From the IMG/VR virus record IMGVR_UViG_3300025286_001980, positions 1 to 44,083 of that record: 44,083 nucleotides of DNA; one strand, 5' to 3'. The notes below the pieces were generated by a model. That model searched no databases and was not told where the DNA came from. It saw only the letters and a list, made by a program, of their open reading frames with translations. Both the position numbers and the translations under genes were made by a program. Positions 1 to 44,083 of this stretch are shown piece by piece. This DNA is from a virus. The stretch's first letter is position 1; every line of letters starts with the position of its first letter.

Positions 1-144
1 GATATGAGAAAGGCCAATCCCGATTATTTGCTGATGCTGCCCTGGCATTTTGTCTATGAGTTTTCCCAAAGAGAGCATGAATATTTAAATAGTGGGGGCA
101 AGTTCATTGTTCCTTGTCCGAAACTACAAGTTATAGGCGGCTAG
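1..144 (+). CDS. Sugar C-methyltransferase, C-terminal fragment (5' end outside window)
   Basis: The window opens inside a gene; frame 1 is open for 47 codons and stops with TAG. The residues LMLPWHFVYEF followed by REHEYLNSGGKFIVPCP match the C-terminal domain of SAM-dependent sugar C-methyltransferases (NovU/TylCIII type), whose usual form is LPWN-F-x-E-I, then E-x-x-YL-x-x-GGKFIVP-P. Family members methylate a nucleotide-linked keto sugar. Only the tail is visible, so the SAM-binding half cannot be checked. It lies just ahead of the acyltransferase and sugar genes, which fits a role in making an unusual deoxysugar. Confidence 0.75.
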   Translation, partial: DMRKANPDYLLMLPWHFVYEFSQREHEYLNSGGKFIVPCPKLQVIGG

Positions 145-146
145 TA

Positions 147-875
147 ATGGCAGATTCAATCATTGCCGATGATGTAGTTGTTGAAGAAGATGTAGTAATT
201 GGTCATGGATGCACTATCTATCCCAATACTATCATCAAGGCTGGAACAACCATCTACCCTCATTGTATGATCGGAGAGCCGCAACCAGAATTTTTTAGGA
301 CGGGAGATGCGTACCATAAGCATCCCACTGTTATAGGTAATAATAATATTATTAGACCCTATACCAATATAAGCGAAGGCGTTACCGTTGGAGACAACTG
401 CCATTTCGGAGAGAGAGTCCTTGTGAGAAATGGAACTCTTATTGGAGATAATGTTGGCATAGGAAATCTATGCGATCTACAAGCAGACGTAACTATAGGA
501 GATCATACAAGACTGCACTCTAATGTGCATCTAGGAAGATTTACCACTCTGGGTAACTATGTATGGATTTTTCCCTATGCGGTATTTACCAACGATCCTT
601 ATCCCCCGCACGGCAATTTGCAAGGGTCAACTGTATATGATTATTCTATGGTGGCGGTTCATTGTACTGTTATGCCTGGGATTACAATAGGTAAGAATAG
701 CCTATTAGGTTCCCATTCGCTACTGACCAAGAATATAGAAGAGGATGAGCTATGGGTTGGCTCCCCTGCAAAGTTTAAATGTAATCTTTCAGATGTTAAG
801 GGCGAAGGTGACGAAGCACTTTACCCCTGGAAAGAACACCTTAAGGTTCAAAGGGGATATCCGTGGCAGACGTAA
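147..875 (+). CDS. Hexapeptide-repeat (left-handed beta-helix) sugar acyltransferase
   Basis: The 242-residue protein is built almost entirely of imperfect hexapeptide repeats of the [LIV]-G-x-x-x-x type (for example VVIGHG, TVIGNN, VTVGDN, VTIGDH, ITIGKN), the signature of left-handed beta-helix acyltransferases such as LpxA and WbpD-like N-acetyltransferases. The end (VGSPAKF, then YPWKEHL) is typical of sugar acetyltransferases. It probably transfers an acyl group, most likely acetyl, to an amino sugar nucleotide. ATG 147 is preferred over an upstream in-frame TTG at 114 because that start would lie inside the preceding gene; AGGCGG sits upstream of the ATG. The next gene overlaps its end by 13 bp, pointing to one operon. 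The substrate cannot be read from sequence. Confidence 0.85.
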   Translation: MADSIIADDVVVEEDVVIGHGCTIYPNTIIKAGTTIYPHCMIGEPQPEFFRTGDAYHKHPTVIGNNNIIRPYTNISEGVTVGDNCHFGERVLVRNGTLIGDNVGIGNLCDLQADVTIGDHTRLHSNVHLGRFTTLGNYVWIFPYAVFTNDPYPPHGNLQGSTVYDYSMVAVHCTVMPGITIGKNSLLGSHSLLTKNIEEDELWVGSPAKFKCNLSDVKGEGDEALYPWKEHLKVQRGYPWQT

Positions 876-1756
876 ACCTATTTCTCTACTATTATCACGA
901 AAACAAATACACTACGGCATTGGCCGCAGAGATAGGGAAATATCTGCCCATACAAGACGACATGAATAGCATTACTACTCATCTTCTTGTTTTGCAGATG
1001 GGTGCTAGTGCAAGGCTGGTAGAGATAAAGGAGCAGAACCCTCAAATCCAGTACGGAACATACGTTTGGGATTGTTACGATTGGATATGGGAAGGGCACG
1101 ACAGAGGGGGCAACGAGCATAATTGGGATGAGTTCGGAGAGCTATGTAAAGTAAGCGAACAGCTATGGACACCCTCACTAGGCCAAAAGAAGAGACTAAA
1201 AGAATATTGGGATATTGACAATTGTGATATCATACCGGCTTACGCTCAACTGTTTGATTACGACGACGAGATCACAGATGGGAATTACATATTTAATCCC
1301 TTGAGAAAGATACCAGATAGGCAGTACGGATGGTTTGAGCAAGCGTGTGACGAATTAAATATACCCTATAAGACCAGCGGCAAAGAGCAAGGTGAGCCTA
1401 CAAGGTCATGGGATGAATATAAAAAGGTTGTTGCAGATGCGAGCTTTATTGTTTCTACCTACTATGAAGCCTCGACCGGAGGTATGACCCTGTGGGAAGG
1501 CTATAATATAGGTAAGGAGATATTAGTCTGCGACTCTCCGTATCATGGCACGAAAGAACATTTTGGTGATAGGGCACATTATTTTTCAGGATATGAAGAT
1601 TTAAAAGTTCAGTTAAAACGCCTGTGGGATACTAAAGATCAATTTCCTACGAGGTCGTTAGAATCAAAACAAGAATTTTGCCAACAATTCACTGTAGAAG
1701 AGATGGCATTAAATCTAGTAAGTAGTATAACCGATACGGGTTTTTGTTCAATATAA
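863..1756 (+). CDS. Glycosyltransferase, paralog 1 of a tandem trio (GT4-like)
   Basis: This 297-residue protein is the first of three homologous proteins in the cassette. Shared landmarks are TYVWDCYDWIW near residue 65, a middle segment with PDRQYGW then ELNIPYK, and the C-terminal stretch EASTGGMTLWEGYNIGKE followed by CDSPY and FGDRAHYF. That stretch resembles the nucleotide-sugar binding half of GT-B (GT4) enzymes, where a conserved acidic residue and a Gly-rich turn bind the donor. The protein is shorter than most GT4 enzymes (350-400 residues), so the acceptor domain is reduced. Translation likely starts at GTG 863, placed behind AAGGGG and overlapping the acyltransferase gene. Its role is probably addition of one residue of a glycan; donor and acceptor are unknown. 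Confidence 0.7.
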   Translation: MADVNLFLYYYHENKYTTALAAEIGKYLPIQDDMNSITTHLLVLQMGASARLVEIKEQNPQIQYGTYVWDCYDWIWEGHDRGGNEHNWDEFGELCKVSEQLWTPSLGQKKRLKEYWDIDNCDIIPAYAQLFDYDDEITDGNYIFNPLRKIPDRQYGWFEQACDELNIPYKTSGKEQGEPTRSWDEYKKVVADASFIVSTYYEASTGGMTLWEGYNIGKEILVCDSPYHGTKEHFGDRAHYFSGYEDLKVQLKRLWDTKDQFPTRSLESKQEFCQQFTVEEMALNLVSSITDTGFCSI

Positions 1757-1780
1757 TAAGGTAACTGGGGAGTCTCTAAA

Positions 1781-2656
1781 ATGAAAGTCTTTATATATGC
1801 CACTAGCCATACTGAATATGTTATTAACATAATTCAAGAGCTATCTAAGCATGTCGAGGTAACGAATAGGCCAGACGGTTCCTGTGATGCCTTCATATCA
1901 CTGCAAATGGGTCATCATCAAGAATTGATTAATACAGCAAATCAATATCCCGAAGTTAAATTCTTCACCTATGTTTGGGATGCTTATGAGTGGATTTGGG
2001 AACATGCTGGAGGATATGATTGGAAGGGCTACGGAGAGCTATGCAATCGAAGCGACGAAGTTTGGACTCCTTCCAGTGGGCAATGCAAGAGAGTAACTCA
2101 GCACTGGGGCGTAGCAGAAGAGAAGCTGGTTGCTATCCCTGCTTACGGTCGTCTATTCGACTCCTTTGATATAAAAGATGGAGACTATGTTGGTGATCCT
2201 CTTCGTCTAGTTCCAGATAAGCATGAAGGCTGGATTGGCAAGGCGTGTGAGGAGCTTAATATTCCCTATAAGCATGGTGGTCGTGGGCGTGGACAGGTTG
2301 GTTTACCACAGGCAGAATATGAAGACTTTATAGCACACGCCAGCTTCCTGGTTTGCCCTTGGTGGGAAATGTCCACTGGGGGCTGCTCGTTAATCGAGGG
2401 GTATAATTTGGGCAAAGAAGTACTCTTGTGTAATTCTCCCTATATCGGAGGCAAAGATTACTTTGGTGATCGAGCCCATTACTTTGAGCCAAACTATGAA
2501 AGTCTGAGAGACAAGATTGGGCTTATGTGGGATCAACGCAGAACCTTCCCAAGCCGAACGCTTGCAGATAAGAAGGCATGGGTTCAGGAAAACCATAGTC
2601 TTCAAACTATCGCTAAAAACATTTTAGGTAGACTACAGGCCGTATGCAAAAGCTAA
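1781..2656 (+). CDS. Glycosyltransferase, paralog 2 of a tandem trio (GT4-like)
   Basis: The 291-residue protein is clearly homologous to its neighbours at 863 and 3807: it has TYVWDAYEWIW, YKHGGRGRGQ, EMSTGGCSLIEGYNLGKE and FGDRAHYFEP. The spacing of these blocks is the same, so the three genes arose by duplication. The ATG follows GGGGAG at good spacing. Its end overlaps the next gene by 13 bp. Compared with paralog 1 it lacks the second Cys in the VWDxY motif and carries a Met in the ExSTGG block, which may reflect a different donor or acceptor. The glycosyltransferase call rests on the C-terminal pattern, not on a full fold assignment. Confidence 0.7.
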   Translation: MKVFIYATSHTEYVINIIQELSKHVEVTNRPDGSCDAFISLQMGHHQELINTANQYPEVKFFTYVWDAYEWIWEHAGGYDWKGYGELCNRSDEVWTPSSGQCKRVTQHWGVAEEKLVAIPAYGRLFDSFDIKDGDYVGDPLRLVPDKHEGWIGKACEELNIPYKHGGRGRGQVGLPQAEYEDFIAHASFLVCPWWEMSTGGCSLIEGYNLGKEVLLCNSPYIGGKDYFGDRAHYFEPNYESLRDKIGLMWDQRRTFPSRTLADKKAWVQENHSLQTIAKNILGRLQAVCKS

Positions 2657-3810
2657 TCTCTCTATCTTCAGATATAATTGACGAGGCCGACATCGAGACG
2701 GTGATTGCATGGCTACGTACTAATCCGCAGCTAACCAAAGGCGAGAGAACAAGGTACTTTGAATCAAAGTTTTCCGAATACCTGGGTTGCAAACATTCAA
2801 TTTACTGTAACTCTGGTTCGTCCGCGAATCTATTGATTGTATCGGCCCTGCAACAGCTTGGGATACTAAAAAACAATAAGGTTATTGTGCCTCAGTTGTC
2901 CTGGGCGACTACTTTATTCCCAGTCATGCAGCTAGGACTAACTCCCGTACTGTGTGATTGTAGTAAAGATAACCTGGGCCTCGACATAGACGATTTATAT
3001 AGAATTATTGAAGAGGAAGAGCCAGCCGCAATCATGCTGGTTCATGTACTTGGCTTTAGCTCATCTATTGTAGAGATCAGAGCAGCTTGCGAATATCACA
3101 ATATTATTCTTATAGAAGATACTTGCGAGAGTCTAGGGTCTGAAGTCAACGGGCAGAAGCTAGGAACCTTTGGATTGGCCGGTTCTTTTTCCTTCTATTT
3201 TGGACACCACATTTCTACTATCGAAGGTGGAATGATCTGTACTAATGACACCGACTTAGCCGACATGCTGAAGATGCTTCGTAGTCATGGTTGGGATCGT
3301 GATCTGTCACCGCAAAAGCAGCAAGAGCTACGCACTGAACATGATGTTAATAATTTTGGTGCTCTATACAAATTTTACCACGCTGGATTTAATTGTCGTG
3401 CCACCGACCTACAAGCGGTAATCGGCATCAATCAGATGGAGAAGCTTCAGAGGATAATTAGCAGTAGAGAAAAGAACTATCATTTGTACCGGCAGCAGCT
3501 TAATGATAATGTGTGGAAGCCCGTAGTGACTGATACTCAGAACGTAGTCTCCAACATGGGCTATCCCCTCGCCACCCCTAATCGTGATGAAGTAGTGGCA
3601 AAGCTGCATGAAAATAAGATTGATTATCGGCCCATCATTTCTGGAAGCATGGGAATGCAGCCAGTCTGGGTAAGACAATACGGAATACAGATAGGTCACA
3701 ACTCATCCTACTTTGATGACTACGGGCTATATGTTCCCAACAACCAAGACCTGACAGAAGAAGAAATAGCTAGGGTCTGCTCTATAGTAAACGAGGCCAG
3801 TCAGTCATGA
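2644..3810 (+). CDS. DegT/DnrJ-family PLP enzyme with His in place of Lys: probable sugar 3-dehydratase (ColD/E1-like)
   Basis: The 388-residue protein has the fold-type-I features of the DegT/DnrJ/EryC1/StrS family: NSGSSANLL (PLP phosphate), IEDTCESLGS (Asp that contacts the pyridine nitrogen, about residue 159), SFYFGHHISTIEGGM and a GFNCRATDLQAVIG segment. In aminotransferases of this family the Schiff-base Lys sits in SFYxxK; here that position is His188. The same Lys-to-His exchange is known in GDP-4-keto-6-deoxymannose 3-dehydratase (ColD) and the CDP-sugar 3-dehydrase E1/RfbH, which remove the C3 hydroxyl instead of transferring an amino group. I infer a sugar 3-dehydratase making a 3,6-dideoxysugar precursor. 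ColD works alone; E1-type enzymes need a reductase partner, which I do not see here. The gene is coupled on both sides by overlaps. Confidence 0.8.
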   Translation: MQKLISLSSDIIDEADIETVIAWLRTNPQLTKGERTRYFESKFSEYLGCKHSIYCNSGSSANLLIVSALQQLGILKNNKVIVPQLSWATTLFPVMQLGLTPVLCDCSKDNLGLDIDDLYRIIEEEEPAAIMLVHVLGFSSSIVEIRAACEYHNIILIEDTCESLGSEVNGQKLGTFGLAGSFSFYFGHHISTIEGGMICTNDTDLADMLKMLRSHGWDRDLSPQKQQELRTEHDVNNFGALYKFYHAGFNCRATDLQAVIGINQMEKLQRIISSREKNYHLYRQQLNDNVWKPVVTDTQNVVSNMGYPLATPNRDEVVAKLHENKIDYRPIISGSMGMQPVWVRQYGIQIGHNSSYFDDYGLYVPNNQDLTEEEIARVCSIVNEASQS

Positions 3811-4679
3811 GAATTTTTGCCCACTACAATCTGTCGAATGGATCGTATTCAGAGAACCTTGTTGAGGCGTTGACTAAGTATGCAGATGTTACCGTAGACC
3901 GCCCGCCCCCAGGATGCCACATCGACATCTTTTTGTCCTTGTCAATGGGTCACGACGACGTATTGTTGGAAGTACAAAGAAATACTCCTAACTCTAAAAT
4001 GGTAACTTATGTGTGGGACTGCTATGGCTGGATCATGGATCAAGACGACCGCTATGACTGGGAGGCTTACGGAAGGCTCATTAAGGGTAGCCATGCAGTT
4101 TTAACCCCTTCTCATGGACAGACGCTTAGGCTAAAAGAGCATTGGGATGTTGATGACTCTAAGGTCATTAGGTGCTATGGTCAGTATTTTGACCACGATA
4201 ACGTAAGAGATGGTAATTACGTGTGTAATGCTATGCGTGAGATTCCCGACCGACAGTTGGGGTGGGTTGATAGAGCTTGTCACGAGTTGCAGATACCCTA
4301 TAATCATGGCGGCAGGAAAAGGGGTCAGACGGGACGTACTTGGGACGAGTATAAAGATTTTATCGCAGGGGCGAGCTTTATAGTCTGTCCCTGGTACGAA
4401 GCGTCTACAGGAGGCATGTCATTACTAGAGGGGTATAATTTAGGAAAAGAGGTTTTAGTTTGTGATAGTCCATACTTAGGTGCTAAGGACTACTTTGGAG
4501 ATAGGGCTCATTACTATCAGCCCGATTATCCTTCAATGAAAGCTAAAATTAAAGAGATGTGGGAAAATAAAGACAGCTTTCCTAGCCGTCCTTTAGAGGA
4601 CAAGCAAGAATTTTGTTCTCAATTTTCTGCCGACAAGTTCGCAGAAAGACTATACCTTACGCTTAAGGGGCTGCTATGA
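3807..4679 (+). CDS. Glycosyltransferase, paralog 3 of a tandem trio (GT4-like)
   Basis: This 290-residue protein is the third copy of the family at 863 and 1781. Conserved blocks are TYVWDCYGWIM, PDRQLGWVDRACHELQIPY, YNHGGRKRGQ, EASTGGMSLLEGYNLGKE and FGDRAHYYQPDY. It is closer to paralog 2 in the HGGRxRGQ block and to paralog 1 in EASTGGM. The start codon overlaps the stop of the dehydratase (ATGA), and its own stop overlaps the formyltransferase start, so all are translated from one message. Having three diverged copies interleaved with sugar-biosynthesis genes suggests stepwise assembly of an oligosaccharide, with each copy adding a different residue. Confidence 0.7.
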   Translation: MRIFAHYNLSNGSYSENLVEALTKYADVTVDRPPPGCHIDIFLSLSMGHDDVLLEVQRNTPNSKMVTYVWDCYGWIMDQDDRYDWEAYGRLIKGSHAVLTPSHGQTLRLKEHWDVDDSKVIRCYGQYFDHDNVRDGNYVCNAMREIPDRQLGWVDRACHELQIPYNHGGRKRGQTGRTWDEYKDFIAGASFIVCPWYEASTGGMSLLEGYNLGKEVLVCDSPYLGAKDYFGDRAHYYQPDYPSMKAKIKEMWENKDSFPSRPLEDKQEFCSQFSADKFAERLYLTLKGLL

Positions 4680-5278
4680 AGGTATACATAGGCTCAGACC
4701 GAAACGAAGAGATAGGCTACTTGTGTAAAACACATGCTGAGCTTATGATTCCTAGCGGCTTTGAATTAATAGAGAATATTGATGAGTGCGATATATTTAT
4801 ATCTATCTTATATGACAAAATTATTGACCAGTCGTTTATTGATAGTAAAGAACGCTGTGTAAATTTTCATCCTGGTCTTTTGCCAGGATACAGGGGTTCT
4901 GGGGCATATAGCTGGGTTTTATTGAATAGAGAGGAAGAGACGGGGATAACGGTCCACGAAATAGACTATAATATTGACAGTGGGCCTATCATTGATACTC
5001 GTACAACTTTAATCTATCCTAAAGATACGGCGGGAACGCTATTTGACCGATGTATGAAGCTTTTATACAGTGCGTTTTGTGATAATTTTTATGATATTCT
5101 ATATGGCAGCTATGCCACTTATCCTAATCATGGCGGCAAAATATACTTGCGTAAGCAATTAAAAGAGGCTAAGGATATAACTAATATAGTCAAAGCCTTT
5201 ACTTTTCCAGATAAAGAGAATTGTTATTACTATAACAAGGAAAACGAAAAAATTTATATACAGTGGGAGACAAGTTAA
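4676..5278 (+). CDS. Formyltransferase (methionyl-tRNA formyltransferase fold), probable amino-sugar N-formyltransferase
   Basis: The 200-residue protein has the catalytic core of the formyl transferase family: CVNFHPGLLPGYRG with Asn63 and His65, and VHEIDYNIDSGPI with Asp101, matching the Asn/His/Asp triad that uses N10-formyl-tetrahydrofolate in PurN, Fmt and the sugar N-formyltransferases. It lacks the C-terminal tRNA-binding domain of true Fmt and is much shorter. Its place between a glycosyltransferase and a DegT aminotransferase matches clusters that make N-formylperosamine or N-formyl-Qui4N (WbkC, VioF). I infer that it formylates the amino sugar made by the next gene. Start and stop overlap both neighbours. 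Confidence 0.8.
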   Translation: MKVYIGSDRNEEIGYLCKTHAELMIPSGFELIENIDECDIFISILYDKIIDQSFIDSKERCVNFHPGLLPGYRGSGAYSWVLLNREEETGITVHEIDYNIDSGPIIDTRTTLIYPKDTAGTLFDRCMKLLYSAFCDNFYDILYGSYATYPNHGGKIYLRKQLKEAKDITNIVKAFTFPDKENCYYYNKENEKIYIQWETS

Positions 5279-6405
5279 TGGCCGATCCAATTCTTAATAC
5301 AAAAGCCGAGAAATTAATTTGGGTAGCACAGCCCTCGCTTGGTTTAGAAGAAGCTACGGCAGTCGCCAGTGCTGTCGCTGACAATTGGATTTCTCAAGGC
5401 CCGAAAGTTAAGGAGTTTGAAGAGCAAATTGCTAAACAAACCGGAAAACGCTTTGGCTCTGCCTGTAATTCAGGAACTACAGCCTTGCATTTAGCTCTGC
5501 ATGTGTGCGATGTTGGGCCTGAGCATGAAGTAGTTATTCCAGACTTAACAATGATAGCCTTAGCCAATGCTGTCCTGCTAACTAGAGCCACGCCGGTATT
5601 CGCAGACTCTTCTCCCAAGAGTGCGGTAGGCAATGTAGAACTTAATACTTTGAAAGATAAGATCACCGAAAAAACTAAAGCAGTGGTCGTAGTTCATACA
5701 TACGGTGAGCCAGTTGTAGATATTGAAGAGATCGTAGAATACTGTCATAACAGGGGCATATGGGTGATCGAAGACTGTGCAGAGTGTCACCTGGGACGCT
5801 TAAACGGCAAGCCTTTGGGCTCGTTTGGCGATGTTGCTATCTTTTCTTTCTACTCTAATAAGATTATTACCACTGGTGAAGGTGGTATGGTAACTACGAA
5901 CTTTCAGACTATGAAAGAACGCCTTGACCGTGTTCGCATGCATGCCTTTACTCCAGGTAAGCACTTCTGCCACACCGAGCGAGCATTCGGCTATAGGATG
6001 ACTGATCTTCAGGCCGCAATCGGTATCGCACAATTAACTAAGGCCGACGACTTTATAGAAAGACGATTGGTCATTCGCAAGCAGTATGAAGAATGTCTTG
6101 AAGATGTACCCTATCTTAATATACCTTCCACTACCGATGAGTCTGCTCACTGGGTGATGCCTATGTTGGCTGATAGCCTGAAAGAGAGAGACGGTATCCG
6201 TAAACACATGGCCGACCACGGCATTGACTCTAGAACCTACTTTCAACCTATGCACGAACAACAATTCTTGACAAGGTTCGCAGAAGGTAGCTATCCTGTG
6301 TCTAAAATTTTAGCTGATAGAGGATTTTATGTCCCACTATACCCCAAACTTAGCAACGAGGACGTTAGTTACGTAATCGGTGTTTTAAGGAGCTATGCAT
6401 CATGA
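5278..6405 (+). CDS. DegT/DnrJ-family sugar aminotransferase (perosamine-synthase-like)
   Basis: The 375-residue protein has the complete aminotransferase signature: NSGTTALHLAL, IEDCAECHLG with Asp166, SFYSNKIITTGEGGM with the Schiff-base Lys195, and GYRMTDLQAAIGIAQ. The overall pattern is closest to 4-keto-6-deoxysugar 4-aminotransferases such as GDP-perosamine synthase (Per), which use glutamate as amino donor. This contrasts with the His-bearing paralog at 2644. ATG 5278 is chosen over the in-frame GTG at 5263 because GGGAG lies 8 bases before it and it overlaps the preceding stop (TAATG). Its product would be the natural substrate of the formyltransferase just upstream. Confidence 0.85.
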   Translation: MADPILNTKAEKLIWVAQPSLGLEEATAVASAVADNWISQGPKVKEFEEQIAKQTGKRFGSACNSGTTALHLALHVCDVGPEHEVVIPDLTMIALANAVLLTRATPVFADSSPKSAVGNVELNTLKDKITEKTKAVVVVHTYGEPVVDIEEIVEYCHNRGIWVIEDCAECHLGRLNGKPLGSFGDVAIFSFYSNKIITTGEGGMVTTNFQTMKERLDRVRMHAFTPGKHFCHTERAFGYRMTDLQAAIGIAQLTKADDFIERRLVIRKQYEECLEDVPYLNIPSTTDESAHWVMPMLADSLKERDGIRKHMADHGIDSRTYFQPMHEQQFLTRFAEGSYPVSKILADRGFYVPLYPKLSNEDVSYVIGVLRSYAS

Positions 6406-7025
6406 CGATCAAGGCTATCTTGTTTGACCTAGACGGAGTAATAAGTGATACGCACTTAATACACTACGAGGCGTATAGGCAAGCACTATGGGCTTTATAC
6501 CAACTGGAAATGCCCTTGGACGAGTATAATCTGATGGGAAGTATTCCTACGAGGGGCAGAACTAAATATTTATGCGACCACGGGACGATAGAGAACGATC
6601 CCCAAAAAATACATAGTCTGCACCTGCTTAAAAAACAATATACGCAGGACATGATAGAGTCTATGGGAATAGATACACGGCTGCAAGACTTTTTGAGCAA
6701 GGGTAAGGAGCTATATAATTTAAGATATGCGGTAGCCTCTAACGCATCTGATGCCTTTGTAAATAATATGCTAGCTATAAAAGGAATTACTTCTTTTTTT
6801 GATTCTGTTACTGGTAGCTATTCGATAACCCGATCTAAGCCAAACCCAATGATGTATTTAAATGCAATGGTAAAACTAAACGTTGCTCCAAATGAATCTA
6901 TAGTAATAGAAGATTCTAGCACCGGCATAGTTGCAGGATATAGAAGTGGGGCTTTTGTTTATCGAGTAAGCACCCCTTTAGATGTTAATGACGACCTGTT
7001 AGATACGATTGGACAAATGCAATGA
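6402..7025 (+). CDS. HAD-superfamily hydrolase, beta-phosphoglucomutase/phosphatase type
   Basis: The 207-residue protein shows all four HAD motifs: DLDGVISDT near the N-terminus (nucleophile Asp and acid/base Asp), ASNAS in the middle, a Lys in RSKPNPMMY, and IEDSSTGIVAGYRSG carrying the acidic motif IV. A helical cap domain sits between motifs I and II, as in beta-phosphoglucomutase and 2-deoxyglucose-6-phosphatase relatives. It probably removes or moves phosphate on a sugar phosphate that feeds the cassette. Start overlaps the aminotransferase stop (ATGA) and its stop overlaps the next gene. Exact substrate is not readable; the gene order supports a sugar rather than a nucleotide. Confidence 0.8.
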   Translation: MTIKAILFDLDGVISDTHLIHYEAYRQALWALYQLEMPLDEYNLMGSIPTRGRTKYLCDHGTIENDPQKIHSLHLLKKQYTQDMIESMGIDTRLQDFLSKGKELYNLRYAVASNASDAFVNNMLAIKGITSFFDSVTGSYSITRSKPNPMMYLNAMVKLNVAPNESIVIEDSSTGIVAGYRSGAFVYRVSTPLDVNDDLLDTIGQMQ

Positions 7026-7693
7026 AACATATTTACCTATTGCCAGAAGATGAAGACATCCAGCGTGTAATTGTTACGCAGGTAAATGGATTTATGGAGC
7101 AGGAAGATATAGAATTTTGGTCGCTAGATGAGGCCGATATTAAAGCCGATGTCCTGTCGAGGACATTGCCCGAAGACGATTATTTTGTGTTTTGTCCGCT
7201 GTACACGTTCCTATTAAGCTCTCCTAACCTGGGCGGGCTTAATGATGTAGTGCAACAGATGAGGAAGCATGAGCTTGACTATGTAAGGCTGCGTAGAGTA
7301 GGTGTGGGTAGTAGTAAAAGACTGAAAGGTTCACAAGTGCTGCACGTAGAGAACGGAAATAGTCTTTATCTTGTACCTCATATTTTCTCTACGAAGGCTT
7401 TTGCAGAAATGATTGAGAATAGTCGCAAGCGTTCTAGGCTATATTGGGAGTCCATAAGCTTAGCCGGTCTAAAAGGGGCATCTTTTCATCATACGGGCAG
7501 TCAGCCGCACAACTCACTATCGTATTGGCACTGCGATCTATATGATACGGTTAGTGATATTGTTACTCCGCATGGATATTGGAACAAGTCGTATCTAGAA
7601 TATAACAACCAACCCCTTAAAAGGGCTTTGGAGGGCTTAGGTATTGACCCTCGCCACAGGGGAGTGGGATCAATAGGAGGGTGTTGCAGATGA
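7022..7693 (+). CDS. Conserved-looking hypothetical protein in sugar cassette
   Basis: I do not recognise this 223-residue protein. It has no signal peptide or membrane segment. Visible points are an acidic N-terminal third, a run PLYTFLLSSPNLGG, a central basic stretch (RLRRVGVGSSKRLKGS) and a C-terminal region rich in Trp, Tyr and His (SYWHCDLYDT, HGYWNKSYLEY) ending in GGCCR. The start overlaps the HAD gene and the end overlaps the NTF2-like gene, so it is translated with the cassette. A transferase acting on sugars is possible from context, but no motif proves it. Confidence 0.6.
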   Translation: MKHIYLLPEDEDIQRVIVTQVNGFMEQEDIEFWSLDEADIKADVLSRTLPEDDYFVFCPLYTFLLSSPNLGGLNDVVQQMRKHELDYVRLRRVGVGSSKRLKGSQVLHVENGNSLYLVPHIFSTKAFAEMIENSRKRSRLYWESISLAGLKGASFHHTGSQPHNSLSYWHCDLYDTVSDIVTPHGYWNKSYLEYNNQPLKRALEGLGIDPRHRGVGSIGGCCR

Positions 7694-8028
7694 TGTGGGC
7701 AAATATGGCGAAAAAGTTTTTAGCGGCCTTCGCATCTATGGATTTGGAATCTATGGGAGAAATGTATGATGATGGAGTAGAATTCTATGACATGGGAGAG
7801 AGTCACACCTTTGGCAAAGAGGACACTCTCAAAGCTAATAAAAAAGTGTTTGATGAAACGGAATCCATTGCTATTAGGGTTGAAAATTTCTGCTATAGAG
7901 ATAAATATATATCCTTGGAATGTCTAACACTTACCAAACCCTTGGACGGCCCACCCATAGTCAGGCACGAAGTTTTTATTATAGAGTTCAGTGCCTTTGG
8001 ATTCATTAAGAATTGTCGTATTTATTAA
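7690..8028 (+). CDS. NTF2/SnoaL-like small protein
   Basis: The 112-residue protein has the pattern of SnoaL-like/NTF2-fold proteins: an opening helix FLAAFASMDLESMGEMY, then DDGVEFYDMGE, a segment around KANKKVFDETESI, and a beta-rich end with EVFIIEFSAFGFIKNCRIY. Such cone-shaped folds act as isomerases, cyclases or binding proteins. ATG 7690 is chosen because AGGAGG lies 9 bases upstream and the start overlaps the preceding stop (ATGA). It is the last gene of the sugar cassette. A role in sugar isomerisation is a guess from position. Confidence 0.6.
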   Translation: MMWANMAKKFLAAFASMDLESMGEMYDDGVEFYDMGESHTFGKEDTLKANKKVFDETESIAIRVENFCYRDKYISLECLTLTKPLDGPPIVRHEVFIIEFSAFGFIKNCRIY

Positions 8029-8139
8029 AAGTGGTCACTTGAATTTTTAGCCACAAAATTAAATTTTACAGGACAAAGAAGTATAAATCGTAGTATATTT
8101 GTATTACAAGTTTAATTAAGGTAGGAAAGTGAGGGAAAA

Positions 8140-8364
8140 ATGAAAACGATCAACTCAGTAGACTGGGGCACTCTCTTGGAAGAGAGTAAGGAAGTACGAC
8201 TTATCGTTCGTGGTTGGAGTGAAGGAGTATTTACCACTCGTGATGCAGTTGGCATGTTGTCCAACTCTCGCTATGCTGGTGCGTTTCGTCACTTGGTGAG
8301 AAGCAATGGCAGTAGCTATGGTCGTCGTCTCGCTAGGAAGGCTTTGAAATATCGTAATGTTTAA
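8140..8364 (+). CDS. Small basic hypothetical protein
   Basis: A 74-residue protein that I do not recognise. It is rich in Arg and Gly in its second half (SNSRYAGAFRHLVRSNGSSYGRRLARKALKY), which could bind nucleic acid. The ATG follows a purine-rich leader (GTGAGGGAAAA). It is separated from the sugar cassette by about 110 bases and lies 30 bases before ssb, so it may share a transcript with ssb. Confidence 0.6.
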   Translation: MKTINSVDWGTLLEESKEVRLIVRGWSEGVFTTRDAVGMLSNSRYAGAFRHLVRSNGSSYGRRLARKALKYRNV

Positions 8365-8394
8365 TTGTGACTAAAGACTAGGAGAAACTAAAAG

Positions 8395-8790
8395 ATGAGT
8401 GACATGAATAAGTGGATTGGATCAGGTAGATTAACGCGAGATGCTGGTCTAAAATATACGCCTTCCGGTACAGCCGTCACGGAGATTTCCTTATGCTCGA
8501 ATAGCGTATGGAGAAAAGATGGAGAGAAACAGGAAAAGGCTACGTTTGTAGACATTACCGTTTGGGGTAAGCAAGGAGAGGCCATCGCTGAGTACTTGAA
8601 AAAGGGTCAGTATGTGATGGTAGAAGGTCGTCTGGAGTTGGATCAATGGGAAAGTGACGGAGTCAAGCGTTCCCGCCTTCGCGTGGTAGCAGATCGAGTG
8701 CATCTTGCACCGCGTTCTACCTCACCTAAAGCTCAAACCGAAAGTGCTGCTTCTACTAAACCCCCCGTAGAAGAAGAAGTTCCCTTTTGA
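8395..8790 (+). CDS. ssb: Single-stranded DNA-binding protein
   Basis: The 131-residue protein has the bacterial-type OB fold: MNKWIGSGRLTRDAGLKYTPSG at the start, FVDITVWGKQGEAIAEYLKKGQYVMVEGRL in the core, a Ser/Thr/Ala-rich linker, and the acidic tip EEEVPF. In bacterial SSBs the last residues (DDDIPF) dock partner proteins such as recombination and replication enzymes; this tip has the same acidic-hydrophobic end. It coats single-stranded DNA during replication. An AGGAGA ribosome site precedes the ATG and a rho-independent terminator follows the stop, so ssb ends a transcription unit. Confidence 0.95.
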   Translation: MSDMNKWIGSGRLTRDAGLKYTPSGTAVTEISLCSNSVWRKDGEKQEKATFVDITVWGKQGEAIAEYLKKGQYVMVEGRLELDQWESDGVKRSRLRVVADRVHLAPRSTSPKAQTESAASTKPPVEEEVPF

Positions 8791-8823
8791 GTTAGCTGTT
8801 GAGGCCGATTAAGCACCCCTCAT

Positions 8824-8859
8824 GGGCATCTTTCATTGTGAAAGCTCTGCCCTTTTTTT
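8824..8859 (+). terminator. Rho-independent terminator after ssb
   Basis: GGGCA (8824-8828) pairs with TGCCC (8848-8852), with a nested CTTTCA/TGAAAG helix around a TTG loop, followed directly by seven T residues. This is a canonical intrinsic terminator and it separates ssb from the methyltransferase that follows. Confidence 0.85.
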
Positions 8860-8874
8860 ATTTCTGGGTATACT

Positions 8875-9525
8875 ATGCAAAGCTTTCTTGGACTGATAGA
8901 AGATAACTCTCTAGAGAAAGAGATTATTATACATCCTCATTGCAGTGAGGAAAGACCAGGAGAGTATCGTGCAGTTAAAACGCAATCGACAGTAGAGCTA
9001 GAGGTTGCTAACTACCTGAACGCTCTAACCCTTCTCTATAAACCTGTAAACGTATTAGAAACAGGTACAGGGCTAGGCTTTGCTGCTTTAGGCATAGTCA
9101 CCGCCCTTCTTACTAATCAACATCTTTCTGGCCCCTTTATCTTTACTTCTATAGAGATAGGTAAAGAGATACAAGATCAAGCCAAGCTCTACCTCAACAC
9201 CTTCCTCCCCTATATAAATCTATTAAATAACGATAGCGTGGAAATTTTACAGCATTATAGCGGCCCCCAATTTGATTTTGTTCTACTTGATACCGTCCTT
9301 GACGTAAGGCACAAAGAATTAAGGCTACTTTTAGAGCGGGATTTGGTTACAAAGGGCTGTATAATTACTTTACACGACACATCACCTCACCGACATAAGA
9401 CTATGCCGCCGAATCAAGACAATCGGCCCATGCTCAAAGAGGTTGATAAGCTGTGCAAAGAGTTTAATATTTCAGAAAGATTGGAATTTCCATTTTCCAG
9501 AGGACTTTTAACTCTCAGGTGTTAG
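8875..9525 (+). CDS. Class I SAM-dependent O-methyltransferase-like protein
   Basis: The 216-residue protein has the SAM-binding motif VLETGTGLGFAALGI near residue 60, an acidic post-I segment (FTSIEIGKEI), and motif VLLDTVLDVRHKELRLLL followed by GCIITLHDTSP. This is the layout of small O-methyltransferases of the Methyltransf_24 / caffeoyl-CoA type, in which an Asp and a nearby His bind the metal or substrate hydroxyl. The methyl acceptor is unknown; a sugar or surface molecule fits the neighbourhood. The start lies 16 bases after the ssb terminator, and a GTATACTA box overlaps the start codon. The ribosome site is weak. Confidence 0.75.
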   Translation: MQSFLGLIEDNSLEKEIIIHPHCSEERPGEYRAVKTQSTVELEVANYLNALTLLYKPVNVLETGTGLGFAALGIVTALLTNQHLSGPFIFTSIEIGKEIQDQAKLYLNTFLPYINLLNNDSVEILQHYSGPQFDFVLLDTVLDVRHKELRLLLERDLVTKGCIITLHDTSPHRHKTMPPNQDNRPMLKEVDKLCKEFNISERLEFPFSRGLLTLRC

Positions 9526-9526
9526 G

Positions 9527-9943
9527 ATGAATAAGAATAAGTTGTTTAAGAAGTATGTGTTGTGGCTAGGGGGAGCAATTCTTTTGTCCCTTATCTTTAT
9601 AGTAACTCCACTATGGATCGTACACCCGCCCTTCGGCAAAGCATTCCTTCTCTCTATAGCCCCTAACGTATTCCTGGCCGCTACATGGATGGCCGGTGCT
9701 TGGTGGGCTTATGAAAAGGGCTTTAATACATTTGTAGCTGCCACTATGGGTATGATGCCTATTCGCGGCATGGTCTACCTTCCCTGGGTATACGCACTGA
9801 CACAACTCCCAGGCATTCCCCGCACCCCTTTAATGGTGGGCATGGCTGTTCATTTTGCTATTTGTTTAATTCCAGAAATTGCTATGTTAGCTAATCTTAA
9901 CCCTACTAAAGTACCAATGGAGAAGAACGATGCAACTGGTTAG
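9527..9943 (+). CDS. Small integral membrane protein
   Basis: The 138-residue protein has about four hydrophobic segments: roughly residues 10-32, 40-58, 68-90 and 100-122. Charged residues are confined to the ends (MNKNKLFKK at the start, KVPMEKND at the end). I do not recognise the family. It starts just after the stop of the methyltransferase and its end overlaps the next gene by 14 bp, so the three form one operon. Confidence 0.65.
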   Translation: MNKNKLFKKYVLWLGGAILLSLIFIVTPLWIVHPPFGKAFLLSIAPNVFLAATWMAGAWWAYEKGFNTFVAATMGMMPIRGMVYLPWVYALTQLPGIPRTPLMVGMAVHFAICLIPEIAMLANLNPTKVPMEKNDATG

Positions 9944-10166
9944 AATGTATCCGAAGAACAAGACTGATTACTACTTGGTGGTTGCCGAGGCTTCCGACGC
10001 ACTTGGTTGGTTGACTGGTATGCTGGCTCAGAAGATGTACTACGGCAGCGGCAGTTGTTGGTTCGACTCGAATGATAAGCGGGTCAATGATTGGAAGTCG
10101 TCCGATCTCCACAGTTGCTATACCGAGGGACTTAATAAGGCTTTGGAAAAGAAGAACTGCAAATAA
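9930..10166 (+). CDS. Small hypothetical protein
   Basis: A 78-residue protein without a recognisable family. It contains an aromatic, Gly/Ser-rich middle (KMYYGSGSCWFDSNDKR) and a basic C-terminus. Its ATG lies inside the end of the membrane-protein gene and its final base is shared with the start of the FkbM-type gene, so translation is coupled on both sides. Confidence 0.55.
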   Translation: MQLVRMYPKNKTDYYLVVAEASDALGWLTGMLAQKMYYGSGSCWFDSNDKRVNDWKSSDLHSCYTEGLNKALEKKNCK

Positions 10167-10789
10167 TGGCTGATATAGACTTCATTCAAATTGGTGCGAA
10201 CATAGGCAATACAGCATCAGACCCTCTTTGGCCTATAGTTAGAGAGAGGGGGTGGAAGGGCATCTTTGTCGAGCCTATCGCTCAGAGCTTTGAGCAACTG
10301 GTTGAAAACTATAAGGACGTTGACGGATGCTTCTTTGAGAATGTAGCTATACATGCCTATGACGGGGAAGTCACCATGTATAATTCTTCTGAGGGTCATG
10401 ACCACAGACAGCAAGCTTCTGTTGTGAGGGGGTATTTCCCCAAGGTAAATAATCAAGAGGTTCAAGTCAAGTGTATAACCTTAGCGTCTTTAATAGAAAA
10501 GTATGACCTCTTAGGTAAGGAGTTTGAGATACTTCAACTAGACGTAGAGCGTTCAGAGCAAACGATATTACTCAACACAGACTTCACGGATATACTACCT
10601 AGAGTTATACGGTTCGAGCATATACATATAAGGCGGGGGCATAAGGATCAGTCAATAGTAAACCACTTAGCCAAGTTTGGATACGAAAGGGTGAGTGACG
10701 AATATGATGTTGAGGGTCAAGGATATGACACGATGATGGAAAGAAACCCTCCGTATAGTCGAACTCGCAATCGCAAAGTCAATAGATGA
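10166..10789 (+). CDS. FkbM-family methyltransferase
   Basis: The 207-residue protein begins DFIQIGANIGNTASDPL, the FkbM form of the SAM-binding loop, followed by GWKGIFVEPI (acidic residue that binds the SAM ribose), ENVAIHAYDGEVTMY, and LDVERSEQTILL matching the family's D-[VI]-E-G-x-E block. Family members methylate hydroxyl groups of sugars, polyketides or glycans. A glycan substrate is plausible given the cassette upstream. The Gly of the usual DVEG motif is Arg-Ser here, which is a small departure. It is translationally coupled to the gene before it. Confidence 0.8.
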   Translation: MADIDFIQIGANIGNTASDPLWPIVRERGWKGIFVEPIAQSFEQLVENYKDVDGCFFENVAIHAYDGEVTMYNSSEGHDHRQQASVVRGYFPKVNNQEVQVKCITLASLIEKYDLLGKEFEILQLDVERSEQTILLNTDFTDILPRVIRFEHIHIRRGHKDQSIVNHLAKFGYERVSDEYDVEGQGYDTMMERNPPYSRTRNRKVNR

Positions 10790-10835
10790 TAGACTTCATT
10801 CAAAGAGTCATCATAGGTATATCGGTGGAGTTCTA

Positions 10836-10937
10836 ATGTTTACCTTTACACTACATTGTCTAGTAATCGGCCTAGCGGTGTTTACTCACATCGTTATTGT
10901 TTATTTCCTTATTAGCGAATATAAGAAAAAAGACTAA
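10836..10937 (+). CDS. Tiny single-pass membrane protein (33 residues)
   Basis: An ATG at 10836 preceded by GGTGGAG opens a 33-codon frame whose product is hydrophobic from about residue 6 to 27 and ends in basic residues (EYKKKD). Its stop codon overlaps the thyX start (TAATG), the same coupling seen elsewhere in this window. The family is unknown; phages often carry such tiny membrane proteins. Confidence 0.55.
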   Translation: MFTFTLHCLVIGLAVFTHIVIVYFLISEYKKKD

Positions 10938-11632
10938 TGTCTAAGAAAAAAGAGCTATCACAACCTAACTCCGTTGAGCTTCTTGGGTATTATGGTGATG
11001 ATACTACCATCGCTTGCTCTGCCTGGACATCTACCAGTCGTGATCTGACTGAAGATAAAAAAGAGAGGATTCCAAAGCTAATCAATATGCTTTGGTCTAA
11101 CGGCCATGAAACCCCTTTTGAAAAAGGTGTTGTTCATTTCTTGGTCGATACAGATATTGCTAGCCACATACATCTTCTTAAACATCGTATTAGCTCGCTG
11201 AACGCAGAGTCGGCACGTTATAAAGAATTAAAAGAAAACAAGTACTACCTACCCGAAGATTGGGAGGGGATACAGGTTTCTTCACATCCAGACCCCGAAT
11301 GTATTGGTCAGTCGTGGATGGACACTCTTAAAGAATATACTAAGCTTGGAAATATGCTGTATCATCAATGTGTTAAAGACCTTGAGCCAACACTGGGACG
11401 CAAGCGAGCAAAAGAGTCAGCACGATTCTTCAAGACATACAACAGTCAGATTCAAGCTGATGTAATGTTTAACCTAAGATCGTTCGCCAACTTTATCAAG
11501 CTAAGACGCTCTCCACACTCACAGCTTGAGATAAGGAAGGTCGCAGACCAGATGTGGGACTTAGTTGCCAGCATCGAAGGCGAGCCATTCAAGCACACAC
11601 TGGACGCTATTTGGAGAAAAATAAATGAGTAA
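10937..11632 (+). CDS. thyX: Flavin-dependent thymidylate synthase ThyX
   Basis: The 231-residue protein has the ThyX motif in the form KHRISSLNAESARY (consensus RHRxxSxNxxSxRY), a preceding segment HETPFEKGVVHFLVDTDI typical of the family, and a C-terminal helix SHPDPE...RKVADQMWDL region. ThyX makes dTMP from dUMP with FAD, NADPH and methylene-tetrahydrofolate. The first Arg of the motif is Lys, a conservative change. With dUTPase, the dCMP deaminase remnant, the reductase and a dNMP kinase in the same window it completes a phage dTTP pathway. Its 3' end overlaps the lipoprotein gene. Confidence 0.92.
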   Translation: MSKKKELSQPNSVELLGYYGDDTTIACSAWTSTSRDLTEDKKERIPKLINMLWSNGHETPFEKGVVHFLVDTDIASHIHLLKHRISSLNAESARYKELKENKYYLPEDWEGIQVSSHPDPECIGQSWMDTLKEYTKLGNMLYHQCVKDLEPTLGRKRAKESARFFKTYNSQIQADVMFNLRSFANFIKLRRSPHSQLEIRKVADQMWDLVASIEGEPFKHTLDAIWRKINE

Positions 11633-11996
11633 AACAATTTTAGCAATCGCCTTTTTAAGCCTCGGCCTTACCGCCTGTGCAGACTATCCCACAGAGCCCG
11701 AATGGGCAATCGCCAATGCCGAAAGGTACGAGGCAGAAAATGAAGTAGTTCAATGGGAGGGGAGTCGCATTGATTACACGACCAAAGATTTTGTTTATGA
11801 GATAGACTGGGCCAAAAAATGGCACGAGGGCGTGGGCCAAGCTCTTTGGTACGCTATTCTTGTTCCCGATAAAAAGCCAGGGCTGATTCTTTTGGTGAAG
11901 GATAAAGACAAAGAACTGAAGTATTGTTTAAGGGCACAGGCAGTTTGTGCCAAGTACGATATCAAACTAGTCATAGAACAGGTCGAGGAAAAATAA
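11625..11996 (+). CDS. Putative lipoprotein with a nuclease-like core
   Basis: The 123-residue protein opens with a short signal ending in the lipobox LTAC (Cys18), so the mature protein would be tethered to a membrane. The mature part contains DFVYEIDWAKKWHEGVGQ followed by ALWYAILV and PGLILLV; this D/E...GQALxYA pattern resembles small PD-(D/E)XK-like proteins. Being both a lipoprotein and nuclease-like is unusual. It might act outside the cytoplasm, for example against incoming DNA, but a non-enzymatic role is just as possible. The gene overlaps thyX by 8 bp and ends two bases before glmS. Confidence 0.6.
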   Translation: MSKTILAIAFLSLGLTACADYPTEPEWAIANAERYEAENEVVQWEGSRIDYTTKDFVYEIDWAKKWHEGVGQALWYAILVPDKKPGLILLVKDKDKELKYCLRAQAVCAKYDIKLVIEQVEEK

Positions 11997-11998
11997 GC

Positions 11999-13648
11999 AT
12001 GTGTGGAATAGCCGCCTATGTTGGGCCTAGCGAAGCTTTTGATTTTGTTTCAGAGGCTTTAACTAAAATGGAGTACCGTGGATACGACAGTTTTGGAATT
12101 GTCGTTGTTGACGATAAGGTAGTTCACACTCAAAAGGCTACTGGGGCTCCTTCCGACCATGTGCTGGCCGTAGCCGATGGAAATATCGCACTGGGTCACA
12201 CTAGATGGGCCACTCATGGGCCGGTTGATATTTCAAACTGTCATCCCGTCCAATACAAGACTGTTCACGTTGTACATAATGGTATAGTCTTGAACGCTAC
12301 ACAGCACCGTGCCCGTCAAAAGGCAGAGTACGGAGTAGAGCATCAAACTGATACGGATACAGAAATTATTGCCGTAGAGCTTTACTATAAGAACCTTAAT
12401 GGTCTTGGGATCAATAGCACCAATATCGACTGTCTAGGAGATGTCGGAGCTTTTGTCGCCTACATAGAGGGTCAGGCAGAAGAAGGTCTGTGGGTGTACA
12501 GGGGTAGTTCTCCTTTATATTGTAGAAAGGGAAAGATTGCTAGCGACCTACAAGCCTTTAGCGGATATGAAGATGAGGCGTATGAGATACCCAGTACGAC
12601 CTTTCTCTTTGTCACGGCAGACTCTTTTATGGAGTATAGCCTGGGGTCTATCTATTCTCAAGTAACAGAAGTTCCCCCTATAGTGGCTGACCCCTCCACT
12701 ATTGTTCATTATATGTTAAAAGAAATTGATGAGCAGAGAAGTTCTACTAGCATTATCTCTGCTGATGCAATCACCTGGAGCAAAAAGAAGTTTCCTCTTA
12801 GGGTTAAGCTAGTCGGGTGCGGCAGCAGTTACTATGCAGCCATGTATGCGACTCGCCAGCTAACTCAGCGTAGCTCTGCCCTAGACATAACTGTAGAATA
12901 TGCTACGGACTTTACATATAGGGGAGTAGAGGATATTTTAGTCTTTATTAGTCAAAGCGGAGAAACTAAGGATGTGTTGGATGCCATTAAGAGTATCGGC
13001 TCCCTTGAACGCGACGGAATGAGAGTTCCCGATGTTGTTGTTATGCAAAATAAAAACAAATCATCGCTATCTCAGGCTGCACCAAGCCACGCGACAGTAG
13101 TTAATCTAAATGTCGGCCCCGAAATAGGAGTGGCCGCAACTAAAACCTTTACAGCTACTTCGTTAAAGCTACAAGAAATATTCGGGAGGCTTGAAGCGAA
13201 TAGCCCCCTCTGGCACGAGATTCAGGAACAAATAGATAAGGGGCTGGTAGGACAAATAACTCAGGAACTTATAGATACTATCTCAGGCTACAAGAACATC
13301 CTAATCCTTGGATGCTATTGGAGCTACCCCCTAGCTCTGGAGGCAGCACTTAAATTTAAAGAAGTGTCATATATCCATGCCGAGGCTATGAGGGCTTCAG
13401 AGATTAAGCATGGCCCTATCGCCCTGATAGACCCCGACACTCTTTGTATCGTTATGGGGGCAGATAGAAATGAAGAAACTAGAAATAACATTTACCAGAT
13501 TCAAGCTAGAGGCGGCAACGTTTTTGACTTGGGCGATAACGATCTAACCGCTATAATTATGCTTCAGAGAATTGCTTATTATGTAGCCCTGAACAAGGGA
13601 ATCAATCCAGACAAACCCCGACATTTAGCTAAGGCGGTGACAGTATAA
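11999..13648 (+). CDS. glmS: Glutamine-fructose-6-phosphate aminotransferase (isomerizing)
   Basis: The protein (549 residues) starts MCGIAAYVG, so Cys2 is the glutaminase nucleophile after Met removal. It carries MEYRGYDSFG, GHTRWATHG, HNGIVLN and TDTDTE in the glutaminase domain, then two SIS domains: VGCGSSYYAA with ISQSGETKD, and LEAALKFKEVSYIHAEAMRASEIKHGPIALI, ending PRHLAKAVTV. All landmarks of GlmS are present. It makes glucosamine-6-phosphate from fructose-6-phosphate and glutamine. It is about 60 residues shorter than the E. coli enzyme, mainly in the linker and second domain. ATG 11999 follows GAGGAAAAA; an upstream in-frame extension to 11924 lies in the previous gene and is rejected. 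Its last base is shared with the next gene. Confidence 0.95.
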   Translation: MCGIAAYVGPSEAFDFVSEALTKMEYRGYDSFGIVVVDDKVVHTQKATGAPSDHVLAVADGNIALGHTRWATHGPVDISNCHPVQYKTVHVVHNGIVLNATQHRARQKAEYGVEHQTDTDTEIIAVELYYKNLNGLGINSTNIDCLGDVGAFVAYIEGQAEEGLWVYRGSSPLYCRKGKIASDLQAFSGYEDEAYEIPSTTFLFVTADSFMEYSLGSIYSQVTEVPPIVADPSTIVHYMLKEIDEQRSSTSIISADAITWSKKKFPLRVKLVGCGSSYYAAMYATRQLTQRSSALDITVEYATDFTYRGVEDILVFISQSGETKDVLDAIKSIGSLERDGMRVPDVVVMQNKNKSSLSQAAPSHATVVNLNVGPEIGVAATKTFTATSLKLQEIFGRLEANSPLWHEIQEQIDKGLVGQITQELIDTISGYKNILILGCYWSYPLALEAALKFKEVSYIHAEAMRASEIKHGPIALIDPDTLCIVMGADRNEETRNNIYQIQARGGNVFDLGDNDLTAIIMLQRIAYYVALNKGINPDKPRHLAKAVTV

Positions 13649-14628
13649 TGCAACATCTTGAAAACTCTGAAGTTGGTAAACTACTAGAAGATAAATGGGC
13701 CTATGTAATTGATGCGATAGAATCAGCTTTCGTTGATCCAACGGCAGACATGATTCCTAAGACCTACCTAAATGTAGAAGGGGGCGACTATCGTGCAATG
13801 CCCGCCGCTCTAGGAGACTTTGCGGGAATCAAATGGATTGGTGTTTTCCCCGACAACTGGAAGCAGGGATTTTCTACAACTCCAGGGATTCTAGTCCTGA
13901 ACAAGAGGGGCAACGGTAGGTTGCTGCTTACAATGGAGTGCTGCAAGCTCACGGCTATTCGTACCGCAGCAGTCTCTACTATTGCAGCTAAATACTTCAC
14001 GTTTCCTGCCGACGTAAAGAAGATTGGATTTGTTGGCTGTGGCAATCAAGCCAGTCACCACATTGAAGCCTACCTAAGTCAATTTAATGAAGCGAGAGGA
14101 TATTCCATTGACGAGGTATTACTCTATGACACAGCATATATCAGCGGCATGTCCGAGGGGTGGAATAATCTGATTGCATCTAAGGATGTTGACTTCAAAG
14201 TTTGTGACACTCTAGAGGAACTTACTTCCCAATCTGATATTATTACCCTAACAACTCCTTCTAGAGAACCCTATCTTGGCCTGGAAAATCTTAAGCCTAA
14301 TGTGCATATCAATGCTGTCGGAGCCGACGCCGTGGGCAAACGCGAAGTCAAGCACGAAGTTTTGTACGGAGCCAAAAACGTTATATGTGACGACCGAGAA
14401 CAGGCAATGCACTCTGGAGAATTGCAATATAGTACCTCATTCTTGGGGGGCTACGGCAGCGGTCGTCGGCTCGACGTACAATCATTGAACAATATTATAC
14501 GAGATAACTCATTTCAGCCAAAGGGCATTTCCCTATTCGACTCAACGGGCGTGGCCCTTGAAGACTTGGCCGTGGGAACATTGGTTTTTTCTCTACTTCA
14601 TGACAGCAGATACCTTAAAGTCACGTAG
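13648..14628 (+). CDS. Ornithine cyclodeaminase / mu-crystallin family protein
   Basis: The 326-residue protein has the family's N-terminal RAMPA segment, the KWIGVFPDN stretch, an internal IRTAAVS block, the NAD(P)-binding loop GFVGCGNQASHHIEAY near residue 130, and NAVGADAVGKREV, where the Asp matches the catalytic Asp of ornithine cyclodeaminase. Relatives include ornithine and lysine cyclodeaminases, ketimine reductases (mu-crystallin) and the siderophore enzyme SbnB. The substrate cannot be chosen from sequence. A lysine-related role is worth noting because a lysine-6-dehydrogenase-like gene and an ALDH7-like dehydrogenase lie downstream. It is coupled to glmS and ends just before the tRNA. 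Confidence 0.8.
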   Translation: MQHLENSEVGKLLEDKWAYVIDAIESAFVDPTADMIPKTYLNVEGGDYRAMPAALGDFAGIKWIGVFPDNWKQGFSTTPGILVLNKRGNGRLLLTMECCKLTAIRTAAVSTIAAKYFTFPADVKKIGFVGCGNQASHHIEAYLSQFNEARGYSIDEVLLYDTAYISGMSEGWNNLIASKDVDFKVCDTLEELTSQSDIITLTTPSREPYLGLENLKPNVHINAVGADAVGKREVKHEVLYGAKNVICDDREQAMHSGELQYSTSFLGGYGSGRRLDVQSLNNIIRDNSFQPKGISLFDSTGVALEDLAVGTLVFSLLHDSRYLKVT

Positions 14629-14636
14629 TATAATTA
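14628..14636 (+). promoter_or_regulatory. Promoter-like GTATAATTA box upstream of tRNA-Val
   Basis: TATAAT at 14629-14634, inside the longer box GTATAATTA, lies 10 bases before the first base of the tRNA, so initiation would fall at or near the tRNA 5' end. The identical nonamer recurs at 15615 and 18226. No good -35 hexamer is visible 16-18 bases upstream, so a host sigma-70 assignment is tentative. Confidence 0.35.
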
Positions 14637-14644
14637 AAAACCGA

Positions 14645-14719
14645 GGGCGATTAACTCAGTCCGGTTAGAGTGTCTGCTTTACACGCAGAAAGTCGCTGGT
14701 TCAAATCCAGCATTGCCCA
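14645..14719 (+). tRNA. tRNA-Val, anticodon UAC
   Basis: A complete cloverleaf can be drawn. The acceptor stem GGGCGAT pairs with ATTGCCC (14712-14718) with one G-T pair, followed by discriminator A. The anticodon arm is TCTGC-TTTACAC-GCAGA, giving anticodon TAC (reads GUA and other Val codons). The T arm is GCTGG-TTCAAAT-CCAGC. CCA is not encoded. It is the only canonical tRNA I found in the window. Confidence 0.92.
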
Positions 14720-14785
14720 CTTACTAAATGAAACTTTTTTAGAACAGGAATCCCTGCCGCTCAATGGTGATCGGCAAACAGATTT

Positions 14786-14825
14786 AACGATCATTTGTAG
14801 GTAATTTTGATCGTTTAGTTTTTCT
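14786..14825 (+). terminator. Possible terminator: inverted repeat with T-rich tail
   Basis: AACGATCA (14786-14793) and TGATCGTT (14808-14815) form a perfect 8-bp inverted repeat with a 14-base loop, followed by TAGTTTTTC. It could end the tRNA transcript. The stem is AT-rich and the T run is interrupted, so this may instead be an operator for the next gene. Confidence 0.4.
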
Positions 14826-14879
14826 TATAGCATTAATGTTAATGTTAGTAATGCCTAACCCACATGAAGGAGAAGGAAG

Positions 14880-15608
14880 ATGAAGTTGTTGAATGTTGTT
14901 TTGTCGTTCTGTGTTTTGTTTGTTGTCAGCGGTGCAGTTGCCGACGAACCGTACAACCCCAAAACTATTTTAGTGGTTGCATACGAGCCATTTGATGGGC
15001 GTAAGGCCAACGGCAGCGAAACTGCGGCTATGTATCTCAAGGGTAAGAAGTTTGAAGTTCTGCCGCGAGACACTGGCGTCGTTTATACTGTCAAGGTTTT
15101 AGTCTTGCCCGTAGTCTGGCAAGAACCGGAACGGCTGGCGACACGATACATCAGGGATCATAAACCCTCCCTTGTCCTCGGCATGGGAGAGTGTGGCACT
15201 TATACTGAAATGCGATTTGAAACGCGAGCCGTTAATTTGCGGTCTGGACAAGACGAAAATGGCGAGTGTCCTATCACAAACTACATCAGCAAGGGTGGGC
15301 CTTACTTTAAGCATACTCGCTTAAAGTTTAATAAAGACCTGTTTGACTGCAAGTTTACAAAGTCTAGGTTTGCTGGGAATTACCTTTGCAATAACCTGTT
15401 TTATGTCACGCTGGGGGCCACTAAAGCACCAGTAGGATTTGTCCACCTTCCCTCGCAACGAGACGCTTCTGACGAGGATTACCTGAAGCTGGTGCAAAAG
15501 AACCTTATTCTGCTACTGGAAGATAATCTTGAGGCCAAGCTCTATACTCCCAAGCCAAGAGCCGATCAGGGGGATATTCCCATGATATTTTTCGACATTC
15601 CTGAATAA
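14880..15608 (+). CDS. Exported pyrrolidone-carboxylate peptidase-like protein (family C15)
   Basis: The 242-residue protein starts with a cleavable signal peptide (about residues 1-21, ending GAVA-DEP) and then follows the C15 peptidase layout: VVAYEPFDG, LPVVWQEP, VLGMGECG, RFETRAVNLR, AGNYLCNNLFY and PVGFVHLPSQRD. The catalytic triad is intact: Glu114, Cys170 and His189. Family members remove N-terminal pyroglutamate from peptides and are normally cytoplasmic, about 215 residues, without a signal. Here the enzyme would act in the periplasm or outside. It stands in its own short unit: GGAGAAGGAAG precedes the ATG. Confidence 0.85.
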   Translation: MKLLNVVLSFCVLFVVSGAVADEPYNPKTILVVAYEPFDGRKANGSETAAMYLKGKKFEVLPRDTGVVYTVKVLVLPVVWQEPERLATRYIRDHKPSLVLGMGECGTYTEMRFETRAVNLRSGQDENGECPITNYISKGGPYFKHTRLKFNKDLFDCKFTKSRFAGNYLCNNLFYVTLGATKAPVGFVHLPSQRDASDEDYLKLVQKNLILLLEDNLEAKLYTPKPRADQGDIPMIFFDIPE

Positions 15609-15614
15609 TGCGGA

Positions 15615-15623
15615 GTATAATTA
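15615..15623 (+). promoter_or_regulatory. Promoter-like GTATAATTA box
   Basis: Second exact copy of the GTATAATTA nonamer, in the short gap after the C15 peptidase gene. TCGACA lies 18 bases upstream of TATAAT and could act as a -35. It sits so close to ATG 15627 that a transcript would be almost leaderless for that gene, so it may serve the genes further on. Confidence 0.3.
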
Positions 15624-15626
15624 GAG

Positions 15627-15839
15627 ATGTGGATTAATAGTTTTGATAAATATAATGCTGAGACAGAGGATAAGCAAAGACTGGAGTTATTGTGTGCTTT
15701 CTTGGATAGTCACGTACACAACGGCATCCCTCACACTTGTCCTCAAGAGTTTGAAGCTTACCTAAGAAACCTTTCAGAAGATATTAAGCCAATAACACCC
15801 AACTATGAGAGTAAAAATGAAAAAGGACAGGAAGGATAA
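15627..15839 (+). CDS. Small hypothetical protein
   Basis: A 70-residue acidic protein, not recognised. The middle LLCAFLDSHVHNGIPHTC contains two His and two Cys, not in a known metal-site spacing. It is followed, with overlap, by another small gene. GGAG upstream of the ATG is at long spacing. Confidence 0.5.
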   Translation: MWINSFDKYNAETEDKQRLELLCAFLDSHVHNGIPHTCPQEFEAYLRNLSEDIKPITPNYESKNEKGQEG

Positions 15840-16059
15840 GTTTGGATTTTATATCTCGGAAGATGGACACCAGTTCCACCCTAGCTGGAACGACGGTATG
15901 CCCATCAATGAGTTTGTGTCAAAACAAACAGCAGAGGACAAAAAGAACATTAAGAAGGCAGAGGCACTTGACAAGGCAATTGCGATACTTGTCGAGATGG
16001 GGCAAAAAGAGCTTGCATATCAAGTAAGGATACAGGCAGATAGTTTACTCGGGCCTTAA
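15817..16059 (+). CDS. Small hypothetical protein
   Basis: An 80-residue charged protein of unknown function, starting MKKDRKDKFGFYISEDGHQFHPSW and continuing with a Lys-rich helical region (AEDKKNIKKAEALDKAIAIL). ATG 15817 is chosen over 15805 because GAGAG precedes it at good spacing. It overlaps the previous gene by 23 bp. Confidence 0.5.
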   Translation: MKKDRKDKFGFYISEDGHQFHPSWNDGMPINEFVSKQTAEDKKNIKKAEALDKAIAILVEMGQKELAYQVRIQADSLLGP

Positions 16060-16061
16060 TT

Positions 16062-16268
16062 ATGATTACTAAGAAAGAGTTTGATTCTTTAGAACCATTT
16101 GATCGCGGGTATGTTGTATATATGCTCGGACAATTCGATGATGAGCCGCACGTTCCCCAGGAAAAGAATCCTTATGAGGCGGGCACACTAGAGCATCATC
16201 AGTGGCTACAAGGTGGTCATCAAGCTTGGTTCGCAGAAACAGAAATGAAAGGCGATAACAATGACTGA
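16062..16268 (+). CDS. Small hypothetical protein
   Basis: A 68-residue protein, not recognised. It starts MITKKEFDSLEPFDRGYVVYM and has a His/Trp-rich region (TLEHHQWLQGGHQAWF) near the C-terminus, which resembles the tails of many short phage proteins. Its stop overlaps the next start. Confidence 0.5.
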   Translation: MITKKEFDSLEPFDRGYVVYMLGQFDDEPHVPQEKNPYEAGTLEHHQWLQGGHQAWFAETEMKGDNND

Positions 16269-16596
16269 GCTAGTAGAAATGATCACGCTTTATAGATTTC
16301 GTATTTGGCAAGACACGGAAACAAAAGAGTATAGGCTAGACGATGGCCTTTATACTCAAGAAGTGCCGATAGATTTTTTAGAGCTATTTAATCAACCCTC
16401 TGAAAATGAAGTGTTCGACGAGGATAAGGTGTTTACTGTCTTCACAAAGGATTCTGAGAACTTAAATATCTCTACCGATGAAGGTCAGGATGCCCCTACA
16501 TTGCTTATCTTCAGTAAAAATAGGGATAAAATCTCAACATATATCGCAGGTATGCTACTTTACCGTGGATTAGACGGAGTATTCAATGTTCAATAA
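16261..16596 (+). CDS. Hypothetical protein
   Basis: A 111-residue acidic protein with no family I can name. It has no signal peptide and no strong hydrophobic segment. It starts within the end of the previous gene and is the last of a run of four small coupled genes before a promoter-like box at 16608. Confidence 0.5.
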   Translation: MTELVEMITLYRFRIWQDTETKEYRLDDGLYTQEVPIDFLELFNQPSENEVFDEDKVFTVFTKDSENLNISTDEGQDAPTLLIFSKNRDKISTYIAGMLLYRGLDGVFNVQ

Positions 16597-16607
16597 GTCC
16601 GCATGGT

Positions 16608-16615
16608 GTATACTA
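16608..16615 (+). promoter_or_regulatory. Promoter-like GTATACTA box
   Basis: ATGGTGTATACTAT in the gap between two small genes contains TATACT with an upstream TGG, a close variant of the GTATAATTA boxes elsewhere. It is placed about 45 bases before ATG 16658. The -35 region is not convincing. Confidence 0.3.
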
Positions 16616-16657
16616 TATTGTTAAGCCATGTAATTTTATTGAATTGTGGAGAATCAG

Positions 16658-16885
16658 ATGAACTGTTTTCGCCGTAGATGCAAGAGCATCGAAGTTGTAT
16701 TGAAGAACGGGGAAACCATTGTACACGAACATGCTCGCAGAGCTTTGTTCTCGCTGCCGTTTTGGATGAAGGTTGTATCCTATTGTCATGGCAAGCGTTG
16801 TGTTCATTGGTATCAACGTCGTGAAGTAGTACGTTGGAATAAGATGCATGCGTGTTGTCGCAAGCATGGGGAAGAAGGAAAGTAA
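16658..16885 (+). CDS. Small basic hypothetical protein
   Basis: A 75-residue protein rich in Arg, His, Cys and Trp (for example CFRRRCKS, CHGKRCVHWYQRRE, HACCRKHGEE). The Cys/His pairs could bind zinc, but the spacing does not match a known finger. ATG 16658 lies six bases after GGAG and is preferred over an upstream GTG at 16646. Confidence 0.5.
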   Translation: MNCFRRRCKSIEVVLKNGETIVHEHARRALFSLPFWMKVVSYCHGKRCVHWYQRREVVRWNKMHACCRKHGEEGK

Positions 16886-16940
16886 ATCGGTAATGGACTG
16901 CCTTGTTTTGTATTGTTAATTTTTTTACAAGGAGCTAAAT

Positions 16941-17078
16941 ATGCCAGATCGACCTATTATTGATTTTATTCGAGACAATAAGATTTTCCGTAAGATTCTC
17001 TTCGTCGGCCTCGCCGTCGGTGGAGTTTACTTTCTGGGAGTGAAAATGGGCTGGTGGCAGTTGACCGTTGGTGGTTAA
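16941..17078 (+). CDS. Tiny single-pass membrane protein (45 residues)
   Basis: AAGGAG stands eight bases before an ATG that opens a 45-codon frame. The product begins MPDRPIIDFIRDNKIFRK, has a hydrophobic segment from about residue 19 to 34, and ends WWQLTVGG. Family unknown. It directly precedes the tmRNA gene, so a common transcript is possible. The upstream gap contains CCTTGT and ACAAGG, which could pair and cover part of the ribosome site. Confidence 0.6.
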   Translation: MPDRPIIDFIRDNKIFRKILFVGLAVGGVYFLGVKMGWWQLTVGG

Positions 17079-17088
17079 TACCGCAAAA

Positions 17089-17400
17089 CCCCATTGGTCG
17101 AGGGGATGAAACTCGACCTAAACATGTAGACATTGTTATAGATTATTAGCTAGACGCGGCTTCGATGCCGCCGCCTCCACTTATAAACTAGGGTTGACCC
17201 CCGAAAAGTCATCTGAGTTTTGATCGACTGTGAAGATGACCTGTTCCCTTTAAGGGGGCGAATTGGATTCGATAGGTAGTGGGAAATAATAATTGCATGT
17301 CGTAGTTGGAACTGAGGCTACGTTAAAACGGTTCTTTTATTATAGGTGTCGTAGATAATTACGCACTCGCAGCATAAGCTGCGTGAGGGGTTGCCTCTCC
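17089..17400 (+). ncRNA. ssrA: Circularly permuted two-piece tmRNA
   Basis: The acceptor half comes first. The T arm GCGGC-TTCGAT-GCCGC (17156-17171) is followed by acceptor strand CGCCTCC (17172-17178) and discriminator A17179. About 75 bases later comes the 5' half: acceptor strand GGGGGCG (17254-17260), then AATTGGATTCGATAGG, the tmRNA D-arm consensus. The strands form 7 pairs, including the G3-U70 wobble recognised by alanyl-tRNA synthetase. AATAAT (17285) pairs with ATTATT (17142), and ATGTC (17297) with GACAT (17129), giving the long helix joining the pieces. A pseudoknot PK1 (CGTAG/CTACG plus AACTG/CGGTT, 17301-17333) lies 11 bases before the tag, as in E. coli. CCC with a GGTCGAG/CTCGACC hairpin (17090-17118) forms another pseudoknot. 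Processing would yield two RNAs that rescue stalled ribosomes. Exact ends are estimates; the T loop is one base short. Confidence 0.92.
17345..17377 (+). other. tmRNA tag reading frame (GVVDNYALAA, stop TAA)
   Basis: Ten codons from GGT 17345 end in TAA 17375-17377 and encode GVVDNYALAA. The end NYALAA is identical to the end of the E. coli tag (ANDENYALAA), the part read by ClpXP and SspB, and the length is the same. The stop lies in the loop of a hairpin (CTCGCAGC with GCTGCGTGAG), as in known tmRNAs. The resume codon could instead be GTC 17348, since TAG at -5 to -3 resembles the E. coli context; the 11-base spacing from PK1 favours GGT. Confidence 0.85.
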
Positions 17401-17425
17401 CTTATCATCCAAAAGGGGCTTTTTT
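17393..17425 (+). terminator. Terminator after tmRNA
   Basis: GCCTCT (17393-17398) pairs with AGGGGC (17414-17419), one pair being G-T, with a 15-base loop, and a run of six T follows. It would end the tmRNA precursor transcript. Confidence 0.6.
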
Positions 17426-17438
17426 ATTGATATTGGTA

Positions 17439-17445
17439 TATACTA
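17439..17445 (+). promoter_or_regulatory. Promoter-like TATACTA box
   Basis: TTGGTATATACTAA follows the tmRNA terminator and lies about 35 bases before ATG 17477. It matches the GTATAC/ATA box family seen in other gaps. No clear -35. Confidence 0.3.
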
Positions 17446-17476
17446 ACAGTAGGTATTCAAACAAGCGGAGAATAGC

Positions 17477-17797
17477 ATGGCAGGAATTTGGGAAAGAGTA
17501 CGCCCCACAGGAGCATTTGAGCATAGACTGCCCATTTTACCTTTCAAGACCGAGCTTACAGGGCTTGCCTTGGGGCTGAGAACGCTTGCAGACTTAAAGA
17601 CTACCCTCCAAAGTATTTATGAGGGCAATATATTTTCCAGAGAAGAGGTGGATGATATTGAAGCTCTGGCGGTCAACATTGCCGAAGGCACAACAGCACA
17701 ACGATTAATCTACTCGGCTCGACTAGAGTGGGCGTTGATGGCCGCTGAGTTTGGACAGATAACGGAAGTAGAGTTTCGTACCGCTCTAGGAATTTAA
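17477..17797 (+). CDS. Hypothetical protein
   Basis: A 106-residue, mostly helical protein that I do not recognise. It starts MAGIWERVRPTGAFEHRLP. The second half contains repeated acidic-helical segments (FSREEVDDIEALAVNIAEGTT). No signal or membrane segment. It lies between the tmRNA and an exported coiled-coil protein, with 14 bases to the latter, suggesting one transcript. Confidence 0.55.
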   Translation: MAGIWERVRPTGAFEHRLPILPFKTELTGLALGLRTLADLKTTLQSIYEGNIFSREEVDDIEALAVNIAEGTTAQRLIYSARLEWALMAAEFGQITEVEFRTALGI

Positions 17798-17811
17798 CAA
17801 GGAGAAAAACA

Positions 17812-18204
17812 ATGAAATGGCTTTCGACACTTACGCTCACTTTTGCTGCTCTTTGTATTGCAAGTTCTTCATACGCCGCAGAAGTTGATGAATACAATAG
17901 ATTGGTAGCAATTCAGAATCGAGAAATTGCTGCTTATAACAAGGCCAATCAAGAGTGGAAGAAGGAGTTGGTGAGTTTTAATCTGGCGGTGAAGAAATTC
18001 ATGGAAGTACCGACAAACAACCGTAGCCTGGATGAGCTTCTTCGCCTAAAGCTATGGGAGGCCCGTCTAGAAACATCTTTAAAGTTTCTTAAACAAGAAG
18101 AGGCCCGTCTCCGCAAGATGGCCGCTTTTATCAGAGCGTGGGCTGAGCGTCATCCTGAATGGGAAGATATTGAAGAGGATGATGAGGATTCCATTTTCAC
18201 CTAA
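17812..18204 (+). CDS. Exported helical (coiled-coil) protein
   Basis: The 130-residue protein has a clear signal peptide with the end SSSYAA-EVD (cleavage near residue 23). The mature part is a long amphipathic helix region with regular Leu, Ala and charged residues (EYNRLVAIQNREIAAYNKAN, then LKFLKQEEARLRKMAAF) and ends in an acidic tail. It would be a periplasmic or envelope coiled-coil protein. Function is unknown; spanin-like or superinfection roles are possible but unsupported. AAGGAG precedes the ATG and a strong terminator follows the gene. Confidence 0.65.
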   Translation: MKWLSTLTLTFAALCIASSSYAAEVDEYNRLVAIQNREIAAYNKANQEWKKELVSFNLAVKKFMEVPTNNRSLDELLRLKLWEARLETSLKFLKQEEARLRKMAAFIRAWAERHPEWEDIEEDDEDSIFT

Positions 18205-18234
18205 TTTTAATTGACAATTTATAGCGTATAATTA

Positions 18235-18269
18235 GCCGTAGAAGGTCGTCTGACCCCTGCGGCTTTTTT
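18235..18269 (+). terminator. Rho-independent terminator
   Basis: GCCGTAG (18235-18241) pairs with CTGCGGC (18257-18263), with an inner GGTC/GACC helix, followed by six T residues. It ends the unit with the exported coiled-coil gene. A GTATAATTA box touches its 5' side (18226-18234). Confidence 0.85.
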
Positions 18270-18331
18270 ATTGCATAGTGGGATATAATATAAGGGTATC
18301 ACTTTTTTAGTACAGTACAAGGAAACAGATA

Positions 18332-19834
18332 ATGTATATCGGTAGGAACTATGTAAATGGCGTGTTTGAAGCCCGCCGCTCTGAAGAGAAGGCAAGTTTT
18401 TCCCTAGTTAGTCCCGCCAATGGAAATCACTTGGGCGACTTTCCCTCTAGTGATGCCAGCGAAGTTTCCGATGCTGTGATGATTGCGTCACAAGCCTTTT
18501 CGACATGGAAAGACGTAAGCCGAGTCAATAGGGCAGACCTGTTCGATACTTTATCTCAATTAATTAAAAGAGATACTCAGGAACTGGCAGATGTTATTTC
18601 CTATGAAACAGGAAAAAATAGGAACGAGTCCTATGCTGAAGTGATCGAGTCCTTGCATATGTGTCAGTATGTAGCTGGGCAGGGGCGGCTTCCTTACGGT
18701 ACGGTAGTGAGTTCTGAACTGGCTAGTAAGTCGGCCAAAGTTTTCCGCAAGCCGAAGGGTGTTGTAGCTGTGATCTCGCCCTGGAATTTTCCATTAGCTA
18801 TTGGTGCTTTCTGGTCGGCGGCTCCTGCTATTGCAGAGGGTAACTGCGTCGTTCATAAGCCTAGCGAACTAACCCCAATGACATCTCAGATGGCGGCTAA
18901 ACTGTATGATGAAGCTGGATTTCCTGCTGGGGTTTACAACTTAATTCATGGTGCGGAAGATACTGGTAAAAACCTAGTTGCACATCCTGGCACTTCATGC
19001 ATATTGTTTACTGGTAGTGCTGAAGTAGGAATGGAGATTAGAAGGCACTGTGCTAATACTTGGCACAAGACCTGTTCCTGTGAAATGGGTAGTAAGTCGG
19101 CAACAATGATATTTGAAGACGGCAATTTTGATCTGGCGGTAGAGGTTTCTGTAGCTAGTGCATTTAAGCTGTCGGGACAGCGATGCGTTTCTTCTAGCAG
19201 ACTGCTAATCGAGAGAACTATTTATGATAAGTTTTGTGCCGCATTTCTTAAAGAAGTAAACAAGCTTCGCACTGGAGATGTGTTTGTAGACGAGGACGTA
19301 TATTACGGCCCGCTAATCTCGCGTGAGGCGGTGACTAAGGTTGAGGGCTATAACACTCAGGTTAGGTCTGCCTCCGCAGCTAACGAGGACATTAATATCC
19401 TGTCGGACGATGGGCCAGTACCTCTTGGAGGCAACTTCTTATCCCCATTTGTTTATCAGTCGGAGTGGAAGAATCTTAATGAGCGACCGTTCTTGCGAGA
19501 AGAGGTGTTCGGGCCTCACGTAGCCTTGATCCCCTTTGATGACTTGGGGCATGCTATTAAAATTTATAATGATACAGACTATGGCCTAGCTTTAGGTGCT
19601 GTAACTGACGACTTTAGAAAGCACCGCAAGCTGGAAGAAGAGTGTGATACCGGCATGCTTTATATTAATGGTGGCAGTATTGCTGCTGAAAGCCATCTGC
19701 CGTTTGGTGGAGTTGGTAAGAGTGGTAATGGTTGGAAGTCTGCCGCAGGTACATATCAAGCTGTGACAGAAGAGATATCGGTCACTACTAACTATGAGGA
19801 AAAAATGGAATGGGCACAGGGGATGACAAGCTAA
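18332..19834 (+). CDS. NAD(P)-dependent aldehyde dehydrogenase (ALDH superfamily)
   Basis: The 500-residue protein has the full superfamily pattern: SPWNFPLAIGAFW (residues 149-161), the cofactor loop FTGSAEVGMEI (226-236), Glu251 in CEMGSKSA, and nucleophile Cys285 in SGQRCVSSSR, with EEVFGPH and the C-terminal FGGVGKSGNG. The usual ELGGK around the general base is EMGSK. The GQRC(V/T)S form is seen in ALDH7-type aminoadipate-semialdehyde dehydrogenases and in succinylglutamate-type enzymes. It oxidises an aldehyde to an acid; a lysine-derived semialdehyde is an attractive substrate given the gene at 24247, but that is inference. It begins a new unit after a terminator with AAGGAAA before the ATG. 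Confidence 0.9.
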   Translation: MYIGRNYVNGVFEARRSEEKASFSLVSPANGNHLGDFPSSDASEVSDAVMIASQAFSTWKDVSRVNRADLFDTLSQLIKRDTQELADVISYETGKNRNESYAEVIESLHMCQYVAGQGRLPYGTVVSSELASKSAKVFRKPKGVVAVISPWNFPLAIGAFWSAAPAIAEGNCVVHKPSELTPMTSQMAAKLYDEAGFPAGVYNLIHGAEDTGKNLVAHPGTSCILFTGSAEVGMEIRRHCANTWHKTCSCEMGSKSATMIFEDGNFDLAVEVSVASAFKLSGQRCVSSSRLLIERTIYDKFCAAFLKEVNKLRTGDVFVDEDVYYGPLISREAVTKVEGYNTQVRSASAANEDINILSDDGPVPLGGNFLSPFVYQSEWKNLNERPFLREEVFGPHVALIPFDDLGHAIKIYNDTDYGLALGAVTDDFRKHRKLEEECDTGMLYINGGSIAAESHLPFGGVGKSGNGWKSAAGTYQAVTEEISVTTNYEEKMEWAQGMTS

Positions 19835-19956
19835 GGTGGTATGGGCTGGACAATATTCACCCATACAATATATCGTATTTAAAGAAGCTAGGGTGGTGCG
19901 GAAACGGCTGGTATAAGGTTACGGCCAATTACTATCTTATCTTCGTTAAAAATTAA
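19810..19956 (+). CDS. Small hypothetical protein (48 residues) overlapping the ALDH end
   Basis: A 48-codon frame starts inside the 3' end of the ALDH gene (GAGGA upstream) and stops with TAA overlapping the next ATG. The product is aromatic-rich (LRWYGLDNIHPYN, WCGNGWYKVTANYYL) and probably a small folded domain. Family not known. The tight junctions on both sides support it as a real gene. Confidence 0.5.
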   Translation: MGTGDDKLRWYGLDNIHPYNISYLKKLGWCGNGWYKVTANYYLIFVKN

Positions 19957-20159
19957 TGGACAAGCTAGACTGGGACACGTTTGAGCTATATTATATAGCC
20001 TTTCATGAGCGGGAAGTAACCTTTGCAGAATTCAAGGAGATGCTTGAGGACGAAATAGGTACGGACTCCCTGCTCGAATGTGTTGCGGAGTTGAAAAGTA
20101 GAAGAAAAGAACTTACCACCACTTACTACAAGGCTAAATTAAAACCAGATGAACTATAA
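19956..20159 (+). CDS. Small acidic hypothetical protein
   Basis: A 67-residue acidic helical protein starting MDKLDWDTFELYYIAFHERE. Not recognised. It overlaps the stop of the gene before it and the start of the gene after it. Confidence 0.5.
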   Translation: MDKLDWDTFELYYIAFHEREVTFAEFKEMLEDEIGTDSLLECVAELKSRRKELTTTYYKAKLKPDEL

Positions 20160-20328
20160 GATAAAGATTATACAAGAAAAGTATGGCTATGTAAACGTAG
20201 TCAGCGACAGCATGGATCAAGCATTGCTTCACACCCTTAATCTGAAGGGGCAAGAGGCTGATGAGGCAATCACATTTAACGACGACGAGAACTTTATACA
20301 GATAATCGGCATTGATAAAGGAGAATAA
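20149..20328 (+). CDS. Small hypothetical protein (59 residues)
   Basis: The ATG at 20149 lies in the last codons of the previous gene. The 59-residue product begins MNYKIKIIQEKYGYVNV and has an acidic end (NDDENFIQIIGIDKGE). Not recognised. Its last codons contain the GGAG that serves the next tiny gene. Confidence 0.5.
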   Translation: MNYKIKIIQEKYGYVNVVSDSMDQALLHTLNLKGQEADEAITFNDDENFIQIIGIDKGE

Positions 20329-20330
20329 GG

Positions 20331-20405
20331 ATGGACTATAGTATTCTTGCTTCGATAGGCTTTATTGTTCTACTAGGGATAGTTACACATAAGGCGTTGG
20401 GATAA
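20331..20405 (+). CDS. Tiny membrane protein (24 residues)
   Basis: A 24-codon frame behind AAAGGAG; the product is a single hydrophobic helix (about residues 4-18) ending HKALG. Such a short frame is weak evidence alone, but the ribosome site and placement between coupled genes support it. Confidence 0.4.
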   Translation: MDYSILASIGFIVLLGIVTHKALG

Positions 20406-20421
20406 ACATTGGGAGAATAAG

Positions 20422-20538
20422 ATGAAGATTACTAATGCAAGTATTCTGAGCGGGCTAGTCCTTATGGGCATAGTCTTTATCGTGGGCATCTTAGGCATTG
20501 CCCTTGTCAAAGTGCTCATGTCTGTGTCTGGAGGGTAG
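20422..20538 (+). CDS. Tiny membrane protein (38 residues)
   Basis: GGGAGAATAAG precedes ATG 20422. The 38-residue product has one long hydrophobic stretch (about residues 8-34) and ends MSVSGG. Second of two adjacent one-helix proteins. Function unknown. Confidence 0.45.
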   Translation: MKITNASILSGLVLMGIVFIVGILGIALVKVLMSVSGG

Positions 20539-20544
20539 GCTTTA

Positions 20545-20880
20545 ATGAAACATTGCGAGCAGTGTGAAAAAGAACTTCCTCCCCGCAATAACTACGGACA
20601 GTATTGCTCGATGCAATGCACCGGCTTAGCACAACAGGATAAAGCATGGGCTGAATTTAGGACTGATGAATATTGGGAAAACATAACTGAAATAAATTGT
20701 ACTGCTCGTAGATGGCTATTGTTAAAGATACGCTTTAAGTGTATGGGGTGCGGAGAGTTCGATGCCGCCAATAAAGCTGCTGAAGTGCGGTTAGAGGTAG
20801 AGCATCTGGACGGGAACCGCAGAAACTGTAGTCTAGACAACTTAACTATTTTATGCCCCAAGTGCATGGAGGGTAATTAG
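20545..20880 (+). CDS. HNH-type zinc nuclease-like protein
   Basis: The 111-residue protein has an N-terminal CxxC pair (CEQC) with a later CSMQC, then CMGCGE, and the HNH core LEVEHLDGNRRNCSLDNLTILCPKC. The EH and Asn residues match the first part of HNH homing endonucleases. The last catalytic His that normally follows CPxC (CPNCH) is absent: here CPKCMEGN ends the protein. It may be inactive as a nuclease or use another residue. The position among tiny genes fits a mobile free-standing endonuclease. Confidence 0.7.
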   Translation: MKHCEQCEKELPPRNNYGQYCSMQCTGLAQQDKAWAEFRTDEYWENITEINCTARRWLLLKIRFKCMGCGEFDAANKAAEVRLEVEHLDGNRRNCSLDNLTILCPKCMEGN

Positions 20881-20881
20881 C

Positions 20882-21364
20882 ATGCGACTAGATCACATAG
20901 CCTTTCGCGTTACATCTAAAACTAAAGCCTTAGAAACTCTATCTACCCTTCTGGGCTATGGCGATGAGCAGCCCTTTGAAATAGTCTTTGATGATGGCTC
21001 TAAGGTAGAATGCTTCGCCTTGTCTCGACGGGGTGATCGTCTAGCCCCCGAGATGTTTGTTTCAGAAGGGGAAGAAGACTCTATAGTAGGTCAATGGGTA
21101 GAAGAGAGGGGCGGTCTGGGAGGCGTTCACCATTTTGCTTATACGACAGACAACCTCACCGAAACACATCGAGAATGGAAAGAGCGTGGCGTAGAATTTA
21201 CAACGGAAGAGATCATTGAGTGTCCAGACGACAATCTGCGGCAGGTTTTTACTCGACCGTTTCCCGAACTGGGCAATCTTATTATTGAATTAATTGAAAG
21301 GGGCGACAAGGGGTTCTGCGGTGATTCGGTTAAGCTTCTAATGGAATCTACCCAAGAACAATAA
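20882..21364 (+). CDS. VOC-superfamily (glyoxalase/epimerase-like) protein
   Basis: The 160-residue protein shows the two beta-alpha-beta-beta-beta modules of the VOC fold: LDHIAFRV at the start, GGVHHFAYTTDNL in the middle and NLIIELIER near the end. His4, His in GVHH and Glu in IELIER fit the metal ligands. Closest in pattern to methylmalonyl-CoA epimerase and 4-hydroxyphenylpyruvate dioxygenase-like proteins. The reaction cannot be fixed. The tail GFCGDSVKLLMEST is also seen in some VOC proteins from sugar clusters, as I recall. Confidence 0.75.
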   Translation: MRLDHIAFRVTSKTKALETLSTLLGYGDEQPFEIVFDDGSKVECFALSRRGDRLAPEMFVSEGEEDSIVGQWVEERGGLGGVHHFAYTTDNLTETHREWKERGVEFTTEEIIECPDDNLRQVFTRPFPELGNLIIELIERGDKGFCGDSVKLLMESTQEQ

Positions 21365-21373
21365 GGTGTTGTA

Positions 21374-21529
21374 ATGGGAGCATATGCCCTAATAGCATCA
21401 ACCATACTTTATGGTGTTGTTGCAATAGACCTAATCATTAAAAAGAATATTCCTCTAGCAATATGTTTTATCTGCTACGGGATAGCCAACCTAGCCTACC
21501 TATGGATGGGGTATTACGGAAATAAATAA
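21374..21529 (+). CDS. Tiny two-helix membrane protein (51 residues)
   Basis: The 51-residue product has two hydrophobic segments (about residues 4-20 and 27-46) separated by a short basic turn (IKKN). It could be a small membrane effector. GGTG precedes the ATG weakly. The stop abuts the next ATG. Confidence 0.5.
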   Translation: MGAYALIASTILYGVVAIDLIIKKNIPLAICFICYGIANLAYLWMGYYGNK

Positions 21530-21631
21530 ATGCTTATAGAGCTTGGCCTAGCGGCGTTTATCGCGTCCTACTTAATAGAAGAAGAGGAATATGAATATGA
21601 AGAAGATTCATTTGATGACAGCGATCAATAG
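21530..21631 (+). CDS. Tiny acidic protein (33 residues)
   Basis: A 33-codon frame begins right at the previous stop and runs into the glycosyltransferase gene in another frame. The product has a short hydrophobic start then an acidic run (EEEEYEYEEDSFDDSD). The acid-rich part is encoded by the GAAGAAGAGGAA that serves as ribosome site for the next gene, so this frame may be an accident. Confidence 0.35.
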   Translation: MLIELGLAAFIASYLIEEEEYEYEEDSFDDSDQ

Positions 21632-22682
21632 CCTGGGCTATGGAGTTGTAGGTTGGAACGTATATAAAGAGTTGGCTAAGCTGGCAGATGTAACTTTGTG
21701 GTATATTGGAAATGATATCACGCCTCCAACTCAGGCCACTTCAGAAGATGGTGAGCGTGTAAGGGCAGACATTGCTAAACAAGACGACCTTGATTACACA
21801 GCACCTATCTTAAAAATCTGGCATGAATTTCAACTAGCGGAGAGGATTGGAAAAGGGCCGCTCACAGCACTTTCTTTTTGCGAAGTTAGCGAGCTAAATA
21901 CCCGTAGAATAACTCATTTATCTTCAGCGGATAAATTAGTGCTACCTTCTGAATGGATGGCCGACATTACTCGCCGCCACCTACCCGACAAGTCCCTGTG
22001 TGTTGTACCTATGGGTGTCGATAGGACTGTGTTTAACGAGTTTAATAATAATCCCCCTCCCCACGTATGCACTTTTTTTAATTGCGGGAAATGGGAAGTG
22101 CGGAAAGGGCACGACATACTACACAGAGCATTTTCTGAAGCCTTTCCCACCGAAACCGATGTTCAGCTTTTAATGATGACAGAGAATCCATTTTTGAGCG
22201 ATCAGCAGAAAAATTATTGGGAGGGACTGTATCGCCAGGATCGTAGAATTAAGACAATGGCGAGGGTTACACATCAGCAAGAATTAGCCGAGATAATGTC
22301 TAAGGTTGATTGTGGTGTCTTTCCTGCTAGGGCTGAAGGTTGGAACCTAGAAGCCTTAGAATTGATGAGCATGGGAAAAGAACTAATCATTACTAACTAC
22401 TCAGCACACACTCAGTTTTGCAATAGTGATAACGCTCGCCTAATTGATATAGTAGAGGAAGAGCCTATGTATGACGGTCTATGGTTTAAGGGCGATTGTG
22501 GGTCATGGGCATCTTTAGAAGGCCAGCCTTACGATCAGCTAGTTGCAGAACTAAGATCGGTATATAAACAGTGGCAGGATAACCCTTCGGGGCTTGTTAA
22601 CACCGCTGGTATTGAGACAGCACAGAAATCATCGTGGGAAACAACAGCAAAACAACTATTGGAGGCAACTTTAGAATGTTAA
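21591..22682 (+). CDS. Glycosyltransferase, GT4/group 1 type
   Basis: The 363-residue protein has the GT-B layout: an N-terminal domain with NSLGYGVVGWNVYKEL, a linker containing PMGVDRTVFNEF, a C-terminal domain with CTFFNCGKWEVRKGHDIL (donor loop), and the EGWNLEALELMSMGKELI block with the E-x-x-x-x-E spacing and Gly-Lys found in GT4 enzymes. It is a full-length family member, unlike the three short paralogs at the start of the window, and is not closely similar to them. GAAGAAGAGGAAT precedes the ATG. Donor and acceptor are unknown. Confidence 0.85.
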   Translation: MNMKKIHLMTAINSLGYGVVGWNVYKELAKLADVTLWYIGNDITPPTQATSEDGERVRADIAKQDDLDYTAPILKIWHEFQLAERIGKGPLTALSFCEVSELNTRRITHLSSADKLVLPSEWMADITRRHLPDKSLCVVPMGVDRTVFNEFNNNPPPHVCTFFNCGKWEVRKGHDILHRAFSEAFPTETDVQLLMMTENPFLSDQQKNYWEGLYRQDRRIKTMARVTHQQELAEIMSKVDCGVFPARAEGWNLEALELMSMGKELIITNYSAHTQFCNSDNARLIDIVEEEPMYDGLWFKGDCGSWASLEGQPYDQLVAELRSVYKQWQDNPSGLVNTAGIETAQKSSWETTAKQLLEATLEC

Positions 22683-23098
22683 TTAAATATAAAAAACTAC
22701 ACCCGTATGCAAAGGCTCCGTGGAAGGGCAATGCTACCGACGCTGGATGGGACTTGCATGCTTCCGAAACTATTGAGATTCCAGCCGGTGCATCCGTAAC
22801 GATTAAGACTGATATTTCTTTTGAAATGCCAGACGATTGTGTGGGCTTGATTTGGCCTCGATCAGGACTAGCAGTTACAAGAGGGGTAGATGTATTTGCT
22901 GGAGTCGTTGATTCTGGATATCGTGGAGAGGTTAAAGTCTGCCTATACAACTCAGGCAGGAACGTAGTTGGTATTAACAAGGGTGATCGTATAGCTCAAA
23001 TCTTGTTTCATAACCTGCCGCTTGTTGCTATGGAAGAAGCTGATGCCTTGTCTCGCACAGACCGTGGAGACGGCGGGTTCGGAAGTAGCGGTCGCTAA
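22676..23098 (+). CDS. dut: Deoxyuridine triphosphatase (dUTPase)
   Basis: The 140-residue protein contains all five trimeric dUTPase motifs: DAGWDL, WPRSGLA, GVVDSGYRGEVKV, GDRIAQILF and RGDGGFGSSG. It hydrolyses dUTP to dUMP and pyrophosphate, giving substrate to ThyX and keeping uracil out of DNA. ATG 22676 lies behind TTGGAGG and is taken over an upstream in-frame start at 22634, which would add an unrelated Ser/Thr-rich stretch. It overlaps the glycosyltransferase end by 7 bp and abuts guaC. Confidence 0.96.
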   Translation: MLIKYKKLHPYAKAPWKGNATDAGWDLHASETIEIPAGASVTIKTDISFEMPDDCVGLIWPRSGLAVTRGVDVFAGVVDSGYRGEVKVCLYNSGRNVVGINKGDRIAQILFHNLPLVAMEEADALSRTDRGDGGFGSSGR

Positions 23099-24187
23099 AT
23101 GAATATACAGTCGGATACCAAGCTGGATTTTGACGATGTGCTATTAGCTCCACAGCGAAGCACCTTGACCAGCCGTAAAGAAGTAGACCTGGAAAGAACA
23201 TTCAAGTTCTACCATAGCACACAAACATGGACAGGGATACCCGTCATGTGTGCGAATATGTCTTTCGCTTCTTTCGATTTAGCTAGAGCTTTGGCGAAAC
23301 ATCGAATGATTACCTGTCTACCAAAGTATCTTTCGGAAGAAGATTTAATAGAGTTTTTTCAAAGCGACGATCCGATTTTAGGGCTGTATCCTTATGCTTG
23401 GGTGTCTGTAGGCTTTAAGCGTGAAGAGCAAGCCAAGCTTTTAAATATATCAAAGAATGTACGAGGCCATATTAATATTTGTATTGATGTTCCCAACGGA
23501 CAAATGGACTGCTTTGTAAAATACTGTGCGGAGATCAGAAGTCTATTTCCTAATAGTATCATCATGGCTGGAAATGTAACTGACCCCTCTTCAACTAGAG
23601 AGCTAATTATACATGGCGGGATAGATATAGTCAAGGTGGGTATTGGCCCTGGCTCTGCTTGTACAACAAGGTTTTTAACTGGTTGTGGAGTGCCTCAGTT
23701 CAGTGCGTGTATTGATAACGCATACGCTGCTCATGGTTTGAAGCGAAAAGATAAACACTTAGGCTTAATTTGTGCGGACGGTGGCTGTAGGTATGTGGGA
23801 GACATTAGCAAAGCGTTTGGTGCTGGCTCTGACTTCTGTATGCTAGGGGGCATGTTTGCGGGAACAGATGAGTGCGTAGGAGACTGGATAACCGAAAGTG
23901 ATGGGGGGGCTAAGGAGAGCTTTATATACTACGGTATGTCTACTCATCACTCACAAGAAGTAAACGGAGAAGGTAAAAAAGAATACAGGGCGTCAGAGGG
24001 AACTAAGATCAAGGTTCCCTATAAAGGGTCAACTGATACTGTAGTCCAAGAGATACTAGGAGGGCTGCGTTCCGCTTGCTCTTATATCGGGGCCACTTCT
24101 ACTAAAGATATGTCCAAGTGTGCTTCTTTTGTAAAAGTCTCCAGGGTGCATAGCAACCAAAATTCCAGCGTAGTGTTTGGCGTATAA
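23099..24187 (+). CDS. guaC: GMP reductase
   Basis: The 362-residue protein follows the IMPDH/GMP-reductase barrel: DDVLLAPQRSTLTSR at the start, GIPVMCANM, IGPGSACTTRF with the catalytic Cys188, CADGGCRYVGDISKAFGAG and FCMLGGMFAG. The ending (YYGMSTHHSQ, YRASEGTK, GGLRSACSYIGA) is that of GuaC rather than IMPDH, and no CBS domains are present. GMP reductase converts GMP to IMP with NADPH and ammonia release. In a phage this would shift the purine pool towards adenine. The gene abuts dut and its stop overlaps a GTATAATAG box. Confidence 0.9.
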   Translation: MNIQSDTKLDFDDVLLAPQRSTLTSRKEVDLERTFKFYHSTQTWTGIPVMCANMSFASFDLARALAKHRMITCLPKYLSEEDLIEFFQSDDPILGLYPYAWVSVGFKREEQAKLLNISKNVRGHINICIDVPNGQMDCFVKYCAEIRSLFPNSIIMAGNVTDPSSTRELIIHGGIDIVKVGIGPGSACTTRFLTGCGVPQFSACIDNAYAAHGLKRKDKHLGLICADGGCRYVGDISKAFGAGSDFCMLGGMFAGTDECVGDWITESDGGAKESFIYYGMSTHHSQEVNGEGKKEYRASEGTKIKVPYKGSTDTVVQEILGGLRSACSYIGATSTKDMSKCASFVKVSRVHSNQNSSVVFGV

Positions 24188-24190
24188 TAG
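24182..24190 (+). promoter_or_regulatory. Promoter-like GTATAATAG box
   Basis: GGCGTATAATAG overlaps the guaC stop codon and lies about 60 bases before the start of the lysine-dehydrogenase-like gene. The following gap contains AGGGCTTCTAGAAAGCACCTGA, a small imperfect hairpin (GCTTCTAGAAAGC). A new transcript may begin here. Confidence 0.3.
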
Positions 24191-24246
24191 TAGTAGTCAG
24201 GGCTTCTAGAAAGCACCTGAGCTTTAAACTAAAACGGAGTATTAAA

Positions 24247-25404
24247 ATGAAAATTGCTTTATTCGGTACGGGTCAGATGGGAACTACCATCTCTCATTTT
24301 GTAAAGAGAGTGCGGCCAGAGTGTACTATTACGGCTTACGACCAATTGTCCGAATGTCCTGCTGGCATGAAGGTTGATAATTATGAAACTTTAAATGTTC
24401 AGGTGGGAAGTTGCGGCAAAAATCCTCTAGAGGGTAAGAAATTTGACTTAGCTTTTTCAGCACTGCCATACTTCTGCAACCTTGCCGTAGCCAACCTGTG
24501 CCTTACGGCCAATGTCCCATACTTTGATCTGGGTGGATCAGTGCCGGTGAGCGACAACATCAACTACGCATGTAAACATTCTAGAAAAAAGAAAGCGTCT
24601 TTGCTAGGCCGACCCTGGCCCGAATACATACCCTTATTTGGATCATGCCCCTTGCCGCCAGGAACAGTAGCGATACGCCCCACGCTTCATGGTTCAGTAT
24701 TTACAGACTTGGGACTAGCACCTGGATGGGCTAACATCCTAGCAGAAGAAGCATATCGTAATCTGATGGATGCTGGGGAGCTTCCAGAACATATTAATAT
24801 GTATTGTGGTGGTCTGCCAGCAGAGCCATACGCAGGACATATAGACCCGTTTGGATATGCCGTAACATGGTCTAAGGAGGGACTGTATAATGAATATGTT
24901 GACAAGTGTCTAGTGCTAGAGGGCGGCGAGACAGTCTCTTACGACGGCATGGAAGGACTAGAAGTACTCAGGACGGTTGAACTGGGTGTGCTGGAGGCAT
25001 TCTTTACTAGTGGAGGGGCTTCACACACCATTGATTTAATGGCAGATCGTGGCGTGGAGAATTGCTCTTATAAAACGCTCCGCTATCCAGGCCACTGCAA
25101 CCTTATTCGGTACTTTATTAGAGAGAGGGGCTACGACGCGAATGGGCTAGTTAATTTGTTTACTGACCATGCAGAGGGCGACGTTATTATCTTGCAGGTT
25201 AGAGCCAAAAGTCGCAACTTGGAATATTGCAAGTCCCATCTGATTAGAAGTGACGAACAATTTAGTGCTATGCAAAAGGCTACGGCGGCAGGATTCGTAG
25301 CAGGAGCATTGTCCTCGCCCCAGGCAAACAGACCTTTAACATATGCAGATATTGATATCAAAAAGTTCAACGGACTAATTAGCGAATTAGGAGTACTTCA
25401 ATGA
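24247..25404 (+). CDS. Saccharopine/lysine-6-dehydrogenase family oxidoreductase
   Basis: The 385-residue protein begins with an NAD-binding fold (IALFGTGQMG) and continues with FSALPYFCN, VPYFDLGGS, LGLAPGWANILAEE, CGGLP and PLTYADIDI, the pattern of lysine 6-dehydrogenase and saccharopine reductase-like proteins. A roughly 40-residue insert (around residues 105-145, basic then Pro-rich) interrupts the usual passage from DLGG to LAPG. Lysine 6-dehydrogenase turns lysine into the cyclic form of 2-aminoadipate semialdehyde. The ALDH at 18332 could act next. The assignment of substrate is inferred. CGGAG precedes the ATG; the end overlaps the next gene. Confidence 0.8.
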   Translation: MKIALFGTGQMGTTISHFVKRVRPECTITAYDQLSECPAGMKVDNYETLNVQVGSCGKNPLEGKKFDLAFSALPYFCNLAVANLCLTANVPYFDLGGSVPVSDNINYACKHSRKKKASLLGRPWPEYIPLFGSCPLPPGTVAIRPTLHGSVFTDLGLAPGWANILAEEAYRNLMDAGELPEHINMYCGGLPAEPYAGHIDPFGYAVTWSKEGLYNEYVDKCLVLEGGETVSYDGMEGLEVLRTVELGVLEAFFTSGGASHTIDLMADRGVENCSYKTLRYPGHCNLIRYFIRERGYDANGLVNLFTDHAEGDVIILQVRAKSRNLEYCKSHLIRSDEQFSAMQKATAAGFVAGALSSPQANRPLTYADIDIKKFNGLISELGVLQ

Positions 25405-25733
25405 GATTCTTAATAGCACTGGCATTGACAGCCACCTTACTATGTTCTGATGTTGCCTCCTACGATATTCCTGGTGATTCTGGAGTCTTAGCTATACGCT
25501 ATGCTAAGAACAAGTCTAAGGTAGTAGTGGAGAGTGTGTCGGGAAAGGTTGTGTTTGAGACTATTGCTGATGATAGTGGCTGGATTACCTGGGAATATGG
25601 CGGCTGGTATCCTTTAAAGGTTAACATTATAATTACTCATCCTGATTATCATATGCACGAAATCAGTAATTTTAGCGTATATGCTGGCGAATATCATATG
25701 TATATATTTCAACATCAGAAAGAATGGAAATAA
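25401..25733 (+). CDS. Exported hypothetical protein
   Basis: The 110-residue protein has a signal peptide (MRFLIALALTATLLCSDVAS) followed by a beta-rich mature part with many Val, Tyr and His residues (VVVESVSGKVVFETI, HPDYHMHEISNFSVY). It may be a small Ig-like or beta-sandwich periplasmic protein. No family recognised. Its start overlaps the dehydrogenase stop (ATGA). Confidence 0.6.
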   Translation: MRFLIALALTATLLCSDVASYDIPGDSGVLAIRYAKNKSKVVVESVSGKVVFETIADDSGWITWEYGGWYPLKVNIIITHPDYHMHEISNFSVYAGEYHMYIFQHQKEWK

Positions 25734-25735
25734 TA

Positions 25736-26134
25736 ATGGGGCTAAGAAACTTTTTCTCTAACTTATTTAAAAAAAGAGTTAAAGAACCAGAACCAGAACT
25801 AAGTTTAGAGCCAGACAATGTCGGTGGGAAGATAGTCATTGAATACTGTCTGGAGACAGAGCAGTTTTTTGTCTCTGCCGACTTTATGGATACTACTACA
25901 CATTCTGCTGAACTAATGTCGCAGCTTCTTGTGCAACTTGAACTAGGCATGCTTACCAACTATGTATATAGTGCTATAGGTGCTTGGGCTGAAGATGATG
26001 ATGTGAAGCTTGCCTTTAATGAGAGTGTATTTCTAAGATTAGAGCTTCTCTTGGGCGTTATGGAGAACGCAAAAAAGCAGCTAGCTGTTGATCCCGCTAA
26101 TGTCTTTAGCGTAAAAAGTGCCCGCGAACAATAA
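25736..26134 (+). CDS. Hypothetical acidic protein
   Basis: A 132-residue protein that starts with a basic amphipathic stretch (MGLRNFFSNLFKKRVKEP) and is otherwise acidic and helical (AELMSQLLVQLELGML, WAEDDDVKLAF). The N-terminus could lie on a membrane surface. A start 4 codons upstream (25724) is possible. Not recognised. It is the last gene before the regulatory gap at 26135. Confidence 0.55.
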   Translation: MGLRNFFSNLFKKRVKEPEPELSLEPDNVGGKIVIEYCLETEQFFVSADFMDTTTHSAELMSQLLVQLELGMLTNYVYSAIGAWAEDDDVKLAFNESVFLRLELLLGVMENAKKQLAVDPANVFSVKSAREQ

Positions 26135-26141
26135 AAGCGGC

Positions 26142-26261
26142 GACCACTTTTAAAGTTTTTGAATTAGTTTCTCTTTAATTCAAGAGCAGTTATAGTGTAT
26201 ACTATAGTGGACTGTTTTTATAACAAAGGAGGAAATTTCCTGGCAATTTCTATGGTATAAT
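26142..26261 (+). promoter_or_regulatory. Regulatory gap with symmetric elements and two promoter-like boxes
   Basis: The 174-base gap holds GACCACTTTTAAAG (26142), an inverted repeat TTGAATTA/TAATTCAA (26159-26183, 9-base spacer), a TATACT box within TATAGTGTATACTATA (26191-26206), a perfect 12-bp palindrome AGGAAATTTCCT (26230-26241), and TATAAT with upstream TGG (26256-26261). It lies before the operon with the ClpP-like and DeoC-like genes. This density of symmetry suggests protein binding sites. The AAGGAGG inside the palindrome does not lead to an open frame. GACCACTTTTAA recurs at 37111 before another small operon. Confidence 0.5.
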
Positions 26262-26308
26262 CTAGTAGTAGCAAAGGTTATGCTCAAAACTTAATCAAAG
26301 GCAGAAAT

Positions 26309-26785
26309 ATGAGCGAACACGACGAGCTTATAATCAATGGTCAAGTATATCCTTATCCTTCGGGCCATAACATATATTGGGAGCCTTGGATTGACGCATA
26401 CAATAATGATGGAATTGAAGATCAAAAACAAATTATTCAAGAGGCTCATGACGACGAAGAGAATCTATTAAACGAAGATTTAGACCTAGAGAATATAGAC
26501 AACATTCCTTTCTTCCAAACCCAGATCAAAACTATTTTAACTCCATTCGGAGTTTTACCCTTAACTGAAGAATCGTTAGCTAGTAACCACTTTAAATTTT
26601 GGGTGGGCCATGCCAACTTTAAGTTGTGGGATTCTTATTACCAGCTTATTGGTGATATCCTGGGTGTTGAGTCGGTTGATATACTAACTCCTTTGCGGTT
26701 CCGCATAGCAGTTGGAAAAATGTTTAAAGATACAGATGTACTGGATCAGGTAAGACTAACTCTAATTAAGGCGGCTGGCGAATGA
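26309..26785 (+). CDS. Hypothetical protein
   Basis: A 158-residue acidic protein starting MSEHDELIINGQVYPYPSGHN. It has a very acidic stretch around residues 45-65 and a folded-looking C-terminal half (FKFWVGHANFKLWDSYYQ). I do not recognise it. It is the first gene after the regulatory gap and its stop overlaps the ClpP-like gene, so it may be a partner of that protease. Confidence 0.55.
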   Translation: MSEHDELIINGQVYPYPSGHNIYWEPWIDAYNNDGIEDQKQIIQEAHDDEENLLNEDLDLENIDNIPFFQTQIKTILTPFGVLPLTEESLASNHFKFWVGHANFKLWDSYYQLIGDILGVESVDILTPLRFRIAVGKMFKDTDVLDQVRLTLIKAAGE

Positions 26786-27468
26786 GCTTGTCAAATAGAA
26801 ATAGAGTATCGAAGGGTTATATCGTCAATGAAATGCACGAGTTTAATATCCTTCTAGAGTCTCGTGAAATATTCATACATGGATATATTGACAACACCGA
26901 CGATGATCCTGGTGTTGAATATCGCATGTCTAATAACTTCATAAAAAATATATCTCTATTAACACAACTAAATAGCACAGACCCAATCATTATACATCAA
27001 CACTCTGTAGGAGGACTATGGAGTGAGGGTATGATGATATACGATGCGATACAAACTTGTACGGCTCCTGTGGTTATGATTTTGCACGGCTCTGCAATTT
27101 CTATGGGAAGTATTATTCCTCACGCAGCAGATTTAAGGGTGTGTATGCCCAACTGTTGGTGGATGGTACACGACGGCTATACGGAGATATCTGGATGTAC
27201 TATGAAACAGGCTAGATCATGGAACGAGTGGGAGCAAAGCCTAAGTAAGCAGATGTTTGAAATTTATACGTCTGTCTGCTTAGAACACGGAAAGTTCTTT
27301 AAAGGTAAAAGCGAAGCTCAAGTAAGAAGCTATCTGAAAAGACAGCTTGACAAAAAGGAGGACTGGTGGTTTACCGCCGAGGAATCAGTCAATCTAGGAT
27401 TTGCCGACGCGATTTGGGGAGCAGAAGGCTACGAGTCCTTAGATAAAATACGATCTCATGTACTTTGA
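26782..27468 (+). CDS. ClpP-like serine protease
   Basis: The 228-residue protein has the ClpP/crotonase fold landmarks: IIIHQHSVGGLWSEGMMIYDAI, VVMILHGSAISMGSII with nucleophile Ser107, and WWMVHDGYTE with His130. The usual GxxASMG is GSAISMGS, and the His motif MIHQP is MVHDG. Ser and His are kept, so activity is possible. It is somewhat longer than host ClpP (about 200) with an extra N-terminal extension. In phages ClpP-type proteins often act as head-maturation proteases; it may also be a host-like proteolytic subunit. No scaffold or portal gene is seen beside it. The start overlaps the preceding stop. Confidence 0.85.
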   Translation: MSLSNRNRVSKGYIVNEMHEFNILLESREIFIHGYIDNTDDDPGVEYRMSNNFIKNISLLTQLNSTDPIIIHQHSVGGLWSEGMMIYDAIQTCTAPVVMILHGSAISMGSIIPHAADLRVCMPNCWWMVHDGYTEISGCTMKQARSWNEWEQSLSKQMFEIYTSVCLEHGKFFKGKSEAQVRSYLKRQLDKKEDWWFTAEESVNLGFADAIWGAEGYESLDKIRSHVL

Positions 27469-28081
27469 ATATTGCAATTATAATAAAGATATCGAAGATT
27501 ACGACCAAGAGCTAAAAAATATTTTCACTGCAATTGACCAAGGCATAACTGGATTAGCATTGCCTATCCATATGGTGCGAGAGGTGAAAGAATTTATGCC
27601 GAAAGGCACGGTCTTGGCTACGTCAATCGACTACCCTTGCGGATATAGTTCCACTAAGGTACGAAGCCACATGGTTCTTAACGCCGTGAAATGCGGAGTT
27701 AATGCTATAGACTATGTGCCTAATCAATATTTCCTCAGAAATAAGTGGACCGAGCTAGTATCAGAGATCAAGGGCCATTTAGAGATATGTAGAGAGTATG
27801 ATGCCACCCTCAGAGTCTTTATAGATGGCACAAAAGCCGACGACATCGTTAGCCTGGGGCTAAGGATGGCAGACCTAGAGATCGAACAGGCGTTTGTCTC
27901 CATCGGCTATCACCATCAAGACTTCTTTGATACTTTACTGGATGCCAAGGTTCTAGAAGAAGATACCCCCCTATCTATCATCTTTAATGGCTATATGTGG
28001 CGACCAGATCAGGTGGAAATTGTCAAGAAAAGTGGCCTATTTGGGGCCAGAATATACAACTTAAAGCTTTGGTGTAGTTAA
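27458..28081 (+). CDS. DeoC-like (deoxyribose-phosphate aldolase fold) protein, Schiff-base Lys apparently missing
   Basis: The 207-residue protein resembles a TIM-barrel aldolase of the DeoC type: LATSIDYPCGYSSTKV, VNAIDYVPNQYF (matching the EIDxVxN block and its catalytic Asp), then a strand LRVFIDGT. In DeoC the next block is VKTSTGF with the Schiff-base Lys; here the corresponding stretch is AFVSIGYHH, with no Lys. I infer that it is either a divergent aldolase or a non-aldolase barrel. It overlaps the protease gene by 11 bp and ends the operon. Family assignment is moderate. Confidence 0.6.
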   Translation: MYFEYCNYNKDIEDYDQELKNIFTAIDQGITGLALPIHMVREVKEFMPKGTVLATSIDYPCGYSSTKVRSHMVLNAVKCGVNAIDYVPNQYFLRNKWTELVSEIKGHLEICREYDATLRVFIDGTKADDIVSLGLRMADLEIEQAFVSIGYHHQDFFDTLLDAKVLEEDTPLSIIFNGYMWRPDQVEIVKKSGLFGARIYNLKLWCS

Positions 28082-28128
28082 TCATACAGGATTAGGATAG
28101 TTGGTGTTGGAAAGAAAGGATACTATTG

Positions 28129-28153
28129 CAACATATATGTTGGAGTATATACT
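28129..28153 (+). promoter_or_regulatory. Two adjacent palindromes before the 28154 gene
   Basis: CAACATATATGTTG (28129-28142) is a perfect 14-bp palindrome and AGTATATACT (28144-28153) a perfect 10-bp palindrome that touches the ATG. The second includes TATACT, related to the promoter-like boxes elsewhere, and GGAG (28142-28145) gives the ribosome site. In DNA they could be operator sites; in RNA the first could form a hairpin beside the ribosome site. Confidence 0.45.
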
Positions 28154-28750
28154 ATGGGTTTTTGGGATGTAACAGGTGGAGTTGACCGTGGAATCATTAA
28201 TGGCGTTCCGAGTGGAATGGACAATGATCACGGAAGTATTCGAGCCGTAGGTAGTAACATTGATGAAACCACCAAGTGGAGCAATGTTGCTCTAGGTGAA
28301 GGTAATCGTGTTGTGACCGTACCTTCTGGTACTGCGTGGGTTCATGGCCCGTTTGGTGCTGGTGCGTACAATGGTGGCGATCATGTCATTCGTCGAGCCA
28401 CGACCGATATTGCTGGCGTAAGCAACAATATCATGCTCTTTGGTGCGTCGAATTCGGCTGAGCGTAGCACGGTTCACCAAGTGGCAGCACAGCGTTCCCT
28501 CCAGTACAAGGCCGCGATCCGCACGAATAAGTGGAATTCGGTATCTGGTGCATGGGAAGCTGGTTTCCCCGAAGTAGTTCAAAGTGGTTACTGGAGTCAA
28601 GAAGTGGATCAGGACGTATCCACAGTTCTTATCGCCAGTGGCGTTGACCAAGAAGCAACTGTTAGCGGTGGTCGCCCAGGCGAATTCACCTACCGTGACG
28701 GTAGCCCGAATCCGGTCAATGCGGATTACCCGCAGAACACCACGTTCTAA
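28154..28750 (+). CDS. Probable abundant virion or structural protein of unknown family
   Basis: A 198-residue protein that I do not recognise. It is rich in Gly, Ala, Val, Ser and Thr with few Lys and no Cys (for example VPSGTAWVHGPFGAGAYNGG, then VSGGRPGEFTYRDGSPNP), a composition common in capsid decoration and tail proteins. Third positions are richer in G and C than in the neighbours, as in highly expressed genes. It has its own leader, ribosome site and strong terminator, so it is a single-gene unit. These points suggest a protein made in large amounts late in infection; they do not prove it. Confidence 0.6.
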   Translation: MGFWDVTGGVDRGIINGVPSGMDNDHGSIRAVGSNIDETTKWSNVALGEGNRVVTVPSGTAWVHGPFGAGAYNGGDHVIRRATTDIAGVSNNIMLFGASNSAERSTVHQVAAQRSLQYKAAIRTNKWNSVSGAWEAGFPEVVQSGYWSQEVDQDVSTVLIASGVDQEATVSGGRPGEFTYRDGSPNPVNADYPQNTTF

Positions 28751-28777
28751 GATTATTTTTACGATAGTCTTGTTAAA

Positions 28778-28821
28778 GGCAGAGTACAATTCTTTCGAGT
28801 TTTGTACTTTGTCTTTTTTTA
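28778..28821 (+). terminator. Strong rho-independent terminator
   Basis: GGCAGAGTACAA (28778-28789) pairs over 12 positions (some G-T) with TTGTACTTTGTC (28802-28813), leaving a 12-base loop, and eight T residues follow. It closes the unit of the probable virion protein. Confidence 0.9.
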
Positions 28822-28835
28822 TAGGGAGATTTAAG

Positions 28836-29036
28836 TTGAAAGAAGATAAACCACAGGCATTTCATCCCACCGTGGACGAAGATGTAGCCTTTCTCTATGC
28901 GAGTGCCAAATGTAAGCACTGCTATGGCCGAGGCGTAATTAAAACGTTGATTCCAGGTACTATCTTAGACGAGGGAGAGGTTACGGCCATTGACTATTGT
29001 AGATGCGTGGGGAAAAATAAAAGGAAATATGGATAA
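28836..29036 (+). CDS. Small zinc-knuckle protein
   Basis: A 66-residue protein read from TTG 28836, behind AGGGAG. It contains CKHCYGRG and, 25 residues later, YCRC; the CxxCxGxG part is the half-site seen in DnaJ-type zinc fingers. The two CxC/CxxC pairs could bind one zinc. The longer frame reading back into 28584 overlaps the virion gene and the terminator and is rejected. It overlaps the deaminase start by 8 bp. Confidence 0.6.
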   Translation: MKEDKPQAFHPTVDEDVAFLYASAKCKHCYGRGVIKTLIPGTILDEGEVTAIDYCRCVGKNKRKYG

Positions 29037-29529
29037 AGTAATGGACTGGGATCAGTTTTACATCGGCATGTGTGCGTATGTGTCTCAAAAATCAAAAGAC
29101 CGTACCACTAAGGTTGGGGCGATCATTGTAGGAGATTGTCACGAGGTTTGAGATTGTCACGAGGTTTTATCTATTGGCTTCAATGGATTTCCTCGTGGTG
29201 TTCCCGATGACCATGAGCCGTATCACGAACGGCCCGCCAAATACGCTGTTACGGAGTGCGGAGAACGTAACGCAATATATAATGCGGCACGTAACGGTAT
29301 CCGTGTTGAGGGTTCTACTTTATACCTTCCCTTTGAGCCCCTACCCTGTTCCAATTGTACCAGAGGTATAATTCAGTCGGGTATCAGGCGTATAGTGGGT
29401 ACGACTGCCAAGTTTGCAGGTAAGGGAAAGCATTGGAAAGACGATTTGTTTTTATCTGAACAAATGCTAGACCATGCAAAGATTGAAAGAGTGGCTATTG
29501 ATCTCGACCGCATGGAAGGAATTTTGTAA
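29029..29529 (+). pseudogene. dCMP/cytidine deaminase broken by an in-frame stop from an 18-bp duplication
   Basis: From ATG 29029 the frame reads MDWDQFYIGMCAYVSQKSKD then RTTKVGAIIVGDCHEV and hits TGA at 29149-29151. The same frame continues after the stop with SIGFNGFPRGVPDD, TECGERNAIYNAARNGI and PLPCSNCTRGIIQSGI, the deaminase core with PCxxC zinc ligands. The stop sits exactly at the junction of two copies of an 18-bp sequence; removing one copy restores an uninterrupted protein of about 160 residues. The zinc-binding HAE of dCMP deaminases is CGE here, as in cytidine deaminases that use Cys. The enzyme makes dUMP from dCMP (or a related step) for ThyX. If the duplication is real the gene is dead unless reinitiated; if it is an assembly error the gene is intact. 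Confidence 0.85.
29132..29167 (+). repeat. Perfect 18-bp tandem duplication
   Basis: GAGATTGTCACGAGGTTT occurs twice back to back (29132-29149 and 29150-29167). The length is six codons so the frame is kept, but the junction creates TGA. A second perfect 18-bp tandem duplication occurs at 37040. Confidence 0.95.
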
Positions 29530-29572
29530 CATTTAGGAGAAAAATAAATTTTAAAAGGGCTGGTACAACTTT

Positions 29573-29578
29573 TATAAT
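29573..29578 (+). promoter_or_regulatory. TATAAT box ahead of the nrdJ leader
   Basis: CTTTTATAATAG provides a perfect TATAAT. TTTTAA about 18 bases upstream is a poor -35. Transcription from here would begin near 29586 and produce the structured region that ends at the terminator at 29838. Confidence 0.45.
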
Positions 29579-29585
29579 AGAGTAT

Positions 29586-29838
29586 AGGGTGTATGTAATG
29601 ATAGTCGGGGCTAATGAGCGAGTTAAATCACGCCGTTAAAGCGGCACATCCCGACAGATATGTTGACGGTCGATACCTACCAAGATAAGCATTGGTTGGA
29701 TGATTGATTTAAACTAAAATAGCAAACCTACCTACTAATTCGATTTAAGTAGTTATGTGACTGTCATTTAACGTGTCGCTTTAAAAAATTACGACTCACC
29801 CTATTAAACGCTATGACCTGATAGGGTGGGTCTTTTTT
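29586..29838 (+). ncRNA. Candidate structured ncRNA or attenuator leader upstream of nrdJ
   Basis: This is the main part of a 333-base gap with no convincing gene. GTCGGG (29604-29609) pairs with CCCGAC (29650-29655) and encloses a GCCG/CGGC hairpin (29632-29645). Further hairpins are CCAA/TTGG near 29680-29695 and CTACT/AGTAG near 29735-29755, then the strong terminator. A promoter-like TATAAT lies in front. The RNA would be about 250 bases. I find no match to the conserved boxes of cobalamin riboswitches, although the next gene encodes a B12-type reductase. A 24-codon frame (29614-29688) lies inside and could be a leader peptide. Function unknown. Confidence 0.5.
29793..29838 (+). terminator. 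Strong terminator upstream of nrdJ
   Basis: GACTCACCCTAT (29793-29804) pairs over 12 positions with ATAGGGTGGGTC (29821-29832), one G-T pair, loop of 16 bases, then six T. It ends 25 bases before the nrdJ start, so it either ends an ncRNA or attenuates nrdJ. Confidence 0.9.
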
Positions 29839-29862
29839 ATTATTAAGAGAGGATTTAATACA

Positions 29863-32800
29863 GTGGAAGTATTTTCTAATTCCTTTTCTGAGGAAACGTG
29901 GTTTCAGAAGTACAAGTTCAAGGATGATACTTGCATACAAGACACTTGGAAGAGAGTCGCCAGGGATTTGGCATCTATAGAGGAAGATCAGGATAAGTGG
30001 ACTAAAAAGTTCTACCAAGCTCTTGAGAGCTTCAAGTTTGTTCCTGGTGGTCGAATCACATCTAATGCAGGAACGGGCCTCACCGGAACTACGATGATTA
30101 ACTGCTTTCATGGCAGCACTGAGATCATCACCCGCGAAGGCATCTGTAAGATCAAGGACTTGGTCGATAAAGATGTATTGCTCTTGGGCCGTTCTGGAAA
30201 GTGGTCATCAGGCAAGATACAATCCTTTGGTAAGCAAAGAATATTTAAGTTAACTGTTAAAAAAAATAGACAGCTTAAAACTATTCTTACCACAGGAAAC
30301 CATAAGTGGTTTGCCTATACCAAGGCAAATAAAAACCTCGTAGAGCTTACCACGGAGGAACTGCAAAGTTATCATAGGCTTGAGCAGTCCGTCTCTAAAT
30401 CGCATCACAGCACAAGCCCCTCCCCTATAGGCGTAGCTCAGGGGTTTACATACGGTGATGGGTCAAGCACCCCTTATAATAATGTTGCAACTAATGTAAG
30501 TCTACGCGGAGCGAAATACAAGGTTCTAGCTCCTTATTTTGGATTATACTCTGTAAGAACATACGGCGGTTTCTTTCGGATTCCACAACTTCCCAATAGC
30601 TGGAGAAGGTTGCCAGAGCTTACAGAGAATGCCTCCTTTCTTCTAGGCTGGCTGGCAGGATATTTCGCTGCCGATGGATGTGTGTCAAGCGAAGGAGAAT
30701 GCACTGTCGCTAGTGCAGAATTAGATAATATAAAGTTCGTTAAGAGCATATGCTCTGTACTTGGTATTAGATACTTCAAAGAAAAAAGCCAAGAAGGAGT
30801 CTCAAATCTAACCAATAGAAATTCTACCATACACTCTCTTTGCTTAGACAGTAAAGACTTAAATAATTCCTTCTTTATTATTCCAGATCACAAGCAAAGG
30901 TTTATAGATAAACCTAGAACTAAAAAGCACCATTGGAAGGTTGTATCTGTAGAAGATACAGGTATAGATGACAGCGTATACTGTGCGGTAGTACCGACCA
31001 CCCACAAGTTTGCCTTAGAAGGCAACATATTAACCTCTAACTGCTTCGTAGACGGGTTTGAAGGCCAAGACCTCGACTCTATCGAGGGCATCTACGACAC
31101 TCTCCTTAAACAGGCTCAGATTTTAAAATCAGAAGGAGGGTATGGTTTCTGTGCTGATATAATGAGGCCCAACGGGGCTCATATCAAAGGCATTGCAAAC
31201 CAATCTCCTGGCTCAGTCAAGTTTTTAGAGCTATGGGATAAGTCGTCTGAGATTATTACGGCAGGTTCTAATAAGCAGTCCCGCGATGACGAAAAGAACT
31301 TTATCCGCAAAGGGGCACAGATGGTCACTATGTCCTGCTGGCATCCCGACATAGTAGAATTTATTACAGCCAAAGAAACTCCAGGCAGACTTACCAAATT
31401 TAATATGTCTGTACTTTGTACTGATAACTTTATGAGTGCTGTTCAGAATGATGAGCCGTGGGATTTAGTTTTTCCGAATTATGAGGCATACAGTAAAGAC
31501 TACAAGAAGCACTGGGATGGTAACTTAGATAAGTGGGTTGAACTGTGTAATGCAGAAGATGCCTTGGTAGTGTATCACTCCTTCAAGTCTGCTCGTGAAC
31601 TGTGGGACTTGGTAATGACCAATACCTATAATCGTAATGAGCCAGGAGTGTTGTTCGTAGACACTATGAATAAAATGAATAACTTAAAGTACTGCGAATG
31701 GGTTAATGCTACGAACCCTTGCGGTGAGCAAGTACTCCCCATCGGAGGAGTGTGTCTGCTTGGCTCTATTAACCTAGTCCACTTTATAGATGTCGAAAAT
31801 AAAACCTGGAAGTTCAACGAACTTAAAAAAACAATTCATACGGCTGTTCGCTTCATGGACAACGTTAATGATATCACGAATGTGCCTTTAAAGTCACAGA
31901 AAAAATCATTGCAAGAGAAGAGACGGATTGGCCTGGGAGTTTTAGGCTACGGTTCGGCATTGCTAATGGCTCGTGTTAAATATGGTGGCAAGAAAGCTTT
32001 GGAAATGACAGAAGAACTAATGGGGTTCTTTACGAATGAGGCATACAAAGCTAATGCTATGCTAGCCAAAGAGAAGGGTGTCTTTGATCTATATGACGAA
32101 GAAGAATATCTTAGTAGCGAGTTCTTGAAAAATTTAGATGATGACACCATTAATCTTATTAAAAAGCATGGAATGCGAAACTCTCATGTAACCTCTATTC
32201 AGCCTACCGGCAATAGCTCATGCTTTGCCAACCTTGTTAGTGGGGGTATAGAGCCGCTATTTATGCATGGCTATGTTCGTACTTCAATTCAACCTGCTCC
32301 TGCCGATCTTCAAATTCCCGTAAAAGTTGACTGGGCTAATAAGAGCTACAAAGGGAATGGCTGGTCGTGGGCACGAGAAGGCGATGAAGACTTACTGGTA
32401 ACTGAGTTTGAGAATAAGGTATGGAAGTATGATAGGCATCGTGGCCTAACTAAAGAAGAATGGATCGAGGACTATGGGGTGTCTGCTTTAAAGCAAATGG
32501 ATAAGTGGAATCCCAACTCTCCTTGGGCTGCGTGTACTATGGACTTGTCAGTTGATGCTCATGTAAAAACTATGTCAGTTTTCGCAAAATGGGTAGATTC
32601 GGCCATCTCCAAAACCATTAATTTACCCAATGACTACTCATATAGCCACTTTAAGTTGGTGTATAAGAAGGCATGGGAAAACGGCATTAAGGGCTTTACC
32701 ACATATCGTGCTGGTACTATGACCTCTGTTTTATCGGCAGAATCATCACTAAAAGACCCTATAATTCCTGACAGACCCCGCGAATTACCGTGCGACGTTT

Positions 32801-33267
32801 ACCATATTACGGTAAAAGGTGTTGCTTACTTCGTATTAGTGGGATTATTGGACAAAAATCCACACGAAGTGTTCGCAGGGAAGAATGGATTCATCGACAA
32901 AAAAGTGGTTGGTGGGACTATAATAAAGCTAGGTAGACCAAAGGGCGTGTATAAGGCCATTTTAGATAACGGCCTAGAATTATCTCCAATTAATGCTACG
33001 TGTTCTGCTGAAGAAGATGCGTTGACTCGAATGACCTCGTTATCTTTACGACATGGTGCAGATATGCACACCGTTGTTGGACAGCTAGAGAAAGTCAAGG
33101 GCGATATGCACTGCTTCGCAAAAAGTATGGCACGAGCTATTAAAAAATATATTCCAGATGGATCAAAAGAGGAAGGTCAATGCCCCGATTGTAGTGCAAC
33201 CGACAGTCTAATTAGACAAGAGGGCTGCATAACTTGCACACAATGCAGTTTCTCCAAATGTGCATAA
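29863..33267 (+). CDS. nrdJ: Class II (adenosylcobalamin-dependent) ribonucleotide reductase with intein
   Basis: The 1134-codon frame encodes an 821-residue reductase split by a 313-residue intein (residues 81-393). The N-terminal extein has FVPGGRITSNAGTG; the C-terminal extein starts CFVDGFEG, where this Cys is the redox Cys of the first conserved NC block. NPCGE (residues 618-622) is the radical Cys/Glu motif, and GGVCLLGSINL the partner Cys. The C-terminal part has the TSCPD-type domain of NrdJ and ends with CPDCS, EGCITCTQC and SKC, a Cys-rich tail used for re-reduction. It makes dNTP precursors without oxygen or a second subunit, using B12. GTG start follows GAGAGG at 10 bases. Its transcription may be governed by the terminator just upstream. 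Confidence 0.93.
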   Translation: MEVFSNSFSEETWFQKYKFKDDTCIQDTWKRVARDLASIEEDQDKWTKKFYQALESFKFVPGGRITSNAGTGLTGTTMINCFHGSTEIITREGICKIKDLVDKDVLLLGRSGKWSSGKIQSFGKQRIFKLTVKKNRQLKTILTTGNHKWFAYTKANKNLVELTTEELQSYHRLEQSVSKSHHSTSPSPIGVAQGFTYGDGSSTPYNNVATNVSLRGAKYKVLAPYFGLYSVRTYGGFFRIPQLPNSWRRLPELTENASFLLGWLAGYFAADGCVSSEGECTVASAELDNIKFVKSICSVLGIRYFKEKSQEGVSNLTNRNSTIHSLCLDSKDLNNSFFIIPDHKQRFIDKPRTKKHHWKVVSVEDTGIDDSVYCAVVPTTHKFALEGNILTSNCFVDGFEGQDLDSIEGIYDTLLKQAQILKSEGGYGFCADIMRPNGAHIKGIANQSPGSVKFLELWDKSSEIITAGSNKQSRDDEKNFIRKGAQMVTMSCWHPDIVEFITAKETPGRLTKFNMSVLCTDNFMSAVQNDEPWDLVFPNYEAYSKDYKKHWDGNLDKWVELCNAEDALVVYHSFKSARELWDLVMTNTYNRNEPGVLFVDTMNKMNNLKYCEWVNATNPCGEQVLPIGGVCLLGSINLVHFIDVENKTWKFNELKKTIHTAVRFMDNVNDITNVPLKSQKKSLQEKRRIGLGVLGYGSALLMARVKYGGKKALEMTEELMGFFTNEAYKANAMLAKEKGVFDLYDEEEYLSSEFLKNLDDDTINLIKKHGMRNSHVTSIQPTGNSSCFANLVSGGIEPLFMHGYVRTSIQPAPADLQIPVKVDWANKSYKGNGWSWAREGDEDLLVTEFENKVWKYDRHRGLTKEEWIEDYGVSALKQMDKWNPNSPWAACTMDLSVDAHVKTMSVFAKWVDSAISKTINLPNDYSYSHFKLVYKKAWENGIKGFTTYRAGTMTSVLSAESSLKDPIIPDRPRELPCDVYHITVKGVAYFVLVGLLDKNPHEVFAGKNGFIDKKVVGGTIIKLGRPKGVYKAILDNGLELSPINATCSAEEDALTRMTSLSLRHGADMHTVVGQLEKVKGDMHCFAKSMARAIKKYIPDGSKEEGQCPDCSATDSLIRQEGCITCTQCSFSKCA
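30103..31041 (+). other. Intein in nrdJ (313 residues, one LAGLIDADG motif)
   Basis: The insert begins CFHGSTEIITREG (block A, Cys1), has TTGNHKWFAY (block B with TxxH), the endonuclease motif LAGYFAADG (reductase residues 264-272), and ends VVPTTHKFALEGNILTSN with the terminal Asn before Cys+1 of the extein. All splicing residues are present except that the penultimate residue is Ser, not His. Only one LAGLIDADG motif is visible; the usual second motif about 100 residues later is not, so the homing nuclease may be reduced. The insertion point is directly before the conserved redox Cys of the enzyme, so the unspliced protein would be inactive. Confidence 0.92.
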
Positions 33268-33286
33268 CGCGAAAGGGAAGAACAAT

Positions 33287-34216
33287 ATGGAGTTTGATTA
33301 TAACACTCCCGATGAATTGTTAGATGCCTACCAAAAAGGTCTTGAGGGTGCTGCGTGTAACCCTGAAGATTTGAAGGCATTGCTCGGAGAACTCCCGATG
33401 CCTCTATTCGGGGCGGCTGCTTGGGAACTTTCCGAAACCGGCAAGGGTAAGTTAAGCTTGCCATTTAAATCTGTTTTGAAATACGACTCGACCTTTGGCC
33501 CTCACGAACGTCAGACTACTGGCGACTGTGTATCTCACTCTACTCGTAATGCTGTAGATATTACACGAGCCGTAGAAATGGATATTAAGGGTGAAGCAGA
33601 ATCTTGGGAAGCTCGTGGTGCTACGGAAGCCATTTATCAGTCTAGGGGTCATAAGGGGCAAGGCATGTCCTGCTCCGAGGCCGCTAGATATGTTAATAGA
33701 ATTGGTGGGCTTTTGATTCGTAAGAAATATGATGGTTGCGACCTGTCTATCTACGACTCAAATATCGGGGCTCGCCATCGAGTGCCAAGAGACATTTATG
33801 GGAACGAGGCCCATAAGCACCCTGTTAATACTATATCTCTAATCGCTACCGTGGAAGAAGCTTGCGATGCTCTGGCAAATGGCTATGCTCTCTCCTGCTG
33901 TAGTGGTCTTGGATTTTCATCCAATCGAGACAAGTATGGTATCGCCAAACGGTCTGGCTCTTGGAGTCATGCAATGGCATGGATAGCTTGTGACGACACC
34001 AGAGAAGTATATGATGAAACTTTATTTCTTATTCAGAACAGTTGGGGAAAATGGAATAGTGGCCCTAAGAGGCACGGACAGCCAGACGGTAGCTTTTGGG
34101 TAAGAGAAAAAGATGCTCGTTCTATTCTTAATTCTAGAGGCTCGTTTGCCTTTAGTGACGTAGAAGGTTTCCCCGCAAGACAACTACCTGATTATGGTGT
34201 AGGAGGATGGTTATAA
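33287..34216 (+). CDS. Papain-like (C1) cysteine peptidase
   Basis: The 309-residue protein carries the papain catalytic set: Gln76 and Cys81 in QTTGDCVSHSTRNAVD, His228 in GSWSHAMAW and Asn251 in LIQNSWGKWNSGP. The usual QGxCGSCW is relaxed to QTTGDCVSH, as in distant phage and bacterial members. No signal peptide is seen, so it acts in the cytoplasm or inside the particle. It could process virion proteins or take part in lysis. ATG 33287 is chosen over GTG 33260 because GGGAAG precedes it and the longer start lies in nrdJ. It is followed by a membrane-anchored Cys-rich protein with overlap. Confidence 0.85.
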   Translation: MEFDYNTPDELLDAYQKGLEGAACNPEDLKALLGELPMPLFGAAAWELSETGKGKLSLPFKSVLKYDSTFGPHERQTTGDCVSHSTRNAVDITRAVEMDIKGEAESWEARGATEAIYQSRGHKGQGMSCSEAARYVNRIGGLLIRKKYDGCDLSIYDSNIGARHRVPRDIYGNEAHKHPVNTISLIATVEEACDALANGYALSCCSGLGFSSNRDKYGIAKRSGSWSHAMAWIACDDTREVYDETLFLIQNSWGKWNSGPKRHGQPDGSFWVREKDARSILNSRGSFAFSDVEGFPARQLPDYGVGGWL

Positions 34217-35022
34217 TGTTGGACAAAAGATTTTGGCTAGGCGTATTCTTAATTGTAATGGCCGTACTGTACAAAGGGGGCGGCTCGTCTCCAGACATTG
34301 TTAATCCTAAGCTGGAAAAGCCCTCTGATGAGTATGTAGCTCTAGTGGCAGACGTTAGTGTGAGCGACGGGGAAGATGCTAGTAAGTTAGCTGGCGTATT
34401 TAAAGCCCTGTCAGAAGGGACTCATAATACCACCCTAGCCTCCAACTTACAAGTACAATATTTCTTGCATGCTGTAGGCATGGGCTCTGTAGGTAATGAG
34501 CTTGACGATAAATATCCTGACTTGTCCTCCGCTGTAGTTGCGGCACTTACTAATGTGCTGGGGCCGCAAAATAGTGACATTCCTATTACTGACGAGAAAA
34601 AAAGAAATTTGGCAAAATTATTTCACGCTTTGGCCTGGAAACTATATAGCTCTTCGCACGAAGATGTGTATGATAGCTATAAGGCAAAGGCTTTATTGGC
34701 AGTAGATGCATATAATAACGTAGACCCTGAACCTGATACGCCAATCGACGATTGTCCGTGCGAAGGTAAGGGCTATATTGTACATGGCGATGGTCATAAA
34801 ACCGATTGTCCTTGTGTAGCCGCAGGGCGTGAGTGTAACTGCGAGTCGGGAGATTCAGGCACTCAGTGTCAATGTGACACAGGATGCAACTGTGATTCTT
34901 CTAGCGGTTGCAAGTGTTCGGTAGAAAAGCCTGAGGCTACGGAGGGTGACGGCGTTAATAACAGTAGTCCAACAGCCACTTCCAGTCGGAAGCGAAGGGG
35001 CTTGTTTAGAGGTAGAAGGTGA
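34216..35022 (+). CDS. Membrane-anchored cysteine-rich protein
   Basis: The 268-residue protein has one N-terminal hydrophobic segment (FWLGVFLIVMAVLY, about residues 6-19), a helical domain of about 130 residues, and a C-terminal cluster with 14 Cys in about 55 residues: CPCEGKG, CPCVAAG, CNCESG, CQCDTGCNC and CKCSV. CxCxxG pairs recall DnaJ-type zinc modules or metallothionein-like metal binding. It ends in a basic tail (RKRRGLFRGRR). ATG 34216 follows AGGAGG at 9 bases and overlaps the protease stop. Function unknown; metal or redox work at the membrane is possible. Confidence 0.65.
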   Translation: MLDKRFWLGVFLIVMAVLYKGGGSSPDIVNPKLEKPSDEYVALVADVSVSDGEDASKLAGVFKALSEGTHNTTLASNLQVQYFLHAVGMGSVGNELDDKYPDLSSAVVAALTNVLGPQNSDIPITDEKKRNLAKLFHALAWKLYSSSHEDVYDSYKAKALLAVDAYNNVDPEPDTPIDDCPCEGKGYIVHGDGHKTDCPCVAAGRECNCESGDSGTQCQCDTGCNCDSSSGCKCSVEKPEATEGDGVNNSSPTATSSRKRRGLFRGRR

Positions 35023-35420
35023 GCGTCGTGCTAGATGAAAAACAATTGTCGCAGTTGGCGACTCAAGTAAAAAATCCAGAACTATTGCCGTTGGCTAATA
35101 AGGTGTACGATGAGTGTAACTCTTTTTCACAAGAGAAAGAAAATTACACTATTGACCCCCTCACAATCATCACCATTATGAAAATAATGATTTGGTTGGC
35201 TGAGTGCATGATGAAATGGTTTAATAGTCGAGAGAGGGCGATTGAATCCACACGGAGCCTAAACACATTGAAGCGGTGGATTATTAGGCGTACTGCTACT
35301 AAGTACGCTAAGGATAGAAAGGAAGCTTATTATTTAAATCAGGGTATTTGTAGTTCGGTCTACAATCTAACTGACTCTGATCGTGAACTATTATTTGAAG
35401 CTGTAGACAAGGAGAATTGA
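35019..35420 (+). CDS. Hypothetical protein
   Basis: A 133-residue protein starting at GTG that overlaps the previous stop (GTGA). It has a hydrophobic-basic middle (LTIITIMKIMIWLAECMMKWFNS) that could be an amphipathic or short membrane helix, followed by a basic region (RRTATKYAKDRKEAYYL). Not recognised. It precedes the holin-like gene and may be part of a lysis or virion module. Confidence 0.5.
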   Translation: MSVVLDEKQLSQLATQVKNPELLPLANKVYDECNSFSQEKENYTIDPLTIITIMKIMIWLAECMMKWFNSRERAIESTRSLNTLKRWIIRRTATKYAKDRKEAYYLNQGICSSVYNLTDSDRELLFEAVDKEN

Positions 35421-35600
35421 ATGAACGATAAGTTGAAGTCACTGTTGACATCGCGTAGGTTTTGGGTTGCCGCTGCTGGCTTGGTAGCCGTTGTGGGTCA
35501 AGAGGCGTTTGGCGTTACCCTAAGCACAGACCAGATTATCGCTGTTGGCGGTATTGTAGTTGCTTGGATTTTGGGTGACACGATCCGCGAAACCAAATAA
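35421..35600 (+). CDS. Small two-helix membrane protein, holin-like
   Basis: A 59-residue protein from ATG 35421, behind AAGGAG. It has two hydrophobic segments (about residues 13-27 and 38-53) and starts MNDKLKSLLTSRRFWVAA, a pattern common in small phage holins and related membrane proteins. The charged C-terminus (GDTIRETK) also fits. Being next to membrane genes and a protease supports a lysis role, but sequence alone cannot prove it. Confidence 0.6.
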   Translation: MNDKLKSLLTSRRFWVAAAGLVAVVGQEAFGVTLSTDQIIAVGGIVVAWILGDTIRETK

Positions 35601-35617
35601 GATAGAGGCAGATTATC

Positions 35618-35986
35618 ATGGATATTCTATTAGGTTTTTTCCAAAATCTAACTCCCATGCAATGGTTGCTGTTGGTTGGTGGTGGATTCTTGGTGTTGCC
35701 GGTGCTGCGAAACTATCTTCGCAAAGCATTTGGGCCTCACAACGTGGTAGTTCCGACTCCCGTTCCGTTGAATACGCCCAATGAGCCGGTGGATGACGAT
35801 GATCCTCCCAGTGTAACAGACTTGGTGTGGCACTGGACTAACCTGTGTGATGCCTGTCATGACGCAGGGTTGCCTGACGCATGTGAGAAGTTGCTTGAAG
35901 TGTTCCCTCTACTAGGTGGGGTCTATCGCCCCAAGCCTACACCGGAACCGCTGACACCGAAAGGTCACGAGCATGACACGCCCTAG
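35618..35986 (+). CDS. Membrane-anchored protein with Pro-rich linker
   Basis: A 122-residue protein with one hydrophobic segment (about residues 15-30), a Pro-rich acidic linker (PTPVPLNTPNEPVDDDDPP) and a small helical domain with three Cys (LCDACHDAGLPDAC). Not recognised. Gene order after the holin-like gene suggests a lysis or envelope accessory. Its end overlaps the next gene by 14 bp. Confidence 0.5.
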   Translation: MDILLGFFQNLTPMQWLLLVGGGFLVLPVLRNYLRKAFGPHNVVVPTPVPLNTPNEPVDDDDPPSVTDLVWHWTNLCDACHDAGLPDACEKLLEVFPLLGGVYRPKPTPEPLTPKGHEHDTP

Positions 35987-36170
35987 AGCAGGTTCTCTGC
36001 GTAGTGCGATTGTAGACAAGTTCCTAGAGGAAGTTGGCATCACTCGCGAGCAGATTGATCGGGGCACGGCTATTTGGGATCAGGTATCAGTAGAAAACAC
36101 GGACGACGGACTAGAGATTAGTATCAACCTGAAGAAGGTAAAAATTAGAATTGATACAGAGGGCTCGTAG
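35973..36170 (+). CDS. Small hypothetical protein
   Basis: A 65-residue protein with a helical start (LRSAIVDKFLEEVGITREQ) and a beta-rich end (LEISINLKKVKIRI). Not recognised. A terminator overlaps its 3' end, so it is the last gene of its operon. Confidence 0.5.
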   Translation: MTRPRAGSLRSAIVDKFLEEVGITREQIDRGTAIWDQVSVENTDDGLEISINLKKVKIRIDTEGS

Positions 36171-36188
36171 AAATACGGCCCTCTTTTT
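36158..36188 (+). terminator. Rho-independent terminator
   Basis: AGAGGGC (36158-36164) pairs perfectly with GCCCTCT (36178-36184), with a 13-base loop, and T residues follow. It includes the last codons and stop of the gene before it. Confidence 0.85.
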
Positions 36189-36196
36189 ATATACCT

Positions 36197-36382
36197 ATGG
36201 TTTTCGATCCCAAAATAACAGACGAACTAATGTCTCGGGCAAACCCCTATAGCTCGCCCAAGTTTCTAGATAAGAGAAAGAAAAAGCAACCGCCTCAAAC
36301 TGACTGGAAGGCGGTATTTTTAATACTATTCTGTTTGTATATACCTTATGTTGTTACTATTATATGGATGGAGCTTTTCTAG
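36197..36382 (+). CDS. Small membrane protein
   Basis: A 61-residue protein with a basic middle (KFLDKRKKKQPPQ) and a C-terminal hydrophobic helix (about residues 42-58, ILFCLYIPYVVTIIW). Tail-anchored topology is likely. It starts directly after the terminator; the ribosome site is poor. Confidence 0.45.
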   Translation: MVFDPKITDELMSRANPYSSPKFLDKRKKKQPPQTDWKAVFLILFCLYIPYVVTIIWMELF

Positions 36383-36446
36383 TAGACGGGCTCATGAGCG
36401 GAGGACAAGTTTACTTCCAATCCAGAACGGGGGAATATATTGAGGT

Positions 36447-36662
36447 ATGGCACGACATAATCGTTGTGATTGCTGCAACCGCATGTTTGACGACGGCGAC
36501 AATGTAACAGTTATCATACCAAATGTAGAAGTTACAAACCGATACCTTAAAGAAGATGCATCGGTAAGATTGAAACTGTCGCCAGAGGGCGTAGAAATAA
36601 GAGCCTCAAAGCTCTACTGCTCAAACTGCTTGAATTATTCGGGATATATTCTAGAGGAATAA
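36447..36662 (+). CDS. Small zinc-binding-like protein
   Basis: A 71-residue protein with CDCC near the N-terminus (residues 7-10) and CSNC near the C-terminus, which could form one four-Cys zinc site (treble-clef-like). The middle is beta-rich (NVTVIIPNVEV). Not recognised. An overlapping 37-codon frame (36394-36507) was judged weaker. Confidence 0.5.
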   Translation: MARHNRCDCCNRMFDDGDNVTVIIPNVEVTNRYLKEDASVRLKLSPEGVEIRASKLYCSNCLNYSGYILEE

Positions 36663-36683
36663 CATGAACCCTTAAAATAAATT

Positions 36684-36714
36684 GGCAATGCTATCGTTAG
36701 CGTTGCCTTTTTTT
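36684..36714 (+). terminator. Rho-independent terminator
   Basis: GGCAATGC (36684-36691) pairs with GCGTTGCC (36700-36707), one G-T pair, loop of 8, then seven T. A promoter-like TATACTATAAT follows at once. Confidence 0.9.
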
Positions 36715-36724
36715 ATACTATAAT
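36714..36724 (+). promoter_or_regulatory. Promoter-like TATACTATAAT box
   Basis: Overlapping TATACT and TATAAT directly after a terminator T run and about 12-20 bases before ATG 36737. No -35 is clear. The position between a terminator and a gene start supports a promoter. Confidence 0.4.
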
Positions 36725-36736
36725 AAGGATAAGGCG

Positions 36737-37108
36737 ATGCAGACGTTTAACTGGAAAGAACTAGGTGCTGCTGACGGTTTTGTACAGCACGTTGAAGAAT
36801 ATTTTTTCCCTGGTATGTCCTGGGACAATTACGGAGCTTGGCTATTAGTTCCCGAGGACGCTAAGCATTATCAAGATGTACGACCAATGTGGCAATACGA
36901 AAAGATATATCAAGAGTGGTTAAAGAAGCCAAAAAAGAAAGTTAACTTGGGTGCAAATGATGTTATCTGGGGTCCAGATATTGAACTTATTGAAACCAGT
37001 TTGGCAGACAAGGCCGCTCTTGATGATGCGATCTCTAAGATTAGAGTATGGAGTATGATTAGAGTATGGAGTATGGAAGATCGGTTCACTGCCAATATGT
37101 TTGGATAA
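36737..37108 (+). CDS. Hypothetical protein with an in-frame 6-residue duplication
   Basis: A 123-residue protein, not recognised, rich in Trp and Asp (FNWKELGAADGF, MSWDNYGAWLL, NDVIWGPDIEL). Near the C-terminus IRVWSM occurs twice in tandem, encoded by a perfect 18-bp duplication. AAGGATAAGG precedes the ATG. The duplication may be a recent slippage event or an assembly error. Confidence 0.55.
   Translation: MQTFNWKELGAADGFVQHVEEYFFPGMSWDNYGAWLLVPEDAKHYQDVRPMWQYEKIYQEWLKKPKKKVNLGANDVIWGPDIELIETSLADKAALDDAISKIRVWSMIRVWSMEDRFTANMFG
37040..37075 (+). repeat. Perfect 18-bp tandem duplication
   Basis: ATTAGAGTATGGAGTATG occurs twice back to back (37040-37057 and 37058-37075), in frame within a small gene. 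Same unit length as the duplication at 29132 but a different sequence. Confidence 0.95.
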
Positions 37109-37164
37109 TTGACCACTTTTAATTTTATCTAATTTGTGTATCATAAGAAACAAGGAGAGTTATT

Positions 37165-37554
37165 GTGCCTGAATATAGTTTTGAATGTGAGGACTGTCAG
37201 ACCCTGTTTATCGAGGTGTGGGCCATATCAGCCTACGACAAGAAGATAAAAAGTGTCCAATGCCCCGCATGTCATAGCAAGCACGTTTATCGTGACTACC
37301 AATCTGATCGAGTAACACCTAACTATATCAAGGGACTACACGAGTGTACAACCATTGGTGAGTATGCCGATAAGCAAACCGAGAAGTACGGCAAAGACAA
37401 GTGCGAGGAAATGACTCGCGGCTTTAATGAGTACCGTAACAAAAAGAGTACTAAAGAATTGCCGAAGGGTATGTCACGGATGGAAAGTACGGATCAACTA
37501 CCTAGCTCGCTCATCAAGAGTCAAGCTAAACGCAAACGTAAGAAGAAAGGCTAA
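37165..37554 (+). CDS. FmdB-like zinc-ribbon protein
   Basis: The 129-residue protein starts MPEYSFECEDCQTLF and has CPACHSKHVYRDY 30 residues later: the two CxxC pairs and the PxYxFxCxxC opening are those of the FmdB/CxxC putative regulatory zinc ribbon. The C-terminal half is basic (KSQAKRKRKKKG), suggesting nucleic-acid contact. It starts at GTG behind AAGGAG. GACCACTTTTAA at 37111 upstream also occurs at 26142, so the two operons may share control. Confidence 0.7.
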   Translation: MPEYSFECEDCQTLFIEVWAISAYDKKIKSVQCPACHSKHVYRDYQSDRVTPNYIKGLHECTTIGEYADKQTEKYGKDKCEEMTRGFNEYRNKKSTKELPKGMSRMESTDQLPSSLIKSQAKRKRKKKG

Positions 37555-37557
37555 ACT

Positions 37558-37962
37558 ATGGCACACTTTCACACGATTAAAGGCAATAAAAAGGATAATA
37601 CGGGCGAGCAGTCTGTAGATATCTTTACCTTCAAGGGTCAAGAAGATTTTCTAAATGATGAAGAGTGTCCTATGCTCGAAGCTCCTGGTGAAGACGTAGA
37701 CCTATTCACCTTAGTAGATGCCTATGCCATTCTAGTAAACAACGGTACAAGTATTAAGTACTATGTTAAGCGGGGTAAATACGGCAAGCTATTTAATCCT
37801 ATCGGAATGTACAGCGAAGGAACGCAGAGAAAACAACATCGTCATGCGGGCAAACCTGCTTGGGAATTTAAGCAGTGCTCCAAAAAGGTTTTTACACACT
37901 ATACTCATTTTTTACGTACTCGCAATGCTGCGTGGCTTAACAATGCGGAAAGGGAAGTTTAA
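37558..37962 (+). CDS. Hypothetical protein
   Basis: A 134-residue protein that I do not recognise. It starts MAHFHTIKGNKKDNTGEQS, contains KYYVKRGKYGKLFNPIG and a basic aromatic C-terminus. It follows the zinc-ribbon gene by three bases and its last base is the first of the next start, so it belongs to the replication operon. Confidence 0.55.
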   Translation: MAHFHTIKGNKKDNTGEQSVDIFTFKGQEDFLNDEECPMLEAPGEDVDLFTLVDAYAILVNNGTSIKYYVKRGKYGKLFNPIGMYSEGTQRKQHRHAGKPAWEFKQCSKKVFTHYTHFLRTRNAAWLNNAEREV

Positions 37963-38309
37963 TGGCAAAAGGCAAATTAACAAATATTGAAAAGTATGCA
38001 ATAGTGGGCATGTTGGAAGATGACCATTCTTTTGAAGATATAGCCAATGAGATTGGCCGTAGCCCTCGGACAGTAGAAAACTACGTCAAGAGTATAGAGG
38101 CAGAAGAAGAGGTTGTTGCTGAAGATACTAAAGAGAAGGGCAAGAATAAGTCACTTTTTGTACGCAAGACTGCGGGTCAGCAGCATGACGGTGTTAGTAT
38201 CATGACTGAATCAGAATCGGCCAGAGGCGAAGTCAAAAAGGGTAAATCTCAGAGTAAAATTAGTCGTAGACTACGAAAGGTTATTCACCAAATCTCTGAC
38301 GACGACTAA
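37962..38309 (+). CDS. Helix-turn-helix protein
   Basis: The 115-residue protein has an N-terminal helix-turn-helix: YAIVGMLEDDHSFEDIANEI as first helices and GRSPRTVENYVKSI as recognition helix, like sigma-70 region 4 or LuxR-type HTH domains. The rest is basic and low-complexity (KEKGKNKSLF, KKGKSQSKISRRLRK). It may be a transcription factor for this operon or the late genes. Coupled by overlap to both neighbours. Confidence 0.65.
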   Translation: MAKGKLTNIEKYAIVGMLEDDHSFEDIANEIGRSPRTVENYVKSIEAEEEVVAEDTKEKGKNKSLFVRKTAGQQHDGVSIMTESESARGEVKKGKSQSKISRRLRKVIHQISDDD

Positions 38310-38746
38310 TGGCCAAGCAAAGATCAGACAAAAGCCGCTATCAATCTCGGTATTCCCCACAGGGGTATGTTCACGCTGCTCAATATATAGCAGAATTAAT
38401 CTGTGAAAAAAAGGCAGTAGCAGATAAAACGGGTGAACTGCCCCTCAAGTTTTGGGAGCTACCCGACTGGAAAAAGTTCTATCAATATCAAGTAGTATTA
38501 GCCAATCGGCTCATGAAGGCCCACGGCGAACACGCTATTATTTCAGCCCTGCGTGACAACCGGACATGGAAAACATGGTCGTTGCGTAGTCCTTGGCTAG
38601 TTAAAGTTATTGAAGAATATGTGGAAAAGGCTGAGCTTTCTCGTAAGATTGCTGAAGAAGTTGAATACGACTTTTCTGAAAAGAAAACTTTCGATAGCAA
38701 CAATAAGAAAAAATCAGTAATATCAAAGCTGAAGGATTTAGAATGA
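38309..38746 (+). CDS. Hypothetical protein upstream of recombinase
   Basis: A 145-residue basic protein that I do not recognise. It is largely helical with Trp-rich parts (KFWELPDWKKFYQYQ, TWKTWSLRSPWL) and a Lys-rich tail. Its start and stop overlap the neighbouring HTH and recombinase genes, so a role with the recombinase or in replication is plausible. Confidence 0.55.
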   Translation: MAKQRSDKSRYQSRYSPQGYVHAAQYIAELICEKKAVADKTGELPLKFWELPDWKKFYQYQVVLANRLMKAHGEHAIISALRDNRTWKTWSLRSPWLVKVIEEYVEKAELSRKIAEEVEYDFSEKKTFDSNNKKKSVISKLKDLE

Positions 38747-39756
38747 CTAAGAAACCGGATTTTGACAAGGACATTGCAAAAGAATTTGGGGATGTACTAC
38801 TAGACCCCGCCTACATCATAGATAACCCACCGCCCCTTATTCCGCTAACCCCTAAGCTCGACATAGCTCTTGGGGGTGGCGTTCCTGAAGGCTCTCTGTT
38901 TATTATGACTGGGCCAGAAAAGGTGGGAAAGACAACGGTAGCACTACACTTCTGCAAAAACGCTCAGAGGGTATTGCTGGCAGATGGGTCACGCAGAAAG
39001 ATTATGTACGGCAATATAGAAGGTCGTCTCAAGAAGCGTGACCTAGAGGGCATAAACGGCCTAGACTTAGACCCAGACTACTTGCGGATAGTGGGATCGA
39101 CTAAGGGTAATATCTTGTCGGGTGAAAAGTATCTGGCCATCTTTGATAACATGGTACATCATATTCCTAATTCTGTAGGAGTGATAGACTCTTTCTCTGC
39201 CCTTGCTTCTGAAAAAGAATTAAAGGAAGACTTAGCAGACGCACAAGTGGCGGTCATGCAAAAGTTTATTGCTAAGTTCACACGTAGATTTGCTAACGTG
39301 CTCCCCATTAATCGAGTAACCCTGGTAGGCATTACGCATATCATGGCGAACATTGGTGCGATGGGCAACGCAAAAAAGAAGGTGGAGAAGTCTGGTAACG
39401 CCCTAAAATATGCTCAGGACGTAAAGCTATACGCTACACATAGAGAGCCCTTGAAGCAAGGAGAGTATCAGATAGGGCAGAAGATTAATTGGATCGTAGA
39501 AAACACGGCAACGAACACCGCTCCTGGTCAAAAGGTACAGTGCTATATGAAATATGGCCGTGGCATTTGGGAAGAGATGGAGCTAATCGACCTAGCTTGC
39601 GACTTCGGAATATTGAAAAAGTCAGGAGCCTGGATTAAGTTCAACGATGGCAGCCAGTATCAGGGTAAACCAAACGCTGCTGCCTTTTTAGAGCAAGATC
39701 GAACAGCCTTTGACCAATTAAATGCCGAGGTCAGAGTGATGGCGGGACTTGAGTAA
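38743..39756 (+). CDS. RecA/UvsX-like recombinase
   Basis: The 337-residue protein has a RecA-type ATPase core: ALGGGVPEGSLFIMTGPEKVGKTT with Walker A at residues 57-65, VGVIDSFSAL as Walker B, a loop region (NIGAMGNAKKKVEKSGNAL) resembling L2, and a basic segment after it. The short N-terminus and the GGGVPxGS form are like UvsX and phage RecA relatives. It would pair strands in recombination-driven replication and repair. It lies with a nuclease, helicase and primase. Start overlaps the preceding stop. Confidence 0.85.
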   Translation: MTKKPDFDKDIAKEFGDVLLDPAYIIDNPPPLIPLTPKLDIALGGGVPEGSLFIMTGPEKVGKTTVALHFCKNAQRVLLADGSRRKIMYGNIEGRLKKRDLEGINGLDLDPDYLRIVGSTKGNILSGEKYLAIFDNMVHHIPNSVGVIDSFSALASEKELKEDLADAQVAVMQKFIAKFTRRFANVLPINRVTLVGITHIMANIGAMGNAKKKVEKSGNALKYAQDVKLYATHREPLKQGEYQIGQKINWIVENTATNTAPGQKVQCYMKYGRGIWEEMELIDLACDFGILKKSGAWIKFNDGSQYQGKPNAAAFLEQDRTAFDQLNAEVRVMAGLE

Positions 39757-39759
39757 CAA

Positions 39760-40170
39760 ATGAAAACTCGTGATCTAAACGGGGATATAGTAGACTGGAA
39801 GCCAAAGGGCGAAGTGGTAGCGGCTCAGGATAAGCGTAGTCGCTCTAAGCTACACCTGGATGTTCGGCGTATACTTTATGACCTGTTCCCCACATCACAA
39901 ATAACAGAAGAGGTTCCGATCCCAGTTAGACGAGGGACGACTCAATATTTTGATTTCTTTATTAACGATATTAAGCTTGCCGTAGAAGCACACGGTATCC
40001 AGCACTATAAATACAATAGTATGTATCACTCGACGACTGCTCATTTTTTACAGCAAAAGAAAAGAGATATAGATAAGAGAGAGTGGTGCGAGATTAACAA
40101 TATTACTTTGATCGAACTACCTTATAGTGAAGGTGATGAAGAATGGCGAACCCGAATACAGAATCGCTAA
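39760..40170 (+). CDS. PD-(D/E)XK-like endonuclease (Vsr/DUF559-type)
   Basis: The 136-residue protein shows TTQYFDFFINDIKLAVEAHG, where Asp and Glu with the following His fit the D...E-x-H core of Vsr-like/ERT nucleases, then KRDIDKREWCEINNITLIELP, like the Lys/Arg-rich end of that fold. An N-terminal Lys/Arg-rich helix could bind DNA. Placed between recombinase and helicase, it may act as a recombination endonuclease or Holliday-junction-type enzyme. The exact class is unsure. Its end overlaps the next gene by 28 bp. Confidence 0.65.
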   Translation: MKTRDLNGDIVDWKPKGEVVAAQDKRSRSKLHLDVRRILYDLFPTSQITEEVPIPVRRGTTQYFDFFINDIKLAVEAHGIQHYKYNSMYHSTTAHFLQQKKRDIDKREWCEINNITLIELPYSEGDEEWRTRIQNR

Positions 40171-40637
40171 CTCCAAAGCAGCGACTCGACCAGCTAGATA
40201 CAGTTTTAAACGAATACGAGGCTAGACTTGGCCTTGCTGAGTTTAATGAGGACCACGATGGGTCTGAGATCAATACGTATCTTGGTATGGATCGTCGGCA
40301 AATGGAGAAATTAACTGTCGAAGACTGTGCTGAGATCGCTATGATCTTAGACAGCTTTGCTTTTCATTTGCAGAGAGCCCTTAATAGAGAGACTGCAAGG
40401 GTTAACTGGTCAAAGAATGTACTGAGAGAAATGATCTCCGGTCGAGAGTCCCAGTATAATGGCTCTTGGGACAGTCAGTTTGTACAGGCTATTAAAGAGA
40501 ATAGCTATGCGAAAGGTGTTTTTAAAATACAGAACTATGCTCAACAGCGGGCTGATAGGATTACATACTTGGCGACCTCGGTTAGAAGCCGCAGTAATCT
40601 ATTTATGAATCTACAAAAGGCAAAGGCAATGCGATGA
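40143..40637 (+). CDS. Hypothetical replication-region protein
   Basis: A 164-residue helical protein that I do not recognise (starts MANPNTESLTPKQRLDQLDT; contains LDSFAFHLQRALNRETARVNW). It begins inside the nuclease gene and its stop overlaps the next start. A mediator or loader role with the recombinase or helicase is possible from position only. Confidence 0.55.
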   Translation: MANPNTESLTPKQRLDQLDTVLNEYEARLGLAEFNEDHDGSEINTYLGMDRRQMEKLTVEDCAEIAMILDSFAFHLQRALNRETARVNWSKNVLREMISGRESQYNGSWDSQFVQAIKENSYAKGVFKIQNYAQQRADRITYLATSVRSRSNLFMNLQKAKAMR

Positions 40638-41182
40638 ATAAAAAAGAAAGAATAGCTAGACTATTATCGAAGTTAAATCCCGAAGACTTGGAAGAGTTGG
40701 AGTCGGTACTGTCAGAAAATTTAGAAGAAGAAGTAGAAGAAGATGAGGTAGAAGATCAGACACCGCCCAATCAGCATCAAATCCGTGGCCCCAAGCCCAA
40801 TAGGAGAAGGGGGAAGGGTAGGCGTAATACGAACCAGCCTCAAAGTAAAGGTAAAAAACGTAAAGAAAATCGCACCGCCGTCAAGTCAAAACAGCGGGCC
40901 TGTCGTATACTTCCCTTTGAGACGGGTGATCGTGATAATAAATTTCACGAGATTTTAGACAATCCTAGTTTAGACCCCGCAGAACAGGCAGAATTAGCTC
41001 AGGCAGCAGAGGCAGATAAAGCAGACCGTAAGGTTCGTAGCAGTAGAGCTAAAAAGCGACCTAATCCTATGGTTGAGGTTCGTTGCCACACCTGCGGAGA
41101 AGTAGAACAGGTGTCTGGCTCCTTAGTTTCTAATGCAAGTAGATATAAGTGTAACTCGTGTTCAGGGAGTGCTTGTGGATGA
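40634..41182 (+). CDS. Basic, zinc-knuckle protein
   Basis: The 182-residue protein has a Glu-rich N-terminal helix, a strongly basic middle (GPKPNRRRGKGRRNTN, KGKKRKENR) and a C-terminal CHTCGE...CNSC zinc ribbon. It probably binds nucleic acid. It ends inside the helicase start, so it may be a helicase partner. Family unknown. Confidence 0.6.
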   Translation: MNKKERIARLLSKLNPEDLEELESVLSENLEEEVEEDEVEDQTPPNQHQIRGPKPNRRRGKGRRNTNQPQSKGKKRKENRTAVKSKQRACRILPFETGDRDNKFHEILDNPSLDPAEQAELAQAAEADKADRKVRSSRAKKRPNPMVEVRCHTCGEVEQVSGSLVSNASRYKCNSCSGSACG

Positions 41183-42618
41183 TATTAAGTGACGCCGCCG
41201 CAGAACGTGCCGTTCTTGCAGGAATTACTAGGTATGGAAACGAAGCATATTACGATGTCGCAGACTTGGTAAATAGTGAAACCTTCACTATTGAATCCAA
41301 CAATGTTATTTATGCGTGTGTCCAACGCCTCATGCAGGAAGACGACACTAGGAAGATTGACATTGCTTCGATCCTATCTTCTGCCAAGGAGCTAGGTCTA
41401 TCAGATTTCTTAAATCAGAAACAAGAAATCAACCACCTTTCAGCCATCTTTAAGTTTCCAGTCCTGCTAGACAACGTGCGTAGGTTTGCCGCCAAGATAC
41501 GCAAGCTGCAAATCGCACGAATGATGTACGAGCAGCTAGAAGAGACTAAAGATAAATACCTGCATATCAAAGGCGACGAACCCGTCTCTCATATTCTAGG
41601 CATTGCCGAAGAGTCCATCTTCGACTTCACCAGTTTACTTAACGATAATGACGATACCCCCCAAAAGGTATTTGAAGACATAGAGGAGTATCTAGATGAG
41701 CTTAGTTCAAACCCTGTTGACCAGATTGGAATACCCACTGGCTTTTCAAAATACGACTTTGCTATTGGCGGCGGGCTCAGGCGTGGTACTGTTAACGTTA
41801 TTGGTGCTCGTCCGAAGGTTGGAAAGACCCTAATGGCCGAGAACGTCGGCATTGCGATTGCTAAAGGCGGCATTCCTGTACTCAACCTTGATACTGAAAT
41901 GCGTAAGAAGGATCACCAAGACCGTGGTATGGCCATGCTGTCTTACGAAAGCGACAACAAGGTTACTATTAACGACGTTGAAACGGGCCAGTTCACAGAT
42001 GACTTAAAGCAATTGGGCATTGAGAATAAAGATATTGAATATTATCATAAGAATGTTGGGGGCAGACCATTTGAAGATCAGCTTTCAATTATGAGACGTT
42101 GGATTGCTCGCACTGTTGGCGTAAACGATCAGGGTAAAGCAAACGACTGCGTTATTATTTATGATTATTTAAAACTGATGGACTCAGCCGATCTTCGCGG
42201 AGACATGAAAGAGTTCCAGGTGCTAGGGTTCATGATGACCGCCCTGCACAATTTTGCACTACGTTACGACGTACCCGTTTTAACTTTCATCCAACTAAAC
42301 CGCGATGGTATTAATAAAGAAACGACAGACACGGCCAGTGGCTCTGATCGAGTCATTTGGCTATGTTCTAACTTCACTATCTATAAGCATAAGTCAGACG
42401 AAGAAATAGCAAAAGACGGGCCAGAGAATGGTAATAGAAAATTGGTTCCGGTAATCGCTCGCCACGGAGAAGGCTTGGACGATGGAGACTACATCAATAT
42501 ACTAATGAAGGGTAAGTACGCCAAACTAATTCAGGGCTATACCGCATATGAATTAGACGGTGGAATAGGAACCGGTGACGATGACTATGCAGAACAAGAA
42601 GCAGACGTACCATTCTAA
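41179..42618 (+). CDS. DnaB-like replicative helicase
   Basis: The 479-residue protein has the DnaB N-terminal helical domain (SDAAAERAVLAGITRYG, SETFTIESNNVIY) and a RecA-type C-terminal motor: GTVNVIGARPKVGKTLMAEN (Walker A), PVLNLDTEMRKKDHQDR (H1a), VIIYDYLKLMD (Walker B) and LTFIQLNRDG (H3). It unwinds DNA as a ring, driven by NTP hydrolysis. ATG 41179 is chosen over an upstream start at 41158 because it matches the family's typical start near the SDxxAExxVL block. Its 3' end overlaps the primase gene. The C-terminal end (DDDYAEQEADVPF) is acidic and SSB-tip-like. Confidence 0.9.
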   Translation: MILSDAAAERAVLAGITRYGNEAYYDVADLVNSETFTIESNNVIYACVQRLMQEDDTRKIDIASILSSAKELGLSDFLNQKQEINHLSAIFKFPVLLDNVRRFAAKIRKLQIARMMYEQLEETKDKYLHIKGDEPVSHILGIAEESIFDFTSLLNDNDDTPQKVFEDIEEYLDELSSNPVDQIGIPTGFSKYDFAIGGGLRRGTVNVIGARPKVGKTLMAENVGIAIAKGGIPVLNLDTEMRKKDHQDRGMAMLSYESDNKVTINDVETGQFTDDLKQLGIENKDIEYYHKNVGGRPFEDQLSIMRRWIARTVGVNDQGKANDCVIIYDYLKLMDSADLRGDMKEFQVLGFMMTALHNFALRYDVPVLTFIQLNRDGINKETTDTASGSDRVIWLCSNFTIYKHKSDEEIAKDGPENGNRKLVPVIARHGEGLDDGDYINILMKGKYAKLIQGYTAYELDGGIGTGDDDYAEQEADVPF

Positions 42619-43738
42619 GTACAAAGATCAAGAGAAGCTAAACGGGCTTACTGATCTAGTATTAGATAATATCGAGCAAGTATATGAATACTTTGACTTG
42701 GAGTCTCGTCGTGGAGAAAAGGTTATCTTTTCATCGTGCTTTATTCATGGCGGCGATAATACTTCGGCGTTGAATCTTTACTATAACGCCGACTATAGAG
42801 TCCACTACAAATGTCGAACTCATGAGTGTGAGAGGCATTTTGGAACGTCTCTCCTGAGTATGATCCGAGGCGGTCTGTCTCACCTTCGCTACGGCTGGAA
42901 ATCGGCTGGCGATAGAACTGTTTCTTTCGATGCCACCGTAGAGTTTCTATTAGAAAAGTTCGATCTAAAATTCTCTAAGCTCAGTGGAGCTACCCATAGT
43001 CAAGACCATCAAGAGTTTTGCAAGCTAATTAATACTTTAAGCCATCAAGATACTCCCTCTAGTGGAATTGTTACCAAAGACTTCTATAGGAGTAAGGTGG
43101 ATATACCTTCGCAGTATTACTTGCAGCGGGGATATTCTATTGAAGTGTTAGATGATTATGATGTGGGTACTTGTAAAACATATAAAAAGCCCATGTATAA
43201 TCGAGCCACAGTTCCAGTATACGATGCTAGCGGAGAACATATCATAGGCTTTACAGGACGTAGTATATTTGGAGTATGCGATGAGTGTAAGTCCTATCAC
43301 GATCCTAGTAAAGATTGCTATTTTTTTCCAAAGTGGAAGCATACAAAAGGCTTTGAGAAGGAAAAGTGTTTGTATAATTACTGGAAGGCAAAGCAGCACA
43401 TCCAGAAAACTGGAGTTATTATTTTAGTTGAATCTCCTGGGAATGTGTGGAGACTAGAAGAGGCAGGAATACATAATTCCGTAGGGCTATTCGGAGCGGT
43501 GCTACACGACTCTCAGAAAGCATTAATAGACGAGTCAGGAGCATTGTCCATTATAGCCTTGATGGATAACGACGAAGCAGGACAACGAGCGGCAGAAGAA
43601 ATTACTAAGAAGTGTAGCAAAGCGTACCGCCTATACTTCCCCTCTTTTGACGGGGGCGATATAGCGGACCTAAACATAGACAGTATTACTGAAGATATAA
43701 AGCCATATATTGATTTGGCCAAGGAGAATTATCAATGA
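42581..43738 (+). CDS. DnaG-like primase (TOPRIM)
   Basis: The 385-residue protein has an N-terminal zinc-binding segment (CFIHGG then HYKCRTHEC, CHC2-like) and a TOPRIM domain: VIILVESPGNVWRLEEAG with the catalytic Glu, GLFGAVL and SIIALMDNDEAGQRAAEE with the DxD acidic pair. It is shorter than host DnaG (about 580 residues) and lacks an obvious C-terminal helicase-binding domain; the overlap with the helicase gene suggests a direct partnership. It makes RNA primers. Several in-frame starts (42575 GTG, 42581 and 42587 ATG) lie close together; 42581 is a compromise. Confidence 0.88.
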   Translation: MTMQNKKQTYHSKYKDQEKLNGLTDLVLDNIEQVYEYFDLESRRGEKVIFSSCFIHGGDNTSALNLYYNADYRVHYKCRTHECERHFGTSLLSMIRGGLSHLRYGWKSAGDRTVSFDATVEFLLEKFDLKFSKLSGATHSQDHQEFCKLINTLSHQDTPSSGIVTKDFYRSKVDIPSQYYLQRGYSIEVLDDYDVGTCKTYKKPMYNRATVPVYDASGEHIIGFTGRSIFGVCDECKSYHDPSKDCYFFPKWKHTKGFEKEKCLYNYWKAKQHIQKTGVIILVESPGNVWRLEEAGIHNSVGLFGAVLHDSQKALIDESGALSIIALMDNDEAGQRAAEEITKKCSKAYRLYFPSFDGGDIADLNIDSITEDIKPYIDLAKENYQ

Positions 43739-43968
43739 GTGAAACAAGAACACATGCACTAGACTACCTAGTAAACAAGGCTAAGTCCGACAGATCAAAG
43801 GCACTCATGTCTCTGACCCTACTGCTAGATAAGTCGGTAGGAATTGGCGACCACTCTACCGGAGACTTCCAGAAGAACCTTGACGAAGCACTCGATCAGC
43901 TAGTTGATGCTAAAGACCGTCTAGATATTCTACGCGAAACATTTGGGCGGGAGGAAGGTACAAAATGA
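43735..43968 (+). CDS. Small hypothetical protein
   Basis: A 77-residue helical protein with an Asp/Leu-rich pattern (LTLLLDKSVGIGDHSTGDFQ, LDEALDQLVDAKDRLDIL). Not recognised. It overlaps the primase stop (ATGA) and the following kinase start (ATGA). Confidence 0.5.
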   Translation: MSETRTHALDYLVNKAKSDRSKALMSLTLLLDKSVGIGDHSTGDFQKNLDEALDQLVDAKDRLDILRETFGREEGTK

Positions 43969-44083
43969 CGCAAATAATTGGATTTGCTGGTAAAAAGCAA
44001 AGTGGCAAAAACACGGCTTGTAACTTCATTATGATGCTTAAACTGAAGCAGTATAATATTTCTAGGAATATTAGAATTAATGA
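43965..44083 (+). CDS. Deoxynucleoside monophosphate kinase-like protein, N-terminal part (runs off window)
   Basis: The last 39 codons encode MTQIIGFAGKKQSGKNTACN, with the P-loop GKKQSGKNT. This opening is characteristic of phage dNMP kinases of the T4 gene 1 type, which phosphorylate dNMPs to dNDPs. The rest lies outside. Its start overlaps the previous stop. The call rests on the P-loop and nucleotide-metabolism context only. Confidence 0.65.
   Translation, partial: MTQIIGFAGKKQSGKNTACNFIMMLKLKQYNISRNIRIN

Follow-up and report, generated by a model that had tools for sequence, protein, structure and literature searches.

A circularly permuted tmRNA gene was identified, by Rfam match and inspection of the sequence, at 17112-17419 (+) of a 44,083-nt stretch of viral DNA (IMG/VR record IMGVR_UViG_3300025286_001980), here called the window. 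It is probable that this gene produces a working two-piece tmRNA, that its permutation arose inside a phage family and not by capture from bacteria, and that it has been exchanged as a cassette. The gene order, the covarying structure, the placement in a family and the alternation of forms among related phages are the direct basis here; expression, processing, charging, tagging and the direction of change we infer.

Two-piece tmRNA is known from three bacterial groups, the Alphaproteobacteria, the Cyanobacteria and part of the Betaproteobacteria, and also from mitochondria of protists (PMC3985003, PMC3968760). An earlier sequence-only reading of the window had regarded a permuted tmRNA on a phage as unusual in itself. 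This view is not supported: of the 133 unique structures in a 2022 survey of phage tmRNAs, 53 were two-piece (PMC9004378). A current database contains 79 phage tmRNAs (PMC11915505).

Identification of the permuted tmRNA gene

The gene matched the Rfam model RF04321 (tmRNA_permuted) at 17122-17377 on the plus strand with 73.4 bits and an E value of 2e-12 (cmscan, Rfam 15). The match spans the full model (positions 1-213) and its score exceeds the gathering cut-off of 47 bits. As a yardstick, 131 of 142 alphaproteobacterial genomes scored above this cut-off, with true permuted genes mostly at 98-166 bits. Two of 229 Gammaproteobacteria did so (141 and 47.9 bits) and the others scored below; the one-piece genes of Gammaproteobacteria (n = 229) score no higher than about 48 bits. 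The sequence-only reading had proposed a phage-borne permuted two-piece tmRNA, with the 3′ half encoded before the 5′ half, and had suggested covariance models as a check. That check was run here and bears out the proposal.

The clade-specific beta and cyanobacterial models fit the window gene poorly: it scored 66.2 bits with RF01850 (cut-off 84; a true beta gene scored 251.5) and 25.5 bits with RF01851 (cut-off 70). With the alpha model RF01849 (threshold 50), the permuted genes of the relatives G012, L252, L239, L287 and L228 scored 53-86 bits and a true alpha gene 238; lower-scoring matches within a clan are omitted from the Rfam output, and the RF01849 score of the window gene is thus not itemised.

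The only other RNA gene reported by cmscan in the window was a tRNA-Val. ARAGORN run on the window reported the tRNA alone and nothing at the tmRNA locus, probably because the T-loop of the tmRNA has 6 nt.

Structure and covariation

The predicted parts are listed in Table 1. The acceptor piece contains the P2 strands, the T-arm, the 3′ acceptor strand and the discriminator A73 at 17179. CUU comes next, so the window gene does not encode CCA. The coding piece contains the 5′ acceptor strand, the D region, P2 strands, PK1, the tag frame and PK2. Permuted tmRNAs are characterized by PK1, a tag frame with a stop and PK2 only (PMC3985003); all three are present in the window gene, with PK2 recognized by reading the sequence.

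Table 1. Predicted parts of the permuted tmRNA gene, in window coordinates.
Feature	Position	Strand	Basis and remarks
Leader hairpin GGUCGAG/CUCGACC	17096-17118	+	Sequence, minimum free energy fold; directly 5′ of acceptor piece
Acceptor (3′) piece, predicted bounds	17112-17179	+	RF04321 alignment, classifier, covariation
3′ strand of P2c	17122-17127	+	Pairs with 17295-17300
3′ strand of P2b	17132-17139	+	Pairs with 17286-17293
3′ strand of P2a	17146-17152	+	Pairs with 17273-17279; interrupted helix, one mismatch
T-arm GCGGC-UUCGAU-GCCGC	17156-17171	+	Sequence; unusual 6-nt loop
3′ acceptor strand CGCCUCC	17172-17178	+	Pairs with 17254-17260
Intervening segment, 74 nt	17180-17253	+	Between the two pieces; presumably removed
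Coding (5′) piece, predicted bounds	17254-17419	+	Sequence, Rfam alignment, covariation
5′ acceptor strand GGGGGCG	17254-17260	+	Covariation; G3-U70 Ala identity pair
5′ strands of P2a (17273-17279), P2b (17286-17293), P2c (17295-17300)	17273-17300	+	Covariation
PK1: S1 17301-17305/17318-17322, S2 17309-17314/17329-17334	17301-17334	+	Covariation
Tag frame GVVDNYALAA-stop	17345-17377	+	Sequence; compared with six permuted relatives
PK2-type pseudoknot (putative): S1 17387-17390/17399-17402, S2 17393-17398/17414-17419	17387-17419	+	Sequence and relatives

Most of the architecture read from the sequence alone was recovered: the acceptor/T-arm half ahead of the 5′ half, the 7-bp acceptor stem with G3-U70, and the 10-codon tag with its stop in a hairpin loop (CGCAGC-AUAA-GCUGCG). 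Helices do join the halves, but there are three of them, one interrupted, and not two. PK1 precedes the tag as had been claimed, at 10 bases from GGU 17345 instead of 11. The resume codon is ambiguous, because the spacing from the end of PK1 favours GGU 17345 and a conserved A at -4 favours GUC 17348; the tag end is identical either way. Positions -6 to +1 are important for the resume codon (PMC3985003). The U-run at 17420-17425 after PK2 may have an additional role as terminator; a terminator scan gave no listing for PK2 and this U-run.

Seven permuted phage genes (window, G012, L228, L239, L252, L270 and L287) were aligned and 43 named pairs were scored. Over these pairs 91.7% of cells were paired, compared with 80.5% after shuffling and 37-50% in slid versions. 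Changes on both sides were found in 19 of the 43 pairs, and none of 500 shuffles, which do not keep the relatedness among the sequences, was as high. The covariation score was 0.381, against 0.164 for shuffled and at most 0.096 for slid alignments, the slid control leaning in favour of the structure because the named structure was derived from the window sequence. The acceptor stem was paired in 100% of cells, with G-U at G3-U70 in 7/7 genes, and compensatory changes occur both there and in the cross-piece P2. P2b and P2c were paired in 94.6-97.6% of cells with double changes present; P2a is the weakest helix (73.8%). PK1 S1 is invariant and PK1 S2 has five pairs with double changes. RNAalifold, unaided, recovers the acceptor, P2 and PK1-S2 helices. 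The structure of the window tmRNA is not due to chance.

These data bear on whether the locus might be a relic or an assembly artefact, that is, a broken or mis-joined one-piece gene. The contigs are metagenomic and the 6-nt T-loop breaks the usual pattern; yet seven diverged permuted genes from separate assemblies have intact helices, and one-piece relatives have the same type of T-loop. This explanation is already contradicted, and we give it hardly any credence.

The intervening segment ranges from 5 to 174 nt across the relatives. The shortest is in L239, where the two pieces are only 5 nt apart (CUUAC), leaving little room for separate processing signals.

The phage and its relatives

The phage is large and uncultured, and the 44 kb of the window are a fragment of its genome, with genes for DnaB, primase, a RecA-like recombinase, SSB, ThyX and RNR. 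Collinear relatives were obtained by a RecA search in IMG/VR. G012 is a collinear relative, with many core proteins 60-82% identical to those of the window phage. It holds a homologous permuted tmRNA gene (RF04321, 100.6 bits) in the same neighbourhood. Strict orthology of the two tmRNA genes was considered and dropped, as they lie in slightly different places and the G012 gene is closest to that of L252. G007 extends the window by 23 kb, adding a DNA polymerase and a sigma-factor-like gene. G038 (IMGVR_UViG_3300025128_006668) is a more distant collinear phage (DnaB 64%) and its tmRNA is one-piece (RF00023, 122 bits; tag AEKNFSLAA). The G038 gene has in common with the window gene the P2 and PK1 sequence, the PK2 element, the acceptor end CUCCACUWA and a related genome; unlike it, the G038 gene is in one piece of 340 nt, follows the standard order and has additional domains downstream.

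G001 and G002 were rejected as relatives with a one-piece gene, having little in common with the window beyond an aldehyde dehydrogenase. That gene (window 18332-19834; G001 51453-52973) is 79% identical between phages that otherwise share little, which suggests gene transfer. Other genes near the tmRNA are ornithine cyclodeaminase-like (13648-14628) and pyroglutamyl peptidase-like (14880-15608), together with the tRNA-Val(UAC) gene (14645-14720), which resembles tRNAs of Synechococcus phages. The large subunit of RNR (29863-33267) is interrupted in frame by an intein-like insertion that includes a LAGLIDADG-like domain; the G012 homologue, 848 aa in length, seems to be without it.

A mostly one-piece phage tmRNA family

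A scan of viral contigs with the PK1 motif common to these genes matched at least 119 viral stretches. Among the matches, 80 loci were listed and sorted by acceptor-strand and T-arm pairing (L228 by eye); most were one-piece and few permuted. Rfam was run on 16 of these loci and gave five permuted genes (L228, L239, L252, L270 and L287), eight one-piece genes and three loci without a tmRNA match above cut-off. L214 and L288, called permuted by the pairing heuristic, were not used; Rfam makes L214 one-piece. The pattern TGTAGACNTTGTTATAGA gave chance matches only in viral contigs, apart from G012, and TTCGATGCCGCCGCCTCCA gave four matches, one of them a one-piece tmRNA (L004). No match, or short ones only, was found when several of these tmRNA genes were compared with cultured phages by blastn.

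The window gene belongs to this large, mostly one-piece family. Its T-arm of the form xxGGC-UUCRAU-GCCxx and its A-CUUA end recur in one-piece L215, L250 and L260, and its 6-nt T-loop type also in one-piece L004. Likewise one-piece L218 shares with G012 the 6-bp T-stem, the GGCAGUU loop and the encoded CCA, and one-piece L281 does so with GGCAGAU as the loop. Four one-piece phage tmRNAs (L218, L281, L262 and L210) are about 440-450 nt long with tag frames of more than 30 codons, compared with the usual 10; that of L281 has about 34 aa and ends in SLLAA.

Ancestry of the permuted phage genes

Motif columns were removed ahead of every ancestry test that used motif-selected rows, and only about 150-165 columns were alignable. 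A profile built from 72 one-piece phage genes gave the window gene 70.7 bits, against 11.5 bits for one built from 33 permuted genes of bacteria; in leave-one-out checks the two classes stayed apart. The difference (one-piece phage minus bacterial permuted) was +20 to +84 for the seven permuted phage genes, and -8 and -13, on the bacterial side, for the alpha-like phage permuted genes ph117 and ph119. For G012, L252, L239 and L287 the preference for the one-piece-phage profile is no greater than that of ordinary bacterial one-piece genes. The rows nearest to the window gene were L270 (permuted, 0.68 identity) and G038 (one-piece, 0.65), and the best bacterial permuted gene reached 0.42.

In a tree whose rows included no cyanobacterial genes, the seven permuted phage genes were placed with the mostly one-piece phage family. 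When PK1-motif-selected rows were left out, the window and G012 genes grouped with one-piece forms (96/86). A single clade of all permuted genes gave AU p values of 0.133 and 0.079 in the large set and of 0.155 and 0.068 in the set without PK1-motif-selected rows; it was rejected (p 0.021) when long rows were also removed from the latter set. A single origin of the seven genes within phages was not rejected (p 0.218). An independent origin is thus well supported by similarity and moderately supported by the tree tests (AU p 0.02-0.16). Sequence comparison makes an origin of the window gene apart from the bacterial permutation events likely, though not proven. The sequence-only reading had left capture and separate origin side by side, and the evidence favours the latter (70.7 against 11.5 bits; 0.65 against 0.42).

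The competing explanation is that a bacterium whose ssrA is permuted, of the alpha or beta group or of an unsampled lineage, was the source of the working tmRNA gene, which diverged after its capture; its likeness to one-piece phage genes would then be due to recombination or convergence. Alpha is the best clade model for the G012 gene, one origin of all permuted genes is not firmly rejected by the AU tests, and the two-piece tmRNAs already known from Melnitz-type phages fall with those of Alphaproteobacteria (PMC9004378). Permuted tmRNAs on two further phage contigs, L117 (13154-13460) and L119 (1109-1274), also group with bacterial permuted genes, which indicates that captured copies exist as well. 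However, the window gene prefers the one-piece phage profile by 59 bits, clade-specific models score low and its nearest neighbours are all phage. We therefore regard capture as unlikely for this gene. An alphaproteobacterial origin, considered from the T-loop and alpha-model score of G012, was dropped: some T-loops (GGCAGUU) look alphaproteobacterial, but one-piece phage genes carry them as well.

Among described systems, Methylophilales phage Melnitz and Pelagibacter phage Mosig are likewise large aquatic phages whose tmRNA gene is permuted (PMC9004378). Theirs is described as of alphaproteobacterial ancestry, whereas the window gene groups with one-piece phage tmRNAs, Melnitz being compared by description. 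Bacterial permuted ssrA (RF01849, RF01850 and RF01851, merged in RF04321) has the same gene order, joining by acceptor stem and P2, PK1-tag-PK2 arrangement and Ala identity pair. Unlike it, the window gene has a standard-type P2 strand, CUAAACAUGUAGAC, and a 6-nt T-loop, and falls below the beta and cyanobacterial cut-offs.

The NYALAA tag end had been taken to conflict with the architecture. Permuted relatives have the tag ends ADASLALAA, ADESLALAA, GVENYAMAA and ATRNYTVAA; ANDENYALAA is the tag of a one-piece gene from Burkholderiales. Such ends occur in both gene forms, so the tag end says little about ancestry and the supposed conflict is not supported.

Changes of form among related phages

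For eight phages, the starred branches of the DnaB and RecA trees agree and at least three changes of tmRNA form are needed. G472, with a permuted gene, and G475, with a one-piece gene, form a sister pair that is collinear over about 36 kb. More than one change is also required by a glycosyltransferase tree, which covers a partly different set of phages. Across the phages compared, the tmRNA gene is found in a variable region about 2-21 kb upstream of this glycosyltransferase gene, a pattern consistent with its gain, loss and exchange as a cassette. As every record is a fragment, a single phage could also carry both forms. A bolder reading, which we offer tentatively and somewhat doubt, is that permutation has struck the tmRNA genes of phages themselves more than once and that relatives switch forms; the split form would then be a recurrent outcome in phages instead of a rare remnant of three events in bacteria.

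Proposed function

The RNA would be made as a single precursor, probably transcribed together with neighbour genes; read-through is assumed because no promoter-like site was found just upstream of the tmRNA gene. Host RNase P would cut 5′ of G17254 and a second cut would fall 3′ of A17179, after which CCA would be added to the acceptor piece and the 74 nt in between would be lost. The acceptor stem and the P2 helices would hold the acceptor and coding pieces together, and the RNA would be charged with alanine via G3-U70. With host SmpB it would rescue stalled ribosomes and add a tag ending in NYALAA for proteolysis. No SmpB gene was found in 14 phage records, so function would depend on that of the host. 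Trans-translation is favoured by the unvarying G3-U70, by the retention of the tag frame with its stop and by the covariation of PK1.

The RNA might instead be a decoy or inhibitor of host tmRNA, by analogy with phage DS6A, whose tag-less tmRNA-like RNA is reported to act in this way (precedent cited in PMC11915505); the lack of SmpB in the phage records would agree with this. But the tag frame with its stop, PK1 and G3-U70 are kept in 7/7 permuted genes, PK1 S2 has compensatory change, and the DS6A RNA is without a coding part. A decoy is accordingly very improbable. A ClpP-like protease (Pfam CLP_protease; window 26782-27468) is shared with G012 and G038; it may serve in head maturation, but a role with tagged proteins is conceivable.

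On the preferred account of ancestry, the permutation would have taken place inside the phage tmRNA family, with no permuted ssrA taken over from Alphaproteobacteria, Betaproteobacteria or Cyanobacteria, and related large phages would have passed the gene between them as a cassette. That phages can carry a permuted tmRNA is already known. The origin within phages looks new; in a partial check of the literature, we came across no account of a permuted lineage that originated in phages. Such an origin, with sister phages of both forms, would offer a natural comparison for how functional RNA genes become permuted, and the same comparison bears on whether splitting is neutral or useful. The scan also reveals a large pool of phage tmRNAs, some of which are missed by the standard finder ARAGORN.
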